Shown here piece by piece: positions 1 to 64,000 of a stretch of 64,000 bases of DNA. Every line of letters starts with the position of its first letter. Within the stretch, counting starts at the first letter, position 1. This DNA comes from Halovenus aranensis. Lineage in GTDB: Archaea; Halobacteriota; Halobacteria; Halobacteriales; Haloarculaceae. Position numbers and translations under genes: made by a program. The stretch spans positions 1 to 64,000 of the forward strand of contig NZ_FNFC01000011.1 in NCBI RefSeq assembly GCF_900100385.1. Direction: 5' to 3'. Under the pieces are notes generated by a model. It was given only the letters and a program-made list of their open reading frames with translations, was not told the origin of the DNA and did not search any database.

Positions 1-306
1 GCGGACGACCTGCGGGCCGTGGCTGCTGACAATGGGTTCCAGGACTGGCACACGGAATACGAAATCGCTGCACACGACGTCGAGTACCTTGTTCACTACC
101 GCGGATCGTCGCTGATGGCAACTGCGAATAACGCGCTCATCCGGGAGAAAAGCTACACGCAGCGATGGATGGCAGAAACGTCCTACTCGACGGTCAAGCG
201 AACGCAGGACTCCGCCCTGCGTTCGCGGTTCTGGTACCGCCAGTTCCGTGAGATCGTCCTCCTGTTCGCGCTCAACAATCTCAAGAAACTCGCCAAAACG
301 CTATGA
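1..306 (+). CDS. IS4/IS5-type DDE transposase, C-terminal part (cut by window edge)
   Basis: The reading frame is open from the first base, so the N-terminal part lies outside the window. The visible 101 residues end with a Y-x2-R-x3-E-x6-K signature (YTQRWMAETSYSTVK), the catalytic-Glu motif of IS4/IS5-type DDE transposases. An Asp-Asn-Gly segment near the start may hold the second catalytic Asp. The protein would cut and paste its own insertion sequence. The right inverted repeat cannot be identified without the left end. The next gene on the other strand is a truncated remnant, so this edge of the window is rearranged DNA. Confidence 0.85.
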   Translation, partial: ADDLRAVAADNGFQDWHTEYEIAAHDVEYLVHYRGSSLMATANNALIREKSYTQRWMAETSYSTVKRTQDSALRSRFWYRQFREIVLLFALNNLKKLAKTL

Positions 307-350
307 TCCGACTCCCGTCCCGCATTTTCAATAGAGCAGTTTATTCTGTT

Positions 351-602
351 TTACTCGTCAGCGGGGGCTACCGCAGCGAGTCCTGCTGTGTTGTGGTCGC
401 CTTGACCCGAGAGGTGGGTGTGTTTGAACTCGGTCGGGTATTTGAGTCCGTAGCCAACAGCACGGTCGGCGCCGATGTGCGCGGCCCAGACGAGTGCAAC
501 CCAGACGGGGAGTGACATACCGAACGATGCGCCAGCGGCTCCGAGCGTGACGGGCGCGAGATACGTGTGAACCGCGATAGCACTGGTGTAGGCACCGTTC
601 AC
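351..602 (-). pseudogene. DUF4260-family membrane protein remnant, N-terminus lost
   Basis: The 83-residue product carries the conserved end of DUF4260 proteins: a hydrophobic helix, then AHIGADRAVGYGLKYP and a THL motif close to the C-terminus. Family members are usually about 115-130 residues, and the first roughly 45, including the first membrane helix, are missing here. The only available start is a GTG at 602 overlapping the grpB-like stop codon as GTGA. This looks like a deletion junction rather than a designed coupling. The function of the family is unknown. A translated fragment remains possible. Confidence 0.6.
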
Positions 603-1117
603 TCGGTGGCCTGTTCGAGAATCGCTCTGACGAATCCGGACTTGGACTCGGTGTAGGTCGCGCGGTCCTCGGCGAATCGCTCGGCCAGTTCCGCTTTCAC
701 TCTGGCGTATCGTCTGGCCTCACGCGGGTGTTCACGGAGGTAATCGCGGAAGGCGAGCTGTTCGGTGTGGGTTTTGCTCCCTGCTTCTGTTATCGAAAGG
801 TAGTGTGTCCGGTCGTCCTCTGGACCCTTTGCGAAGAAGTGCCTGTCCTCGACTGCGTCGTTCGGACGGAACGTATAGCCGAGTGCATCGAGGTCGCGGC
901 TCCAGGTCTCGCGGTCCCCGACAGTCTCGGCGACGACGAGGATGTCGATGATCGGCTTTGCGGGGACGCCCGCGATTGCGGTACTGCCGACGTGCTCGAT
1001 AGTCACCACACCGTCTGTCAGTACCGAGCGAAGGCGGTCTGCCTCCCGTTCGAACAGCCGTGCCCACCTCTCGTCGTGAGGGACCAACTCGACACGGCCG
1101 CGTTCCAGTCCAATCAT
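599..1117 (-). CDS. GrpB-like nucleotidyltransferase-fold protein (UPF0157)
   Basis: The 172-residue protein starts with VELVPHDERWARLFEREADRL and continues with IEHVGSTAIAGVPAKPIIDI. This is the GrpB/UPF0157 signature, in which the GST and D-I pair resemble the active site of the nucleotidyltransferase superfamily. The length is normal for a stand-alone member; in some bacteria the domain is fused to CoaE. The biochemical role is not established. It is the upstream gene of the truncated DUF4260 remnant and ends inside that fragment's start codon. The haloarchaeal composition argues that the gene is intact and functional. Confidence 0.88.
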   Translation of the reverse strand: MIGLERGRVELVPHDERWARLFEREADRLRSVLTDGVVTIEHVGSTAIAGVPAKPIIDILVVAETVGDRETWSRDLDALGYTFRPNDAVEDRHFFAKGPEDDRTHYLSITEAGSKTHTEQLAFRDYLREHPREARRYARVKAELAERFAEDRATYTESKSGFVRAILEQATE

Positions 1118-1231
1118 CAGTCTCTCTACGTTATTTCGCTACAAGAAGGAACTGGTCTTGGAGAAACGAGCGACGGCGGCCACGCAATCGGAGGGCGGTA
1201 TCGATAGGCTGGCGTCTCACTGGAGTGTCTC

Positions 1232-1702
1232 TTAGACCCACTCAGACAGCGAGACGACCTGCTGGTCCGGCGGCGAGCCGAGCACAATCATCTCCGAGTC
1301 GACATCATCGGTCACGGTTGCGCCCGCAGCGACGACGGCGTTCTCGCCGAGTTCGACCCCCGGCCCGACGACCGCGCCCCCGCCGAGGAAGACGCCTTCA
1401 CGGAGGTGTATCGGCTCGAAGCTGTCGTTTCGAAAGGTCATGCCGCTCTCGTCGAGGTCGTGTGTCACGCCGGCGACGGTGCTGTTGGGGCCAATCTGGA
1501 CGCCGGACTCGACCGTTGCGTTCTCGACGTAACTGCCGGCGTTGATGTCGATGGAGTCGCCGAGCGTCGATTTCTTGACCGAGACGCGCTCGTAGAGCCT
1601 GCAGTCGTCGCCGATGTCGGAGTCGTGGACGGTCACGTGTTCACGGAGCTGTGAGTCGCCGACCGTCGAGTCGACAACTCGGGCGGTGTCGTCGATGGAC
1701 AT
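1232..1702 (-). CDS. Hexapeptide-repeat (left-handed beta-helix) acyltransferase-like protein
   Basis: The 156-residue protein is built from imperfect hexapeptides with an Ile/Val/Leu every sixth residue (for example SGVQIGPNSTVAGV and ELGENAVVAAGATV), which predicts a left-handed beta-helix. The C-terminal GAVVGPGVELGENAVVAAGATV-D-V segment is typical of the LpxA/maltose-acetyltransferase superfamily, followed by a G-S-P-P cap. Such proteins are trimeric acyltransferases or gamma-carbonic-anhydrase-like enzymes. I do not see the three zinc-ligand His residues expected of a carbonic anhydrase, so sugar or nucleotide-sugar acyl transfer is more likely. Substrate unknown. It is divergent from pheS. 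Confidence 0.8.
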   Translation of the reverse strand: MSIDDTARVVDSTVGDSQLREHVTVHDSDIGDDCRLYERVSVKKSTLGDSIDINAGSYVENATVESGVQIGPNSTVAGVTHDLDESGMTFRNDSFEPIHLREGVFLGGGAVVGPGVELGENAVVAAGATVTDDVDSEMIVLGSPPDQQVVSLSEWV

Positions 1703-1975
1703 AGCCGACCAACCCAGCCGAGACTGTTGAATGTTTCTCCCTCCGACGGTCGCCCGTTCCAGAACGCTTTAGTTGTCACCTCGTCTCGTTTGTGGTATGA
1801 GGTCCGACTCCCACCGTCGGCGTACGGCACGCGAGTCAGCGAGCGCACTGGGATTCGGATTTTTCGCTTTCTGAATCGTGGCGTGTGGAGCCGCTCGCGG
1901 TGTGAGCCGGTGAAACTCGTCAGTCGGAACGGGAACCGTTAACTAACCGACCCCCGGTGTATCCACCAACAATCG

Positions 1976-3484
1976 ATGCAACTGCCAGAAACACAGGTCG
2001 CGGTCCTCAGGGCCGCGGACGCACAGTCGCAACGGGACGTAACCGACATTGCCAGCGAGGTTGGCGAACAGCCACAGGCCGTGGCGCGAGCGGCGTTCGA
2101 GCTCGAAGAACGCGGTCTCGTCGACCTCGGTGAACGCACCGAGGCAGAGGTCACGCTGACCGGCGAAGGCGAGGACTACGCCGCCGACGGCCTGCCGGAA
2201 CTCGCGCTGTACGAGGCGGCACTCGCGGCTGGCGCGGCCGAGGAGCCAGTCTCGCTTGGACGACTTATCGGTGAGGCAGGGCTCGACGGTGACGCGGTCG
2301 ATATCGCTCTGGCAAACTTCGCCAGAAAGGGATACGGAACCGTGGACAGCGGCGACGTAACAGTCGACGCCGACGCCGACCTCGAGAGCGACGCCGAGTT
2401 GCAGGCGCTCGAAACGCTCGCGGCGGGTGATGCTGTCGACGACGAGGCCGTACTCGACCAGCTCGACCGCCGCGGATTAATCGACCGTGACGAACGAACG
2501 GTCCGGTCGGTCACCTTGACCGGCGATGGTGTGACGGCACTGATGGAGGGCGTCGAGGCCGCCGAAACCGTCGACCGACTCACGCCCGAATTGTTGACGA
2601 GCGGCGAATGGGAAACCGTCGAGTTCACCGATTACAACGTCGAGGCCGACGCCGACGATATCGAACCAGGGCGCAAACACGCACTGCGGGAGATGGCCGA
2701 CCGGGTCAAAGACGTGCTCGTCGGCATGGGCTTTCAGGAGATGCAGGGGCCGACCGTCGACGCCGACTTCTGGATTCACGACTGTCTGTTCATGCCCCAG
2801 GACCACCCCGCACGCACCCACTGGGACCGCTTCGCCATCGAGAATCCGGGGAAAATCGACGACGTCCCCGACGACATCGTCGACCGCGTCAAAACCGCAC
2901 ATAGCGACGGCGTCGGCGAGGACGGCGAGGGATACCACTCGCCGTGGGACGAGGACTTCGCTCGCCAGCTCGCGCTCCGGGGACACACCACGTCGCTGAC
3001 CGCCCGCCACCTGGCCGGAGAGGCCCTCGGCGACCTCGAACCGCCCCAGCGGTTTTTCAGCGTCGAGAAGGCCTACCGCAACGACGAACTCGACGCGACT
3101 CATCTGCTCGAGTTCTTCCAAATCGAAGGCTGGGTGATGGCCGAGGAGCTGTCGGTGCGTGACCTGATGGGGACGTTCACCGAGTTCTACGAGCAGTTTG
3201 GCATCACCGACCTGGAGTTCAAGCCGACCTATAACCCGTACACGGAGCCGAGCTTCGAGCTGTTCGGTCGCCACCCCGAGACCGGCGAACTCATCGAAAT
3301 CGGGAACTCGGGCATCTTCCGACCGGAGATGCTCGAACCGCTCGAGGTCGACTGCGACGTGATGGCCTGGGGGCTCGCGCTCGAACGGCTGATGATGCTC
3401 GCGACCGGTGCCGAAGACATCCGAGACGTGCACGGAACGCTCGTCGATCTTGAGTACCTGCGAACAGAGGAGGTGATTTACTGA
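1976..3484 (+). CDS. pheS: Phenylalanyl-tRNA synthetase alpha subunit
   Basis: This is the catalytic subunit of the alpha2-beta2 enzyme that charges tRNA-Phe. The 502 residues have the archaeal/eukaryotic layout: winged-helix DNA/tRNA-binding repeats over roughly residues 1-210, then the class II synthetase core. Motif 2 (FFSVEKAYRNDELDATHLLE) lies near residue 360 and motif 3 (GLALERLMML) near 465. The ATG at 1976 follows a weak AT-rich box at about 1937-1945, giving a very short leader. The stop overlaps the pheT start as TGATG, so translation of the two subunits is probably coupled. Confidence 0.97.
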   Translation: MQLPETQVAVLRAADAQSQRDVTDIASEVGEQPQAVARAAFELEERGLVDLGERTEAEVTLTGEGEDYAADGLPELALYEAALAAGAAEEPVSLGRLIGEAGLDGDAVDIALANFARKGYGTVDSGDVTVDADADLESDAELQALETLAAGDAVDDEAVLDQLDRRGLIDRDERTVRSVTLTGDGVTALMEGVEAAETVDRLTPELLTSGEWETVEFTDYNVEADADDIEPGRKHALREMADRVKDVLVGMGFQEMQGPTVDADFWIHDCLFMPQDHPARTHWDRFAIENPGKIDDVPDDIVDRVKTAHSDGVGEDGEGYHSPWDEDFARQLALRGHTTSLTARHLAGEALGDLEPPQRFFSVEKAYRNDELDATHLLEFFQIEGWVMAEELSVRDLMGTFTEFYEQFGITDLEFKPTYNPYTEPSFELFGRHPETGELIEIGNSGIFRPEMLEPLEVDCDVMAWGLALERLMMLATGAEDIRDVHGTLVDLEYLRTEEVIY

Positions 3485-5199
3485 TGCCAGTCGTCAACGT
3501 CGACCCCGACGAACTCCGAGAACTCACAGACCAGCGCGACAAGAGCGAAGACGACCTGCTCGACGATATGTTCGGCCTCGGCCTCGAATTCGAGGGCGAA
3601 ACCGAAGACGGCGACCTGAAAGTCGAGTTCGAGCCGGACCGTCTGGACTGGCTCTCAATAGAGGGGATTGCCCGCGCCCTGCGGTACTACTACGGCGAGG
3701 ACCGCGGCGTCGCCATCCCCTCGACGAACGACCCCGAGTGGACAATCGAAGTCGAAGAGACACCGGAACAGCGCCCCTACGTGACTGGTGCAGTCGTCCG
3801 CGACGTCGACCTCTCTGATGGGGTGCTCGAATCGATTCTCCAGCTCCAAGAGAAACTCCATGCGACGATGGGACGCGGCCGGGCCAAAGGGGCCATCGGC
3901 ATCCACGACATGACGATGCTGAAGGGCGCGCCGGCCAAAGACGGCGCAGAGAAGTCGATTCGGTACACCTCGATGTCGCCCGACGAGCGGTTCGTCCCGC
4001 TGGAAAGCGACGAGGAGATGACACCTGCCGAGGTACTCGACGCCCACCACATGGGGTCGGACTACGCTGACCTCGTTGCCGGGATGGACCGGTATCCCGC
4101 TATCTACGACGACATCGGGCTGTTCTCGTTCCCGCCGGTCATCAACGGCCGACGGACCGAAGTTACCGAGGACTCCCGGGACCTGCTCATCGAGATGACG
4201 GGGACCGACCAGTGGACCGTCGACCACATGCTGAACATCGTCTGTTATGCGCTGTCGGCCCGCGGCGGCCGCCTCGAACGCGTCGAAATCAGCTACGACG
4301 AGGATGCACCCGGCGAGTACGCTGGCCACACGCTCGATAGGCCGGACCTCGCGACGAAGACCAAGACAGTCACCCACGACCGCATCGAGACGGTACTCGG
4401 CGTCGGCTTCGACGAGGAGACGATTGTCGACTGCGCCGAACGCTCCGGACTCGACGTACGTGTCGAGGAGAACTACGAGTTCGAGATTCCACCCTACCGT
4501 GTCGACGTGCTCCACCCGGTCGACGTTATCGACGATATCGGTCGAGTCTACGGCTTCAACGAACTGGGGCCGCGCTACCCCGACGTGGCAACCGTCGGAA
4601 CGCGCCACGAGCGCTCCCGGCTGGAAGACGCCGTCCGCGAGACGCTGGTCGGACTCGGCTTCGAGGACCTGCTCAACTTCTATATGACGAACGAACGCGA
4701 GAACTTCGAGCGGCTGGGCGTCGAACCCGGGACCGACGTGGTCGGCGGCGGCGAGCCGGTCACCATCATCGAGCCATACAGCGAGGCCTACACGATGTTA
4801 CGGACCTGGGCGCTCCCCTCGGTGATGCAGGTGCTCGAAAACAACACCCACCGGTCCTATCCCCAGCATCTCGCCGAAATCGGCCTCGCGGCCTGTGTCG
4901 ACGAGAGCGAAAACACCAACGTCGCCGAACACCGGACAGTTTCCCTCGCAATGGCCGACCCCGAGGCGTCCTACGAGGACGTTCGCGCCCGCCTGCAGGC
5001 GCTCACCGGACGGTTCGATGCTGAGCTGGAGACGCCAGCGACCGAGCATCCGTCGTTCATCCCCGGCCGCTGTGCCGCGGTCGTCATCGACGGCGAGTCG
5101 GTCGGCGTCGTCGGTGAAGTTCACCCCGAGGTTATCGTCGGCCACGACATCGAGGTTCCCGTGGTTGCCGCCGAGTTCCGGCTGGACGCGCTGCAGTAG
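3484..5199 (+). CDS. pheT: Phenylalanyl-tRNA synthetase beta subunit
   Basis: This is the partner subunit of PheS, responsible for tRNA binding and for editing of mischarged Tyr-tRNA-Phe. At 571 residues it is the short archaeal/eukaryotic form, without the C-terminal anticodon-binding extension of bacterial PheT. The editing-domain region (LKGAPAKDG and RYTSMSPDERFVPL) and the class II-like B6/B7 region after residue 380 are visible. It overlaps the alpha-subunit stop by two bases. The downstream gene trpS is convergent, with 58 bp between them, so pheST is a two-gene operon. Confidence 0.97.
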   Translation: MPVVNVDPDELRELTDQRDKSEDDLLDDMFGLGLEFEGETEDGDLKVEFEPDRLDWLSIEGIARALRYYYGEDRGVAIPSTNDPEWTIEVEETPEQRPYVTGAVVRDVDLSDGVLESILQLQEKLHATMGRGRAKGAIGIHDMTMLKGAPAKDGAEKSIRYTSMSPDERFVPLESDEEMTPAEVLDAHHMGSDYADLVAGMDRYPAIYDDIGLFSFPPVINGRRTEVTEDSRDLLIEMTGTDQWTVDHMLNIVCYALSARGGRLERVEISYDEDAPGEYAGHTLDRPDLATKTKTVTHDRIETVLGVGFDEETIVDCAERSGLDVRVEENYEFEIPPYRVDVLHPVDVIDDIGRVYGFNELGPRYPDVATVGTRHERSRLEDAVRETLVGLGFEDLLNFYMTNERENFERLGVEPGTDVVGGGEPVTIIEPYSEAYTMLRTWALPSVMQVLENNTHRSYPQHLAEIGLAACVDESENTNVAEHRTVSLAMADPEASYEDVRARLQALTGRFDAELETPATEHPSFIPGRCAAVVIDGESVGVVGEVHPEVIVGHDIEVPVVAAEFRLDALQ

Positions 5200-5257
5200 T
5201 CGGGCCGAGACTCGCGACGGTTGCGGAGTGGCGGACAAGACGCCACCATCCCCTTAC

Positions 5258-6445
5258 TTAGCGCTGCTGTCTGACGAGCGCGTCGTCGGGGTAGCCGACC
5301 GCCCCAAGCGCCCGCCGTCGTTCGGCCTCGGTCAGCCGATAGGGTTCGAGTTCTTCGCCAAGCGAACCCAGTTGGTCGCGGCGTTGCTGGTGGCCTTCGA
5401 AGAAGTTAGCAATCTTCTCGGCGGCGATTTCCTTGAGTTCGCCGCTCAGCAGCGACCCCTCCCGGTACTCCCGAGCCAGCCGCTCGACTTCTTCGTCGTC
5501 GTCCTCGAAGAAATAATACAGGAGCAGGAAGGAGATGTCGACCTCGGGGTCGCCCCCCTGTTCGCGGTGGTCCGCGACACTCGACTGGCCGCCGGAGTAG
5601 GCGTAGGTCAGTATCTTCTCGCGAATCGTCTCGCGGTCGTCGGTGAGGAGGATGTTCGGCGCGTCGTCAGAGGCGCTCATCTTGCCCGGCCCGTCGAGGC
5701 TCGGGAGGAACTTCGAGAGGAGCGCGCTCGGTTTCTCGATGTCGTACCGTTCCTTGCCGGCCACGTCTCGACAGACCCGGACGTGAGGGTCCTGGTCGGC
5801 CCCGATTGGAACGAGGGTCGGCTGTCGCCCCTCGACGAGTTGCGGAAGCAGAAGGTGTGTCGCCTGCACCGCCGGATAAAACGAGAGGCCGACGTTCTCG
5901 GGCTCGCCGTATGTCGCATCGACCGTTGCCTGGGTGAGTTCGTTGCTCAGAGCCGACGCGAGCGGATAGACCACGTCGGCGTCGGCACTATCGACAATCA
6001 GGCGTGTTCGTTCGGGGTCGAACCCGACGGCAAGGATATCACGTAGATTGTCCAGCGTATGCCTGCCGATTTCGTCGAGTGACTGGTCTTTGGTGAGATA
6101 CTTCTCGTCGTCCGAGAACGGGATATACACCGTTGTCCCCGCCGTTTCCTGAAGGTACTTGGCGAAGTAGAATGGAAAGACGTGGCCGATATGCATCGGG
6201 CCAGAGGGCCCGACTCCGGTGACGAGGGCGTGGTCTCCGCCGGCCGTCGCGGCGTCGAGAAACCGGTCGAGGTCACGGTGTGCGTAAAACACGCCGCGTC
6301 GGACGAGTGGATGTCCGGGGCCAGGGAAACGCCCGCACTGGTCGGGCGTCACCTCGTCGGCGCCGAACTGGTCGAGGAGTTGGTCGTAGTCGACGTCGCC
6401 GTCGACGCTGTGCGGTGTCACGGTGAAGTCGTCCTGTGTTGTCAT
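5258..6445 (-). CDS. trpS: Tryptophanyl-tRNA synthetase
   Basis: A class I synthetase of 395 residues that charges tRNA-Trp. The ATP-binding HIGH-type motif appears as GPSGPMHIGHV near residue 82, and the KMSKS-type loop as GKMSASDD near 250. The core between them is of archaeal/eukaryotic TrpRS type. Haloarchaea often carry two trpS genes; this size fits the shorter paralogue, but the other copy is not in the window. A TATA box (6464-6476, minus strand) sits about 26 nt before the ATG, predicting a leaderless mRNA. Confidence 0.93.
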   Translation of the reverse strand: MTTQDDFTVTPHSVDGDVDYDQLLDQFGADEVTPDQCGRFPGPGHPLVRRGVFYAHRDLDRFLDAATAGGDHALVTGVGPSGPMHIGHVFPFYFAKYLQETAGTTVYIPFSDDEKYLTKDQSLDEIGRHTLDNLRDILAVGFDPERTRLIVDSADADVVYPLASALSNELTQATVDATYGEPENVGLSFYPAVQATHLLLPQLVEGRQPTLVPIGADQDPHVRVCRDVAGKERYDIEKPSALLSKFLPSLDGPGKMSASDDAPNILLTDDRETIREKILTYAYSGGQSSVADHREQGGDPEVDISFLLLYYFFEDDDEEVERLAREYREGSLLSGELKEIAAEKIANFFEGHQQRRDQLGSLGEELEPYRLTEAERRRALGAVGYPDDALVRQQR

Positions 6446-6755
6446 AGTCTGTCTCGCTGGTGCTCACTTTATAACCGACACACGACGGAAGCGAGTGAGC
6501 ACCGCGCCGTCGGCAGGCGGGTGAAGCCCGTCGCCTCAGAACGCGATACTGTCCACTCCCGAGAACAGACGCCAGCGCCAGCCACGGCCGATGGGAGTGG
6601 ACATCGGAATTACTCGATGATGAGAGGGCGAATCGGTATAATTACTTCGAAACCAGACCGTCTGTCGGTCCACGACAGGTGGGCGACGCGCTGAGGACGC
6701 TCGTGGTTCGAAGCCCTTAATTACGGGCTCATCTTTCATCGGACAAGAACAACCT
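6446..6755. other. Intergenic region between trpS and rpl10e, promoters only
   Basis: This 310-base gap between divergent genes has no convincing ORF. It holds the trpS TATA box at 6464-6476 (minus) and, near the other end, the AT-rich element TTAATTA at about 6716-6722. The latter is flanked by a short AGCCC/GGGCT inverted repeat, 30-40 nt before rpl10e, and probably is that gene's promoter. I see nothing recognisable in the middle section. Confidence 0.55.
6464..6476 (-). promoter_or_regulatory. TATA box of trpS
   Basis: On the minus strand the sequence reads GGTTATAAAGTG. Its centre is about 26 nt upstream of the trpS ATG, which is the spacing expected for a leaderless haloarchaeal transcript. 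Confidence 0.6.
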
Positions 6756-7286
6756 ATGTCGGACAAACCAGCTTCGATGTACCGGGATATCGACAAGCCC
6801 GCCTACACGCGACGCGAATACATCACGGGCATCCCCGGGTCCAAGATTGCACAGTACGAGATGGGTGACAAACAGAGCGAACCCGAGGACTATCCCGTCC
6901 AGATTTCGCTCGTCGTCGAAGAGTCCGTCCAGATTCGCCACGGCTCGCTCGAATCCGCACGACTCTCGGCCAACCGTCACCTCATCAAAGAGTTCGGTGA
7001 GGGTAACTACCGGATGATTCTCCGGAAGTTCCCCCATCAAGTCATCCGAGAGAACAAACAGGCGACCGGTGCGGGTGCCGACCGTGTCTCCGACGGAATG
7101 CGCCAGGCGTTCGGTAAAATCGTCGGTACCGCGGCCCGAATCCAGGCCGGCGAACGACTGTTCACCGCCTACTGTACCGTCGACCAGGCCGCCGAGGTCA
7201 AGGAGGCCTACCGACGTGCCTACAACAAGATTACGCCGCCCTGCCGCATCAAGGTCGAACGCGGCGAAGAGGAGCTCGTCGCGTAA
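6756..7286 (+). CDS. rpl10e: Large ribosomal subunit protein L10e (uL16 family)
   Basis: A 176-residue ribosomal protein of the L10e/L16 family, which sits in the 50S subunit near the A-site tRNA. The N-terminal [16 protein letters not shown] and the central [20 protein letters not shown] with PHQVIRENK match archaeal L10e. The length is normal. It stands alone, divergent from trpS, with its own promoter region. Downstream, a T-rich stretch at about 7289-7302 may end the transcript. Confidence 0.96.
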
Positions 7287-7288
7287 TC

Positions 7289-7302
7289 TGTCTCGTTTTT
7301 CT
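7289..7302 (+). terminator. T-rich terminator candidate after rpl10e
   Basis: Directly after the rpl10e stop the sequence has a pyrimidine-rich run ending in five T residues (7296-7300). Archaeal termination commonly uses such U-tracts without a stable hairpin. The call rests on position and composition only. Confidence 0.35.
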
Positions 7303-7356
7303 CGGTCTGCAACTCGTCGCCAGCTATAACGGCCGGCGACTCGACCGACAAGATGA

Positions 7357-8088
7357 ATGGTCGTTCTGTCTCTTTTCGGAGCGTCGCTTGTCGCCGTCAG
7401 TCTCGCAATAGTGTGGTACAGCCTCCGACAGCTCGTCGTCGTGCCAAAGGTAGTACGGACAGCGCCGGTCGACCCGTCGAGCGTTATCGAATCCGGCACC
7501 GACGGTGCGTTCGTAGTCTGTCGCGGAACGACAGCGCCGGCAGACAAGACCGTCGCCGGTCCGTTCACGGGGACACGCTGTCTCGGCTTCGAGTTCGCGG
7601 TGAGCGAACGCCAGCCATCTGGCATCGGCATCCCCTGGGGGTTTGCTCACCTCGACGATGGGGTCGCAACGCTCCCCTTCCGACTCACAGGCGAGCGGGG
7701 GTCGCTGCGAGTGGAGCCATCACCCCGTCGATTCTCGCTTGATACCGCGTCGACGGTCGTGACCGTGGGCGCACGCGAGACACCACCAGACCGAATCGCG
7801 AGTTTCGTCGACGGTCGTGACGCGCTCTCACCGGTCGCCGACTGGCTCGCGACGATACCCGGGATGGGGACACGGCAGTACGTCGAGCGCCGAGTCGAAT
7901 CCGATGAGGAGTACACCGTCGCCGGCCGGATAGAACGACAGCAGGGAACACCGGCGCTCACCGGGTCGCTCGTTATCACCGATAAGTCCCCGACAGGCTT
8001 CGCACTGGCCCGGCTGAAGGCCGCGGTGTTGCCGCTAGTCGTCGCCGTGTTTCTCGGGGGTGCAGGCGCGGTGATACTCACTCTCTGA
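7357..8088 (+). CDS. Membrane-anchored protein resembling the GIDE (MUL1-like) domain
   Basis: The 243-residue protein has one membrane helix at each end (about residues 1-22 and 217-240), with a soluble domain between. The middle segment (GPFTGTRCLGFEFAV ... SPRRFSL ... EYTVAGRIE) has the strand pattern and E-Y-x-V-x-G-x-I motif of GIDE-type domains, the non-RING part of eukaryotic MUL1. No ubiquitin-ligase RING is present, so ligase activity should not be assumed. A TATA-like box (about 7323-7330) supports the ATG at 7357 over the out-of-frame ATG at 7353. Function unknown. Confidence 0.75.
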   Translation: MVVLSLFGASLVAVSLAIVWYSLRQLVVVPKVVRTAPVDPSSVIESGTDGAFVVCRGTTAPADKTVAGPFTGTRCLGFEFAVSERQPSGIGIPWGFAHLDDGVATLPFRLTGERGSLRVEPSPRRFSLDTASTVVTVGARETPPDRIASFVDGRDALSPVADWLATIPGMGTRQYVERRVESDEEYTVAGRIERQQGTPALTGSLVITDKSPTGFALARLKAAVLPLVVAVFLGGAGAVILTL

Positions 8089-8138
8089 GCGGTCCGAACA
8101 CGAGAGACTGCGACATCTGAATACCCTGCTGTGTAATA

Positions 8139-8148
8139 AAATTATAAA
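8139..8148 (+). promoter_or_regulatory. TATA box for the gene at 8174
   Basis: The AT-rich element AATTATAAAT is centred about 26 nt before a predicted start site at 8169. This supports the ATG at 8174 over the upstream TTG codons. Confidence 0.55.
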
Positions 8149-8173
8149 TGACCACCACTGCTTGTTGTGCTCG

Positions 8174-9253
8174 ATGGCTGGCAAAGACACACGGGGGTTA
8201 GAAGAGATTGTCGAGCAACATCTCGCAGGAACAGGATGGGACGCCGACCGGGAAGAGGTCGCCCGCGGCATGTACCGCGTAATTGGGCTCGACCCGGAGA
8301 CGTCGCGACGACGGCTGGTGTTGGTCGTTCCGGCAGTGACGGCCGCCGTGACCGTCGAGGACATCGAGTGGCTCGTCGACGACGCCGAGAGTGCCGGAGC
8401 GGACATCGTCGAGGTGACGGCAGCCGGAACAGTCACCGACCAGGCACGGCAACGCGCAGACCAGTACAACATTTCCGTCGAGGACCCTGACAGCTACCAG
8501 TCGACGGGTGGGGCCGGACAGCAACGACAGACACAGAGTCGCGGCCGACAGCAACCGCCCCAACAGCAGTCCCCGGGTGTTGACGGCGGCCAGTCACCGC
8601 CCCAACAGTCGCCGGGTGTCGATAGCGGGCAACGACCGCCACGAGGACAAGCGAGCCAGCCCCGCGGACAGATGTCAAGAGAGGGGCACTCAAACGCCAA
8701 CCCCGCAGCTATGCTCTCGTCCGGGTTCCGTCCCGTCGGTGGATTTCTCTACGGGTTGCTCGGGTTCATCCTCTCGTTTACCTTCACGACGATATACTTC
8801 TTCTATCGGCTCAACGAGATTACCGACGGCAACATCGACGCCGTGTTGCCAGACGAGATACAGGCCTTTGGCTGGGCGTTTTACAACGCGAACATGGTGG
8901 ACATCACCGTGAGTGCCGGCGGTGCGTCGGTGGAAGTTATCAACTATCTCGACCGAATCGACAAGCTCAACGGCGTAGTGTTCTACGGGATGATAGCCCT
9001 CATGCTGTTTATTTCGGGGTACTCGGTGGCGTCTCGCGTCACAGACCCGCTGACCGGTCCAGAGGGGGCTGTCGCCGGGGCGAGTGTCGTCGTCGGGTAT
9101 CTTCCCTTGCTCGCAGCCGGCACGTTCCTGTTTACGACCGAGGAACTGGGCGCAACGGCCGGCCCTGAAATCGGCGTCACACTGCTGCTGTGGGGCATCA
9201 TCTACAGCGTCGTCTTCGGTGGCATCGGCGGGTATCTCTCACGAGGACTCTGA
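8174..9253 (+). CDS. Haloarchaeal membrane protein with soluble N-terminal domain and Q/P-rich linker
   Basis: The 359-residue protein has three parts. Residues 1-115 form a soluble alpha/beta domain; its V-x-D-I-E-W-L and later A-x-x-Y-N-I-S pattern vaguely recalls restriction-endonuclease-like folds, but no catalytic set is clear. Residues about 116-180 are a Gln/Pro/Gly-rich linker with an imperfect tandem repeat (PPQQSPGVDGGQ then PPQQSPGVDSGQ). The C-terminal half has about five membrane helices. I chose the ATG at 8174 because the TATA box at 8139-8148 fits it. Function unknown. Confidence 0.72.
   Translation: MAGKDTRGLEEIVEQHLAGTGWDADREEVARGMYRVIGLDPETSRRRLVLVVPAVTAAVTVEDIEWLVDDAESAGADIVEVTAAGTVTDQARQRADQYNISVEDPDSYQSTGGAGQQRQTQSRGRQQPPQQQSPGVDGGQSPPQQSPGVDSGQRPPRGQASQPRGQMSREGHSNANPAAMLSSGFRPVGGFLYGLLGFILSFTFTTIYFFYRLNEITDGNIDAVLPDEIQAFGWAFYNANMVDITVSAGGASVEVINYLDRIDKLNGVVFYGMIALMLFISGYSVASRVTDPLTGPEGAVAGASVVVGYLPLLAAGTFLFTTEELGATAGPEIGVTLLLWGIIYSVVFGGIGGYLSRGL
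8551..8640 (+). repeat. Imperfect tandem repeat in a Q/P-rich linker
   Basis: Two consecutive units of about 40 nt encode near-identical peptides, PPQQ(Q)SPGVDGGQS and PPQQSPGVDSGQR. They lie between the soluble and membrane parts of the protein encoded at 8174-9253. This looks like slippage-driven growth of a flexible linker. Confidence 0.6.
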
Positions 9254-9470
9254 GGCCTGCGGCCAGTCTCTCTGGCCGTCGCCCTGACAGCGGACATGTG
9301 AACCCACCCCGAGGCACTCGCCTCAAACCGCCTGTAGATGGAACAAAGCCGAATAGAACTTCGATGAATCCGAACAGTCCTGACGGCGTCCTGCGCGAGT
9401 GACGCAAGCGCAGGGCAAGCCAAGACGCGAATGACACAGCGGCCGCTACCGCGGTACAGTCGTAAGGAAT

Positions 9471-9495
9471 GAACGTCCTGGCGGAGATTTGAACT
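9471..9495 (-). repeat. Direct copy of the tRNA-Arg 3' end (att-like)
   Basis: These 25 bases are identical to 9619-9643, which cover the last 22 nucleotides of the tRNA-Arg gene (T-arm and acceptor) plus three flanking bases. The copies have the same orientation and their starts are 148 bp apart. Duplicated tRNA 3' ends are the hallmark of tyrosine-integrase attachment sites. No integrase gene lies between them. Confidence 0.75.
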
Positions 9496-9562
9496 GGGCA
9501 AGACGTTCCTGCTCGTCGCTTCGCTCCTGTGCGGGCTGTGACTTGCTTGCCCAAATCTCCGC
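9481..9562. repeat. Interrupted 17-bp inverted repeat
   Basis: The left arm GCGGAGATTT (9481-9490) plus GGGCAAG (9496-9502) pairs perfectly with CTTGCCC (9546-9552) plus AAATCTCCGC (9553-9562). Only GAACT is left unpaired, and the loop is 43 nt. The outer ten bases of each arm are tRNA T-arm sequence, so a second, inverted fragment of the tRNA end is present. Confidence 0.7.
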
Positions 9563-9621
9563 GGCGTCGATTCCAGCGGCACGGACGGCTCGCTCCGCTC
9601 GCCGTCGTTTGCCGCTGAGAA

Positions 9622-9694
9622 CGTCCTGGCGGAGATTTGAACTCCGGTCCCTGGCTCCGCAAGCCAAGAGGATAGTCCACTACCCTACCAGGAC
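9622..9694 (-). tRNA. tRNA-Arg (anticodon GCG)
   Basis: Read on the minus strand, the 73-nt gene folds as a full cloverleaf. The acceptor is GTCCTGG with CCAGGAC and discriminator G. The D-stem is GGGT/ATCC, and the anticodon stem TTGGC/GCCAG carries the loop TTGCGGA (anticodon GCG). The T-arm contains GTTCAAATC. CCA is not encoded, as usual in archaea, and no intron is visible. It reads arginine CGC and CGU codons. Its 3' end is duplicated at 9471-9495. Confidence 0.95.
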
Positions 9695-9765
9695 TCACTC
9701 ATCCGTAGCGGGCTACTGGCTAAAGGGGTTACGATTCGTCGGCGCTACTGCTGTCACAATCAGCA

Positions 9766-9774
9766 TTCTTATAG
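9766..9774 (+). promoter_or_regulatory. TATA box for the gene at 9798
   Basis: The element TTCTTATAG is centred about 27 nt before the ATG at 9798, which predicts a leaderless transcript. Confidence 0.5.
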
Positions 9775-9797
9775 GGACCCGAGCCTGACAGTAGTAT

Positions 9798-10415
9798 ATG
9801 GCTGAGCGGGCAGGACAGGGAGACGATACGCTGGACCTCTCGGGGCTCGATGCTGTCTCTAACGTGTTACTACTGGTTCCATCGCTCGGAAACCAGGGTC
9901 GACAGGCCTGCCTAACGCTCCTCTCTCGGACACCGCCAAGCGAGACGAACGTCCTCACAGTCACCTACACAGACACGGCACCGGACTGGGTCGACCTCTG
10001 GAGCGACAACGTCGGCACGCCGCCCGTCCGCGGTGGAATCGTCCCAATCGGACAGGGCGAGACCGATGTCGACGACCCCTCGTGGGCGGTCAAGTCGGTC
10101 GAGAACCCCTCGGACCTGACTGGTATCGGTATCCAGCTCAGCGAGTTGCTTTCGACGATGGCGAAAGCGGCCGACGACAGCGAGGAGATTGCAATCTGTT
10201 TCGACTCGGTTACGTCGCTGCTGCAGTACGCCGACCTGCAGCGGGCGTTTCGCTTCCTCCACGTCGTCACCGGCCGGGTGAAGACCGTCGACGGTGTCGG
10301 CTACTACCGCCTCGACCCCGACGCCCACGACCGGCAGACGCTCGCTACACTCAAGGGGCTGTTCGATGCCGTCGTCGAGGTCGACGAGGACGGTAACTGG
10401 TCAGTCCAGACCTGA
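9798..10415 (+). CDS. RecA/KaiC-like fold protein with degenerate Walker A (DUF7504-like)
   Basis: This 205-residue haloarchaeal protein begins with a hydrophobic strand, NVLLLVPSLGNQGRQACL, in the position of a Walker A loop, but the GxxxxGK[ST] residues are absent. A later strand, EEIAICFDSVTSLLQY, matches the Walker B and sensor position of RecA/KaiC-type domains, followed by RAFRFLHVVTGRVK. It is therefore probably a non-hydrolysing member of that fold. Such proteins are common and uncharacterised in haloarchaea. It lies upstream of rpa2 on the same strand with 142 bp between, so it is not obviously in one operon with it. Confidence 0.7.
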   Translation: MAERAGQGDDTLDLSGLDAVSNVLLLVPSLGNQGRQACLTLLSRTPPSETNVLTVTYTDTAPDWVDLWSDNVGTPPVRGGIVPIGQGETDVDDPSWAVKSVENPSDLTGIGIQLSELLSTMAKAADDSEEIAICFDSVTSLLQYADLQRAFRFLHVVTGRVKTVDGVGYYRLDPDAHDRQTLATLKGLFDAVVEVDEDGNWSVQT

Positions 10416-10420
10416 CCCAG

Positions 10421-10430
10421 TATTTATATA
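10421..10430 (+). promoter_or_regulatory. TATA box 31 nt before a 34-codon ORF
   Basis: TATTTATATA is a strong archaeal TATA box. Its centre predicts a start site at about 10453, directly at the ATG of the small ORF at 10454. Confidence 0.6.
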
Positions 10431-10453
10431 CCAACAGGCGCCAGCCAGGCGCG

Positions 10454-10558
10454 ATGGCAGAGCCACCAGAACCGACAGAGACAAATGCACGAGGGCAGAG
10501 GGACACAGCCCCAACGACAACGCTTAAGCGGCGACCAGCCGTGTGTTCCGTACAGTAA
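10454..10558 (+). CDS. Small ORF (34 aa) overlapping the rpa2 start
   Basis: An ATG at 10454 opens a 34-codon frame (MAEPPEPTETNARGQ ... AVCSVQ). Its TAA stop shares one base with the rpa2 ATG (TAATG). The strong TATA box at 10421-10430 would place the transcript start on or next to this ATG, giving a leaderless small mRNA or a leader peptide coupled to rpa2. The peptide is hydrophilic, has one Cys and matches no family I know. A second promoter element inside it (10517-10528) could drive rpa2 alone, so the ORF may not be translated. Confidence 0.42.
   Translation: MAEPPEPTETNARGQRDTAPTTTLKRRPAVCSVQ
10517..10528 (+). promoter_or_regulatory. rpa2 proximal promoter (shared 12-mer)
   Basis: ACAACGCTTAAG, containing the TATA-like CTTAAG, ends 29 nt before the rpa2 ATG. 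The same 12 bases occur before the histone gene at 11989-12000. Confidence 0.55.
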
Positions 10559-11964
10559 TGGGTGCGATTGAGGATATCTACGCCGATCTCGAGACGGAGG
10601 TCTCCGAGGAGGAGTTCCGGGAGGCAGTCGAGGAGAAAGTATCACAGATGGACGGCCTGGTCGACGAGGAGACGGCCGCCCAGCTACTCGCACACGAGCT
10701 TGCAGACGGCGAAGTGGACACCGTCGCGGATATCGACCCCGCGATGGACGAGGTGAAGTTCCTCGCCAAGGTCCGCACTATCGGCGAGTTGCGGACCTTC
10801 GAGCGCGACGAGGAAGGTGAAGGAATGGTGATCAACGCCGAGGCGGCCGACGAGACCGGCAGCGTCCGGCTCGCATTCTGGGACGAACAAGCCGAGGCCG
10901 TCGACTCTGGCCAACTCGAACCCGGAGACGTACTGCGCGTCAAGGGGCGGCCCAAAGAGGGGTACAACGGACTCGAAGTGAGCGTCACCGAAGCCGAGCC
11001 CGACGACGAGGTCGATATCGAGGTCGCACTAGAGAGCGACAGCATCGACGCGCTCACGCTCGGCCAGTCCGACGTGACACTGCGAGGGCTGGTGCTTGGG
11101 ACCGACGCCGTACGAACCTTCGACCGCGACGACGGCTCGGAAGGCCGCGTCGCGAATCTCACGCTCGGCGACGAGACCGGTCGAATTCGGGTGACACTGT
11201 GGGACGACCGCGCCGACCGCGCCGAAGAACTCGACCCTGGGACCGCAGTCGAGGTCGTCGACGGCTACGTCAGAGAACGAGAGGGCGACCTCGAACTCCA
11301 CGTGGGCGACAGGGGAGCCGTCGACGAAGTCGACGAGCCCGTCGACTACGAGCCAGATACGACGCCCATAGACGGCGTCGAAATAGACCAGACGGTCGAT
11401 ATCGCGGGCGTGGTGCGCTCGACGGACCCAAAGCGGACCTTCGACCGCGACGACGGCTCGGAGGGGCAAGTCCGAAACGTCCGGCTGCAAGACGACTCCG
11501 GGGATATTCGAGTCGCACTGTGGGGCGAAACGGCTGATATCGACATTGGGCCGGGAGACGAACTGCTGGTGGCCGATGCGGAGATACAGGACGGCTGGCA
11601 GGACGACCTCGAAGCCTCAGCAGGGTGGCAGTCGACAGTTGTCGTCCTCGAAGACGCCACGACAGAAGTTGGTGCGTCGCCGTCGAGCGGTGCCAGTGAC
11701 GGTGACACAGCAGTTTCGGACGGCGGAGACACCGGCCTCGATGCGTTCGCTGACGGCGAGACGCCCGAGGCGACGAGCGAGGAAACCGACGGCGAGACCG
11801 TCGAGTTCACGGGGACAGTCGTTCAGACCGGCAACCCAGTCATTCTGGATGACGGAACGGAGACGATGAGTGTCGACACGACGGAGACACTGCGACTCGG
11901 CGAGGAAATAACAGCCAGAGGAACGGTCGACGAGGAGGTACTCGACGCCAACGAGATACTCTGA
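10558..11964 (+). CDS. rpa2: Multi-OB-fold single-stranded-DNA-binding protein (RPA)
   Basis: This 468-residue protein protects single-stranded DNA in replication and repair. An N-terminal helical region (1-60) is followed by three OB folds, each with the motif R-T-F-[ED]-R-D, a Gly turn, D-[ED]-[TS]-G and [RV]-L/V-x-[LF]-W (near residues 70-120, 185-225 and 290-325). A Ser/Asp/Gly-rich linker then leads to a short fourth OB-like unit (about 415-468). The ATG at 10558 fits the proximal promoter better than the upstream in-frame start at 10543. Adjacency to a histone and a deacetylase resembles the Haloferax rpa2-hstA-hdaI neighbourhood. Confidence 0.9.
   Translation: MGAIEDIYADLETEVSEEEFREAVEEKVSQMDGLVDEETAAQLLAHELADGEVDTVADIDPAMDEVKFLAKVRTIGELRTFERDEEGEGMVINAEAADETGSVRLAFWDEQAEAVDSGQLEPGDVLRVKGRPKEGYNGLEVSVTEAEPDDEVDIEVALESDSIDALTLGQSDVTLRGLVLGTDAVRTFDRDDGSEGRVANLTLGDETGRIRVTLWDDRADRAEELDPGTAVEVVDGYVREREGDLELHVGDRGAVDEVDEPVDYEPDTTPIDGVEIDQTVDIAGVVRSTDPKRTFDRDDGSEGQVRNVRLQDDSGDIRVALWGETADIDIGPGDELLVADAEIQDGWQDDLEASAGWQSTVVVLEDATTEVGASPSSGASDGDTAVSDGGDTGLDAFADGETPEATSEETDGETVEFTGTVVQTGNPVILDDGTETMSVDTTETLRLGEEITARGTVDEEVLDANEIL
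11116..11141 (+). repeat. 26-bp exact repeat within rpa2, copy 1
   Basis: These 26 bases are identical to 11437-11462 and encode the T-F-D-R-D-D-G-S core of the second OB fold. The spacing of the two copies is 321 bp, in frame. Confidence 0.85.
11437..11462 (+). repeat. 26-bp exact repeat within rpa2, copy 2
   Basis: This copy lies in the third OB fold and matches 11116-11141 exactly. Recombination between the copies would delete one whole OB fold in frame (107 codons). Confidence 0.85.
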
Positions 11965-11988
11965 TGGCGCTCGCGCCCCGAGCGTTAC

Positions 11989-12000
11989 ACAACGCTTAAG
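11989..12000 (+). promoter_or_regulatory. Histone gene promoter (shared 12-mer)
   Basis: ACAACGCTTAAG is identical to the element before rpa2. Its CTTAAG centre is 27-28 nt before the histone ATG, which predicts a leaderless mRNA. Confidence 0.6.
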
Positions 12001-12024
12001 ATTGCCACACTCTCGATTTGGCGT

Positions 12025-12465
12025 ATGAGCGTCGAGCTACCGTTCGCCCCGGTTGACACTATCATCCGGCGGAACGCAGGCGGCCTCCGTGTCAGTGCCG
12101 GCGCGGCAGAGGAACTCGCCCACCGAATCCAGGGGGAGGGGACCGAACGAGCGACCGTCGCGGCAGAACGTGCCGACGACGACGAGCGAAAAACACTGAT
12201 GGCAGCGGATTTCGCCGTCGACACGGTTCCAGACAAAGATGCGCTGGCGCTGCCGATTGCGCCGGTCGACCGGGTTGCACGGCTCGACATCGACGACCGG
12301 TTCCGGGTCTCGATGGACGCCCGAATTGCCCTGACCGCCGAACTCGAAGACTGGGCAGACGAGATCGCCACCGCGGCGGCGATGCTTGCACGCCACGCCG
12401 ACAGGCGAACAGTCAAGGGCGAAGACATCGAGATGTACTTCGAACTCAAGCAGTACTTCGAATGA
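12025..12465 (+). CDS. hstA: Archaeal histone, fused tandem histone folds
   Basis: A 146-residue haloarchaeal histone with two histone-fold units in one chain. The first is LPFAPVDTIIRRNAG to about residue 68. The second begins ALPIAPVDRVARLD and ends with RRTVKGEDIEMYFELKQYF. Each has the helix-strand-helix pattern with the Arg that enters the DNA minor groove, so a single chain acts as a pseudodimer. It is more acidic than other archaeal histones, as usual for haloarchaea. It has its own promoter and overlaps the deacetylase start by four bases. Confidence 0.95.
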   Translation: MSVELPFAPVDTIIRRNAGGLRVSAGAAEELAHRIQGEGTERATVAAERADDDERKTLMAADFAVDTVPDKDALALPIAPVDRVARLDIDDRFRVSMDARIALTAELEDWADEIATAAAMLARHADRRTVKGEDIEMYFELKQYFE

Positions 12466-13478
12466 AATTTGGCTACTGCGAGCGCTGTCTCGACCACGAC
12501 ACCGGCCCGCGGCACCCGGAGAGTCCCGACCGACTCCGTGCGATTCGGCAGGCGCTCGCGGAGAAACACAGCGTGGAGTACGCCGTTGCCGACCCGATCG
12601 ATATCGAGCGAGTCCTCGCAGTCCACGACGAAACGTACGTCGACGAGTTCGAGGAGTTCTGCCAGGACGGGGGCGGCGACTGGGACGCAGACACCGTCGC
12701 CAGTGAAGACACCTGGGACGCTGCCCTCACCAGTGCCGGTATCGCCGAGTGGGCCGCTACGGCCGCACTCGACGGCGCAGACGGCCGAGATACGCCGTTT
12801 GCGCTCGGACGGCCGCCGGGCCACCACGCGGTCGAAGACGACGCCATGGGGTTTTGTTTTTTCAACAACGCTTCGGTCGCGGCGCAGTCGGTCATCGACC
12901 GGGGCCTCGTCGACCGCGTTGCCATTTTCGACTGGGATGTCCATCACGGCAACGGGATTCAGGACATCTGCTACGACAACGAGGATATCTTCTACGTCTC
13001 GATTCACGAGGACGGCCTGTACCCCGCGACGGGGAGCATCGACGAGACGGGAGCGGGCGAGGCTGAAGGGACGACGATGAACATTCCGTTTCCACCCGGG
13101 ACGACCCAGAGCGGCTACCTCGCCGCGCTCTCTGCGGTCATCGGTCCCGCCTTCGAGGCCTTCGACCCGGGTTTGATACTCGTCAGTGCCGGCTTCGACG
13201 CTCACGAGCACGACCCTATCTCTCGCATGCGGGTCTCGACGGAGGGGTACGGACTGCTCGCCCAGCAGATACGCGCGCTCTCGGAGGATATCGGTGCCGG
13301 TCTTGGGTTCGTCCTCGAAGGCGGGTACGGTCTCGATACGCTGTCGAGCAGCGTTGGCATGGTTCATGAGGTGTTCGACGGCTACGAGCCGGCGCCCGAC
13401 GACGGCGAGGTGTCAGATACTGCAACGGACGTACTCGACCGGGTACGGGCACAGGGCTTTGCCGGTGTCACAGAGTGA
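12462..13478 (+). CDS. hdaI: Histone deacetylase-family protein (class II, HdaI type)
   Basis: A 338-residue zinc-dependent deacetylase fold. The paired catalytic His are in GRPPGHHAVEDDAMGFCFFNN (near residue 116), the zinc ligands in DWDVHHGNG (near 157) and the Asp of SAGFDAHEHDP (near 240), and the transition-state region in EGGYGLD (near 287). All catalytic residues are present. In archaea the real substrates may be acetylated proteins or acetylpolyamines. The ATG overlaps the histone stop (ATGA), which suggests translational coupling with the histone and supports a role on chromatin. Confidence 0.93.
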   Translation: MKFGYCERCLDHDTGPRHPESPDRLRAIRQALAEKHSVEYAVADPIDIERVLAVHDETYVDEFEEFCQDGGGDWDADTVASEDTWDAALTSAGIAEWAATAALDGADGRDTPFALGRPPGHHAVEDDAMGFCFFNNASVAAQSVIDRGLVDRVAIFDWDVHHGNGIQDICYDNEDIFYVSIHEDGLYPATGSIDETGAGEAEGTTMNIPFPPGTTQSGYLAALSAVIGPAFEAFDPGLILVSAGFDAHEHDPISRMRVSTEGYGLLAQQIRALSEDIGAGLGFVLEGGYGLDTLSSSVGMVHEVFDGYEPAPDDGEVSDTATDVLDRVRAQGFAGVTE

Positions 13479-13527
13479 CCCACCGGCGAAAGTCGTCAAT
13501 GGTAAACCACGTGACCCACAAGCCCGA

Positions 13528-15096
13528 ATGATGACCGATGGAGGGTCCGGCGACGTGCTGGACGCCGACGAGACGGCAGTCGCCCCGCAGTCACGCGGTG
13601 GCGGGTCGGTGACTGTCGTCGGAACGGCGCACGTCTCTCACGACAGCGTCGAAGAAGTCGAACAGACGATTGCAGAGCAACAGCCAGATGTCGTCGCAGT
13701 CGAACTCGACGAGACGCGGTACAAGCGGATGCAGGGTGAGGCCCCCGACGACATCGACGCCGGAGACGTTATTTCGGGAAAGACTGTCTATCAGTTTCTC
13801 GCCTACTGGATGCTCTCATACGTTCAGGCGCGGCTCGGCGACCGGTTCGATATCGAACCCGGCGCAGACATGATGGCCGCAATCGACGCCGCAGAGGAAC
13901 ACGGCAGCGGCGTCGCCTTGGTCGACCGCGACATCCAACTGACCGTGCGTCGGCTCTGGTCGCGCATGCGCTTGCGAGAGAAGCTCGCTATCGTCGCCGC
14001 CCTCCTCGTCGAGATGGGTGGCGCGTGGACCGCCGGCCTGACGGTCGGTTTTTTCCTTGGGACGCTCGTCGCTATCGTCGCGAGCGCACTCGGCGGGCCG
14101 TATCTCGTTCCGTCTGGTATTGACGTTGGAGTGCCCCTTGTCGGGGGTCTCCTCAGCTCGGTGCTGGGGTTACTGGATGGGCTCGCCGTTGCGACCGCCG
14201 TCGCCGTCGCGGTCGGGACGCCCATCGCGCTGTTGCTCGTCCGGTCGACACGCGGGATGGACGAGGCCGAAATCGACCTCGACAGGCTGACCGACGCCGA
14301 CGTGGTGACTGCGATGATAGAGGAGTTCCGGCGGTTCTCTCCGGGCGGCGCAGAGGCGCTCATCGACGAGCGCGACGCCTACATCGCGCACCGACTCGTC
14401 GCCCTGCGCGAGGCAGGATACGATGTCGTCGCCGTCGTCGGCGCGGGACACCGGGCTGGCATCGAGCGGTATCTCGACCACCCCGAGGAGCTGCCGCCGG
14501 GCGAGTCACTGGTCGGGGAGCCGAGCACGAGTCGGCTCCGGACTGTCGCGTACAAGACAATCGGCTACGCGTTCACGCTCGGCTTTCTGGCCTTTTTCGT
14601 GTTGCTGGCGGTGGCTGGTGTCCGGGGCACGTTTCTGCTGCGGGTGTTCGTCGTCTGGTTCGTCGTCAACGGCCTCGCGGCTGGCGCGCTGGCGAAGCTG
14701 GCCGGCGCACACTGGAGTAGTGCGACCGTCGGCGGCGCGGTGGCCTGGCTCACGAGCGTCAATCCCCTGCTCGCGCCGGGGTGGTTCGCGGGCTATGTCG
14801 AATTACGCTATACCAGCGTCAACGTCGCAGATATCAGTAAGCTCAACGATATGCTCAGCGACGATGAGCGGCCGATGCTCAGCCTCGTCAAGGACATGCG
14901 CGACGAGGTGCCGACGTTCCGGCTCATCCTCATCGTCGCGATGACTAACATCGGGAGCTTCCTCGCCAGCGTCTTCTTCGCGGCGGTGCTGTTGCCGTAT
15001 CTCGCCTCGGATATCGGCGGCGTGACCGAGTTAGGCCAGCAGATGCTCGACGGCGCGAGCGAGAGCGCACGCCTCATCTGGGAGACAGTAACATAA
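13528..15096 (+). CDS. TraB-domain membrane protein (TraB/PrgY family)
   Basis: The start is taken at ATG 13528 (MMTDGGSGD), because the TraB domain begins soon after and the longer upstream frame overlaps the deacetylase. The 522-residue protein has the TraB motifs VVGTAHVSHDS, VELDETRYKRM, ERDAYIAHRL and VVGAGHRAGIE. Three hydrophobic segments (about 155-240) are inserted inside the domain, and further helices follow in the C-terminal third. Bacterial PrgY/TraB proteins are thought to inactivate peptide pheromones. The haloarchaeal role is unknown. The stop overlaps the start of an M50 protease gene. Confidence 0.85.
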   Translation: MMTDGGSGDVLDADETAVAPQSRGGGSVTVVGTAHVSHDSVEEVEQTIAEQQPDVVAVELDETRYKRMQGEAPDDIDAGDVISGKTVYQFLAYWMLSYVQARLGDRFDIEPGADMMAAIDAAEEHGSGVALVDRDIQLTVRRLWSRMRLREKLAIVAALLVEMGGAWTAGLTVGFFLGTLVAIVASALGGPYLVPSGIDVGVPLVGGLLSSVLGLLDGLAVATAVAVAVGTPIALLLVRSTRGMDEAEIDLDRLTDADVVTAMIEEFRRFSPGGAEALIDERDAYIAHRLVALREAGYDVVAVVGAGHRAGIERYLDHPEELPPGESLVGEPSTSRLRTVAYKTIGYAFTLGFLAFFVLLAVAGVRGTFLLRVFVVWFVVNGLAAGALAKLAGAHWSSATVGGAVAWLTSVNPLLAPGWFAGYVELRYTSVNVADISKLNDMLSDDERPMLSLVKDMRDEVPTFRLILIVAMTNIGSFLASVFFAAVLLPYLASDIGGVTELGQQMLDGASESARLIWETVT

Positions 15097-15725
15097 TGTA
15101 CGAAATCGCCGACATTCGATTCTACCGGGAAGAACTGCGCGACCTCGCGGTCGCCTGGCTCGCGCTCAGCGTCGCCTTTACGTTCTTTCTCGAAGGTGAC
15201 TTTCTCAGAGGACAGCCGATTTACGCCCCGAACGTCACAGAGCTGTTCCGGGTCTTCCTGTTGAGCATGGCGACCGTCGGGGCGGGCTTTCTCCTGCACG
15301 AGCTTGCACACAAGATTGTCGCCGTCCAGTTCGGGCAGATAGCGGCTTTCCGTGCGGAGTACAACATGCTCGCTATCACGGTCGCCTCGGGTGTCGCCGG
15401 CTTTCTCTTTGCCGCACCCGGCGCGGTCTATCACCGCGGTGCGATTACGACACGACAGAACGGCCTGGTCGCAGTCGCCGGTCCCGTGATAAATCTCGTG
15501 TTGGCGGCGGCGTTTTTCGTCCCGTTCAGCCTCGGAGGCGGGTTCGTCGCCGAAGTTGGCCAGATGGGCGTACTCATCAACATCTTCCTGGCCGCATTCA
15601 ATATGGTCCCTGCCGGTCCCCTCGACGGCAAGACCGTCGCTCAGTGGCACAGAGGCGTCTTCGCTGCCGTCTTTGCTCTCGCAGTGATGTCACTCGTCGG
15701 GTTCGTGGTCGTGTTCATCCTGTGA
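15096..15725 (+). CDS. M50-family (site-2-protease-like) membrane metalloprotease
   Basis: The 209-residue protein has five or six hydrophobic helices. A zinc motif HELAH occurs near residue 68 (LLHELAHKIVAVQFG), and the third ligand region is NMVPAGPLDGK near residue 170. This is the intramembrane-protease pair of motifs of peptidase family M50. It is compact and has no PDZ or CBS domain. Its ATG overlaps the TraB-protein stop (TAATG), so the two membrane proteins are probably made together. Substrates are unknown. Confidence 0.88.
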   Translation: MYEIADIRFYREELRDLAVAWLALSVAFTFFLEGDFLRGQPIYAPNVTELFRVFLLSMATVGAGFLLHELAHKIVAVQFGQIAAFRAEYNMLAITVASGVAGFLFAAPGAVYHRGAITTRQNGLVAVAGPVINLVLAAAFFVPFSLGGGFVAEVGQMGVLINIFLAAFNMVPAGPLDGKTVAQWHRGVFAAVFALAVMSLVGFVVVFIL

Positions 15726-15816
15726 CACAGCAGGACCGTCCTCACGGATGACGTCGGTCCGGTGCCTGGCACCGGCAAGCGGTGGGCTTTTGCCCGCGCC
15801 CGCCGCTCTCACGACC

Positions 15817-16815
15817 ATGAGCGAGGACACGGACTCCGGAGAGACAGACGAAGAAGGGCTCACCTACGCCGAGACGGGCGTCGATATCGACGCGAGCGAG
15901 GCGGCGACGAGCGCGCTCATCGGCGCGGCCGGCGAGTTCGAGGGCGATTACGCGGGTCTGGTCGACATCGGCGACCAGTATCTCGCGCTGGCGACTGACG
16001 GCGTCGGCACGAAGCTCCTCGTCGCCGAGGCCGTCGACGACTACTCGACGATTGGCATCGACTGCATCGCGATGAACGCGAACGACCTCGTCGCACAGGG
16101 CGTCGAGCCGGTCGCGTTCGTCGACTATCTCGCGGTCGAACAGCCAGACGACGACACCGCAGAGGCCATCGGTGAAGGGCTCCGGCACGGAGCCGAGCAG
16201 GCGTCTGTCGCGCTGGTCGGCGGCGAGACGGCTGTCATGCCTGACGTTATCAAGGGTCTCGATATCGCCGGCGCGTGTGCCGGCCTCGCCCCGAAGGGAG
16301 CGCTGTTTCCCGGCGAGGCAGAACCAGGCGACGTCGTCGTCGGCTGGCCGTCCAGTGGCATCCACTCGAACGGGCTAACGCTGGCACGAGAGGCAATCAC
16401 CCGCGAGCACGCGTACACGGACCCGTTCCCGCCTGCGCCCGACCGGACAATAGCCGAGGAACTGCTCGAACCGACCCGGCTGTACACGGACCTAGTGGGA
16501 GCCCTCCGGAAAAACGAGACACACGCGGCCGCCCACGTGACCGGTGGGGGCTGGACGAACCTCACGCGGATGGGAGAGTTTCGCTACGAAATCACCGACC
16601 CCTTCGACGCGCAGCCGGTCTTCTCGTTTGTCCAACAGGAAGGTGGCGTCGACGACGAGGAGATGCACCGGACGTTCAACATGGGCACCGGATTCGTCGC
16701 GGCCATGCCCGAAGCCGACGCCGAGCGCGTCGTCGCGGCCACCGACGGCCGAATTATCGGCACTGTCACCGACGATACGAGCGGTGTCGACATCCGCGGC
16801 CTCCATATAGAGTGA
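15817..16815 (+). CDS. purM: Phosphoribosylformylglycinamidine cyclo-ligase (AIR synthetase)
   Basis: This enzyme closes the imidazole ring in purine synthesis, converting FGAM to AIR with ATP. The 332-residue chain has the PurM signatures: TYAETGVDIDASE at the start, ATDGVGTKLLVA, DCIAMNANDLVAQG, GGETAVMPDVI, a central G-W-P-S-S-G-I-H-S-N-G loop and AHVTGGGWTNL near the end. The ATG at 15817 gives the canonical N-terminus; an in-frame upstream extension is not needed. The other purine genes are not in the window. Confidence 0.96.
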   Translation: MSEDTDSGETDEEGLTYAETGVDIDASEAATSALIGAAGEFEGDYAGLVDIGDQYLALATDGVGTKLLVAEAVDDYSTIGIDCIAMNANDLVAQGVEPVAFVDYLAVEQPDDDTAEAIGEGLRHGAEQASVALVGGETAVMPDVIKGLDIAGACAGLAPKGALFPGEAEPGDVVVGWPSSGIHSNGLTLAREAITREHAYTDPFPPAPDRTIAEELLEPTRLYTDLVGALRKNETHAAAHVTGGGWTNLTRMGEFRYEITDPFDAQPVFSFVQQEGGVDDEEMHRTFNMGTGFVAAMPEADAERVVAATDGRIIGTVTDDTSGVDIRGLHIE

Positions 16816-16901
16816 ACAACGGTACCGACCCCCAATCGGTGCAAAGCAGATGCTTCTTGTACCGTGGCGTCCTGTAGCTACTGACGAACAGGTGAACTAG
16901 C

Positions 16902-17819
16902 GTGTTTGCTGCCCACGAAACCGGCCCGATTTCCCCGCCCGTCCGCGACAGCGTCGCTGCCCTCTCTCAGAGGCCGACTGTCGTCAGTATCAGCGATATC
17001 CACGGGTTCCTCGGTGAAGCGCGCAGTGCGCTTCTCACACTCACAGACCACCCGGAGTACGACCCCGTCGTCGAGTCAGACGCCGCGCGGCGACTCCACT
17101 GGGCCGGTGGTGATGAGTACGTCTTGGTGTTCAACGGCGACCTCATCGACCGCGGCCCACAGAGCCACCGGGTCGTCGAGATGGTCGACCGACTCGTCGA
17201 CGAGGCACCGCCCGGTCACGTCCGTGTCACTGTCGGCAACCACGAGATGGGCGTGTTGACGCCGGCGCTGTACGGCTGGTCGAACTGGTATGCGGGTACG
17301 CGCAGCGAGCGCGAGCGGCGGTCGTTCATCGAGCAGATTCGAGACGGTCACGTCGTCGCGGCCTACGAGGGCTACAACGTCACCTACGCACACGCCGGGC
17401 AGCCCGACCCCTACGAGGTGTCAACGGTGAACGAGACCCTCGTCGAGGGCGCAACCGCGCTCTTCGAAGGGCTCGGTGAGCCCGATGCAATCGACAGAGA
17501 GGCCGCCATCGTCGACGAGTACCCACAGGTGTTCGGCTACGGCAACGAGAGCAGTCGCGGCCCGGGTGCCGGTATCACCTGGCTCGATTTCGAACACATG
17601 CCCGAGGACGCACCGCCACAGGTCGTCGGACACAGCCGGCAGGACGCGCCGACCCGGCGCGGAAACGTCCTCTGTGAGAACGTCATCCGGGAGAACCGCC
17701 GGAGTGACGGCGGCGAGGCCGTCGTCGTCGAGACGCCGGACTCGATACGCGCCGTTGGCAGGACACCAGACGGCGGCGTCGACGAACACGTCTTCTCGTT
17801 GCCCGTACTCCGGGAGTAA
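16902..17819 (+). CDS. Calcineurin-like metallophosphoesterase
   Basis: The 305-residue protein shows the five-block metallophosphoesterase motif: SDIHG (near residue 31), GDLIDRG (near 80), GNHEMG (near 111), AHAG (near 164) and VGHSRQDAP (near 240). The layout resembles PPP-type phosphatases such as diadenosine tetraphosphatase or bacterial Ser/Thr phosphatase. The start is a GTG at 16902; no closer ATG exists. It follows purM by 86 bp and is convergent with the HTH-CBS gene. The substrate cannot be told from sequence. Confidence 0.85.
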   Translation: MFAAHETGPISPPVRDSVAALSQRPTVVSISDIHGFLGEARSALLTLTDHPEYDPVVESDAARRLHWAGGDEYVLVFNGDLIDRGPQSHRVVEMVDRLVDEAPPGHVRVTVGNHEMGVLTPALYGWSNWYAGTRSERERRSFIEQIRDGHVVAAYEGYNVTYAHAGQPDPYEVSTVNETLVEGATALFEGLGEPDAIDREAAIVDEYPQVFGYGNESSRGPGAGITWLDFEHMPEDAPPQVVGHSRQDAPTRRGNVLCENVIRENRRSDGGEAVVVETPDSIRAVGRTPDGGVDEHVFSLPVLRE

Positions 17820-17822
17820 GTA

Positions 17823-18365
17823 TCAGGAGAGTTGGCGAGCGATATCCGCCTCGGTGATGATACCGACCGTCTCACCGCCCTCGACGACGAGCACAGCGTC
17901 GTTGTGGTCGAGATGGGCGTCGACCGTATCGAGCAGGGCGTCGGGCTCGACGGTACTTATCGACTCGTGCATCACCTCGGCTACCGGTAGCTCGCCGACG
18001 TTTTCGACAGAGCGCTGACGGATATCAGACATCCCTATCAAGCCCTCTGGGGTTCCCTCGCGGACCACGGGGACCTGTGAGAAGCCGCGCTCGTTCATCA
18101 GCTGCGTGGTCTCGTGAACGCTCTCGTCGGGCGCGACACTCGTCACCGGTGTGTGCATCAGGTCACGAGCTCGAAGCAGACTTCCCTCTACCTCTTCCAG
18201 TGCATTGACGATACGTCTGAGCGTCGAGAGTCGCGGGTCGACATCGCCGCCCTCGATGCGAGCGATAAGTGGCTGTGACACCTCTGCGTTTTCGGCCAGT
18301 TCGCTCTGGGTCAGCCCGAGTTCGAGCCGACGCTCGCGCAACTCTTCCGGCGTCGGAAGCTCCAT
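17823..18365 (-). CDS. HTH (XRE-type) regulator with paired CBS domains
   Basis: The 180-residue protein starts with a Cro/XRE helix-turn-helix (RERRLELGLTQSELAENAEVS, residues 9-60). Two CBS motifs follow (ARDLMHTPVTSVAPDESV and LPVAEVMHESISTVEPDALL), which usually bind adenine nucleotides. It is therefore a likely transcription regulator that senses energy or nucleotide state. Its promoter carries a perfect inverted repeat around the predicted transcription start (18366-18385), so self-regulation is plausible. The domain order is common in haloarchaea; the targets are unknown. Confidence 0.9.
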   Translation of the reverse strand: MELPTPEELRERRLELGLTQSELAENAEVSQPLIARIEGGDVDPRLSTLRRIVNALEEVEGSLLRARDLMHTPVTSVAPDESVHETTQLMNERGFSQVPVVREGTPEGLIGMSDIRQRSVENVGELPVAEVMHESISTVEPDALLDTVDAHLDHNDAVLVVEGGETVGIITEADIARQLS

Positions 18366-18385
18366 ACTCCGTGATAACTTGGAGT
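18366..18385 (-). promoter_or_regulatory. Inverted repeat at the start of the HTH-CBS gene (operator candidate)
   Basis: ACTCC and GGAGT form a perfect inverted repeat with a ten-base spacer. It lies between the TATA box and the ATG, over the predicted transcription start. The position suits a repressor site for the protein's own HTH domain. Confidence 0.45.
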
Positions 18386-18396
18386 AATATATAAAG
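18385..18396 (-). promoter_or_regulatory. TATA box of the HTH-CBS gene
   Basis: On the minus strand this reads CTTTATATATTA, centred about 26 nt before the ATG at 18365. A leaderless mRNA is predicted. Confidence 0.65.
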
Positions 18397-18416
18397 CTAT
18401 CGGCTGTCGGTCCGTT

Positions 18417-18779
18417 TCAGGCCGACTCCTCGTCTTCGTCCTCGATTTCGAAGGTGTTGACCACCTTCAGCGGGACATCCCGCAACGCGCCGCCGATGTC
18501 GCTTTTCGCGATGCGCTGTGCGTGTTCGTCGCTTTCGGCGTTGAACACTTTCATTTCGAGCATGAGACCGACCAGCGAGGTGTCGGCGGCGATAAACGCC
18601 GAGTCGAAGGGTTCGCCACAGGCCGGACACTCGGTGAAGCCGACCTCGACTTCAACGTAGTCCATATCCTCCTGATTGAGCCGTTTCCCCGCTTCGCTCA
18701 CCGCCACACCGATGGCGTCGTCGATGTCGTCGACATCGTGAACCAGCCAAGCCGCTTCCAACACAACACGATAGTTCAT
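18417..18779 (-). CDS. DUF555 / UPF0212 family protein
   Basis: The 120-residue protein starts at the ATG at 18779 ([13 protein letters not shown]); the longer frame adds seven poor residues. It has the conserved archaeal pattern of UPF0212: a [12 protein letters not shown] zinc-type CxxC with a preceding acidic helix, then [20 protein letters not shown] and an acidic tail. The family is widespread in archaea and uncharacterised. It lies upstream of the HTH-CBS gene on the same strand with 51 bp between; that gene has its own promoter. Confidence 0.88.
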
Positions 18780-19066
18780 ATTACAACTATATCGGGGCAC
18801 ATACTCGTCCTTTTTGATTTCGGTCGCTCACGCGAACGGGCGCACGTCACGGCTACTATTTGCATAACTTATGACGAATTGGCACCACTCCAAGCACGTC
18901 TATACCTGCATACCGACACGAAGGCCCATACGCCGCCCGTTTCACGTCGAGTTAGAGAAAACCCCAATACGTGAGCGGGGTCAGTCGATTTTGTGCATGA
19001 ACAATCGTCGGCTATTTTGCCCCAAAGTATATACGTGTGAAATCGCTGGTTGTCGAGTACATCACG

Positions 19067-19243
19067 ATGGAACGTCTGTACCACGCTACGCTGTTTGCCC
19101 TGTACCAGGTGACGCTGCTGTGCGGTATCGCGCTATTGCCACTCGCGTTGCTCACTCGGCGGGTTGGCGTCCGGCTGCCGGTCGACCGTGCAGTCCTCGG
19201 CATCAAGGAGGCATACGAGATGCGTCGCAGTACAGGCAACTGA
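19067..19243 (+). CDS. Small single-pass membrane protein
   Basis: The 58-residue product (MERLYHATLFALYQV...) has one strong membrane helix at about residues 8-32, followed by a basic then mixed tail (RVGVRLPVDRAVLGIKEAYEM). A TATA-like element GTATATAC at about 19027-19034 lies the right distance upstream for a short leader before the ATG at 19067. The in-frame start at 19037 is less likely. It ends 67 bp before psmB. I recognise no family; the hydrophobic pattern and promoter argue that it is real. Confidence 0.6.
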   Translation: MERLYHATLFALYQVTLLCGIALLPLALLTRRVGVRLPVDRAVLGIKEAYEMRRSTGN

Positions 19244-19279
19244 CCGCCCGGTTCCAGTCGCATTTTCCCGAACGAGAAC

Positions 19280-19287
19280 CTTATTAC
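19280..19287 (+). promoter_or_regulatory. TATA box of psmB
   Basis: CTTATTAC is centred about 27 nt before the psmB ATG at 19311, predicting a leaderless mRNA. Confidence 0.5.
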
Positions 19288-19310
19288 GTGACCGGCCGTT
19301 ATCACGGGAT

Positions 19311-20036
19311 ATGCAGGACAACTCGTTCGGTTCGAACATCGAACCCCACCAGCACCAGGCCGGTCGCTACGGGACCGACCCGTACGAGCCGGAACTCGGA
19401 ACGCTCCCCAACGGCGAGCGCGACGAGGAGGCGGTCAACAAGACCGGTACGACGACAATCGGCATCTCGACTGAGGACGGCGTCGTCATCGCCACAGACA
19501 TGCGCGCCAGCCTCGGCGGCCGATTCGTCTCGAACAAGAACGTCCAGAAGGTCGAACAGATCCACCCGACGGCCGCCCTGACGCTGGTCGGAAGCGTCGG
19601 CGGTGCTCAGTCGTTCATCCGAACGCTGCGCTCAGAAGTAAAGCTCTACGAAGCGCGTCGCGGCGAACACATGAGCATGCAGGCGCTCTCGACGCTCGCG
19701 GGCAACTTCGCCCGCGGCGGTCCGTTCCTGGCTATCAATCCCATCCTCGGCGGCGTCGACGACGAGGGCAGTCACGTCTACAGCATCGACCCGGCCGGTG
19801 GCGTCATGAAAGACGATTACACGATTACCGGCTCCGGGCTCACCGTCGCATACGGGACCCTCGAAGACCGCTACGAGCCCGACATGTCCATCGAGGAGGC
19901 ACAGAAAGCGGCCGGCGCAGGCATCAAAGCGGCCGCCGAGCGTGACACCGGCTCCGGCAACGGTATCTACGTGGCGACGGTCACCTCTGACGGCGTCGAC
20001 ATCGCCGACTACGGACTCGACGAACTCGACGTCTAA
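19311..20036 (+). CDS. psmB: Proteasome beta subunit (20S core, N-terminal Thr hydrolase)
   Basis: The ATG at 19311 (MQDNSFGSNIEPHQHQ) fits the promoter and yields 241 residues. A 46-residue propeptide ends at V-N-K-T-G, and autocleavage before T-T-T-I-G exposes the catalytic Thr47. The conserved Asp (VIATDMRAS), Lys/Arg region (GGRFVSNKNVQKVEQI) and GSGL...YG segment of beta subunits follow. It forms the proteolytic inner rings of the 20S proteasome with alpha subunits encoded elsewhere. The long propeptide is typical of haloarchaea. Confidence 0.96.
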   Translation: MQDNSFGSNIEPHQHQAGRYGTDPYEPELGTLPNGERDEEAVNKTGTTTIGISTEDGVVIATDMRASLGGRFVSNKNVQKVEQIHPTAALTLVGSVGGAQSFIRTLRSEVKLYEARRGEHMSMQALSTLAGNFARGGPFLAINPILGGVDDEGSHVYSIDPAGGVMKDDYTITGSGLTVAYGTLEDRYEPDMSIEEAQKAAGAGIKAAAERDTGSGNGIYVATVTSDGVDIADYGLDELDV

Positions 20037-20107
20037 TCGGGCTTGCGCTTTTCAGTTTCTCATCGTCCGGCCAGCGACAGCATCACGTTTAGGTCGTTCC
20101 GGCCGTT

Positions 20108-20431
20108 ATGTCGGGTATGGAGTGGCTGCTAGTTAGCATCCTCGTGGGCTTTCCGGTACTCGCGTTGCTCGGTGCCGGCTGGTACGTCTACCGAGATGCG
20201 CCGAAACACGGCATGAGTCCGCGTAAGTGGGCGGCGCTGGCGGCGCTGGTCCCGTTTTTCGGCTTTTTCGCATACATATTCGAGCGCGACGACCGAACGA
20301 CAGACGCCAGGGACCGCGAGGAGATGTTCGTCGACGGGCCGTTTCAGATTCACAAGTCCCGGGCCGACGACACGCCGCTGGCACGTTCACCGGAGGAAGA
20401 TATCGACGACGAGTGGGACGACGATAGTTAG
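20108..20431 (+). CDS. Small membrane protein with two hydrophobic segments
   Basis: The 107-residue protein has two hydrophobic helices (about residues 5-27 and 42-60). Between them is YVYRDAPKHGMSPRKWA, a pattern seen in many small haloarchaeal membrane proteins and in PLDc_N-like N-termini. The tail is long, charged and acidic (ending E-E-D-I-D-D-E-W). ATG codons at 20108 and 20117 are both possible. It is convergent with the response-regulator/kinase gene. Function unknown. Confidence 0.68.
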   Translation: MSGMEWLLVSILVGFPVLALLGAGWYVYRDAPKHGMSPRKWAALAALVPFFGFFAYIFERDDRTTDARDREEMFVDGPFQIHKSRADDTPLARSPEEDIDDEWDDDS

Positions 20432-20432
20432 C

Positions 20433-21506
20433 TCACGCCTCGAGGAGTTCGAGCGTGATGACCGTCCCTCTGGGGTCGTTATCAGCAACCGAGATACTCC
20501 CGCCGTAACCGCTCACCATCGTCCGGACAAAATGGAGCCCGAAGCCACTGGACTCCTCTGTCTGTTGGTCCCGGCCACAGAGGTAGTCACGCTCGGTTTC
20601 GGGAAGTCCCGGTCCGTTGTCGCGGATATCGACGCGGACGGTGCCGCCGTCTGCAGTCACTTCGACTGAAACCCGTGGTTCGTCGGCATCGTTGTGTTCG
20701 ACGGCGTTGGTGAGGAGGTTGTGGATGACCTCCGTGAGCATCTCGTCAGCCTGGACCAACAGACCGAACGGGACCGAGGTGTCGATGGTTACGCCTTCGT
20801 CCATCCCTTCGACAGTGTCGACCTGGTCGGCAATCACCCCAGAGATGTCGACTGATTCGAGGTCGCGCTGTTCGCCGCGGGTAATTCCCTGAATCATCCC
20901 CTGAACCTTCGCAGTCAGGTCCGCGATGTTGTCACTCCAGTCGAGAATGGTGTCGGCACGGTCGGCGTGTTCGCCGGTCAGTTCTGCTTCGAGCAGCGAG
21001 GCGTTTCGCCCGATAACGTCGATGCCGTTGTTGACGTCGTGGCGGAGGATACCACTGAAAAACTCGAGCTGTTCGGTCCGGCGACGGAGCGCCTGCTCTT
21101 GACGGTGGCGCTCGACGGCGTACCGCAGCGAGCGCCACAGCCGCCGGGAGTCGACCTCGTCTTTCGGGAGGTAGTCCTGTGCGCCGTGCTGAATGGCCGC
21201 GAGCGCCGTCTCGGTGTCGTCGAGTCCCGTCAACACCACAATCGGCGTCGCATCCACCGCGTCATCGACCCGTTCGAGCGTCTCGATGCCGCTCGATTCC
21301 GGCAGTCCGAGGTCGAGAAAGAGCAGCGAATAGGTCCCCTCGTCGAGGGCTTCTAGGCCGGCTTCGAGCGACTCGACGTGGGTGAGTTCGACCGCCTCGG
21401 CGAACGCCTGGGCCGACTCTCCGCGGAGGTGGTGTTCGATGAGCCGCGCGTCTCCCGGGTTGTCTTCGATGAGTAACACTTCGAGCGTCTCGGTGTCGTC
21501 TGTCAT
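20433..21506 (-). CDS. Hybrid response regulator-histidine kinase (receiver first)
   Basis: This 357-residue soluble protein has a complete receiver domain at the N-terminus: LLIEDNPGDARL, phospho-Asp65 in LLFLDLGLP, and Lys115. A histidine-kinase module follows: H156 in GILRHDVNN, N-box NLLTNAVEHN near 263-272, G1 DNGPGLP and G2 SGFGLHFV. The receiver can thus control its own kinase. It has no membrane helix. It is followed on the same strand by nothing, and directly preceded by a stand-alone receiver gene one base away, so the two form an operon. Confidence 0.92.
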   Translation of the reverse strand: MTDDTETLEVLLIEDNPGDARLIEHHLRGESAQAFAEAVELTHVESLEAGLEALDEGTYSLLFLDLGLPESSGIETLERVDDAVDATPIVVLTGLDDTETALAAIQHGAQDYLPKDEVDSRRLWRSLRYAVERHRQEQALRRRTEQLEFFSGILRHDVNNGIDVIGRNASLLEAELTGEHADRADTILDWSDNIADLTAKVQGMIQGITRGEQRDLESVDISGVIADQVDTVEGMDEGVTIDTSVPFGLLVQADEMLTEVIHNLLTNAVEHNDADEPRVSVEVTADGGTVRVDIRDNGPGLPETERDYLCGRDQQTEESSGFGLHFVRTMVSGYGGSISVADNDPRGTVITLELLEA

Positions 21507-21507
21507 C

Positions 21508-21951
21508 TCACTTCGGTGGCATCTTGACGACCTTGAACCAGAAGTCCTCGAGCCGATTGACGATATCGACGAAGCCGTCGAAGTCGACCGGCTTCGTGAG
21601 ATAGGCGTTCGCGCTTAGCTCGTAGGATTTGACCACGTCCTCCTCTGCGTCCGAACTGGTCAAGACGACCACCGGAATGCGCCGCAGCTCCGGGTCGTCG
21701 TCCATCTCCGCGAGCACGTCTCTCCCGTCTTTTTTCGGCATGTTCAGGTCTAACAGAAACAGGTCCGGCATCGGCGCGTCGCTGTATTCTCCCTCCTGTT
21801 CGAGGAATTTCATCGCCTCGACGCCGTTCTCGACGGCGTGGAGATTATTGAGTATGTCCCCGTGTTCGAGCGCTTTCTCCGTGAGTTTCACGTCGCCGGG
21901 GTTGTCCTCGGCGAGCAGTATTTCGATTGGTTTCCCTTCCTCTGGGGACAT
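21508..21951 (-). CDS. Stand-alone response regulator (Rcp1-like receiver)
   Basis: The start is the ATG at 21951 ([10 protein letters not shown]); the longer open frame upstream is not coding-like and overlaps the divergent kinase. The 147-residue protein is a single receiver domain with the acidic pair in LLAEDNPGD, phospho-Asp68 in LFLLDLNMP and Lys120 in YLTKPVDF. The insertion around the D-N-P-G-D loop and the end D-F-W-F-K-V are typical of Rcp1-like regulators that serve phytochrome-type kinases. It is likely to be phosphorylated by one of the two adjacent kinases. Confidence 0.92.
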
Positions 21952-22055
21952 TGTACTTTCTGCTGATTGTGAATATGGCTTCTTAATATTTTCTGTCGGT
22001 ATTAGAATGTTTTGTGGCGTGTCACTTATATGCACACCAGCACATCGGGTGAGAT

Positions 22056-23546
22056 ATGTCGCTGGACGAGACAGGACGCCAGACGTTGCCGGGAGCCGAG
22101 CGGAGTCACCTCGCGCTGGCCGTCGCGCTCGCAGCCGCGCTGGCTGCGGTCGTCGTGTTCGATGTCTACGAGGATGCAACCCAACAGGGTGAAGCGCTGT
22201 GGCTGACGCTGCTCGAAAACAGCGTCCCGCTCGCGTTGCTGGTGGTATTTGTCGGCTTCAGTTACTGGCTGTATCACAACAGAGAGCGGCAGTATCTGGC
22301 CCTCGTGTTGCGGTGGGCCGTTTTCGGGCTGATTGGAATCATGTTCATTCTCCTGTGGGTAATCGGCTCCCAGAGCTACCAGGAGACGTTCAAACCGGTG
22401 ATTATGGGTGCCCACACGGCTATCGGCGGGACGGTCGCCGGTGCCGGCATCGGCTACGTCTCGGCGCGCCTCCACCAGTCTCGTGACGAGATAGCGACCG
22501 AGAGAGACCGCTGGGAGTCGCTATTTGAGAACGACCCCGCCGGAATTGCCGACCTCCGATACGACGGTGGTGAACTCACCATCGAGCGGGCAAACGAGGA
22601 GTTCCGTGACCTGTTCGTCGACGACTCGGCGGAGGGAGAAGCTCTCGTAGCCGTCGTCGACCACGACGACGAGGCCGTCGAGGACGCGATCGGCAAGGCA
22701 ATCCGGGAGCGAGAGGTGTACAGCACGGCGGTCGTGTCGAGGGTCGGTGACAGTCGACTGTTCCTCAAGCTCCGGGTCGTGCCGTACGGCATCGGGACCG
22801 ACGCCCGGCGTGCTTTCGCCATCTACACTGATGTCACCGAGCTGCGCCAGACACAGGAGCAACTCGAAGCACAGATGGAACAACTCGCCGAGTCGAACGA
22901 CCGCCTCCAGCAGTTCGCCTACATCGCCTCACACGACCTTCAGGAGCCACTCCGGATGGTCTCCAGTTACATGAGCCTGCTCGAAGACGAGTACAGAGAC
23001 GAGCTCGACGAGGAGGCCAAGGAGTACATCGACTTCGCGGCAAACGGTGCCGACCGGATGCAGAAGATGGTCGACGAACTGCTCGCGTACTCCCGTGTCG
23101 AGACCGAGGGAAAGGAATTCACCGAAGCCGATGCGACGGCGGTACTCGAAGAGACGCGACAGAGCCTCGAACTCCGCATCGAGGAGGTCGACGCGACGGT
23201 TACCGCGGCGGAGCTGCCGACCGTCGAGGCGGACCGGAATCAACTCGGACAGGTCTTCCAGAACCTCATCGAGAACGCAATCGACCACGTCGACCAGCCG
23301 ACAATCCACATCGACTGTGAGGAGCGCGACAACGAGGTCGTCTTCTCGGTCAGCGACGACGGTCCCGGCATCCCGGAGTCACAACAGGACCGAATCTTCG
23401 ACCTCTTCGAGCGCGGCCACCGCGACGGCGACGGGACAGGCATGGGACTCGCAATCTGTGACCGCATCCTCTCGCGACACGGCGGCAACATCTGGGTAGA
23501 ATCGGCCGACGACGGAACAACGTTCTATTTTTCGGTGCCCAGGTGA
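22056..23546 (+). CDS. Membrane sensor histidine kinase with PAS domain
   Basis: The 496-residue protein has four membrane helices in residues 18-150 and then a PAS domain beginning [17 protein letters not shown] short coiled coil ([19 protein letters not shown]) leads to the dimerisation helix with H293 in [16 protein letters not shown]. The ATP-binding domain has N-box [11 protein letters not shown]1 DDGPGIPES and G2 [13 protein letters not shown]. The H-box resembles phytochrome-like kinases (HDLQEPLR), matching the Rcp1-like regulator transcribed divergently 104 bp away. The signal sensed is unknown. Confidence 0.93.
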
Positions 23547-23587
23547 GAACGGAGTGATTTAACAGCGCGCGGTCGCTGTGTCCGACA

Positions 23588-24268
23588 ATGAGCGTCCAAC
23601 AGGAGTTCGACCAGTGGGCCAAGGCAGGGAAAGACAGAGGAATGGAAGAGCGACACTGGCACACTGCCAAGCACGCGCTCGCGCGGATGCCAGTCGAACC
23701 CGGCGACACGGTGCTTGACCTCGGCACGGGGTCGGGATACGCCCTGCGTGCGCTCCGGGACACCCGCGAGGCCGGGCCATGTCTTGGCCTCGATGGCTCT
23801 ATCGAGATGGTCAACAACGCCCGTGAGTACACCGACGACGAGAACGTCGGGTTCGTCGGCGGCGACTTCCACCATCTGCCACTGGCCGAGGATGCCGTCG
23901 ACCACGTCTGGTCGATGGAGGCATTTTACTACAGCCAGCGGCCAGTCGAGGTGTTAGAAGAGATTCGGCGCGTGCTCCGCTCTGGGGGAACCTTCTACTG
24001 TGCCGTGAACTTCTTCGAGGAGTCGATACACACCCACGAGTGGCAAGAGCGTATCGACATCGACATGCAGCTATGGAGCCGCGAACAGTACCGCGAGGCG
24101 TTCCGTGAGGCGGGACTGGTCGTCGCAGCACAGGATACCATCCCGGACCGCGAGATAGAGATTCCACCTGCCGACGCGTTTCCGACAGAGAACTGGGAGA
24201 GTCGCGAGGCGATGGTCGACCGATATCGCACCCAGGGCACGCTGCTGACTGTCGGTGTCGCGCCCTAA
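23588..24268 (+). CDS. Class I SAM-dependent methyltransferase
   Basis: The 226-residue protein has motif I VLDLGTGSGYALRAL (near residue 41), the acidic end of strand 2 (GLDGSIEMVNNAREY), motif II region FVGGDFHHLPLAEDAVDHVWSM and motif III RRVLRSGGTFYCAVNFF. This is the UbiE-like pattern of a small-molecule methyltransferase. The substrate is not identifiable. It begins 41 bp after the histidine-kinase stop on the same strand, so co-transcription is possible, and it is convergent with the CtaA-like gene. Confidence 0.88.
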   Translation: MSVQQEFDQWAKAGKDRGMEERHWHTAKHALARMPVEPGDTVLDLGTGSGYALRALRDTREAGPCLGLDGSIEMVNNAREYTDDENVGFVGGDFHHLPLAEDAVDHVWSMEAFYYSQRPVEVLEEIRRVLRSGGTFYCAVNFFEESIHTHEWQERIDIDMQLWSREQYREAFREAGLVVAAQDTIPDREIEIPPADAFPTENWESREAMVDRYRTQGTLLTVGVAP

Positions 24269-24282
24269 AGGAAGGCACCGGG

Positions 24283-24768
24283 TTAGTCGTCCGCGTGTTG
24301 CATGTTCGGAGTCGAGGAGTGCTGGCCCGAACCGATGTTAGCCGTGACGTAGGCGACGGTCGTCGCGACGACCAGCGACCCGAAGATTGCCTGCGCGGCG
24401 AACTGGTGCATCATCGACGCTGTGACGCCGAAGTTGAGCACGGTGTTCGCCCCGAAGAAAATCTGGACGGGGAGCATCACGACCGCAAGACCGGTCGTGT
24501 ATCTGAGCGACTTGCCGCGGTTGCGCCGCCACGCCATGATTGCCGCGCCGAGAATCATGAACCCGACGACGAACGCGACCAGACGGTGGAACCATTCGAC
24601 GAAACTCGGCCAGTTCGCCGGAAACAGCCCCATCCAGCCGTCACAGAGCGGCCAGCGCGCTTCACACGACAGGCCCGCGCCGATTTTGCCTGTGTACACG
24701 CCCAGCAGTATCAGGAAGAAGGTTCCAGCGGTCGTGGTCGCCAGGTAGTGTCGAAGGGGTACGCGCAT
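24283..24768 (-). CDS. ctaA: Half-size CtaA/COX15-like heme A synthase
   Basis: The ATG at 24768 (MRVPLRHYLATTTAG) gives 161 residues with four membrane helices. Helix 2 has the conserved His in EWFHRLVAFVVGF and helix 4 has MMHQFAAQAIFG, a matching pair of candidate heme ligands. The loop after helix 1 has a Cys pair (LSCEARWPLC), as in many CtaA proteins. Most bacterial CtaA enzymes have eight helices from a duplication. A four-helix, 161-residue form is known from Aeropyrum pernix and works as a compact heme A synthase. Start and family are fairly sure; activity is inferred. Confidence 0.8.
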   Translation of the reverse strand: MRVPLRHYLATTTAGTFFLILLGVYTGKIGAGLSCEARWPLCDGWMGLFPANWPSFVEWFHRLVAFVVGFMILGAAIMAWRRNRGKSLRYTTGLAVVMLPVQIFFGANTVLNFGVTASMMHQFAAQAIFGSLVVATTVAYVTANIGSGQHSSTPNMQHADD

Positions 24769-24942
24769 ACGTGGGTTTTGGTGTGCATCTATTTCAAAGC
24801 CTTCATTCTTCCCGCTGGCTGAGAAGCCAGGCCTCGTCGATAGTCCCCGGTTGGCTCCGTTCTGGCGGCGGAGACCAGAATTCGACAGTTGACGAACGAG
24901 TATTCGATGCACTTTTTGTCACAGCCTCGGTGGCTTCCGAGC

Positions 24943-27195
24943 ATGGGACTTGACGAGGACGCACTCGACTATCATAGTTCGGAGCCACCCGGGAAACTGG
25001 AGATGTCGACGACAAAGCCGACGAACACACAGCGGGACCTGAGTCTGGCGTACTCGCCGGGCGTTGCCGCGCCCTGTCGCGCGATAGACGAGGACTCCGC
25101 CGACGCCTACAGCTACACCGCCAAAGGGAATCTGGTCGGCGTCGTCTCCGACGGCAGCGCCACCCTCGGCCTGGGTGACATCGGCCCGCAGGCCTGTAAG
25201 CCCGTCATGGAGGGCAAAGGTGTCCTCTTCAAGCGGTTTGCCGACATCGATGTCTTCGACGTGGAACTCGACCACGAATCGACCGAGGATATGATTGCGT
25301 CAATCCGGGCGATGGAGCCTACCTTTGGGGGTATCAACCTCGAAGACATCGCCGCACCGGCCTGCTTCGAAATCGAGGAGGCTCTGCGTGAGGAGACGGA
25401 TATTCCGGTGTTTCACGACGACCAGCACGGGACAGCCATCATCTCCGGTGCTGCACTGCTGAACGCCGTCGACATCGTCGACAAGGACTTCTCGGAGCTC
25501 GATATCGTCTTCTCCGGCGCAGGCGCAAGCGCCATCGCGACCGCAGAGTTCTACGTCTCGCTGGGCGCGAGCAGAGACCGCATCACGATGTGTGACTCAA
25601 GTGGCATTATAACCGAAGAACGCGCCGAAGCCGACGGCGTCAACGAGTACAAACGCGAGTTCGCCCGCGACGTGCCCGAGGGCGATTTGGCCGATGCGAT
25701 GGAAGACGCCGACGTGTTCGTCGGTCTCTCCATCGGTGGTATCGTCGACGAGGAGATGGTCCGGTCGATGGCCGACAATCCGATTATCTTCGCGATGGCC
25801 AATCCCGACCCGGAAATTGGCTACACCGAGGCCAAGGAGGCGCGCGAGGACACCGTCATCGTCGCCACCGGCCGCTCGGATTACCCGAATCAGGTGAACA
25901 ACGTACTCGGATTCCCGTTTATCTTCCGTGGCGCACTCGACGCCCGGGCCACCGAGATAAACGAGGAGATGAAAGTCGCCGCCGCGCGGGCGCTGGCCGA
26001 CCTGGCGCGCGAGGACGTGCCCGACGCGGTCGTCAAAGCCTACGGCGACGAACCCCTCCAGTTCGGTCCAGACTACATCATCCCGAAACCGCTGGACCCG
26101 CGTGTCCTGTTCGAAGTGGCACCGGCCGTCGCGCAGGCGGCGACCGACAGCGGCTGTGCCCGTATCGACCTCGACCCAGCGGAGCACCGCGAACGGCTCG
26201 AAGCGCGGCTGGGCAAATCCCGCGAGATGATGCGTGTCGTCTTGAACAAGGCAAAGAGCGACCCCAAGCGGCTCGTCTTGGCCGAGGGCAACGACGAGAA
26301 GATGGTTCGGGCAGCCTACCAGATTGCCGAGCAGGGCATCGGTGAGCCGGTTCTCATCGGCGACCGCCAGAGCATCTGGGCGACGATGGAGGACCTGGGC
26401 CTGAGCTTCGAGCCAGAAATTGTCGACCCGAGTCAGGACAACCTCGACTCGTATGCCGAGCGGCTCTACGAACTCCGGCAGCGAGAGGGAGTTACCCGTC
26501 GGGAGGCAGAGGAACTCATCACCGACGGCAACTACCTCGGCAGCGTGATGGTCGAGGTGGGCGACGCCGACGCCATGCTGACGGGCCTGATGCATCATTA
26601 CCCCGAGGCGCTCCGGCCGCCGCTTCGGCTTATCGGAACAGCCGACGACGCCAACTACGCGGCCGGCGTCTACATGCTGACGTTCAAAAACCGGGTCGTC
26701 TTCTGTGCCGACACCACGGTCAATCAAGACCCCGACGAAGACGTACTCGCGGAGGTCACGCGTCACACGGCCGACCTCGCCCGCCGGTTCAACGTCGAGC
26801 CGCGGGCCGCGCTGTTGTCCTACTCTGATTTCGGCAGCGTCGACAACGAGGGCACGCAGAAAGTTCGACAGGCCGCCTCGGAGCTGCGAAGCGACCCGAC
26901 GGTCGATTTCCCCGTCGACGGCGAGATGCAGGCCGACACCGCAGTCGTCGAGGAGACGCTCACCGGGACCTACGACTTCTCACAGCTCGACGAGCCGGCG
27001 AACGTGCTAGTCTTCCCCAACCTCGAAGCCGGCAACATCGGCTACAAGCTCCTCCAGCGCCTCGGCGGCGCAGAGGCTATCGGCCCGATGCTCGTCGGGA
27101 TGGACAAGCCAGTCCACGTCCTCCAGCGCGGCGACGAGGTCAAGGATATTGTCAACCTCGCCGGCGTCGCCGTCGTGGACGCACAAGAAAAGTAA
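24943..27195 (+). CDS. maeB: NADP-type malic enzyme fused to a phosphotransacetylase-like domain
   Basis: The ATG at 24943 ([18 protein letters not shown]) gives 750 residues. The N-terminal half is malic enzyme: [11 protein letters not shown], the catalytic-Lys/acidic region, [10 protein letters not shown], and a Rossmann G-A-G-A-S-A-I motif. Residues about 425-750 resemble phosphate acetyltransferase ([21 protein letters not shown] ... [18 protein letters not shown]). Enzymes of this MaeB type convert malate to pyruvate; the Pta-like part usually acts as an acetyl-CoA-responsive regulator. The longer N-terminal frame is rejected because it is not conserved-looking. Confidence 0.94.
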
Positions 27196-27199
27196 GCTG

Positions 27200-27487
27200 T
27201 CACTCCCCGTCGTGAGCAGACCGCTCGACGACTGATTCCGCGTCGGCCACGTCGCGTGCGTCTGTCGGCGGATGGAAGTACACCGCGTCGGCGACGAGCA
27301 GTCCGCTCGTGACCGCGCTCGCGCCCATCGCCAGATGCAACGAGAGTGGGGTGAACAGATAGGCGAGTACGGCGGCCATGAAAAGAACCGGGATGACAGC
27401 TAGTAGCAGGTCGTATCTAGACAACTGACTTAGCAGTCGGTTTCGTGCCTGTTCCTGCCGATTCCGTGTGTTGTCACTAACTGCCAT
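27200..27487 (-). CDS. Small haloarchaeal membrane protein (95 aa)
   Basis: The start at ATG 27487 (MAVSDNTRNRQEQ) is supported by a strong ribosome-binding site GGAGGGG about nine bases upstream, which is rare in this window. The protein has an N-terminal amphipathic region, two hydrophobic helices (about 28-50 and 54-74) and an acidic tail. It is convergent with maeB. An inverted repeat overlaps its promoter (27503-27527). I do not recognise a family. The combination of Shine-Dalgarno site, TATA box and repeat suggests a regulated small membrane protein. Confidence 0.68.
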   Translation of the reverse strand: MAVSDNTRNRQEQARNRLLSQLSRYDLLLAVIPVLFMAAVLAYLFTPLSLHLAMGASAVTSGLLVADAVYFHPPTDARDVADAESVVERSAHDGE

Positions 27488-27787
27488 CTCTGTACCCCTC
27501 CTATTGGATAATAGATTACGATCCAATATAAAATTTTTCTCAGTGACGTTATCTGAATGGACGTATACCTACGTTCGTAATTTTTTGTGATTTTCAGATA
27601 AGTTATAGAGATATATGCCGCCCCTTTTTCGGTCGCGGTTATTTCCTCTAAGCCGTCGAGATGTGCTCTCAAAGTATGTCTGCCTCTTTCGCACATATCC
27701 GGAGTTCGAGAGGCACGGTCGTGTGTCAGACTGACGTATCGCTGTGGAACGCAATCCTTACCGCCACCGCCGTCAGAAGCCGATGTA
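27488..27787. other. AT-rich divergent intergenic region with nested palindromes
   Basis: This 300-base gap separates the small membrane gene (minus) from tgtA (plus). The part 27500-27620 is far richer in A and T than its surroundings. It holds an inverted repeat over the minus-strand promoter (27503-27527). It also holds a 9-bp inverted repeat TTATCTGAA/TTCAGATAA (27549-27557 with 27593-27601), which encloses a small hairpin ACGTA-TACC-TACGT (27561-27574). No ORF is supported. Confidence 0.6.
27503..27527 (-). promoter_or_regulatory. Inverted repeat over the promoter of the gene at 27487 (operator candidate)
   Basis: ATTGGAT (27503-27509) and ATCCAAT (27521-27527) form a perfect 7-bp inverted repeat with an 11-nt spacer. 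The minus-strand TATA element TTTTATAT lies at about 27524-27531, so a protein bound here would cover both TATA and transcription start. Confidence 0.5.
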
Positions 27788-29269
27788 ATGCGGGACAACT
27801 TCGAAGTCCGGAGATACGACGGGGCAGGACGGCTCGGCAAGCTGACGGTACCGCGGTCGTCTGTCACCGTCGAGACGCCGGCGCTGTTACCGGTCGTCAA
27901 CCCCCACGTCCAGACCATCTCTCCCGCACAGCTCGAATCCCAGTTCGGCGCGGAGATTCTCATCACGAACAGCTACATTATCTACGGCAGTGACACGCTG
28001 CGCGAGCCTGCGCTGGCAGACGGCTTGCACGAGGTACTCGACTTCTCGGGTGCCATCATGACCGATTCGGGCTCTTTCCAGCTCGCAGAGTACGGCGATA
28101 TCGACGTGACGACGCCGGAAATCCTGGAGTTTCAACAGCAAATCGGGTCCGACATCGGGACGCCTGTCGACATTCCGACCCCGCCGGACGTCTCCAGAGA
28201 ACAGGCCCGTGAGGAGTGGGAGACGACGCTCGAACGTCTCGGCGTCGCCGAATCGGTCGACACGGGTGAGATGCTCGTCACTGCCCCGGTCCAGGGGTCG
28301 ACACACCCAGACCTGCGCGAACGGGCGGCCGAAGAGGCCGCTGCGACAGGTCTTGACCTCGCTCCGGTCGGTGCGGTCGTCCCACTGATGAACGAGTACC
28401 GGTTCGGTGACCTGGTCGAAGTCGTCGCGGCGACAAAGCGTGGCCTCCCTGCGAACGTCCCCGTCCACCTGTTCGGGGCGGGCCACCCGATGATGTTCGC
28501 GCTCGCGGCGGCGCTTGGCTGTGACCTGTTTGACTCTGCGGCGTATGCGCTGTACGCCCGCGACGACCGCTATCTCACGGTTCGGGGGACCGAGCATCTC
28601 GGCGAACTGTCCTATTTCCCCTGTGAATGTCCGGTCTGTTCAGAACACACTCCAGACGAGGTGGCCGAGATGGACGACGACGACCGCCATCGGCTGCTCG
28701 CCGAGCACAATCTCGCGGTCTCGTTCGGCGAGATTCGCCGAATCAAGGAAGCCATCCGCCGCGGGACGCTGTTCGAACTCGTCGAGACGCGGGTTCGCGG
28801 CCATCCGACGCTGGTCGACGGCTACCGGGCGTTGCTCGATTGCGTCGAACAGCTCGAAACCACGGACCCCGTCGCCAAGGAGTCGTTTTTCTATCTCTCT
28901 GCCGACAGTGCCCGCCGTCCCGAGGTGACACGTCACCACGACCGCCTCGCTCGCCTCGATGCCCCCGAGGAAGTCCTGTTGACGACCGGCCAGCCGAGTG
29001 ACCGTTACGAGGAGAGCTGGCGACTGGTCGTCCCCTTCGGTCCGGTGCCACGAAGCCTCTCGGACGTGTATCCCCTGACCGCAGAGACGCCCGACCGCCT
29101 TGACCGGTCGGCGTACGTGGCGGCCGCCGACGGCATCGCCCGACTGGTCGAAGCAAACCCCGAGACGACGTTCACGGTCGTCCACGACGGCTGGCCGGAG
29201 TCGGCACTCGATGTGGTCCCCGACCGCGTTGCCGTCGAGGGGTACACGCCACAGGAAGAACAGGACTAA
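27788..29269 (+). CDS. tgtA: Archaeosine tRNA-guanine transglycosylase (ArcTGT)
   Basis: This enzyme swaps guanine 15 in the tRNA D-loop for preQ0, the first tRNA step of archaeosine synthesis. The 493-residue chain begins [13 protein letters not shown]. It has the catalytic region [12 protein letters not shown] (Asp near residue 92), the substrate pocket [15 protein letters not shown] and the barrel end [19 protein letters not shown] zinc site is seen as [18 protein letters not shown]-terminal extension of over 150 residues is typical of archaeal enzymes. The Nmad3-like gene follows after 25 bp and arcS is 2.7 kb downstream. Confidence 0.95.
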
Positions 29270-29294
29270 CACCGCGAGCCCCAAACAGCAGCGT

Positions 29295-30074
29295 ATGGCA
29301 GTCGTTCTCGTCGGTGTCGGGGCAGACAGCGGAAACGTCGACCCCGTGCCAGCGTTGCTCGACGGACGACGCTTCGAGTATGTCCCCATCCCAGAGAAAT
29401 CAACGGAGACGACCGAAACGAAGACGCTGGGGTCGATGCAACAGCGACACGGCGACGGCCCGCTGTCGGCGTTAGTCGACGGCATCAGGCCGGGCAGTGA
29501 GGGGGAATGGATTCGGGACGAGGAGCGAATCCGGACCCATCCGGTCCATCACGACCCGAACTTCGAGGCGCTGACCTACGGCGAGGGCGGCAAAGACAGC
29601 AATATCAACGCTATCGTCGACCACCTCGAAGCGGGCGACGTGCTCGGCTTCTACACGGGACTGGAGACAGCAGGTCGGCTACACCGCTATCTCTTCGGTT
29701 ATTTTACGCTGGCGACAGACCCGGTCGTACTCGACGCCGAGACACCGGCAGAGACGAGGGCCGCCGTGTTAGAGGAACATCACGAAAACGCCCACGCAAA
29801 GCGCTTTGCAGAACGAGGCGAACTCTACGCGCTCGACCCCGACCAGCCACAGGGAGCCAGCCGGGTCGTACTCGCCGACGGCTGCGAACCCGGCGGGCTA
29901 CTCGACCGGGCGGTCCGGCTCAGCGGCCCCGTCGACCGCGGCAACTACTACATGGCCGAGGAGGTAGCCGAGAAACTCGACCCGAACACCACCTACCTCG
30001 GAGGGTTCAAGCCGGCTATCCGGTGTGAGATTCCGGCGTCCGCGTTCGTCGACTTCGTCGACAGTCGCCAGTAG
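29295..30074 (+). CDS. Nmad3-like protein (nucleotide-modification-associated domain 3)
   Basis: The ATG at 29295 (MAVVLVGVGADSGNVDP) starts a 259-residue protein 25 bp after tgtA, so the two are probably one operon. The N-terminal D-S-G-N...DGRRFEYVPIPE, the middle HHDPNFEALTYGEGG and the following L-E-A-G-D-V-L-G-F-Y-T-G-L with GYFTLAT are what I recall of the Nmad3 family. Iyer and colleagues predicted that family to act with base-modifying enzymes. The biochemical activity is unknown. Placement beside archaeosine genes suggests a link to 7-deazaguanine tRNA modification, which is inference. Confidence 0.72.
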   Translation: MAVVLVGVGADSGNVDPVPALLDGRRFEYVPIPEKSTETTETKTLGSMQQRHGDGPLSALVDGIRPGSEGEWIRDEERIRTHPVHHDPNFEALTYGEGGKDSNINAIVDHLEAGDVLGFYTGLETAGRLHRYLFGYFTLATDPVVLDAETPAETRAAVLEEHHENAHAKRFAERGELYALDPDQPQGASRVVLADGCEPGGLLDRAVRLSGPVDRGNYYMAEEVAEKLDPNTTYLGGFKPAIRCEIPASAFVDFVDSRQ

Positions 30075-30079
30075 TCGGC

Positions 30080-31015
30080 TCAGTCGGCGGTCGGCGGGCG
30101 ACGCTGGCGGCGAATTTCGTCCCGGATAGCGCGGCGCTTGATGAGCAAAAAGCCAAGGAAAATTAGCGAGAACCCGGCGACAGTGGCCGGCGAGATGCCC
30201 TCCGAGAGGAACAGCCACCCCGAAATCGCCGCGAAGGCGGGCGCGACATACGAGACGAGATTAATCTCGATTGGGCCGAGGCGTTCGAGCAGGTCGAAGT
30301 AGATGAGAAAGCCAAACGCACTCGCCACGACCGAGAGATAGACGAGCGCCAGCACCGCCTCGGTCGTCCACTCGATAGCGCCGGGAGACTCGCCGAGGCC
30401 GAGCGCGATACCGTGCATCAACAGTCCACCGAGCAGCATCGCCCACCCCTCGAGTGTCTCGATTTCGAGCGTCGCCTCGACGCGCCGGGTGAGGACACTC
30501 CCGAAGGCAAAGGCCGCCGCCGCGGCGAGGACGAGCAGTTTCGGGACTGTCCCCTCGCCGGTCAGGTTCGAGGGGGCGGGGTCTGCGAGGACGACCACGC
30601 CGACCAACCCGAGACAGAGCCCGGCGACACCCAGCAGCGTCAGCCGCTCTGCGGGCAGGAGGGCGCGGGCGAAGCCGGTCGTCAACACCGGATTGAGGCT
30701 GACGATGACCGCGGCGACGGCACTCGTTACCGCCGGGTCGGTCTGGCCGACGAACAGGAAGGCGTGATAGAGCGCAATCAGAAACACCGCACCGATGGCG
30801 ACCAGCCCCCACTCGCCGCGCGTGGATGGGACTGGGTTATCAGCAACCCACAGGGCGTAGGCGAGCATGATGACTCCCGCCACGTCGTACCGAATCGCCG
30901 CGAACGTGACCGCCGGGAAGAACTCCAGCCCGAGGTTAATCGCCATAAACGCCGAGCCCCAGATTGCCGATAACACCACGAACAACACGGCGTTACGGGA
31001 TGTCCCTGTGAGCAC
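30080..31015 (-). CDS. DMT-superfamily (EamA) exporter
   Basis: The protein has ten membrane helices arranged as two EamA repeats. The first begins LFVVLSAIWGSAFMAINLGLE and the second FAFGSVLTRRVEATLEIETL. This is the drug/metabolite transporter fold, mostly exporting amino acids, nucleosides or similar metabolites. I place the start at GTG 31015 (about 311 residues), because a palindromic CTTAAG element at about 31099-31104 would put the transcript start between it and the in-frame ATG at 31090. The 31090 start adds 25 residues and cannot be excluded. It is convergent with the Nmad3-like gene. Confidence 0.85.
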   Translation of the reverse strand: MLTGTSRNAVLFVVLSAIWGSAFMAINLGLEFFPAVTFAAIRYDVAGVIMLAYALWVADNPVPSTRGEWGLVAIGAVFLIALYHAFLFVGQTDPAVTSAVAAVIVSLNPVLTTGFARALLPAERLTLLGVAGLCLGLVGVVVLADPAPSNLTGEGTVPKLLVLAAAAAFAFGSVLTRRVEATLEIETLEGWAMLLGGLLMHGIALGLGESPGAIEWTTEAVLALVYLSVVASAFGFLIYFDLLERLGPIEINLVSYVAPAFAAISGWLFLSEGISPATVAGFSLIFLGFLLIKRRAIRDEIRRQRRPPTAD

Positions 31016-31130
31016 AGGACGGATTCGACCCCCGCTGGTGTATGGGTTTCGGAGCGGACCGGTCTCTCCGGTATCGCCGAGAGAACCCAAGAGCAGAACT
31101 TAAGCCGGGACCACGTCTCTGTTTCTATCA

Positions 31131-31850
31131 ATGAGTCAAACAGAATTCGACGCCGCTGATACCGGCGGCGAGCCGACAGACAGCAACGCGATTCCGGAAG
31201 CTGTCGACTGGTTGCTGGGCGGGCTGATTGCGCTGGGCGGACTCCTGTTGCTGTTTGCCGGGACAGTACTCACCACAGTCGTCGGTCGAAACGAACTCGT
31301 AGAGGCTATCGACGAGGGAGACACGCTAACGGTCGGGTCGACAGAACTCACGCGGGCAGAGGCTATCGATGTCAGTGAGGCCGTCGTGTCCTGGGTCGGT
31401 GTCGGGTTGTTGGTGACTGGCGGCGCACTGGTGTTGTTCGCGCTTGCCTACGTGTTCGTCCGCCGCCGTGACACCCGGCGCAGCGAGCGCGGCGAGGCGA
31501 CGAGTTCGTACTACGCGAACGCGGTCCGTGGCTCTGTGGTCACGGTGTTTTTCTCGTTCGTCGGCTTCTCGGCGGTCCTCGGGGGCGGACTCGCGGGCTA
31601 TCTCGAAGGCGGCGACTCCGACCAGTCGGTCAGCGTGGGCGGAGTTGCCGGCCTCCTCTCGGCGCTCCCGGCACTGGTCATCGCCGTGTTCACGCTCATC
31701 GGACTGTTCGCCGGGTTGCGCGATATCGGCCAGACTGGTCCACTCGCCGTCGCTGCAATCGGGATGGCGCTCGCAGTGTTGATTTACACAGGCATCAACG
31801 CGACGCTCGGCGCGCTCGGCGGCTACGTCGGTGGTCGTCTGGCGGAGTGA
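31131..31850 (+). CDS. Multi-pass membrane protein of unknown function
   Basis: The 239-residue protein has an acidic N-terminal tail and about five hydrophobic helices (near 27-50, 83-108, 130-160, 170-195 and 205-232). A short extracellular-type loop with T-V-G-S-T-E-L lies between the first two. It is Gly- and Val-rich and matches no family I can name. The promoter is the CTTAAG box at about 31099-31104, shared in position with the divergent transporter. The downstream gene arcS starts 88 bp later, so co-transcription is possible. Confidence 0.7.
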   Translation: MSQTEFDAADTGGEPTDSNAIPEAVDWLLGGLIALGGLLLLFAGTVLTTVVGRNELVEAIDEGDTLTVGSTELTRAEAIDVSEAVVSWVGVGLLVTGGALVLFALAYVFVRRRDTRRSERGEATSSYYANAVRGSVVTVFFSFVGFSAVLGGGLAGYLEGGDSDQSVSVGGVAGLLSALPALVIAVFTLIGLFAGLRDIGQTGPLAVAAIGMALAVLIYTGINATLGALGGYVGGRLAE

Positions 31851-31938
31851 GAACCGACGAACTGTTATCTACCCCAGCCAGACACCTGTACATGAGTATC
31901 TTCGTAGCTGCGAGCCAGGTTTCTGCGGGGGAGAGCCG

Positions 31939-33690
31939 ATGACTGAATACTTCGAAGTCCACGAGCGGGACGGGGCCGCCCGTCTCGCCGAGTTGCGCCT
32001 CTCGGAGTCCAGAGAGACGCCCGCCCTCGTCGACGACGTGCGAACGGACGCAGGGAGCCTCTGGGCCAGCGAACGCGACCTTCCGAAAGGCGACGAATCG
32101 GCGCTGACAATCCTGCCACATCGCGCGTTCCCCGGCGGGACTCCCGACGAGGTACAGGAGGCGTTCGCCGTCGACTATCCGACTATCGACGGGCCGAGTG
32201 GGGCCGTCGTCTCGCCCGAAACCGCCGACGACCACGGGGCAGACGCCTACGTCCTCTCGAACGCACAGGAACTCACCGAACACGCGTCGGCCTTCGTCGA
32301 CGGTCTCGTCGAGACGCGCGCGGCGGTTCCGGCCGACGCCGCGCTCTATCTCTCCGGGGTCGCGACCCCGGGCAACGTCTCGATTCTGGCCTACGCCGGC
32401 GTCGACCTCGTGGACGCCGACCGCGCGGTCGTGAAAGGTACCCGAGGAAAGTACCTCACGACCGACGGCGAGCGCTTTCTGGAAGACCTGGACGAGCTTC
32501 CCTGCTCGTGTCCGGCCTGTCAGGGTCCCCGCGAGGAGTTCGACCGCGAGGACTGTGCCGCGCACAACGAACACGCACTCCGGACAGAGCTGCGCCGGGT
32601 CCGAGCGAGAATCCGAGAGGGGAGACTCCGCGATTACGTCGAGGGACAGGCCCGCCACGAACAGTGGCACACCGCGGTCATGCGCCGCCTCGACCAGCAG
32701 TACGGCTATCTGGAACAGCGAACGCCGGTCGTCCGGCAGGCAGAGTTGACGGCCGCGACCGACGACACGCTCAACCGCGTCGAGATTCAGCGCTTCGCCG
32801 AACGCGTCACCACGCGCTACCGGAACCGGTTCGACAATCCGCTGGTGCTGGTTCCCTGTTCGGCCCGGAAACCTTACAGCGAGTCACAGAGTCACAGCCA
32901 GTTCCACGACGCCATCCAGTTCCGGGCCCACACCGTCTCGATGACCTCGCCAATCGGCGTCGTCCCCCAGGAGCTCGAACTCACCTATCCGGCACAGCAT
33001 TACGACACCGTCGTCACCGGCGAGTGGACGCCCACAGAACGGGAGTTCGTCGCCAGCGTGCTCGAAGCCTACCTCGACCGCAACGAGTACCCCCGCATCG
33101 TCGCCCACGTCCCCGACGGCGGGTATCGCGACATCTGTGAGCGCGTCGAGGAGGCGCTTGGGCTTGACTTCGAGTACACCGTCGTCGACCATCCGACCGC
33201 CACCGACTCCCTCTCGAATCTCGCCTCGACGGTCTCGGACGCGCTGAAGTACTCGAAACGCGAGCGTCAGCACAACACCATCCGCGCGGTCGCAGACTAC
33301 CAGTTCGGCGAGGGTGCCGGCGACGAGCTGTTCGGCGAGTTCCGGACCGGCGCGCGGTATCCCAAACTCCGCGTCAACAGCACGGACGGCGAACAGCTGG
33401 CGATGCTCGTCGCCCAGTACGGCGTTCTCTCGCTGACACTCGCGGGCGCGCGTCGGTGGGTCGACAGCGACGTGGCGACCAAACGGGTCGAAATCGACAG
33501 CTTCGTTCCACACGGCTCCGTGCTCGCTCCCGGCGTGCGCGACGCCTCGCCGGAGATTCGCCCGGGCGACGAGATCGTCATCGAGGGACCGAAGGCGTTC
33601 GCCGTTGGCCGGGCGCACATGTCCGGCCCCGAGATGGTCGAGAGTAGCCGCGGCATCGCAAGCTCTGTTCGACACGTCGAGGAACGATAA
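31939..33690 (+). CDS. arcS: Archaeosine synthase (ArcS, TgtA2)
   Basis: This enzyme converts preQ0 at tRNA position 15 towards archaeosine, with lysine as nitrogen donor in the ArcS/RaSEA pathway. The ATG at 31939 follows a clear GGGGGAG site. The 583-residue chain has a TGT-like N-terminal domain with a degenerate active site, a CSCPACQGPREEF zinc-type region near residue 195, and the family hallmark PCSARKPYSESQSH near 304. The C-terminal PUA domain (VLAPGVRDASPEIRPGDEI ... AVGRAHMSG) binds tRNA. It lies near tgtA, its pathway partner. Confidence 0.94.
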   Translation: MTEYFEVHERDGAARLAELRLSESRETPALVDDVRTDAGSLWASERDLPKGDESALTILPHRAFPGGTPDEVQEAFAVDYPTIDGPSGAVVSPETADDHGADAYVLSNAQELTEHASAFVDGLVETRAAVPADAALYLSGVATPGNVSILAYAGVDLVDADRAVVKGTRGKYLTTDGERFLEDLDELPCSCPACQGPREEFDREDCAAHNEHALRTELRRVRARIREGRLRDYVEGQARHEQWHTAVMRRLDQQYGYLEQRTPVVRQAELTAATDDTLNRVEIQRFAERVTTRYRNRFDNPLVLVPCSARKPYSESQSHSQFHDAIQFRAHTVSMTSPIGVVPQELELTYPAQHYDTVVTGEWTPTEREFVASVLEAYLDRNEYPRIVAHVPDGGYRDICERVEEALGLDFEYTVVDHPTATDSLSNLASTVSDALKYSKRERQHNTIRAVADYQFGEGAGDELFGEFRTGARYPKLRVNSTDGEQLAMLVAQYGVLSLTLAGARRWVDSDVATKRVEIDSFVPHGSVLAPGVRDASPEIRPGDEIVIEGPKAFAVGRAHMSGPEMVESSRGIASSVRHVEER

Positions 33691-33701
33691 GGCGAGAAAC
33701 C

Positions 33702-33707
33702 TTTTTT
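33702..33707 (+). terminator. T-run terminator candidate after arcS
   Basis: Six consecutive T residues begin 12 bases after the arcS stop and before the ABC-transporter start, which is the usual archaeal termination signal. There is no hairpin. Confidence 0.4.
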
Positions 33708-33737
33708 GCGCTCGGCCTGGCGGGTAGTAGCAACTCG

Positions 33738-34679
33738 ATGACTTCCGACCGCTCGGCGGTCGTGCAGACGCGCGACCTCCGCAAGGAGTACGGCTCGACC
33801 GTCGCGGTCGACGACGTGTCACTCGAAATCTACGACGGGGAGATATTCGCGTTGCTCGGGCCGAACGGTGCCGGCAAGACCACCGCAGTCGAACTGATAC
33901 AGGGGTTGCGCGAGCCGACGAGCGGAGAGGTGACGCTGTTCGGGCAGGACCTCCAGAACCACCTGCGGGCGCTCAAGGACAGACTCGGCGTCGTCCCCCA
34001 GTCGTTTCATACCTTCGAGCGCCTGACCGTCCGCGAGAATGTCGCGCTTATCGGTGACCTCCACTCGGCTTCCTCGGACGTGTGCGAGGTGCTCGCAGAG
34101 TTAGACCTCACCGAGTGGGCAGGCGAGCGCTTTGGCTCGCTGTCGGGAGGGTACAAGCGCCGGACCGGTATCGCCATGGCGCTGGTGAGCGAGCCCGATA
34201 TCCTGTTTCTCGACGAACCAACGGCGGGGCTCGACCCCGCCGCCAGGCGGGCCACCTGGGAGCACATCGAGGGCCTGCCCGAACTTGGCACGACGGTCGT
34301 GTTGACGACCCACTACATGGACGAGGTGGAGTATCTCGCGGACCGGGTGGCCCTACTGGTCGACGGCCACGTCGAAGCGGTCGACTCAGTGCCCGCACTC
34401 GTCGACGCCTACGCGGGTGAGGTGACGGTCGTGGTCCACCTCGCCGGCGGCGAGCCCGAGGCCGAACTCGAATCGACGCTCGAGTCCCGAGCACAGGCAG
34501 TCCACCGGCGCGAGGGGGCACTTGTCGGCGTCTTCGACGACCGACAGCGCGCTCAGGAGGCCTACAGCGCGCTGCAGGATATCGGTACCCACTCTATCGA
34601 CCTCGTCAGTCCGGGGATGGAAGACGTGTTCTTAGAACTCGCTGGCGCGTCGCTCGCTCCCGGGGGTGAGTTACGGTGA
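33738..34679 (+). CDS. ABC-2-type exporter, ATP-binding subunit
   Basis: The 313-residue protein is a complete ABC ATPase: Walker A GPNGAGKTT (near 40), Q-loop region VVPQSFHTF, signature LSGGYKRR (near 136), Walker B ILFLDEPTAGLDP and switch His in TTHYMDEVEYL. The layout, with a C-terminal domain after residue 220, is that of DrrA/CcmA-like exporters. Its stop overlaps the permease start (GTGA), so the pair forms one complex. The exported substrate is unknown. Confidence 0.93.
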   Translation: MTSDRSAVVQTRDLRKEYGSTVAVDDVSLEIYDGEIFALLGPNGAGKTTAVELIQGLREPTSGEVTLFGQDLQNHLRALKDRLGVVPQSFHTFERLTVRENVALIGDLHSASSDVCEVLAELDLTEWAGERFGSLSGGYKRRTGIAMALVSEPDILFLDEPTAGLDPAARRATWEHIEGLPELGTTVVLTTHYMDEVEYLADRVALLVDGHVEAVDSVPALVDAYAGEVTVVVHLAGGEPEAELESTLESRAQAVHRREGALVGVFDDRQRAQEAYSALQDIGTHSIDLVSPGMEDVFLELAGASLAPGGELR

Positions 34680-35908
34680 GGCGGCTCTACAGGCTGACGG
34701 TCACGCTCCTCCGAGACTGGACGCGCAACAGGGAGGCGGTCTTTTTTGCGCTGTTGTTCCCGCTCATCCTGCTTGTCATCTTCAGTCTCGTCTTCGCCGG
34801 CGGCTCCACGGAGTTCGACGTTGCCGTCCAGAACAACGACATCGACACAGAGGGCGAACCGACAGCGCTGTCGGCCGAGCTGGTCGACGCAGTCGAGGAA
34901 GTCGACCCGCTCGCGGTCCACCATGTCGACGCGAACGTCTCCCTGGAGAGAGAAGACATCGAGGAGGTGACGGGGTACAAACGGGTTCTCGTCGTTCCAG
35001 CAGGCTTTGGCCAGCGGGTTCGCAACGAGAGTGGGCGTGTTCGAGCGACAGTCATCCGTGGCACGCTCGCCCGATTCAACGTCTCCGAGGCCCAGCAGGC
35101 AGAGGCGATTGCAGGACTGGACGCACTCGGTCCCGAAAACGGAACAGCCGGTCCGGCCCGGCTCAGGCTGTTGACCGTCCCCGACGATGAGGGGTCCGGT
35201 GCGGTCGGGAGTATTCTGGATAGCGTTGTGGCGACGTTCAACAACCGCGCCATCGGCATCGAGGAGCCGACCGCAACCGTCACAACCGAGGAGCGAGGTG
35301 ACGCGGCACTGGGCGCTGTCGATTACTTTCTCCCCGCGTTCATCGTGGCGATGGTGCTGATAAACGGTGTGATGACGGTCCCCTCGGCGGTCGCAGATTT
35401 CAAGCGCGACGGCACGCTCAAGCGGCTGGCGGCGACCCCGCTCAGAAAGCGGGAGTGGATTCTGGCGAACGTCATCCAGCAGTCCATCCTCGCGGTGGCG
35501 ATTGCGCTGGTGATGGTCGCCGTCGCGTGGCTGTTGTTCGGGGTGACGGCAGTCCCCGGCCCGCTCGCGCTCTGTCTGCTCGTGCTCGGCGCGGTCGCGT
35601 TCACGGCGCTTGGCATGGTTGTCGGCGGCACAATCCGGGACCCGGGCTCGGCGGTCAGCCTCGGCGGTGCCATCGCGCTCCCGCTGCTGTTTATCTCGGG
35701 AGTCTTCTGGGAACTCGACCTCATGCCGCCGACGCTCCAGCGAGTCGCCGAGTTCAGCCCGGTGACACACTTCCACCGGAGCCTCCGGGAGCTGATGATT
35801 CTCGACTCGACGACGGGCGTGGCGGCGACGGCTGCGATGCTCGCTGCGCTCGCGGTTGTCTTCCTCGCCGGTGCAGTGGCCGTGACGGACTGGCAGGAGT
35901 TCGACTGA
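34676..35908 (+). CDS. ABC-2-type exporter, permease subunit
   Basis: The 410-residue permease starts at GTG 34676. It has one N-terminal helix ([19 protein letters not shown]), a large external domain (about 45-215) and five more helices in the C-terminal half, including [36 protein letters not shown]. The internal F-K-R-x-G-T-L-x-R-L motif is typical of ABC-2 permeases. It works with the ATPase encoded upstream. A 301-base gap follows, so the operon ends here. Confidence 0.9.
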
Positions 35909-36209
35909 CGAAACACTCCCACAGCGACCGGTGGGCATCGACAGTCGAAAAACCGCGCATCCAGACAATATAATCGCCGATTTTAAATATTTCTTCTCGA
36001 ATGTATATATCAATGTTCTCCGGTGGTCGCGTTACTATCCCAGAAAGTACCGTGTTGATTCAGCCCACCCGAGTCAGTCGCGTAGAGAAAAGAGGTGTTT
36101 CGGACGCTATCGAACGGACGCACACAGCAGAAAGGATGCGCCGAGTGTCCCGGTGTCGGGCATGCCGTCGGACGCGGAGGCCCGGACAAGCGTCCACGGG
36201 TGTAAAGCG
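35909..36209. other. AT-rich leader region before the transducer gene
   Basis: This 301-base gap contains AT-rich elements at 35981-35990 (TTTTAAATAT) and 36002-36010 (TGTATATAT), both possible promoters. The reading frames across it encode very basic peptides unlike haloarchaeal proteins. One of them (36013-36213) overlaps the transducer start as ATGA. I do not support it as a gene. Confidence 0.5.
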
Positions 36210-38057
36210 ATGAAGGTGCTCGTGGTCGACGCCGACACGGGTGGGGCCGAGAGCGTCGCCGGAGAGATTACCGAGCAAATCGACGGCGCAGAGGCCGAGG
36301 CCGTGAGCGGGTTCGAACAGTCACGAGAGCAACTCCGGACGACCGGGTCACTGGACTGTCTCGTGTGCGTCACACGACCCGACGACGGCATCGACACACT
36401 GGCGTTGCAGTCGGTACTCGGCGAGACGCATCCGGGATGTGCGTCGGTTTTTGTAGGCGGACAGACCGACCTCGGCGTGACGGCGCTCGAACACGGGGTG
36501 ACGGATTTCGTCCCGCGAGACGACGAAGGTAGGTGGCTCTCGGTGCTTCCGGACCGCATCGAGGCGGCCACAGAGCGCGCCACTGGGTTTCACGACGACA
36601 CCGAAGCAACGCTTGAGGCACTGAACGAGGTGACCCGCGAACTCATCGCGGCGGATACCACTCACGAGGTTGCTGTCGTCACAAACGAGTACGCAAATGA
36701 CGTGCTCGGATTCCCGGCGACATCGGTTCGGCGGTACAATCCGGAGAACCACGCCCTCGAAGTCATCCAGATTGGCGCACAGGTGGGCGAGGAGACCGAC
36801 CGGCCGCCGTATCCGGTCGACGACTCGCCACACGGGAAGGCGTTCAGACGAGGTGAACCGGTCATCGACGACCTCCGGGGCGTCGAGGATGACGCGTTCG
36901 ACCGGGAGGTGTTCACGCAGTGTATGTACGTTCCAATCGGAGAGTACGGCACAATCAGCATCGGCCTGACCGAGGGGACGCTCTCGACACTGGATATCAA
37001 GTTTGCGGAGATTCTTGCCAACAACGCACGCGTCGCCTTCGACGAGGCCACACAGAAAGAACAGCTCTCGACGACGCTCACAGAAATCGACGCGTTCGCC
37101 ACACAGGTCGTCGAGACGAGCGAGGCAGTTCACAGCGCCGTCACCGATGTCGCGGAGGCAAACGAGCGCGTCGTCGATGCCGCTGACGATATTTCGGCCG
37201 GTGCGGACGAACAGAGCGCCCTGTTACAGGACGCGACCGAAGAGACAGAGACGCTACTCGATGTTGTCGGTCAAATCGCAGCGTTGGCTGACGACGTGGC
37301 CGACCAGTCACAGGAGAGTCGAGACCTCGCCGAGAAGGGGAATCGCCGCGCCCAGACAGCGGTCGACTCGATGGAGGATATCAGGGCGCAAGTCGACACC
37401 CTCGTCGGAGAGATAGAGAGCCTTCGAGGAGAAATCGAGGACATCGTCGAGATTGTCGATGTCATCGACGGTATCGCACAAGAGACGAACATGCTGGCGC
37501 TGAACGCCTCTATCGAGGCTGCCCGGGCCGACGCGAGCGGCGACGGGTTCGCTGTCGTCGCCGACGAGGTCAAACAACTGGCTGCCGAGACCAAGGAGTC
37601 GACAGACGAGATTCGAGACGTGGTCGACCGGGTGACCGCACAGTCCGAGACTGTCGGTTCGACGATGCAACAGATGCAGTCAGACATCGCGGCCGGCACG
37701 TCGACGGTCGAGGAGACCGTCGAGACGCTCGCGGCGATTCAACAAAGCGTCGAGGAGACCGACACCGGTGTGCAACAAATCAGCCAGCGCGTCGACCAGC
37801 AGGCCTCGGCAGTCCGAGATGTTGACGATATCGTCGACCGTGTCGCGACAATCAGCCAGGAGACAGCGACGAAGACAGACACCGTCGCCACGATTGCGAC
37901 CGACCAGGCCGAACCCATCGACGATGTCACCGACCGGGCTGACCAACTCGGAACCGTCGCGCGAGAACTGCGTACACTGGCCGCCGACCTCTCGTCGGAC
38001 AGAGACACAGCCATCAACAGCGAGCCAACACAGTCACCGGGACCACAGTCCACGTAG
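36210..38057 (+). CDS. Soluble methyl-accepting-type transducer with pseudo-receiver and GAF-like region
   Basis: From ATG 36210 ([16 protein letters not shown]) the 615-residue protein has three parts. Residues 1-120 are receiver-like, but the phospho-Asp position is Cys ([10 protein letters not shown]), so it is unlikely to be phosphorylated. Residues 130-270 resemble a GAF domain (TREL...[22 protein letters not shown]). The rest is the coiled-coil signalling domain with the conserved hairpin [16 protein letters not shown]...[13 protein letters not shown], which docks CheA/CheW. There are no membrane helices, so it senses a cytoplasmic signal. It is downstream of an ABC-2 exporter without overlap. 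Confidence 0.9.
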
Positions 38058-38159
38058 GTCATCGTCGTGACAACGCCCGGAGTACGAGCGCGTCGTTGCC
38101 GGTGGGAAACGGCGACAACTCGCATACAGATACAAGGACGTGGAGCGAGAAAGACAGGT

Positions 38160-38321
38160 ATGGCAGCAGGTGGAGCCAGTAAACAAGTCGAATGTCGCTG
38201 TACGCGCTGTAAATACAACAACAACGGCCAGTGTGGCTACACAGGTCGTATCGTCATCGACAAGAACGGCGAGTGTCAGTCCCGCGAGGACGGTTTCGGA
38301 GACGGGCCAGGCCCGTACTGA
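38160..38321 (+). CDS. Small Cys-rich metal-binding protein (DUF1540-like)
   Basis: The ATG at 38160 (MAAGGASKQVECRCTRC) starts a 53-residue protein. Five Cys are spaced as C-x-C-x2-C-x6-7-C...C, with the core CKYNNNGQCGYTGRIVIDKNGEC. This pattern resembles DUF1540, a small zinc or other metal-binding unit of unknown role. It ends directly before the convergent pus10 gene. It is short but conserved-looking, and the longer upstream frame is a poor match. Confidence 0.75.
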   Translation: MAAGGASKQVECRCTRCKYNNNGQCGYTGRIVIDKNGECQSREDGFGDGPGPY

Positions 38322-39602
38322 TTACTCGAGGAAGAACTCAGGGTCCTCGAAGGGCTCGTCTTCGCCCGTCACGTCGAGTACGTCGAGCGCGGTCACCGTC
38401 GCCTCGACGCCGAGTTCACCCGCGAGGCTCGGCTCTGTGCGGCCGCCATCGCTACTGATGAGTTCCTTGACGTAGAGACCACCCTCACCGTCGATTTCGA
38501 CGGTGGCGTGACACTCGTCGTCGAGCGTGCCCGAGATGCCGTACACCTCGCGAGTCCGCGTTTTCGCCGCTCGGCGGTGGGAGACGCGCTGGGGCGTCTC
38601 CTGTGCAATCGTCGCGCCGTCGAGTGCATCGAGTGCGGTCTGAAAGTCGCCCTCGGTGACGGTCTCTGCGAACTCGACGGTCATCCGGTAGGTCTTGCTC
38701 GCGTCGAGTTCCTTGACGCGCTCGACCATGTCGTAGGTGGCCAGTCGGACCCCCTCGACCTCGGCCTTGCCGTCGGCAAACTCGTTAATCTCAGCTTCGA
38801 GGGCGTCGGTGTCGACCCGGCGGATTCGGGGCGTGTCGACCTCGATGACGAAGGGGCGGCCGGAGTCGAGCATCAGGGCGTCCACGTCCTCGCGGCCCGC
38901 GCCGTGGAAGGTGGCCGACTCGCCGTCCATCGCCTCCCGCACGACCGGCGCGGTGAGTTGTTCGACGCTCTCGTCGTACCGATACCCCGTGCCGTCACAG
39001 CCGTCACAGGGTTTGCCCTGGACGCGGCCAGTCCCGTTGCAGTCGGTACAGGGCCAGCGCGTCTGTGGGATATCTCGTTCGAGCTTCCGGTAGCGGCCGT
39101 AGACAAACGCCGAGTGGACCGTCACCTCGACCTCGTCGGTCGCCAGGTCACAGAGAATCTGGACGTCTGGCCGCCCGAGGTCGACTTCCGTCCCAGTCAT
39201 GTCGCCGACTCGCTTGCCGACCTCGCGGTTGAATTCCTTTTTCATCGGCTCGCCGGCCTCGGGGTCCAGACCGGCGTCCTCTCGCAGGAGTCGGTCGTTC
39301 TCTTCGAGCAACGGCGGCACCTTCGTCCCTACCTGGTAGGTGTCGAACTCGTAGCCACGGGTCGCGGTAGCGGCCTGTTCGGCCCACCAGTCGAACCGTT
39401 CACACTCCTGTTCACAGACCCAACAGCCGCCGTCGTACGCCTCGAAATCCGCGTCGTCTTCCAGCGCGAGCGCGACCCGCAGGCCGCGTCCGCGCTCGTC
39501 GTTGCCCAGTCCGAAGCTCCGGTCGGCAACGAGCCGGCCGAGACAATTGTTACAGACCGGCCCGGACGCGAGCGCCTGCCGGGCAATCGAGAGCACTGTC
39601 AT
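38322..39602 (-). CDS. pus10: tRNA pseudouridine synthase Pus10
   Basis: The enzyme makes pseudouridine 54 and 55 in the T-loop of archaeal tRNA. The ATG at 39602 (MTVLSIARQALASGPVCNNC) gives 426 residues. An N-terminal zinc module (CNNC...CWVC) is followed by a THUMP-like domain and a second Cys cluster (CTDCNGTGRVQGKPCDGC). The catalytic domain has the GAGREDVDALMLDSGRPFV motif with the catalytic Asp, and KTRTREVYG and GGLYVKELISSDGG near the end. A TruB-type enzyme is not needed in archaea for this site. It is divergent from the S9 peptidase gene. Confidence 0.94.
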   Translation of the reverse strand: MTVLSIARQALASGPVCNNCLGRLVADRSFGLGNDERGRGLRVALALEDDADFEAYDGGCWVCEQECERFDWWAEQAATATRGYEFDTYQVGTKVPPLLEENDRLLREDAGLDPEAGEPMKKEFNREVGKRVGDMTGTEVDLGRPDVQILCDLATDEVEVTVHSAFVYGRYRKLERDIPQTRWPCTDCNGTGRVQGKPCDGCDGTGYRYDESVEQLTAPVVREAMDGESATFHGAGREDVDALMLDSGRPFVIEVDTPRIRRVDTDALEAEINEFADGKAEVEGVRLATYDMVERVKELDASKTYRMTVEFAETVTEGDFQTALDALDGATIAQETPQRVSHRRAAKTRTREVYGISGTLDDECHATVEIDGEGGLYVKELISSDGGRTEPSLAGELGVEATVTALDVLDVTGEDEPFEDPEFFLE

Positions 39603-39698
39603 TACGTGGGAGTCGGCGCTCGGCCGTAATTCCTTTTCGGAGTTCCGTCCGCGGTTGCGAACCGAAGACACTATCAAAATCCTGCCTTACGTCCCCGT

Positions 39699-41792
39699 AT
39701 GTCACAGCTAGAACTCGACGACCTCTACGACCTGTCGACGCCACAGCAGGTCGCCGTCTCGCCCGACGGAACCCGCGTTGCGTTTCTCACACAGGAGTTC
39801 GACCCCGAGGAAGACGAACGTCGAACCTCGCTGTTTGTCGCCCCCGCAGATGGCTCGCGCGACCCACACCGGCTGACCCGCGCCTCAGATGCCGGAGCCC
39901 CCGCCTGGTCGCCAGACGGTCGCTATCTCGGCTTTATCGCCGCACGCGACCCGGACATAGAGCGACGCGTCGGCCGCGACGAAGACGACGAGGGAGGTGA
40001 CACAGACGAAGAGGACGATGCCGAGGAGCCAACAGGAACCGACGACGGCCCGAAACCCCAGGTCTGGGCGTTCGACATGGAACTGGGCGGCGACGCCGTC
40101 CAGCTCACCGACCGCGAGGAGGGCGTCAGAGAGTTCGACTGGGGACCCGAGGGCGACCGGCTGGTCGTCTCGGCCCGAGACCCCACGGAAGACCAACAGG
40201 AGTACCTCGACCAGCGCCGCGACGACGGCCCAATCGAAATCGAGCGCCTCCAGCACAAGGCCGACGGCCAGGGCTGGCTCGACGACGTGACCAGCTACCT
40301 CTTTGTCGTCGACATCGAGAGCGGCGACGAGACCAGACTGGACGACGCCTTCGGGCAGGGAGCCCGCGAGCCACTCTTTGGGCTTCAGCCCGCGTGGGGG
40401 CCGAGCGGCCGCATCGCGTTCGCCAGCAACCGAACCGAAACTCCCGACGATTCGGGCGTGATGGACCTCTATACAATTGCTCCCGACGGGAGCGACCTGC
40501 GGAAGCTGACCGATTCGACGCGGCGGAGTTCGGCCTACGAGTGGAGTCCCGACGGCGAGCGCCTCGCGTTCGTCTCCGGTGACCCCGAGAACTGGTACGA
40601 GCCGTCGGAAATCTGGGTCACAGAGCCCGACGGCACCGACGACCCGCCGATGCGCTCGGTGACGGCCTCGCTAGACCGGACGGTCGCGATGGTGGCCACT
40701 CCGTCGTGGCTCGACGACGACACTCTCGTCACCGCCGTCGGAGACGAGGGCCACACCCGGTTAGTGCGTGCCCATGCCGACGAGGACGACCCAGAGCGGA
40801 CCTTCCCGGCACTGACGCGCGACCGGTCCCTCGGCTTCGCTGCTGGGGCTGGCGGGACCGTCGCGGCTGTCGTCTCGGACCCACAGGAGGGGAGCGACGT
40901 GTTCGCGCTCGACGCGACAGACCTCGACGACGAGGCGCCCGAGTCGCTGACCCGGCTGAGTGACCTGAACGCCGACCTGCTCGACGGCGCGGCGATGCCC
41001 GACTGTCGGCGCGTGACCGCCGAGAACGGCGACGGCGTCGACATCGAGGCGATAGCCTATCTGCCGCCGGATTTCGACCCCGAGGAAGACGAGCCACGGC
41101 CGGTCATCGCTTCCATCCACGGGGGCCCGATGTCCTACGACGCCCCGGTCTTCCGGTTTGGCTTCGCTTACTGGGCGAGTCAGGGCTACGTGGTCTATCG
41201 GCCGAACTACCGCGGGTCGACCTCCTACGGACAGGAGTTCGCGGAGTCGCTCATGGGGACCCGGGGCGACCTCGAAACCGACGACGTCCTCTCGGTGCTG
41301 GAGGAACTCACCGAGCGGGGCTGGGTCGACGACGAGCGAAGCCTGGTGACCGGCTTTTCCTACGGCGGCATCACGACCGCAAACGTCGTCACCCGAAGCG
41401 ACCGCTTCGCCGCCGGGGCGGCCGAACACGGAGTCTATGACTTCCGGTCGACGTTTGGCACCGACGACAACCACCTCTGGCACGAGTGGGAGTTCGGCCT
41501 CCCGTGGGAGGAGCCGGAGCTGTACGAGGACATCTCCTCGATAACCGACGTAGACCAGATAGAGACGCCGCTTCTGGTCAGCGCCGGCGAGAACGACTGG
41601 CGCTGTCCCCCGACACAGGCCGAACAGCTCTACGTGAGCGTCCGCAAGCAAGACGTGCCCGCGAAGCTCGTCATCTACCCCGACGAACACCACAACATCA
41701 GCACCCCCGACCGGGCGATTCACCGGCTCGAATCGCTCACCGAGTGGTTCCGGGAGCACGACCCCGGCCACGAGACAGACGACGAGCGCTGA
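39699..41792 (+). CDS. S9-family prolyl oligopeptidase/acylaminoacyl-peptidase
   Basis: The 697-residue protein has an N-terminal beta-propeller built from WD-like TolB repeats (AWSPDGRYLGF, VSARDPT, YEWSPDGERLAFVSG). A C-terminal alpha/beta-hydrolase follows (about 430-697). The catalytic triad is Ser in GFSYGG (near 554), Asp in SAGENDWRC and His in YPDEHHNIS. It removes peptides from small substrates in the cytoplasm. An acidic low-complexity insert (about 88-115) is unusual but common in haloarchaeal versions. It stands alone, with a Usp/CBS group following. Confidence 0.93.
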   Translation: MSQLELDDLYDLSTPQQVAVSPDGTRVAFLTQEFDPEEDERRTSLFVAPADGSRDPHRLTRASDAGAPAWSPDGRYLGFIAARDPDIERRVGRDEDDEGGDTDEEDDAEEPTGTDDGPKPQVWAFDMELGGDAVQLTDREEGVREFDWGPEGDRLVVSARDPTEDQQEYLDQRRDDGPIEIERLQHKADGQGWLDDVTSYLFVVDIESGDETRLDDAFGQGAREPLFGLQPAWGPSGRIAFASNRTETPDDSGVMDLYTIAPDGSDLRKLTDSTRRSSAYEWSPDGERLAFVSGDPENWYEPSEIWVTEPDGTDDPPMRSVTASLDRTVAMVATPSWLDDDTLVTAVGDEGHTRLVRAHADEDDPERTFPALTRDRSLGFAAGAGGTVAAVVSDPQEGSDVFALDATDLDDEAPESLTRLSDLNADLLDGAAMPDCRRVTAENGDGVDIEAIAYLPPDFDPEEDEPRPVIASIHGGPMSYDAPVFRFGFAYWASQGYVVYRPNYRGSTSYGQEFAESLMGTRGDLETDDVLSVLEELTERGWVDDERSLVTGFSYGGITTANVVTRSDRFAAGAAEHGVYDFRSTFGTDDNHLWHEWEFGLPWEEPELYEDISSITDVDQIETPLLVSAGENDWRCPPTQAEQLYVSVRKQDVPAKLVIYPDEHHNISTPDRAIHRLESLTEWFREHDPGHETDDER

Positions 41793-41834
41793 ACCGAGAG
41801 GAAAGCCCATACTGTCGGGGCCACAATAGGTGGT

Positions 41835-42215
41835 ATGGCACCAGATGAGACAGTCCTCGTCAGAGAGGTCATGTCCACGCCGTTAGAGACGATTCCAGCG
41901 ACCGAATCCGTGCAGACGGCCGCAGAACGGATGCGCGACCACGACATCAGCGGTCTCTTCGTCCCGGGGCCAGATGCCGGTATCGTCACCACGACCGACA
42001 TCGTCGACGTGGTCGCGGCCGGAGACGACCCTGCCAAAGTCACTGTCGGGGACGTGATGACCGCACCCGTCGAGCGGGTCACCACCGAGGTCGAACTGAA
42101 CGAGGCCGCGGAGATGATGACGACCTACGGCATCAAACACCTGCCAGTCGTCGACAATCAGAGCGATTACGTCGGAATGGTCTCCTCGACCGATACGACC
42201 TCCGAGTTCGAGTAA
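41835..42215 (+). CDS. CBS-domain-pair protein
   Basis: The 126-residue protein consists of two CBS motifs, VREVMSTPLETIPATESVQ and VGDVMTAPVERVTTEVELN. Each is followed by the hydrophobic GLFV/HLPVVD strand and a GIVTTTD/GMVSSTD end. Such pairs bind adenine nucleotides or other ligands and regulate partners. No partner domain is fused. It is 42 bp after the S9 peptidase, then a Usp gene follows, so these may be co-transcribed. Confidence 0.9.
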   Translation: MAPDETVLVREVMSTPLETIPATESVQTAAERMRDHDISGLFVPGPDAGIVTTTDIVDVVAAGDDPAKVTVGDVMTAPVERVTTEVELNEAAEMMTTYGIKHLPVVDNQSDYVGMVSSTDTTSEFE

Positions 42216-42284
42216 CGCTCGCGGGGCGGTCCGACGCCGGGAAACCGAAAGGAGTGTGTAGGTACCAGTGATAGCTGACATACG

Positions 42285-42710
42285 ATGTACAGCGACGTGC
42301 TGGTTCCGACAGACGGAAGCGAGGCCATGGAGACAGTTCTCGACCACACCGCCGAAGTGACAGGGAAGGATGGGACCGTCCACGTGCTCTATGTCGTCGA
42401 CGACCAGGTGTTTCTCACTCTCGCCGACGAGATGAAAGACGACGTGCTCGTTGACCTGCGCGAAGAGGGGTCGACGGCCGTCCACGACGCACGCGAGTCA
42501 GCCGAGGAGACGGGTTTCGACGTCTCGACCGCGATTCGCGAAGGCAAGCCCGCAGACGAGATTATCGCCTACGTCGAGGAAGCGGGTATCGACCTCGTCA
42601 CGATGGGGACCCGCGGCGACGACTACACCGAGAACATGCTCGGGAGCACGGCCCAGAAAGTGGTGACGAACTGTCCCGCGCCGGTGCTGACAGTCAACGT
42701 CGAAGCGTAA
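42285..42710 (+). CDS. Universal stress protein (UspA family)
   Basis: The 141-residue protein has the UspA fold with the start MYSDVLVPTDGSEAMET, the ATP-loop-type GTRGDDYTENMLGST (G-x2-G-x9-G-S pattern) and a C-terminal V-T-N-C-P-A-P-V-L-T-V strand. It probably binds ATP. A second, minus-strand Usp gene lies 1.7 kb away. It follows the CBS gene on the same strand with 69 bp between. Confidence 0.92.
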   Translation: MYSDVLVPTDGSEAMETVLDHTAEVTGKDGTVHVLYVVDDQVFLTLADEMKDDVLVDLREEGSTAVHDARESAEETGFDVSTAIREGKPADEIIAYVEEAGIDLVTMGTRGDDYTENMLGSTAQKVVTNCPAPVLTVNVEA

Positions 42711-42778
42711 CCACAGGGCCGTCGTCGGGCGGTAAACGGCGACAGAGGGCCATTTCACACCCGAACGAGCAAGCGAAT

Positions 42779-42787
42779 ACTTTATTG
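42779..42787 (+). promoter_or_regulatory. TATA box of the kinase gene at 42812
   Basis: ACTTTATTG is centred about 29 nt before the ATG at 42812, giving an almost leaderless mRNA and deciding against the TTG start at 42806. Confidence 0.5.
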
Positions 42788-42811
42788 TCTAGTCTCCGAT
42801 AACGGTTGCCA

Positions 42812-44284
42812 ATGAACTCGGTAGGGGAGACAGAGGCTGGCTCGGGGTGCCAGTGTACCGTTCTTGCTGTTGACGTGTCACTCTCTCGGGAGGGGATTGA
42901 GACGTTTCGCGAGTCGGGTATCGCCGTCAAACACGGTCGTGACCCAGAGGCCGTCCTGAAACGGGGGACCCACTGGGACGAGGACTGTCTGCTCGTCTCT
43001 GTGGCCGCCTTCGACGACTACATCGCCGACCACGTCGGCGAGTCGGCCCCACCCATCGTCGTGGTGTTTGCAGACCGGGACGCGACCGTCGCCAACCACG
43101 CGTCGGTGTCGGATTTCCTGTATCAGGCCGACCTGACCGAGCGCCCGGCGCTCGCTGCACAGTGTCTCAAAACAGTGACGGCAACACAGCAGACGTTCAC
43201 CATTTCCCGGGCAGACGAGACGGGCGACGACGAGACCCACCTCGCGCGTCTCTTCGAAGAGGCGCCCGACTCGATTCTCGTCCACGACGAGACGGGGAAG
43301 ATACTCAACGCGAACGGGACCGCGGTCAAGAAGCTGGGGTACACGCGCGAGGAACTGACATCGATGCACGTCAGTGATATCCAGGTCGGCGTCGACCCCG
43401 ACGACCTGCTGGGGCGTCTCGACTCGCTACCGCCGGACGAGACGATAACTATCGAAGGCGAGCACAGACACGCCGACGGAACGGCTCACCCTGTCGAGAC
43501 GTGGGTCAACAGGGTCGAGGCTGGCGGACAAGAGCGGTTTGTCGCCATCGCACGGGACGACACCGAACGACGACAGTACGAGGACCGCCTCGAAACCCAG
43601 CGTGACAACCTTGAGACGTTGAATCAGGTCGTTCGCCACGACATCCGCAACGACCTCCAGCTGGTCGACCTCTACGCGGACCTGCTCGAAGACCACGTCG
43701 ACGACGACGGCCGCTCTCACCTCCAGAAGCTCAAGGAGGGCGTCGAGAACGCGGTCGACCTGACGACGACTGCCCGCGAACTCGCGGAAGTGATGCTCTC
43801 GACGACGGTCGACCACCAGCACGTCCGCCTCGACGCCGTCCTCATCCCGCAACTCGAAGAGATTCGAGAGTCCTACTCCGACGCCGTCGTGACCGTCCGC
43901 GGTGGTGTTCCGTCGGTCGAGGTCGTTGGCAACGACATGCTCGACTCCGTGTTCCGAAACCTGCTGAAAAACGCCATCCAGCACAACGACAAAGAAGTTC
44001 CTGCCGTCGCCGTCTCAGGGCAGACAGACGGGGATACCGTCACCGTCCGCGTCGCCGACAACGGTCCCGGTGTCCCTGACAGCCGGAAATCCGAGATATT
44101 CGGGCGCGGCGAGAGCGGTCTCGACAGCGACGGCACCGGTATCGGCCTCTATCTGGTCGAGTCACTGGTCGACAGCGTCGACGGCGACGTCTGGGTCGAA
44201 GATGCCGACGGCGTCGTCGAGGCCGGCGACGCGTCACACGAACTCTGTGGCGCGGCGTTCGTCGTCGAGTTGCCACTCGCGTAG
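42812..44284 (+). CDS. Soluble PAS-containing histidine kinase with pseudo-receiver N-terminus
   Basis: The 490-residue protein begins with a receiver-like region (residues 1-120) lacking the phospho-Asp (DEDCLLVSVAAFDDY in its place). A PAS domain follows (LFEEAPDSILVHDETGKIL) and then the kinase: H276 in VVRHDIRNDLQLV, N-box NLLKNAIQHN, G1 DNGPGVPDS and G2 GTGIGLYLVESL. The H-box RHDIRNDL is typical of haloarchaeal cytoplasmic kinases. No receiver partner lies next to it. A Usp gene is convergent downstream. Confidence 0.9.
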   Translation: MNSVGETEAGSGCQCTVLAVDVSLSREGIETFRESGIAVKHGRDPEAVLKRGTHWDEDCLLVSVAAFDDYIADHVGESAPPIVVVFADRDATVANHASVSDFLYQADLTERPALAAQCLKTVTATQQTFTISRADETGDDETHLARLFEEAPDSILVHDETGKILNANGTAVKKLGYTREELTSMHVSDIQVGVDPDDLLGRLDSLPPDETITIEGEHRHADGTAHPVETWVNRVEAGGQERFVAIARDDTERRQYEDRLETQRDNLETLNQVVRHDIRNDLQLVDLYADLLEDHVDDDGRSHLQKLKEGVENAVDLTTTARELAEVMLSTTVDHQHVRLDAVLIPQLEEIRESYSDAVVTVRGGVPSVEVVGNDMLDSVFRNLLKNAIQHNDKEVPAVAVSGQTDGDTVTVRVADNGPGVPDSRKSEIFGRGESGLDSDGTGIGLYLVESLVDSVDGDVWVEDADGVVEAGDASHELCGAAFVVELPLA

Positions 44285-44423
44285 TTACATAGGAGAGTGT
44301 CGCCGTGGTGACAGGGCCATCGCTGCTCCGGAAGTATCAGGCGAACGGAATCGAGTCAGAAAGTCGGTGTCGCGACGGACGACACGGCCACACGGTAAAC
44401 CGATAACAGGGGACCGGGCCGTC

Positions 44424-44849
44424 CTAGCGGACGACAGTGACCGGGACAGTCGCCTTGCTGACAATCTCTTTCGCGACGCTGCCGACGACAGCTTCCTGTT
44501 CGGTCGACAGTCCCCTGTGACCAACGAAGATGGCCTCCGCGTCGGCCGCGGTCGCGCGGTCGGCGACTGCCGTCGCCGGCCGGCCGGTCAACAGCTGTGT
44601 CTCGATATCGAGGTCCGCCGACGGGACGGCGTCTCTCGCGACCGCCTGTGCGTCTTCCAGCGTGTCGTGGCCCTCGTCGGTGGCGGTCTCACGGCCCTGC
44701 ATGACAACGTCGCCGTCGACCAGTTCCGTGTCGAGCGTGATGACGTGGACAATCTCCAGTGACTCCCCGAACGTTGCCGCGTGGGTCGCCGCGTATCGCA
44801 CTGCATCGTTGCTCTCCTCGGACCCGTCGGCCGCAACAATGTAGCTCAT
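44424..44849 (-). CDS. Universal stress protein (UspA family), second copy
   Basis: The 141-residue Usp protein starts MSYIVAADGSEESNDAVRYA. It has the ATP-loop-like G-H-R-G-L-S-T-E-Q-E-A-V-V-G-S-V and the end V-S-K-A-T-V-P-V-T-V-V-R. It differs clearly from the copy at 42285, so it is not a recent duplicate. A T/A-rich element just upstream on the minus strand would give a leaderless mRNA. It is convergent with the histidine kinase gene. Confidence 0.92.
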   Translation of the reverse strand: MSYIVAADGSEESNDAVRYAATHAATFGESLEIVHVITLDTELVDGDVVMQGRETATDEGHDTLEDAQAVARDAVPSADLDIETQLLTGRPATAVADRATAADAEAIFVGHRGLSTEQEAVVGSVAKEIVSKATVPVTVVR

Positions 44850-45007
44850 ACGTAACTGTTCGCGTACACAGTCAAAAATCTCATCACCGTTCCCACGGTG
44901 TAACAGCGGTCACAACGCATTTGACCCGGTATCTCGGCGCTGGTGGGCTACTGCGTCGACGCTGTTCCTATCACTGGTGAATTAAATGCCAAAAATATAC
45001 AGGTAAA

Positions 45008-45020
45008 TTATTATATATAG
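45008..45020 (+). promoter_or_regulatory. TATA box of the DoxX gene
   Basis: TTATTATATATAG is centred about 29 nt before a predicted start at 45043, and the ATG is at 45054. The surrounding 70 bases (about 44985-45030) are much richer in A and T than the neighbouring DNA. Confidence 0.55.
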
Positions 45021-45053
45021 TTTCTGGTGTACCTAGCTAGTGGGTGAACCACA

Positions 45054-45635
45054 ATGGCAACCAGACCAGCAGAAAAACAGCTCGATGCGGAACTGCTCGG
45101 ACGGAACATCTCGTTCAACTACTCGGAGACCTGGGTAGGGTACTCCCTGCTCAGTCTACGAATCGTGATGGCGTGGGTGTTCCTGCAGGCAGGACTCGAA
45201 AAGTGGTCAGAGGGCGGCTGGGGTGACCCGTTCGCGTGGTCATCGCAGGGCTTTCTGGAAAACGCCGTGGCGGGTGCAAACCCGTTACACGGGCTGTTCA
45301 CGTGGTTCGCGAACTATCCGGGAATCGTCGACCCACTGGTGGTCACCGGCCAGATACTCATCGGGATAGCGTTGCTGTGTGGCGTCCTCGTCCGGTTCGC
45401 CGCGCTCATGGGCGGCCTCCAGATGCTGTTTTTCTGGACGGCAGCCTGGCAGGATGGTCTGCTGGCCGGCCTGCCCGTCGAACACGGCTACGTCGTCGAC
45501 AGCACGTTCGTCTACCTCCTCCTGTTGTTCGGTCTCGGCGCGTGGGGTGCCGGCCGGGTCGTCGGGCTCGACGCCAGGCTCGAGGAGACAGACATCGTCC
45601 AGAACAGTTCCTGGCTGTGGCTCCTGCTCGGGTGA
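45054..45635 (+). CDS. DoxX-family membrane protein
   Basis: The 193-residue protein has four membrane helices with the DoxX core (LRIVMAWVFLQAGLEKWSEGGWG, then TGQILIGIALLCGVLVRFAAL and LFFWTAAWQDG). DoxX proteins include a subunit of terminal oxidases and redox-linked membrane proteins, but most have no known activity. It has its own strong TATA box. A Bat-type HTH gene follows 58 bp downstream and may regulate it or be co-transcribed. Confidence 0.88.
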   Translation: MATRPAEKQLDAELLGRNISFNYSETWVGYSLLSLRIVMAWVFLQAGLEKWSEGGWGDPFAWSSQGFLENAVAGANPLHGLFTWFANYPGIVDPLVVTGQILIGIALLCGVLVRFAALMGGLQMLFFWTAAWQDGLLAGLPVEHGYVVDSTFVYLLLLFGLGAWGAGRVVGLDARLEETDIVQNSSWLWLLLG

Positions 45636-45693
45636 CTCCCCTCGCAGGTCGGGTCCGGCGGCCACAGACAACCAGCTACCGTCCTCCAGACCC

Positions 45694-46044
45694 ATGACAA
45701 CACCTTCCACAGACGAACGCGAACAGCCGTTCCAGGCTACCTTCGAGGTCGCCGACCACGACTCGTGGACGACGTTGCTCCGGACGGTACAGGACGCAGA
45801 TGTCGGAGCGAGAGCTGTCACTGTCGCGCCGGCCAGACAGCCAACAGTGAACATCGACCTCAGTGTCCTCACAGAAAAACAACGCACGACGGTCGAACTC
45901 GCCCTCGCAAAAGGGTACTACGAACAGCCCCGCGAGGTCGCGCTTGGGACACTCGCCGACCGGCTCGGTGTCTCGAAGTCGGCGGTCTCACAGCGGCTTC
46001 GTAACGCCGAGACGGCACTCGTCACCGCGGCGTTCGAGTCCTGA
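45694..46044 (+). CDS. Bat-type HTH-10 DNA-binding protein (short)
   Basis: The ATG at 45694 (MTTPSTDEREQPFQATFEV) gives 116 residues. The C-terminal half is the bacterio-opsin-activator HTH-10 domain: LTEKQRTTVELALAKGYYEQPREVALGTLADRLGVSKSAVSQRLRNAE. The N-terminal 50 residues form a short beta-rich region instead of the usual PAS/GAF sensor. It is a likely transcription regulator of a nearby gene, such as doxX. Its stop is one base from the convergent nurA stop. Confidence 0.9.
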   Translation: MTTPSTDEREQPFQATFEVADHDSWTTLLRTVQDADVGARAVTVAPARQPTVNIDLSVLTEKQRTTVELALAKGYYEQPREVALGTLADRLGVSKSAVSQRLRNAETALVTAAFES

Positions 46045-46045
46045 C

Positions 46046-47305
46046 TCACTCCGAGGCGGCCCACGCGACGCCCCAGCGTTTGTCGTTGTAGCTGCGTTGG
46101 CGGCTCGTCTCGAATGTCGTCTCGATGCGCTGGCGGAGCGTCCGCTTTCCCTCGCGATCGATACTGGCGAGGTCGTCGGCTTTGCCGACCGCCAGCGGCG
46201 GGCCGCGCTCGCGGGCAACGTCGGCGAGTATCTGTGTCGTCACCTGCTCGCGTCGGTCCTCGTCACGGGTCACACAGTAGGGAGCTTCGGCCCGGTAGAC
46301 GAGGTCTTCCCGCGGGTCGTAGACGACGAAAAACGTCACCTCGTAGGCCGACGGCTCGAGTGCTCGCTCGTGGTCGAGTGGGAGTGTCCCGTCGACGAGG
46401 ACGCCGTCGGTACCAGCGTGTGACCGGAACCAGTTGGTGAACGTGAGCGCGTCTGTCCGGGTCTCGCCGTTCTCGTCGGTCCGTTCGAGAACGCGCCGGA
46501 AGAAGGCGTCGTCGTCGACCCAGGGAGCGCCAAGGTTGCGCCGAAGCTGGCGGGTCAACGCCTTCGACGCGCTGTTTTTGACGAAACCGACGAGTGGAAT
46601 CTCTCGCTCGGCGAAGGTCTCGACGAGTTCGAGGTAGTTCTCGATGACTTCGGTGAACTCCGAGCGCTCGATGACGAGGCGTTTGAGTTCGGGGTCCCGT
46701 TCCACCCACTTCAACAGTCCCGTCGGATAGATGGGGCCGTCGAGAATCAGCAGGTCCTCGACCGATTCGGCCTGTGTGAGCGCGTGCTCGCTCTCGGCAC
46801 GGTACAGCGCCAGGGCGTGGACGACCGTCTGTTCGTACCGGTCGACCCGCGGGGCGTGTAACACCCGGCGCTGGGCGTACCCTTCGTCGTCGACCCGCCA
46901 GTCGGGGTCCTGTACGTCGACCGTGTCGTCGTTCGTATGGACGGTCATCACGATAGTCCGAGCGCGATGGAGTTCGATATCGGAGGGGACTGCGGCCATC
47001 GCGGCTTGTGAAACGTCAATGACGAGGCCGTTTTTGAACGTCGTCGGGTTGATAGTCCCGGCGTCGAGGCCGTGCTGGGTCGGAAACGGCGACTCCGTGA
47101 GCGCGACATCGTCGACAGCCACCTCGCGGCGTCGCGGTTCGTCCAGTGGCTCCAGAATCACGTTCCCTTCGGCGTCTCGGAGTGGATCGAGGAACTCTGC
47201 GAACGCCCGTTCGGCGAGGTCGGTGTGGTCGCTGTCGTCGACCTGCTGTGTGACCCGGCGGGCCAGTTGCGCGATGCCGTCCACGTGGACGGGGTCGAGT
47301 GTCAT
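46046..47305 (-). CDS. nurA: NurA-domain nuclease
   Basis: NurA is a 5'-3' nuclease that processes double-strand breaks with HerA, Mre11 and Rad50. The 419-residue protein has the NurA strand with the metal-binding Asp in NGLVIDVSQAAMAAVP (near 95). Further acidic-strand regions are LLILDGPIYPTGLLKW (near 188) and GFVKNSASKALTRQLRR (near 233). The fit to the domain is good, but herA and mre11/rad50 are not adjacent, unlike in many archaea. A TATA element CTTTTTATTTG lies about 47323-47333 on the minus strand. Confidence 0.85.
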   Translation of the reverse strand: MTLDPVHVDGIAQLARRVTQQVDDSDHTDLAERAFAEFLDPLRDAEGNVILEPLDEPRRREVAVDDVALTESPFPTQHGLDAGTINPTTFKNGLVIDVSQAAMAAVPSDIELHRARTIVMTVHTNDDTVDVQDPDWRVDDEGYAQRRVLHAPRVDRYEQTVVHALALYRAESEHALTQAESVEDLLILDGPIYPTGLLKWVERDPELKRLVIERSEFTEVIENYLELVETFAEREIPLVGFVKNSASKALTRQLRRNLGAPWVDDDAFFRRVLERTDENGETRTDALTFTNWFRSHAGTDGVLVDGTLPLDHERALEPSAYEVTFFVVYDPREDLVYRAEAPYCVTRDEDRREQVTTQILADVARERGPPLAVGKADDLASIDREGKRTLRQRIETTFETSRQRSYNDKRWGVAWAASE

Positions 47306-47354
47306 ACCCCCTCTTTCGAGGCGGCAAATAAAAAGGTGAGCGAGAGACGAGTCG

Positions 47355-48413
47355 CTACCAGGACCGGGCCGGCGTCGTCCGGTCCTCGTTTTCGATGCGC
47401 TCCTCCGCGTAGGCGTTGGCTGCGTCCAGGACGGTCGTCCCTTCGTCTTCGGCGCGTTCTATCATCGTCAGGAGACGGTCACCGATAGCTTCGGCGTCCT
47501 CGAAGGCCTGCTGTTCGGTTCCGTCGTGGTACTCGTGATAGACCGTGATGATGCCGCCAGCGTTGATGACGTAGTCGGGTGCATAGAGGATGTCCTCGTC
47601 GTCGAGCATCCCGGCGTGGCGCTGTTCGTCTTCGAGGATATTGTTCGCGGCACCGGCCACGATGTCACACGAGAGGTGGGGAATCGTCTCGTCGTTGATA
47701 GCGCCGCCGAAGGCACAGGGCGCGAACACGTCACAGTCGACGTCGTAGATGTCGTCCGGCGCGACCGAGTCGGCGTCGTGTTCGTCGGTGAACGCCTCGA
47801 CTTTCTCCTCGTCGATGTCGGTGACCGTCACGGAGGCCCCGCGTTCGGCCAGTCGCTCGGCGAGTCCGTGGCCGACCTTGCCGAGCCCCTGGACCGCCAC
47901 GTCGACATCCGAGACCGTATCCGTCCCGTAGACGTGCTCGACACAGGCCTTGAGGCCGTGGAGGACGCCGTGTGCGGTCACGGGCGAGGGGTCTCCCAGC
48001 CCGTCGCGCGTGCCCACGACGTAATCGGTGTGCTCGCTGATGATTTCCATGTCCTCGACGCCGGAGTTCACGTCGACCGAGGTGATGTATCGGCCGTCGA
48101 GGCAGTCGACAGCCCGGGCGTACGCCCGCATCAGGTCTTCGGTCTTGATATCGTCGGGGTCACCGATGATGACTGCTTTGCCACCGCCCAGATTGAGGTC
48201 GGCCGCCGCCGACTTGTATGTCATCGCTCGCGAGAGTCGGAGTACGTCTGTCAGTGCATCCGCTTCTGTGTCGTAATCCAGGATGCGCGTCCCGCCAAGG
48301 CTCGGGCCGAGTGTGGTGTCGTGAATCGAGATAATGGCCTCTAAGCCGGTTTCGTCGTCGCTGAAAAACGTTACCTGTTCGTGGTCCCTGTAGTCGCCTG
48401 CGTCAAATACCAT
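47355..48413 (-). CDS. Glu/Leu/Phe/Val-type amino-acid dehydrogenase
   Basis: The 352-residue protein has the catalytic Lys region (MTYKSAAADLNLGGGKAVIIG), DVNSGVEDMEII, and a Rossmann motif VAVQGLGKVGHGLAERLAERGASVTVTDIDEEKV. It belongs to the leucine/phenylalanine dehydrogenase branch, which deaminates amino acids reversibly. The ATG at 48413 is chosen over the in-frame ATG at 48446 because the minus-strand TATA element (about 48461-48471) lies about 25 nt before 48440. Substrate specificity cannot be told. Confidence 0.85.
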   Translation of the reverse strand: MVFDAGDYRDHEQVTFFSDDETGLEAIISIHDTTLGPSLGGTRILDYDTEADALTDVLRLSRAMTYKSAAADLNLGGGKAVIIGDPDDIKTEDLMRAYARAVDCLDGRYITSVDVNSGVEDMEIISEHTDYVVGTRDGLGDPSPVTAHGVLHGLKACVEHVYGTDTVSDVDVAVQGLGKVGHGLAERLAERGASVTVTDIDEEKVEAFTDEHDADSVAPDDIYDVDCDVFAPCAFGGAINDETIPHLSCDIVAGAANNILEDEQRHAGMLDDEDILYAPDYVINAGGIITVYHEYHDGTEQQAFEDAEAIGDRLLTMIERAEDEGTTVLDAANAYAEERIENEDRTTPARSW

Positions 48414-48518
48414 ATCGGCCGTATTCTCTGCTGTAGTAAATACCATGCCATTGGCTGCTGGTTAAAAACCATATCTGACACGGATAGTTGTCTCAGGCCG
48501 TCTCGTGGCCGCACAGGT

Positions 48519-49388
48519 TCATGAGGAGAGGCGGTCAGTGTACCGACCGGCAGCGGCAAAGAGTGCTCTGCCTTTCTGTGTTATCAGGCTCTGCTCGTCG
48601 GACTCTGGGGCGAGGTATGCCCCAGTCCAGACGCTCCCGATGCCGAGGAGTGTCCCCGCGAACACGTCGACACCCCAGTGAAGTCCGAGATACATCGTCG
48701 AGAAGGCAATAGTCACGGCCATGGTCGCGGCCACGTAGAACCAGCGGGGGTAGCTATCGCGGGTGTACCACGCGAGTAGCGCGACCGTAACCGCAAGCGA
48801 CGTGTGAAGCGACGGGAAGACGTTCGCGTTCGTATTGATGTGTGTCGTCAACTGTTCTATCTCCGGCCAGACCTCGTACATGAGCCCTCGGACCTGTCCC
48901 GGCATGTAGTTTCGCGGCCCGTAGGCGACAAAGAGCGTGTAGCTACAGAGGCCGGTAGTGTAGTTGATAACGTACGCGAGCACCGCAACGCGCAACGGGC
49001 GAAGTGTATCCAGAAACGCGTACGCGACGAGCGGGAACAACAGCAGGAACACGTACCCGAAGACGTACACGAGCGAGAGAATCCAGGTTAGCTCCGTCGT
49101 CGCGAGCGTCTGTATCGTCGGAACGAGCGTGCCCTCGATACTGTAGAGCGTGTGTGTGATGTTGTAGCCGACGGTCCAAGAGAGTTCACCGCCGATAGGT
49201 CGCCAATACATGCCGAATCCGAACACGAAGCCGAGAACCATCAGATGTGGCAGGCTATCCCGAACGCGGCTGCGGTACTCCTCGCGGACGCGCTGGACGC
49301 GCTCTCGCCCCACGACAGTGTAGATGCCGATACCGAGACAGACAGTGACGACCGCCGCAAGTTGGAGGTAGTGAACGAGGAGGCTCAT
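48519..49388 (-). CDS. PAP2-family membrane phosphatase/transferase
   Basis: The 289-residue protein has six membrane helices and the two C-terminal motifs of PAP2/inositol-phosphotransferase enzymes: NVFPSLHTSLAV near residue 190 and MYLGLHWGVDVFAG near 235. The first motif is degenerate (AYGPRNYMPG). Relatives act as lipid phosphatases or as transferases that move phosphorylated head groups, and are seen in archaeal lipid metabolism. Its ATG overlaps the stop of a substrate-binding lipoprotein gene (ATGA), so it is the second gene of that operon. Confidence 0.85.
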   Translation of the reverse strand: MSLLVHYLQLAAVVTVCLGIGIYTVVGRERVQRVREEYRSRVRDSLPHLMVLGFVFGFGMYWRPIGGELSWTVGYNITHTLYSIEGTLVPTIQTLATTELTWILSLVYVFGYVFLLLFPLVAYAFLDTLRPLRVAVLAYVINYTTGLCSYTLFVAYGPRNYMPGQVRGLMYEVWPEIEQLTTHINTNANVFPSLHTSLAVTVALLAWYTRDSYPRWFYVAATMAVTIAFSTMYLGLHWGVDVFAGTLLGIGSVWTGAYLAPESDEQSLITQKGRALFAAAGRYTDRLSS

Positions 49389-51163
49389 TGTTCGAGTAAC
49401 TCGCCGCTGTCAGAGAACTCGAAGCCGGCGTCTCGCAGGTACGTCTGGATGGCCGCCGTATCGAGGTCGCCGTCGGTCCCAAAGAAGGGGACCTCAGGGT
49501 CGCCGTCGTCCCACTGCAGGTCCGAGGGGACCCAGCCGGTCCCCGCCAGTGGACTCACCGCCGGACGAGCGAACCCGCCGAGTATCTCGCTTCGAACGGC
49601 CTCTTTGTCGATGAGTCGCGCAACGAGCCGCCTGAAGTGTGGGTTTCCAAGCGGCGAGCGGGCCGTGTTACAGCCGACCATATACAGCGCCGAGGACTGT
49701 TCGACGTTGAGGTCGACCGCAGGCTCGCGCCCTGCACGGGGGACGACCGATGGGTTCAGATTCGACAACGTGGCGTCGACCTCGCGGTCGGTCAAGAGTC
49801 CGAGCGCAGCGTCGTCTGAGCGGACAATCCGTATCCGCACCCGTTCGAAGTCGAAGGCGCCGAAGGCATCGGGAAACGCCTCTGGGGTCTGGTGTACGGG
49901 ATGGCTGTCGTTTCGTGTCAAAACGAGTTCCTCGTCCTCGGCGAGAGAATCGAACTGGAGCGGCCCACTCCCGACCGGGTCGAGGTTCTCTCGAACCAGC
50001 GCGTCGGTGACCGACTCAGAGATGTCGACGCCCGCGATATCGACTGCTTTCGACGCCGACTCCCACTCCTGTCTCGGGAGTATCGGCAGTGTGAGGGCTC
50101 GAACGGCCGTCTGAGGGTTCGCATCGGAGAACCGCAACTCGACGGTCCGGTCGTCTATCGCGGTCACGTCCTCGATGAGAGACGTTCGACCGCGGAACCG
50201 GGGAGCGGGGACCGGGACCTCGAACTCGCTGAGGCTCGTATCCGAGAGGAACTCGACGGCGAACACAACATCCTCGGCCGTGAGCGGCGTCCCGTCGTGG
50301 AACTCGACGCCGGGTCGCAGGGACGCAGTGATAACGGTGTCGCCGTTGGCCGTCGAGACATCCCAGTTTGCGGCCGCCCACGGCCGCACCGTCTGTCTGT
50401 CGTACCGTCCCAGCGAGTCATAGAGGAGGTCGATTATCTGGTGTCCGCTCGGGTACTCGATAGCGATGGGATTCAGGTTCTGTGTGAGGCGGCCGTCCGT
50501 CGAAACCAGTCCGAGCGTGTCCCCCGACGCGTCGGTCCGTTCGAGAGTCGCGAGTGTCCGCGCCAGGTCGGTAGTCATCGTTTCCCACCCGGTGAATCGC
50601 TCGCCGCGTGAGACCTGAATCGCATCGGGGACGGCGACCGGAACGAACGGCTGGTTTTTGACGATCTCACGCTGGAGTTCAGTGACGGTCTCCCGTCGCT
50701 GTGGGCCAGTCTGTGAGCGCTGGGCTTCGAGCAGTTCGTCGATGGTGATGTCGGTCATCTCGAAGGGATTTTGCCACCCGGGCTCGCGGACGAACTCGGA
50801 GTGCAACAGCGGTCGGAGGGCGTCTGGACTCTCGATGTTCGGGTGTGCACAGACGAACAGATCGTACTCCTGGTCGATGAGAACCGTCCGCCGAAGTTCG
50901 TCTTCGGGATAGAGCGTCAGGTCGACCTCGACACCGACGGTTTCGAGGTTCTCCGCGAGTCGCCGGCCAATCTGTGTCGCGACGGGGTCGGCGTCGCCTG
51001 GCAGCGTGACGACTTCGAGCGCGAGTTGGCCCGGGAGTTTCTGGCTGCGCGCCGTCCGAAATCGTCCGAGACAGCCCGCAGCCCCGACGGCCCCGGCAGC
51101 GAAAGACGTAAGTACTGCCCGGCGTCGGACAGTCTCGTTTGCCCCGTTCTGGCCCCCACTCAT
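49385..51163 (-). CDS. Family 5 substrate-binding lipoprotein with apparently permuted domain order
   Basis: The 592-residue protein has a Tat signal (RRRAVLTSFAAGAVGAAGC) with a lipobox Cys31, so it should be folded before export and anchored outside. The rest matches extracellular solute-binding proteins of family 5, but the order is changed. Residues about 44-210 resemble the usual C-terminal part (RRLAENLETVGVEVDL, YDLFVCA, FVPVAVP). Residues about 220-592 start with the usual N-terminal part (YPSGHQIIDLLYDSLGRYD, LRPGVEFHDGTPLTAEDV) and end with LRDAGFEF. No permease or ATPase gene is adjacent. Ligand unknown. Confidence 0.85.
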   Translation of the reverse strand: MSGGQNGANETVRRRAVLTSFAAGAVGAAGCLGRFRTARSQKLPGQLALEVVTLPGDADPVATQIGRRLAENLETVGVEVDLTLYPEDELRRTVLIDQEYDLFVCAHPNIESPDALRPLLHSEFVREPGWQNPFEMTDITIDELLEAQRSQTGPQRRETVTELQREIVKNQPFVPVAVPDAIQVSRGERFTGWETMTTDLARTLATLERTDASGDTLGLVSTDGRLTQNLNPIAIEYPSGHQIIDLLYDSLGRYDRQTVRPWAAANWDVSTANGDTVITASLRPGVEFHDGTPLTAEDVVFAVEFLSDTSLSEFEVPVPAPRFRGRTSLIEDVTAIDDRTVELRFSDANPQTAVRALTLPILPRQEWESASKAVDIAGVDISESVTDALVRENLDPVGSGPLQFDSLAEDEELVLTRNDSHPVHQTPEAFPDAFGAFDFERVRIRIVRSDDAALGLLTDREVDATLSNLNPSVVPRAGREPAVDLNVEQSSALYMVGCNTARSPLGNPHFRRLVARLIDKEAVRSEILGGFARPAVSPLAGTGWVPSDLQWDDGDPEVPFFGTDGDLDTAAIQTYLRDAGFEFSDSGELLEQ

Positions 51164-51230
51164 TGTGTCTCTGATTGGTTAACTAAGCCGCCGAATGCTA
51201 CATAACGTTGATGATTAGTTTCTGAGCAAG

Positions 51231-51250
51231 AACCGTTCCCTGGTACGGTT
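51231..51250 (-). terminator. Hairpin after the DUF5784-like gene
   Basis: AACCGT and ACGGTT form a perfect 6-bp stem with an 8-nt loop, 35 bases after the stop of the minus-strand gene at 51285. There is no T-run, so a terminator role is only possible. Confidence 0.3.
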
Positions 51251-51284
51251 GATGCCCACAGACACGGGTCTAGGTGTCCGGTTT

Positions 51285-52271
51285 CTAGTCGAGGTGTCTC
51301 GCCACGCCGAGGCCGGGGTCACCGACGACGTATCCAGCCGGCGGCTTGTCGGGGCGCATCCGGTACACCACGGCAGGAGTGTAGCCGACGCCAGGCTGTG
51401 CATCACGGACTGTGAACCACTCGTCGTCACGGAACGAGGTGCAGTCGACGAACAACACCGTCCCCGGATGCGCGTCGAGCTGTGTCCCAGTCTTGCCGTC
51501 GACGGTCTCACGGAGCGCGCTCGCCGGCGTCCCGGCGCGTCGTCGTGCCGGTGGCTCCGGCCGCGTCACCTCGATGAGGGTGCCGGAGTCGGCCCGAAAA
51601 TCGAGGGCGTACCCCGAATCGAGCGGGACCTCTGGGGTAAACCCGTGGCCGGTATCGTCGAGCAGCTTTGCGGCGTGGAGTTCCGCCATCGCCGCCCGCA
51701 TCCTGACGAGGTCGAGTTGCTCGCTGGTGCCGAGTTTCGTCGCCATCGTGTACCGGTAGTCGTCGAGTATGCCCGTCGAGAGCAGGTCTTCGTAGAAGGC
51801 CAGCCCGGCCTCGCGGTCGGCATCCGGGAAGCCAGCCGCGTGGTCGCGGAAGAACGTGCGGGTCGTCTCGCGACCGTCTTTCGAGAAAAACACCGGCAGA
51901 AAGAACCAGGTCACGTGGTCGTAGGCGGCGAGCCAAGGGTCGCTATCTGCAAGGTCCTCCAGCAGCTCGCGCTGGGCCCAGCGCGCGAGCGGGTAGGTAA
52001 CTTCGTCGAACGTGTACTTCTCTGTTCGCCACAGCGCCTGCGGCGTCTCCGTGTTCCCGAGCCAGTAGGCATCGGAGTCGGTCCAGGCAAACAGCGCCAA
52101 ATCGCCGTTGTCCATCTCGAAGCGACAGGCGTCGTACTCTGGGGGCGGCTCGACCAGCGGCTCGCGCTTGGTCGCACCGAATTTCTCGTCGAGCGGTGAG
52201 TAAAGCGCTGTGTCGACTCGGCTGTGACTCCAAGACGACTGCGAGTGACGAAAGCGGATGGGCCCGGCCAC
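51285..52271 (-). CDS. DUF5784-like haloarchaeal protein
   Basis: From GTG 52271 (VAGPIRFRHSQSSWSHSRV) the protein is 328 residues, and a TATA-like CCACAATACC about 27 nt upstream supports this start over the in-frame ATG at 52313 and 52325. The sequence is aromatic- and Asp-rich in the middle (LADSDPWLAAYDHVTWFFLPVFF). Its end, DFRADSGTLIEVTRPEPPARR and TVLFVDCTSF, vaguely suggests a nuclease-like fold. I recognise the family as a haloarchaea-specific DUF (DUF5784 by memory). Function unknown. Confidence 0.62.
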   Translation of the reverse strand: MAGPIRFRHSQSSWSHSRVDTALYSPLDEKFGATKREPLVEPPPEYDACRFEMDNGDLALFAWTDSDAYWLGNTETPQALWRTEKYTFDEVTYPLARWAQRELLEDLADSDPWLAAYDHVTWFFLPVFFSKDGRETTRTFFRDHAAGFPDADREAGLAFYEDLLSTGILDDYRYTMATKLGTSEQLDLVRMRAAMAELHAAKLLDDTGHGFTPEVPLDSGYALDFRADSGTLIEVTRPEPPARRRAGTPASALRETVDGKTGTQLDAHPGTVLFVDCTSFRDDEWFTVRDAQPGVGYTPAVVYRMRPDKPPAGYVVGDPGLGVARHLD

Positions 52272-52447
52272 GGTCAGAGTTCGGCGGCCAGGGTATTGTG
52301 GCTTGTGTCCCATGGAGACAGGCAAAAAGCCCTTTCGTCCCGGTCAATACCCACCGCGACGACCGGAGACTTATTGGTTGCCATGGTCGTACCGAACGTG
52401 CATGCGGACGAGAGCGCACTCGAACGACTACGGGGGCTGGCACACCG

Positions 52448-52978
52448 ATGACTGAGTCCGTCGACAAACAGATATACACCGTCCGTCTGGAACTGCGAGA
52501 CAGACCCGGGGAGTTGCGCCGGGCGCTCGAGCCGATAGCGACCCACGGCGGTAACCTCCGGTCGGTGTTTCACGAGCGAGGAAACCGGACACCGCGTGGC
52601 GACATCCCCGTCGAGGTCGACGTAGCAGCCAGCTCGGAACAGCTCGATGCAATCGTGTCGGCCCTGCGTGCGGACGATATCACCGTCATCAAAGCCGGCA
52701 CACAGCGCTACACAGAAGAGCTGACAGCGATTCTGTTCGGGCAGGGCCTGGACACCGACCTCTCGGAGACGCTGTCGAGCATCGAGGCGTCGACGGCGGC
52801 GACCGTCCGGGACGTGACACTGGCCGCGACAGAGGGGGCCGGCGGCACGGCGAGTGCCCGGATCCACCTCGCGACAGAGCCGGACACGACCACGGAGACG
52901 CTCGCGACGCTACGAGAGATTGCGTCCCAACGAGGGCTTGCTGTCGTCGAACCGCTGGCCGCGGGTGAGGGTTCATGA
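52448..52978 (+). CDS. ACT-domain regulatory protein linked to homoserine dehydrogenase
   Basis: The ATG at 52448 (MTESVDKQIYTVRLELRDRPG) gives 176 residues. An ACT domain with the consensus RLELRDRPGELRRALEPIATHGGNL is followed by a second alpha/beta part. ACT domains bind amino acids and regulate biosynthetic enzymes. Its stop overlaps the homoserine dehydrogenase start, which lacks the usual C-terminal ACT domain, so this is probably the separate regulatory subunit. The long upstream frame is rejected because the ACT start is canonical here. Confidence 0.88.
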   Translation: MTESVDKQIYTVRLELRDRPGELRRALEPIATHGGNLRSVFHERGNRTPRGDIPVEVDVAASSEQLDAIVSALRADDITVIKAGTQRYTEELTAILFGQGLDTDLSETLSSIEASTAATVRDVTLAATEGAGGTASARIHLATEPDTTTETLATLREIASQRGLAVVEPLAAGEGS

Positions 52979-53919
52979 GAATTGCAGTCGTCGGCGCAGG
53001 TGCGGTGGGACAGGCCGTCGTCGAGCTAGCCGAGCCCTACGGCCACACCGTGACTGCAGTGGCAGATTCGAGCGCAGGCGTCGTCGACGCCGACGGGCTC
53101 GACGCCGAGGCGGTGCTCGACCGCAAGCGCACAGAAGGAACAGTCGGACCACAGACGCTCGATGCAGTTCTCGACAGCGAGTACGACGCTCTCGTCGAGG
53201 CGACGCCGACGACGGTCGGAGACGCACAGCCGGCCTTCGAGCACGTCCGGACAGCGCTCGGGCGCGACCGGGACGTCGTTCTCGCGAACAAGGGGCCGGT
53301 CGCGCAGCGATACGATGACGTGCGTGGGATGGAACGCGACAGCGACGGGGCAGTCCGGTTTGAGGCTACCGTCGGCGGCGCAATCCCGGTGTTCTCGACG
53401 ATAGAAGACATCGGAGCAGAGAACGTCACCGCCGTCCGTGGCGTGTTGAACGGGACTGCGAACTTCATCCTCTCGCGGATGACAGCCGAAGGCGTCGCCT
53501 ACGAGCACGCCTTGGCCGAGGCACAGGATATCGGCGTCGCCGAGGCAGACCCGACCTTCGACGTAGATGGAACCGACGCCGCACTGAAGTGTGCTATCCT
53601 CGCAAACGTCCTTACAGACACGACCTATACGCTTGACGCTGTCGAGATGATGGGGATACGAGACATTCCTGCGAGTGCACTGGAGCTAGCACAGCAGGGC
53701 GGGTCGACGATTCGTCTCATCGGTGAGGTAGACGAGAGTGGTGTCCGCGTCCGCCCACGGCTCGTCGACGAACACGGGACGCTCGCGGTGAGTGGCACAC
53801 AAAACATCGTCCAGGTCGAGACGACCCACGCCGGCCGAGTTAACATCTCCGGCCGAGGGGCAGGCGGCCACGAGACTGCGACCGCGATCATGAGCGACCT
53901 CCGGCAACTCGAATACTGA
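52975..53919 (+). CDS. hom: Homoserine dehydrogenase (catalytic, without ACT domain)
   Basis: The enzyme reduces aspartate semialdehyde to homoserine, on the way to threonine and methionine. The 314-residue chain has the Rossmann start MRIAVVGAGAVGQAVVEL, then VLANKGPVAQ. The catalytic half has FEATVGGAIPVFSTIEDI, RGVLNGTANFILSRM, DIGVAEADPTFDVDGTDAALK and LANV. The normal C-terminal ACT domain is missing. The ATG overlaps the ACT-protein stop (ATGA), so the two form a split regulated enzyme. Confidence 0.95.
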   Translation: MRIAVVGAGAVGQAVVELAEPYGHTVTAVADSSAGVVDADGLDAEAVLDRKRTEGTVGPQTLDAVLDSEYDALVEATPTTVGDAQPAFEHVRTALGRDRDVVLANKGPVAQRYDDVRGMERDSDGAVRFEATVGGAIPVFSTIEDIGAENVTAVRGVLNGTANFILSRMTAEGVAYEHALAEAQDIGVAEADPTFDVDGTDAALKCAILANVLTDTTYTLDAVEMMGIRDIPASALELAQQGGSTIRLIGEVDESGVRVRPRLVDEHGTLAVSGTQNIVQVETTHAGRVNISGRGAGGHETATAIMSDLRQLEY

Positions 53920-54048
53920 GTCCCGTTGTCGTGGTATTACCTCACAGAATCGCAAGACGGCACCCGGACGTTCTACAGACTGTATCGAAATGGTTTTATG
54001 AGTCACAGGGTTACATCACCGATAGAGCGCCTCTGCGCGTGAGACATC

Positions 54049-55317
54049 ATGAGCGAAGACAAACCACACCAGAACTTGGCCGTCATCGGCCACGTAGACC
54101 ACGGGAAGAGTACGATGGTTGGACGACTCCTGTACGAGACAGAGAACGTACCGGAGCACGTCATCGAACAGCACAAGGAAGAAGCCGAAGAGAAAGGCAA
54201 GGGCGGATTCGAGTTCGCCTACGTGATGGACAACCTCGCCGAAGAGCGTGAGCGCGGTGTCACCATCGACATTGCCCACAAGGAGTTCGACACCGACGAA
54301 TACTACTTCACTATCGTCGACTGTCCGGGCCACCGCGACTTCGTCAAGAATATGATTACCGGCGCGAGCCAGGCCGACAACGCGGTTCTGGTCGTTGCCG
54401 CCGACGACGGTGTGCAGCCACAGACCCAAGAGCACGTCTTCCTCTCGAAGACGCTGGGTATCGACGAGCTCATCGTCGCTGTCAACAAGATGGACCTGGT
54501 CGACTACGACGAGACCGACTACAATCAGGTCATCGAAGAGGTCAAACAGCTCCTCAAGCAGGTCGCCTTCGACGGCGACAAGGCGAAGTTCATCCCGACC
54601 TCGGCGTTCGAAGGCGACAACGTCGCCGAGCACTCGGACAACACGCCCTGGTACGACGGCGAGACCCTGCTCGAGGCACTCAACGCCCTGCCGGAGCCAG
54701 CGCCGCCGACGGACGCGCCGCTGCGCCTTCCGATTCAGGACGTGTACACCATCTCCGGTATCGGTACCGTCCCTGTTGGACGTATCGAGACCGGGACGAT
54801 GAACACGGGCGACGATGTCGTCTTCCAGCCCAGTGACGTCGGTGGCGAGGTCAAGACCATCGAGATGCACCACGAAGAGGTGCCCAAAGCAGAGCCCGGT
54901 GACAACGTCGGATTCAACGTCCGCGGCATCGGCAAAGACGACATCCGCCGTGGCGACGTCTGTGGTCCCGCCGACGAACCGCCGTCGGTCGCCGAGACCT
55001 TCGAAGCGCAGATCGTCGTGATGCAGCACCCGAGCGTCATCACGGCTGGCTACACGCCGGTCTTCCACGCTCACACGGCACAGGTCGCCTGTACCATCGA
55101 GTCCATCGACGCGAAAATCGACCCGTCGACCGGCGAAGTTGCCGAGGAAGACCCCGACTTCATCCAGTCCGGTGACGCCGCGAAAGTGACCGTCCGACCG
55201 CAAAAGCCCCTGAGCCTCGAGCCGTCCTCGGAAATCAGCGAGCTCGGCTCGTTCGCAATCCGCGACATGGGCCAGACGGTCGCCGCCGGACAGGTCCTGT
55301 CGGTCAACGAGCGATAA
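54049..55317 (+). CDS. tuf: Translation elongation factor aEF1A (EF-Tu homologue)
   Basis: The GTPase delivers aminoacyl-tRNA to the ribosome. The 422 residues include G1 GHVDHGKST (near 14-22), G2/G3 region [13 protein letters not shown] and DCPGHRDF, and G4 NKMD, followed by the two beta-barrel domains. Its length and the RGITID-type RGVTID loop are of aEF1A type. A TATA-like TTTTATG at about 53996-54002 gives a short leader. rpsJ starts 2 bp after its stop region, so they form the usual archaeal tuf-rpsJ operon. Confidence 0.97.
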
Positions 55318-55318
55318 C

Positions 55319-55627
55319 ATGCAGCAAGCACGCGTTCGGCTGGCCGGTACCAGCCCCGAAGACCTCGACAGTATCTGCGGCGAGGTCAAAGACATCGCCG
55401 ACAAGACTGGTGTTAAGCTCTCGGGGCCGGTTCCGCTACCGACGAAGACGCTGGAAGTTCCCTCGCGCAAGTCCCCCGACGGTGAGGGGACGGCGACCTG
55501 GGAGCACTGGGAGATGCGCGTTCACAAGCGCCTCATCGACATCGATGCGGACGAACGGGCGCTTCGACAGCTGATGCGCATTCAGGTACCCAACGACGTG
55601 TCCATCGAGATCGTCCTCGAGGACTGA
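55319..55627 (+). CDS. rpsJ: Small ribosomal subunit protein uS10
   Basis: The 102-residue ribosomal protein has the S10 motifs [39 protein letters not shown] and [25 protein letters not shown]. It sits in the 30S head. It immediately follows tuf, the standard order in archaea. A tRNA-Ala gene lies 28 bp downstream on the same strand and is probably co-transcribed. Confidence 0.97.
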
Positions 55628-55655
55628 ACGCCCCACACGCGCAGGGGCACTTCGC

Positions 55656-55727
55656 GGGCTCGTAGATCAGTGGCAGATCGCTTCCTTCGCAAGGAAGAGG
55701 CCCCGGGTTCAAATCCCGGCGAGTCCA
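55656..55727 (+). tRNA. tRNA-Ala (anticodon CGC)
   Basis: The 72-nt gene folds as a cloverleaf: acceptor GGGCTCG with CGAGTCC (one G-U pair) and discriminator A. The anticodon stem CTTCC/GGAAG carries loop TTCGCAA (anticodon CGC), and the T-arm contains GTTCAAATC. It has no intron and no encoded CCA. It reads the alanine codon GCG. It follows rpsJ on the same strand. No duplicated 3' end was seen nearby. Confidence 0.95.
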
Positions 55728-55871
55728 TTCGTTCTATTCCATTCGGCTCATCAAGCAGTCGACCGCTGGGCACAACCCCAGAAAACCGGCGTGGTTTCAA
55801 GCCGGAGAAGCCTACGGATGCAGAGGAGCCACACGGTCGGCCGAAAAACGGCAATCTGCAGTGAGCTGAAC

Positions 55872-56276
55872 CTACTGGGGAAGATACATCCCCTTCGACG
55901 CGGGCACGGTACGCTCGAAGCCCCACTGTTCGTAGAAGCCGTCGACATCCGCCATGAGATTTACGTAGGCCGTTTCGGGGGCGTTGTCGTCGATGTAGGC
56001 CATCAACGCATCCATCATGCGAGACCCAAGTCCCCGTCGCTGGTGGTCGGGGTGAACGACCATATCAGAGATGTGATAGACACAGGCACCGTCGCCGACG
56101 ATTCGCGCCATGCCGATAGTCTCCTCTGAGTCAGCCTCGACAACCGTCACACCATAGATAGTATTCGGAAGGCCACGGCGTACCGCCTTCACCGAGCGCG
56201 GCGTCATTCCGGCCGCGTCTCGGAGTGCGACGAACGTCTCGGGGTCGGGGAGCGACTCGCGAAGCTCGTAGGTCAT
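55872..56276 (-). CDS. GNAT-family N-acetyltransferase
   Basis: The 134-residue protein has a complete GNAT core. It shows R-I-V-G-D, a strand YHISDMVVHPDHQRRGLGSRMM with the acetyl-CoA-binding Q-R-R-G-L-G-S motif (near 80), and the motif B end GFYEQWGFERT with the conserved Tyr. It acetylates an unknown small molecule or protein. It ends with a short basic tail. A TATA element on the minus strand at about 56298-56308 suits a leaderless mRNA. Confidence 0.9.
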   Translation of the reverse strand: MTYELRESLPDPETFVALRDAAGMTPRSVKAVRRGLPNTIYGVTVVEADSEETIGMARIVGDGACVYHISDMVVHPDHQRRGLGSRMMDALMAYIDDNAPETAYVNLMADVDGFYEQWGFERTVPASKGMYLPQ

Positions 56277-56551
56277 AGCTGTGTGTTTCGCTCGGCCATG
56301 TTATGCCCACTGATGACCGCGGCGTCTTGCCGTTCGCGCGAGGAGAGGGTGGCTGTCTCGGGTCGCCAAGAGCGTGTCTACAGACAGACACTACGGAGTC
56401 TTTCGGTGCGGAGCGAGATGCTCACCCGTCTAATGGCTGTGATTTTTTCACTCGCAGGTATTCGAGAGACTGAATTACAGACACTCGACTCTCGTATCGA
56501 ATCTTCAGGTATTTACAGCCACCAGTGTCAGTTGCCAAAGATCCTCAGAAG

Positions 56552-56560
56552 ATTTATATT
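56552..56560 (+). promoter_or_regulatory. TATA box of the candidate RNA
   Basis: The element ATTTATATT is centred about 25-26 nt before position 56581, which is the first base pair of the predicted stem. Confidence 0.55.
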
Positions 56561-56579
56561 GGGGACTGTAGTACCACCG

Positions 56580-56670
56580 ATGCCGGGTACGCTCTTGCAC
56601 AGAGCACACAACCGCCAGTGGGTCGCACCATTCCACACACTATCTCCCCGCTGTCGGTAACCGGCATTTT
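56580..56670 (+). ncRNA. Candidate structured small RNA
   Basis: An 11-position stem, 56580-56590 (ATGCCGGGTAC) with 56657-56667 (GTAACCGGCAT), pairs at ten positions. It begins at the start site predicted from the TATA box at 56552 and is followed by four T residues (56667-56670), which would end the RNA. The loop contains a perfect inner hairpin GCTCT-TGCAC-AGAGC (56591-56605). No family is recognised (not tRNA, 5S, RNase P or C/D box). An alternative is an inverted-repeat remnant of a small mobile element. Confidence 0.4.
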
Positions 56671-56802
56671 CACAGATGTACTCGCTGCTGCCTGCATCCC
56701 ACGCCAACAGCAGTGCCGCCCTCGTCTCCTTAGGTATGACAATACGCTACAATACCGGCAAATACCCAAAGCCTAAGCACGCTGACCGCGTACAGGCAGG
56801 TG

Positions 56803-57186
56803 ATGAGCACGGACACCAACGAACAGAGTCCAGAGGACGAGCTTCGTGAGCGCATCACGAACTTCCTGCGGCGAAACTTCCCGCAGATTCAGATGCACGG
56901 TGGAAGCGCAGCCATCCAGAATCTCAACCTCGAAGAGGGGTCGGTCACCGTCCAGCTCGGCGGTGCCTGTTCCGGCTGTGGTATTTCGCCGATGACGATT
57001 CAGGCAATCAAGACCCGCATGACGAAAGAGATTCCCGAAATCGAGACCGTTCACGCCTCGACAGGCATGGGCGGCCAAGAGGGAATGGCCGGCGGTGCTG
57101 GCGGTGACAGCGGCATGAGTCCTTCCTTCCCCGGTGACACCACCGAGGACAGCGAGGAAGACGAAGGTCCACAGGCCCCCTTCTAG
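56803..57186 (+). CDS. NifU-like iron-sulfur scaffold-domain protein
   Basis: From ATG 56803 the 127-residue protein has the NifU C-terminal domain with the conserved GACSGCGISPMTI (CxxC), which holds a labile Fe-S cluster. The upstream helix LRRNFPQIQMHGGSAAI is typical. A Gly/Met- and acidic-rich tail (MGGQEGMAGGAGG...) follows. The GTG at 56800 is three bases upstream and cannot be excluded. Such short NifU proteins help deliver Fe-S clusters. Confidence 0.9.
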   Translation: MSTDTNEQSPEDELRERITNFLRRNFPQIQMHGGSAAIQNLNLEEGSVTVQLGGACSGCGISPMTIQAIKTRMTKEIPEIETVHASTGMGGQEGMAGGAGGDSGMSPSFPGDTTEDSEEDEGPQAPF

Positions 57187-57220
57187 TTCTTTCGGGGCCT
57201 CTCGTTTCTCCCCGGCGTAG

Positions 57221-58114
57221 TCACGACTCTAGATGCCCGTGTTCGGCCTCCCACGTCCGGACCAGCGCGGTCAGCGTCTCGTTGACCGGGACCGGCTGAG
57301 ATGCGTGTTCGACGACGTAGCCGTTGATTGCGGCAATCTCGGTGCGTCGTCCGGCCTCGATATCCTGTAGCATCGACGAGCGGTTGCGGGCCGTCGCGTC
57401 CGCGACAGCAACGGCCTGTTTGGCCGCCTCGTCGGCGTCAACGGACACTCCCTGCGTGCGTGCGACGCGAGCAGCCTCGCGAGCAGCCCGGCGTGTCACG
57501 CTCGCGCCGGGGTCGTCTGTGAGTGCGCCGTTGGGAACGCGCGCGAGTGCAGTCGCCGCGTTGATACCGGCGTTGACGGTCAGCTTTTCCCAGAGACGGC
57601 GTGGCATCTCGGTGCTCACAGTCGTTGCCAGTCCGCCGTCGTCGAACGCCGTTCCCACCCGGTCGGCGAGGGCTGACTCCCCACCCTCGCGAGCGCCCAA
57701 GACGACCTCTCCCAGACCGCTACACTCGACGTGGCCTGGGTCACGGAGGCGAGCCCCGTACGTGCACGTCCCCGCGAGTACCGGCGAGTCCAGTCGTGTG
57801 GCAAGTGCCGCCTCGTTACCCATGCCGTTTTGGAGCGACAGTACGGCGTCCAGGTCGGCGGTCGCCAACTCTCTGGCCGCGACAGAGGTGTCAAAACTCT
57901 TGACGGTCACGACGCCGAGGTCGGCCGCCTGTGGCACAGCCGTCCGCCCGGTGGGGCTGACGTGTCTGTCGACCGCGCCGGAGAGACAGAGCCCTTTGGT
58001 ATCGACAACTCCGACGTGGGGGTCACGCCCGACGAGGGTCACCTCGTGGGTGTCGGCGAGCAGGCCGCCGATGAGACTGCCGAGGCTACCCGCACCGAAC
58101 ACGCAGATATCCAT
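57221..58114 (-). CDS. panE: Ketopantoate reductase (2-dehydropantoate 2-reductase)
   Basis: The enzyme makes pantoate for coenzyme A. From ATG 58114 (MDICVFGAGSLGSLIGGLLAD) the 297-residue protein has the Rossmann start, VVTVKSFDT, VLSLQNGMGN and the catalytic region RRLWEKLTVNAGINAATAL with the conserved Lys and Asn. The length is normal. The longer upstream frame is not coding-like. The rubredoxin-like gene ends 10 bp upstream on the same strand, so both may be co-transcribed. Confidence 0.94.
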   Translation of the reverse strand: MDICVFGAGSLGSLIGGLLADTHEVTLVGRDPHVGVVDTKGLCLSGAVDRHVSPTGRTAVPQAADLGVVTVKSFDTSVAARELATADLDAVLSLQNGMGNEAALATRLDSPVLAGTCTYGARLRDPGHVECSGLGEVVLGAREGGESALADRVGTAFDDGGLATTVSTEMPRRLWEKLTVNAGINAATALARVPNGALTDDPGASVTRRAAREAARVARTQGVSVDADEAAKQAVAVADATARNRSSMLQDIEAGRRTEIAAINGYVVEHASQPVPVNETLTALVRTWEAEHGHLES

Positions 58115-58124
58115 TACCGGACGG

Positions 58125-58412
58125 TCAGTCTTCCTGCCAGTAATAGATATCTTCTCGCGGCGCGCCACACGACGGACACGACTCCGGGATGTCAGCAATC
58201 CGCCCCATCTCTCCACACTCCCAGCACCGCCACATCACCGCGTCGGTCCGCTCGCTCTGACTCGGACTCTCCGGGAGTACGTCGACGTCGGCGTCAGCTG
58301 TCACGTAGAAGCCGTGTTGGTCGAACCCTCGCACTACTCCGAGCGTATTCCCATCTTCGTCGTACACTGTTTTGCCGGACTGTACTTCTCGTCTTTCAGT
58401 TTCTTCGTGCAT
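58125..58412 (-). CDS. Rubredoxin-like zinc-ribbon protein (DUF7130-like)
   Basis: From ATG 58412 (MHEETERREVQSGKTVYDEDG) the protein has 95 residues. An N-terminal PRC-barrel-like part (GNTLGVVRGFDQHGFYVTA) is followed by a C-terminal zinc ribbon, WRCWECGEMGRIADIPESCPSCGAP. The four Cys are spaced as in rubredoxin-like domains, so it binds Zn or Fe. The function is unknown; it may be a small regulator or metal-binding adaptor. Confidence 0.78.
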   Translation of the reverse strand: MHEETERREVQSGKTVYDEDGNTLGVVRGFDQHGFYVTADADVDVLPESPSQSERTDAVMWRCWECGEMGRIADIPESCPSCGAPREDIYYWQED

Positions 58413-58592
58413 GCAGTGGCTTGGAGATGGCGAAATATAAGACATGTGCTAACAACTAACACATTAAAAGAATAACGAAGAGACGGGGCTCAAGACGCTC
58501 ATACCGCCAGAAACCGGGCGGGTCGCCGATACACGTTGTCCGAACAGCGGTTCTTTTTTGCCACTAACAGGGCAAACGGGAGAGAGATAGCG

Positions 58593-59690
58593 ATGCTGGG
58601 CCTGCTCGGACTGGAGGGGTTCGCGCCGACAGTCGAGGTACAACTGCTGGGGTCGGCCGTGCTGGCCGGAGTTGCCTTCGTGACGGTCGTACTCGTCCGG
58701 CGGCTTCGCCGACAACTCGCCGAACGATACGCCCCGACACTGGTCGACCTCGTCAGCTCACTGCTCGTGGTAGGAACACTGGTGGCCGCGACGCTCGCAC
58801 TCGCGGACCTCTGGGGCCACAGGTCGACGATACTCGAAGAGGTCGGTGTGTTCCGCCTCGACGAGCGTGCCCCAGAGATAATCGTTTCGCTGTGTGTCGT
58901 GGTCGTGACCCAGGTTCTGTCAGGTATCGCCGCGCGGTTGCTCAACGACTTGGCGACAAAACAGAACGCACTCACACAACATCAGGGAGAGGTCGGCCTT
59001 CGGGTGACACAGATTACGCTCTGGAGTCTCGCCGGTATCGTCGTCTTGGGCGTCTGGAGCGTCGACCTCACCGGGTTGTTGGTCGGTGCTGGCTTCCTGG
59101 GTATCGTCGTGGGCTTCGCCGCGCGAAAGACGCTGGGCTCGCTGCTTGGCGGATTTGTCCTCATGTTCTCGCGGCCCTTCGAGGTTGGCGATTGGATTTT
59201 CATCGACAAACAGAGCGGCGTCGTCTCTGACATTACACTGATGAGTACCCGCATTCAGGGGTTCGACGGCGAGTACATCGTCGTCCCAAACGACGTGGTG
59301 ACGAACAAGACAGTCTCAAACCGCTCGCGCCAGGGACAGTACCGGGTGCCGGTAGAGGTGGGTGTCGATTACGAGACGGACATCGAGCGCGCACAGGATG
59401 TCATGACCGAGACGGCCGAGACAGTCGTCTCACGGTACGAGTTCGCGCGCGAGACACCCGCCCCGGAGGTGCTGGCACAGGGACTCGACGATTCGGCTGT
59501 CGTGCTCGAAGTCGCAGTCTGGGTCGACAGTCCGACCGCGCGACGTGTCATGCGCGTCGAGGACGACCTGATTCGGGCGCTCAAAGCCGCCTGTACAGAC
59601 GCGAACATCCAGATTCCGTATCCACAGCAGACGCTCTCGACTCGCCACGACGCGGGTGTCGAGGTCACAGATGCCACCGAAAACGAGTGA
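58593..59690 (+). CDS. MscS-family mechanosensitive channel
   Basis: The 365-residue protein (ATG at 58593, MLGLLGLEGFAPTVEV) has four to five membrane helices. The pore helix and following segment are GFLGIVVGFAARKTLGSLLGGFVLMFSRPFEVGDWIFI, with the Gly/Ala pattern of the MscS pore, followed by the beta domain (TLMSTRIQGFDGEYIVVPNDVV). It probably releases solutes on osmotic downshock. The TTG start at 58536 would add 19 residues that do not fit a membrane protein start. Confidence 0.9.
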   Translation: MLGLLGLEGFAPTVEVQLLGSAVLAGVAFVTVVLVRRLRRQLAERYAPTLVDLVSSLLVVGTLVAATLALADLWGHRSTILEEVGVFRLDERAPEIIVSLCVVVVTQVLSGIAARLLNDLATKQNALTQHQGEVGLRVTQITLWSLAGIVVLGVWSVDLTGLLVGAGFLGIVVGFAARKTLGSLLGGFVLMFSRPFEVGDWIFIDKQSGVVSDITLMSTRIQGFDGEYIVVPNDVVTNKTVSNRSRQGQYRVPVEVGVDYETDIERAQDVMTETAETVVSRYEFARETPAPEVLAQGLDDSAVVLEVAVWVDSPTARRVMRVEDDLIRALKAACTDANIQIPYPQQTLSTRHDAGVEVTDATENE

Positions 59691-59691
59691 G

Positions 59692-59892
59692 TTAGCCGTC
59701 GACCTGGTAGCCAGCGTCTTCGATTGCAGCGGTAACGTCGTCCGTCGAGATACCATCGGCCTCGACCGCGACGCTGTCTTTCTCGTGGTCGGCATCGACC
59801 GACTCGACACCCTCGAGCGCGCCGACGCTGTCTTCGACGTTCGATTCGCAGCCTCCACACGACATGCCTGTGACGGTGAACGTTTTCTGCAT
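59692..59892 (-). CDS. copZ: Copper chaperone CopZ-like (HMA domain)
   Basis: The 66-residue protein is a single heavy-metal-associated domain with the metal site GMSCGGCE (Cys12 and Cys15). It carries copper to a P-type ATPase. The rest of the HMA fold (VESVDADHEKDSVAVEADG ... IEDAGYQVDG) is standard. No copper ATPase or regulator is adjacent, so it is a stand-alone gene convergent with the MscS gene. Confidence 0.95.
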   Translation of the reverse strand: MQKTFTVTGMSCGGCESNVEDSVGALEGVESVDADHEKDSVAVEADGISTDDVTAAIEDAGYQVDG

Positions 59893-59923
59893 ACTTTCAC
59901 TTGGTGACTAGCGGTAAAGTCGG

Positions 59924-60709
59924 TTACTCTTCGGCCCTACCGAGGGCGTCACGGGGGTACGTCGACTTGGCGTCGGCGGCAACGGTCGGGTCGATATCGA
60001 CCGTCGCAAACGGGTGGTCGCTGTCGGTCCGAGCGAGGACCTGGCCGTCGGGACCGAGTATCCAGCCGCTCCCGCCGAAGACGACATCACCGCCCTCACC
60101 GGCGCGGTTCGAGGATGCAAGATACGCGCCGGCCAGAACGCCCATCGTCCGGCTGCCGGCGAGCCACTTCTCGGTCGTTCGCCGTTCGGTCACGCGCGGA
60201 TTGATTAACAGGTCGACCCCTCTGTGGCCGTATGCGCGGACTTCGTGGCTCGCCCAGAGGTCCGTACAGACGAGCATCCCAGTGTCGAGGCCAGCGCACT
60301 CGACCGGTTCGAACGGTCTTTCGCCCGCCGTGTACCACGAGGACTCCCAGAAGCCCGGTTCGTCGGGAAGGTACTGTTTGTGATGGACGCCACGTGTCTC
60401 CTCGCCGGCGTGGAGAAACCCCTCGTTCAGCCGTCGCTCACCGTCGACTGTGGGTCGAGAGCCGACGACAGTTGCGTCGATAGCGTCGAGTCTCCCCAGC
60501 CACGTTTCGTGGCTCGCAACAGCGTCCTCCCAGGCTGTCGCTACGTCGTCGCCGGGTTCACTCGCGGCGAGCCAGCGCGAAAACGGCATCTCCGGCACCA
60601 CGGCGAGGTCGCTGTCGTGAGCCGCTGTGTGTTCGACCAGATTTTCGAATGCTGTCTCGAAGCCAGGCGACTCGAAGTCGGGAAGTTCACAGACAGTAAC
60701 ACGGACCAT
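59924..60709 (-). CDS. Nitrilase-superfamily (carbon-nitrogen) hydrolase
   Basis: The 261-residue protein has the catalytic triad E40 (LAVVPEMPF), K111 (VHHKQYLP) and C148 (MLVCTDLWASHE). It cleaves a C-N bond, probably an amide or ureido compound, with a substrate that cannot be told. The N-terminus MVRVTVCELPDFESPGF is intact and the length is normal. It lies downstream of a small membrane gene with 41 bp between, so the two may be co-transcribed. Confidence 0.92.
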   Translation of the reverse strand: MVRVTVCELPDFESPGFETAFENLVEHTAAHDSDLAVVPEMPFSRWLAASEPGDDVATAWEDAVASHETWLGRLDAIDATVVGSRPTVDGERRLNEGFLHAGEETRGVHHKQYLPDEPGFWESSWYTAGERPFEPVECAGLDTGMLVCTDLWASHEVRAYGHRGVDLLINPRVTERRTTEKWLAGSRTMGVLAGAYLASSNRAGEGGDVVFGGSGWILGPDGQVLARTDSDHPFATVDIDPTVAADAKSTYPRDALGRAEE

Positions 60710-60750
60710 ACGGCAAGTCCGACCGGCAGGGGCAAAATGGTTCTTCCGTG

Positions 60751-60933
60751 TCAGCGAGAGCGTGTCGGAAATACCGACCAGGCGAGAGCAACGAGGACAG
60801 CAGCAACGAGCAGCCAGAAGACCACCGTCCAGAACACGTCGACGAGTCGGGCAGGCACCGTGTCGCCAGCGAGCACGAGGGCGACAGCACCCCCACAGAG
60901 TACAACGAGGCCAGCGACAGCGCGTCGCACCAT
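60751..60933 (-). CDS. Small two-helix membrane protein
   Basis: The 60-residue protein starts at ATG 60933 (MVRRAVAGLVVLCGGAVAL). It has two hydrophobic helices at about residues 5-23 and 32-54, joined by a short polar loop (GDTVPARLVD), and ends with P-T-R-S-R. The longer open frame upstream is not credible. I recognise no family, but the pattern is that of a real small membrane protein. It precedes the nitrilase gene on the same strand. Confidence 0.55.
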   Translation of the reverse strand: MVRRAVAGLVVLCGGAVALVLAGDTVPARLVDVFWTVVFWLLVAAVLVALAWSVFPTRSR

Positions 60934-61015
60934 ACCCCGTCTTGGGCGTCGAGAGGTATACGTGTGGGCCACGGCCACACGAGGATTTAATGTGGCTGGG
61001 AAGGAATCACACAGT

Positions 61016-61396
61016 ATGGAACTACGGGACGCCGTCGAGGCAGACGCCGAGCGGCTGGCGTCGCTGACAGACGCGCCACAGGACGTGATGCGTAACCTCG
61101 TCCACGACCGGACAGTTCGCGTCGCCGGGGACGAGGACATCACGGGATTCGTCAGCTTCGACGCCCGCCAGCAAACGGTGTACGTCACACAGATAGAGGG
61201 GACTCCCGACGTGTATCCCGAACTGCTCGAAGAGCCGCTCCGGTTCGCCCGTGCCGAGGGGATGGATATCGAGTTGTTTGCGCTCGACAGCGAGGCAGAC
61301 CTCCGCGAGGCGGCACTCGAAGCCGGGTTCGAAGAGGTCGGTCCTGGTCCGCGCTTCGAAGGTGAGGCGACGACTCGCTACCGCCTCGAACTGTAG
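61016..61396 (+). CDS. GNAT-like N-acetyltransferase (small)
   Basis: From ATG 61016 (MELRDAVEADAERLASLTDAP) the 126-residue protein has a GNAT-type start and the middle strands DEDITGFVSFDARQQTVYVTQIEG. The acetyl-CoA-binding Q/R-x-x-G-x-G/A loop is degenerate (PLRFARAEGMDIELFAL), so activity is not certain. A late E-A-G-F-E-E-V-G matches the usual Gly-Phe turn. The longer upstream frame overlaps the nitrilase gene and is rejected. Confidence 0.78.
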   Translation: MELRDAVEADAERLASLTDAPQDVMRNLVHDRTVRVAGDEDITGFVSFDARQQTVYVTQIEGTPDVYPELLEEPLRFARAEGMDIELFALDSEADLREAALEAGFEEVGPGPRFEGEATTRYRLEL

Positions 61397-61484
61397 GAGC
61401 TACATTTAAGCCGTCGACACGACAAGGAAGACAACCGCGCTGCCTTCACAAGAACCCAAAGAGCAGTCTGTCATCACGGCACGG

Positions 61485-61831
61485 ATGGTCGGTGCCGTCG
61501 TCGCATTTGGCCCCGATTTGATGGTACTCGTTGTGGCGCTCTCTGCAGAAGGGGTCGTCTCGTGGGGCTTTGCAGCCGTCATCTCGGCTCTGGTGTTTGG
61601 ATGTTGCAGTGCGTGGGCCTGGAGACGCTGGCGCCGACTGCGGAGTACCGGCGGGAGGCGGACCAACACGAGACGCTCACGGCGGGATACGCTGCCGGAG
61701 AACTCGGTGACGCCGAGTTCGAAAAAGAACTCGACGCGCTGTCAGACTCGGAGCGTAAAGTCGACCCCGAGACGGTCGATACTGACCGAAGTCACGCAGA
61801 TGAGAGCGACCAACTCGAAAGCCGGCACTGA
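61485..61831 (+). pseudogene. Frameshifted small membrane protein with SHOCT-like tail
   Basis: The first frame (ATG at 61485) encodes a membrane helix pair, MVGAVVAFGPDLMVLVVAL and GFAAVISALVFGCCSAWAWRRW, then loses sense. From about 61610 the frame one base earlier reads a coherent tail, LETLAPTAEYRREADQHETL, with YAAGELGDAEFEKELDAL. This is a common SHOCT-like ending of haloarchaeal membrane proteins. One base appears to be missing between about 61600 and 61640. A real -1 shift or sequencing error is possible. The TATA-like ACATTTAAG lies at 61402-61410. Confidence 0.6.
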
Positions 61832-61855
61832 CCGGAAACGCACCACCGGTGACTG

Positions 61856-62677
61856 TCAGGCAAAGCGTCGCACGAGCCGGAAGATGCCGTCTCGGACGCT
61901 GTCGGGGAGAAACCGCGTCGCAACTGCGAGCTTTGCGAATCGCTCGACTGGATACCGGGAGTCGGGCTCGGCAACCGACGCGGCGTCGTGAATGGTCGTG
62001 GCGACCTCCTCAGGAGTCACGGCAATCGGGAGCGAACCAGACACTGTGGTCGCGTCCGCTATCGAGTCGTACACCCAATCGTACTCCGTTCCGGGGACGA
62101 GCGAGTCCGACTCAGCGGCCGCACGGTCCTGGAAGTTCGTCTCGACCGGACCGGGTTCGACCAGAACGACCTCGACGTCGAAGGGGTCGACCTCTGCCCG
62201 GAGCGCGTCGCTCATCGCCTCCAGTGCGAACTTCGAGGCGCTGTAGGCACCGCCACCAGGCACTGAGAGTCGCCCTTGGACACTGGAGACGTTACAGATA
62301 GTGCCCTCGGCCTCGCGCAACAGCGGCAACGCGGCACGCGTGAGACGGTGGGGGCCGTAAACGTTCACGTCGAACTGGTCGTGGAGTTTCTCGGCCGGAA
62401 TGTCTTCGAGAGGGCCATACAGCCCGTATCCCGCGTTGTTGACGAGGCAGTCGAGTTCGCCCTGTTCGTCGTCGATGCGGTCGGCGACGCGCGCCACATC
62501 CTCGTTCTCGGTCACATCGAGCGTGTCGGTTCGACAGCCCTGTTCGGCGAGGTCGGCAACGTCTGTGTCGTCTCGGCTGGTCGCGTACACCGTCCAGCCC
62601 TCGTCGAGAAACTGCTCGGCGGTCGCCCGGCCGATACCAGACGAACAGCCCGTGATGAGTACTGTTTTGTCGCTCAT
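61856..62677 (-). CDS. Short-chain dehydrogenase/reductase
   Basis: The 273-residue protein has the SDR motifs TGCSSGIGRATAEQF (cofactor), NNAGYGLYG (near 90) and catalytic Tyr/Lys in YSASKFALEAM (near 155), with S at NVSSVQG. The Arg after the first strand (YATSRDD) suits NADP(H). It is a classical SDR oxidoreductase of unknown substrate, related to the YdaD/KdsD-like family common in haloarchaea. The gene stands alone between two plus-strand genes. Confidence 0.9.
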   Translation of the reverse strand: MSDKTVLITGCSSGIGRATAEQFLDEGWTVYATSRDDTDVADLAEQGCRTDTLDVTENEDVARVADRIDDEQGELDCLVNNAGYGLYGPLEDIPAEKLHDQFDVNVYGPHRLTRAALPLLREAEGTICNVSSVQGRLSVPGGGAYSASKFALEAMSDALRAEVDPFDVEVVLVEPGPVETNFQDRAAAESDSLVPGTEYDWVYDSIADATTVSGSLPIAVTPEEVATTIHDAASVAEPDSRYPVERFAKLAVATRFLPDSVRDGIFRLVRRFA

Positions 62678-62770
62678 AGATGCTCTAACGGTCGGCCGGT
62701 AGTTAATTGTCTACGGTCTCGGTCTGCCGGCAGCTGTGGGTTTATTGCGTTCTCGTCCTTGTAATCAGGT

Positions 62771-63508
62771 ATGTGTGGCCGATACAGCCTGTTCGTCCCG
62801 CCCGCGGAGCTGGCCGACCGGTTCGAGGTCGACACCGCGGCCTACGAGCCGCGGTACAACGCTGCGCCGGGACAGTCACTTCCGGTAATCACTGACGAGA
62901 ACAGCGAGCGCCTCCGCTCACTGGAGTGGGGATTCGTGCCGCCGTGGGCCGACAGCAGAGACGACGGCGGACACATCAACGCCCGGTCCGAGCGACTGAC
63001 CGAAGCGCCGACCTTCCGGAACGCGTTCGCCGCCGAGACCGTCGACGCCGGGCGGTGTCTGGTCCCCGCCGACGGCTTCTACGAGTGGGTCGAGACCGAC
63101 GGCGGGAAACAGCCCTACCGCGTCACCCGGACCGACGACGCACCCTTCGCGATGGCGGGGCTGTGGGCGCGCTGGGAACCGCCGACGACACAGACCGGGC
63201 TCGACGCCTTCGCTGACGGCACACCCGACGACGACCCGGATGTCGTCGAGACGTTCACCGTCGTCACCACCGAACCGAACGACCTCGTGGCCGACCTGCA
63301 CCACCGGATGGCTGTCATCCTTCCCGACGGCTCCGAACGACGCTGGCTCGAGGAGTCGGTCCCCGAGGCCTCTGAGTTACTGGAGCCCTGTTCTGCCGAA
63401 AAGATGCGTGCGTACCCCGTCTCGACAGCGGTCAACGACCCGGGCAACGATTCGCCGGTCGTCGTCGAAGAAATCAGCGACAGCAGCCAATCAACAGACA
63501 AGGTGTGA
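62771..63508 (+). CDS. SRAP-domain protein (HMCES/YedK type)
   Basis: The protein shields abasic sites in single-stranded DNA by forming a covalent link through Cys2. The 245 residues begin M-C-G-R-Y, the exact SRAP start. They keep the other active-site residues N70 (HINARSE), E105 (DGFYEWV) and H177 (DLHHRMAVIL). Met removal exposes Cys2. It stands alone, so self-protection rather than a specific repair operon is likely. The C-terminus has a 25-residue Asp/Ser-rich tail, common in haloarchaea. Confidence 0.95.
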   Translation: MCGRYSLFVPPAELADRFEVDTAAYEPRYNAAPGQSLPVITDENSERLRSLEWGFVPPWADSRDDGGHINARSERLTEAPTFRNAFAAETVDAGRCLVPADGFYEWVETDGGKQPYRVTRTDDAPFAMAGLWARWEPPTTQTGLDAFADGTPDDDPDVVETFTVVTTEPNDLVADLHHRMAVILPDGSERRWLEESVPEASELLEPCSAEKMRAYPVSTAVNDPGNDSPVVVEEISDSSQSTDKV

Positions 63509-63537
63509 CCCAACCTCTGGCGAGCGCTCAGGTGGGC

Positions 63538-64000
63538 TCAGTTGTCTTCTTCTTTGAGTTCTTCGAGTTCTGAGTCGACCTCGGACTCGGCAACCTCGGC
63601 TTCGAGGTCGTCGAGGCTCATGTCTCCGTCGGCTGGTTCGTCAACAGAGTCAGTCGACTCTGTCGTCTCTTCGGACTCTCCGTCGCCCATCTCGGATTTG
63701 AGCGTGTCGAGTTCGCGGTCGACGGCGCTGTCGGTCGAGAGCTGCTCGAGTTCGCGGTCGAGGTCGCTCTGGTCGGAGACGGCGTTGTCGAGTGCGCCGC
63801 TTTCGCGGAGTTCGTCGAGTGCCGAGGCACGGGCCTCCATCTCCTCGGTCTGTTCCTCGGCGCGCTCGATGGTCCGGCTGATGTCTTCCATCTCCTCGCC
63901 GGCACCGGTCATCGCCTCGTTGACGCGGGCGCTGGCTTCGGCGGCCTCGTAGCGGGCTTTCATCGTCTCCTTGCGCGTGCGGAACTCCTCTATCTGCTGT
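63538..64000 (-). CDS. PspA/IM30-like coiled-coil protein, C-terminal part (cut by window edge)
   Basis: The frame is open to the last base, so the N-terminal part is outside the window. The visible 153 residues are coiled coil with QIEEFRTRKETMKARYEAAEASARVNEAM and an acidic tail (Ser/Glu/Asp-rich to the C-terminus). This is the end of a PspA/IM30-family protein, which in other organisms protects the membrane under stress. The ATG at 63963 is internal and is not the true start. Confidence 0.82.
   Translation of the reverse strand, partial: QQIEEFRTRKETMKARYEAAEASARVNEAMTGAGEEMEDISRTIERAEEQTEEMEARASALDELRESGALDNAVSDQSDLDRELEQLSTDSAVDRELDTLKSEMGDGESEETTESTDSVDEPADGDMSLDDLEAEVAESEVDSELEELKEEDN

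Follow-up and report, generated by a model that had tools for sequence, protein, structure and literature searches.

Predicted circular permutation of haloarchaeal family 5 solute-binding lipoproteins and the pairing of their genes with a PAP2-family phosphatase gene

A 592-aa lipoprotein encoded in the window, by which we mean the whole 64,000-nucleotide stretch of Halovenus aranensis DNA analysed here, is almost certainly a solute-binding protein (SBP) of family 5 (SBP_bac_5, cluster C) that has undergone a true circular permutation; members of this family capture peptides for uptake. Comparison with its relatives confirmed, as far as sequence can, that it belongs to a family of naturally rearranged solute-binding proteins, comprising two subfamilies designated type A and type B, in which the two halves have exchanged places in the gene. 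The window protein is of type A, and a gene for a PAP2-family membrane phosphatase lies directly downstream of its gene. The best overall explanation, which we regard as likely, is that the permuted protein is a functional binding protein and that type A has been recruited to a PAP2 enzyme acting at the outer face of the membrane.

Order of the two segments

The gene is a single open frame with an ATG start. The initial annotation had proposed a Tat lipoprotein signal with Cys31 and had quoted several motifs from the protein; RRR and Cys31 are present in the 592-aa ORF, and the motifs lie at about the positions given for them. R14, R15, G30 and C31 are invariant in an alignment of 37 haloarchaeal relatives, and from the twin arginines and Cys31 the window SBP is predicted to be an exported lipoprotein. 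The features are listed in Table 1.

Table 1. Features of the window and of the related permease loci (coordinates refer to the window unless a locus is named)
Feature	Position	Strand	Basis or remark
Type A SBP_bac_5 lipoprotein gene, circularly permuted by prediction	49385..51163	(-)	592 aa; PF00496 and profile matches
Tat-type lipoprotein signal, residues 1-31, RR at 14-15, lipobox Cys31	51071..51163	(-)	sequence
N segment, residues ~45-199, the C-terminal part in family 5 proteins of usual order	50567..51031	(-)	profile and Pfam matches
Linker from old C terminus to old N terminus, residues ~200-214	50522..50566	(-)	alignment, hhalign boundaries
C segment, residues ~215-588, the N-terminal and middle part in family 5 proteins of usual order	49400..50521	(-)	Pfam, hhalign
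PAP2-family membrane phosphatase gene (PF14378 PAP2_3)	48519..49388	(-)	conserved partner, directly downstream of SBP
DppB-like and DppC-like pair, convergent	L049:2582-4863 (G099)		adjoins type A gene
DppB-like and DppC-like pair, convergent	L171:7686-9997 (window genome C15:55778-57972)		without binding protein alongside

PF00496 matched residues 259-585 of the window protein at model positions 2-282 of 368 (E 2e-41), with 143 bits against a curated cut-off of 32.4 bits. Since the match stops at model position 282, the end of the model is missing where it would be expected, after residue 585. The window's own N segment alone falls below the sensitivity of Pfam; across the family, 29 of 37 N segments matched PF00496 and no other Pfam family. 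When the segments were aligned separately and inspected singly, the relatives' N segments fell on model positions 289-366 and the C segments, including that of the window protein, on 2-282. The same swapped positions appeared at loci of several genomes in whole-genome Pfam searches, and each of the five other SBP5 genes of the window genome gave one normal-order stretch on PF00496. TY-Chap3 was considered as a family for the N segment and set aside (E 0.06, below the cut-off); the 37 N segments matched PF00496 only.

Proteins in the PDB gave the same picture. In phmmer searches against PDB chains, residues 230-544 aligned with 44-344 of 6ofq and residues 72-196 with 394-519, and residues 45-194 aligned with 362-508 of 4wed. 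A profile search placed residues 231-584 on AppA (1xoc) 36-345 and residues 45-188 on AppA 358-498, and a profile of the N segment matched the C-terminal parts of proteins among 42 PDB sequences, best AppA 370-498 (E 3e-13). When a profile of 37 permuted relatives was compared by hhalign with one of 33 canonical haloarchaeal SBP5 paralogues, columns 219-588 aligned with canonical columns 90-419 (E 9e-50) and columns 48-198 with 420-566 (E 6e-13). The two segments thus abut at 419/420 on the canonical alignment, without overlap or loss, and both domain halves are present. As judged from these alignments, the swapped-order matches are far beyond chance; the usual collinear order of the SBP_bac_5 halves was not found in the window protein, and its first segment belongs to the same family as the second, not to another. 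The initial annotation had argued for a permutation and not a fusion, and the swapped order, the abutting halves and the canonical proteins that both halves resemble most closely (see below) agree with it. Its two-segment layout also stood, while its segment ends at residues 210 and 220 required correction to ~198 and ~215 with a linker (~199-214) between them, which is variable in length in the 37-sequence alignment.

The new ends map between AppA 345 and 358, a position that, by the domain limits of OppA, would lie in domain III. With the new ends in domain III, the protein would be tethered by its lipid through the other lobe than is usual. One ancestral circular permutation would have connected the former termini by a short linker and placed the new termini inside the second lobe, in the loop that follows the helix ending in AGY or AGF, and the product would still fold as a two-lobed clamp that binds its ligand outside the membrane. 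Searches for a solved structure with the permuted order found none, and the phmmer hits of type B in the PDB all aligned best with its second part only. An AlphaFold prediction of the window protein, made from a two-sequence alignment with one relative, had a pLDDT of 32 and a pTM of 0.25, a confidence too low for structural comparison.

Gene neighbourhoods of type A and type B

The two subfamilies, which are ~26% identical, stand in different gene contexts. Type B, mostly 540-660 aa, was found in haloarchaea and Alphaproteobacteria, where it heads complete Dpp-type operons, mostly with two permeases and two ATPases. Because of this position, type B probably still serves ABC import, feeding Dpp-type importers in what would be the ordinary way. 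Type B operons (L144, L145, L154, L155) often adjoin genes for M28 or M20 peptidases, hydantoinase/oxoprolinase, creatininase or racemase, hinting at amide or cyclic-peptide-like substrates.

Beside type A, Dpp/Opp permease and ATPase genes were absent in the window and at nearly all type A loci, and the constant partner is the PAP2 gene, which the initial annotation had not picked up. In the window its start codon overlaps the SBP stop codon (ATGA), and its product matches PF14378 with E 5e-16. PAP2 lies directly downstream on the same strand for 81 of 86 SBP hits in the family, mostly with 0-63 bases between the matches. Among 146 genomes of the family, which are related, so that the counts are not independent, 81 have both SBP and PAP2, 2 have SBP only, none has PAP2 only and 63 have neither; one of the two SBP-only genomes holds a contig-end fragment and the other a type B gene. 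A Fisher value for these counts takes no account of relatedness and is given no weight. The wider neighbourhoods of type A differ between genomes, which indicates that the pairing is not simple synteny, and the recurrent neighbour clusters besides PAP2 mostly resembled overlapping or antisense ORFs or had no Pfam match. Some extra copies of type A occur without PAP2, namely the second copies at L060 and L082 and those at L073 and L074. In one haloarchaeal family (L060, L061, L077, L082), tandem type A genes have PAP2 between them. One type A SBP (L084:5052-7073, minus strand) carries a long T/N-rich low-complexity insert of NTTNKTNTT repeats in its C segment.

The PAP2 proteins retain the PSLH and H...D residues in 36 of 36 sequences. 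Hydropathy and the positive-inside rule predict that the loops bearing the catalytic residues face outward. Motif 3 reads TM.....H...D, and the classical C3 motif SR.....H...D was not found. On plasmids of Haladaptatus and Haloferax gibbonsii (L147, L148), the SBP-PAP2 pair lies near genes for an aryl-sulfotransferase and a phosphoglucosamine mutase, in what are perhaps surface-polysaccharide clusters.

This genetic linkage makes a functional partnership of type A with PAP2 somewhat probable. Lipid-anchored via the opposite lobe from normal, type A would be a surface receptor for PAP2, either passing on a ligand, phosphorylated or lipid-linked, to the active site that faces outward, or controlling the enzyme. 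Ligand hand-over as the mechanism is a tentative proposal. The broader reading, of a widespread haloarchaeal two-gene surface system in which a permuted SBP was recruited from ABC import as the substrate receptor of PAP2, is plausible, if just short of probable.

Two other accounts of type A deserve consideration. First, and as the main alternative, type A could be an ordinary ABC receptor for an unlinked Dpp-type permease, with PAP2 merely co-transcribed. ABC genes clearly accompany type B; in G099, a Halovenus relative, the type A gene (locus L049) is immediately preceded by DppC-like and DppB-like genes, and the orthologues of this permease pair in the window genome have no binding protein alongside. 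However, several type A genomes (G073, G015, G001, G065) lack the pair at E<=1e-20, relatives of the pair occur in some genomes without type A (G120, G062), and PAP2 is the only constant neighbour of type A; we consider this account unlikely. A linkage of type A to the orphan Dpp permease pair was unsupported by presence and absence across 21 genomes. Similar oppositely oriented permease pairs occur at L173, L174 and L175.

Second, the permuted SBP could have given up ligand binding and become a subunit of the PAP2 enzyme with a structural or regulatory role, as might be suggested by the strict pairing, by the lost ABC linkage and by the long branch of the type A clade, which has a motif of its own, GWQNPFG. 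Yet the core motifs (HDG, GSG and a DPD-type loop) are conserved in type A, and such conservation would usually mean that binding is kept. We regard the subunit account as quite improbable and function as a binding protein, putative as it is, as probably retained.

Distribution and origin of the permuted family

The initial annotation had suggested looking for the same order in other haloarchaea, and it is widespread there and found in bacteria as well. Relatives are present in 83 of 146 genomes of the family and full-length relatives are spread across Halobacteria; at E<=1e-15, matches were obtained in 277 of 391 genomes of the class, the weakest of which may be other SBP5s. The bacterial matches, from a search that covered plasmids, are alphaproteobacterial type B proteins (Nitratireductor, Roseomonas, Ketogulonicigenium, Neorhizobium, Maritalea), and by inspection their signal peptides are without a lipobox Cys. 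Among archaea of the same phylum outside Halobacteria, the matches listed cover only the second part of type B, as ordinary proteins do, and a scan of viral contigs for further relatives found none. The annotated records consulted for these proteins read only "ABC transporter substrate-binding protein". Of 26 scanned proteins, two of them type A, 25 have the N segment ahead of the C segment in one frame; in the remaining one (Neorhizobium, L146) the frame is broken and two genes are annotated.

When 89 SBP5s were placed in a tree, the 45 permuted rows all fell on one side of a single branch; its SH-aLRT support was 90 with both segments and 89 when the C segment was used alone. This placement fits a single origin of the permutation, for which the tree is not strong proof.

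Segment shuffling that fused two truncated SBP5 genes from separate sources would be a different route to the same layout. SBP5 paralogues and tandem pairs are numerous in haloarchaea, and any tandem-duplication route to a permutation itself passes via fused copies. Against a fusion, the halves are exactly complementary with zero overlap, the junction is common to both types, and the same canonical proteins (Cytobacillus, Meiothermus, L162) rank high for either half of type B (Spearman 0.64), a shared ranking that favours permutation over the joining of unrelated halves. We consider such a fusion very unlikely. Tandem SBP genes can mimic the permuted order in translated searches, as is probably the case at H115, but an annotation or assembly artefact (a frameshift, misjoined contigs or two neighbouring genes) is refuted by independent full-length homologues, the permuted ORFs being uninterrupted, with a signal peptide, in numerous independent genomes and collections, with identities from 76 to about 26%, and in named complete records.

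Relation to known systems

The permuted and normal forms occur side by side in one genome, and within the permuted family some members carry a lipid anchor and others do not, just as some have ABC partners and others have none. This variety makes it testable whether an anchor on the other lobe alters the docking of a receptor. That type A is so strictly paired with PAP2 suggests a partnership at the surface of archaeal cells that has not been described. Our searches of open-access full text turned up neither a permuted family 5 protein nor the haloarchaeal PAP2 pairing, and the only natural permuted SBP found was TpMglB-2.

Like the family 5/cluster C proteins (PF00496: AppA, DppA, OppA, NikA), the permuted proteins are exported by prediction, their two segments are homologous to that family and jointly cover it, and type B lies in Dpp-type operons. 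They differ in having the halves swapped, with the new ends at AppA ~345/358, and in that type A is without adjoining ABC genes. The partner enzyme resembles the PAP2 superfamily, in which its weak nearest solved relatives are YodM/PgpB and LpxE, in the invariant PSLH and H..D residues and in its predicted outward orientation. It differs in having TM in motif 3 where the classical consensus has SR, and in the strict pairing of the haloarchaeal PAP2 with a solute-binding protein gene. We know of no described PAP2 enzyme with such a pairing.

TpMglB-2 (Tp0684) is a naturally circularly permuted solute-binding lipoprotein, for which a "cluster Bc / type Ic" was proposed; it retains binding and an ABC partner, and its topology is family-wide (PMC4990184). 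The proteins described here are likewise natural permutations, by prediction, of a solute-binding lipoprotein with a family-wide topology. They differ in that TpMglB-2 belongs to cluster B, in the sugar-binding MglB family, which is another SBP family; homology to MglB-type sugar-binding proteins was not found for the present proteins, and the significant PDB and Pfam matches listed were all to family 5. The authors of the TpMglB-2 study suggested that permutation may suit membrane tethering (PMC4990184). That the alphaproteobacterial type B proteins found here are without a lipobox Cys argues against tethering as the general cause of the permutation.
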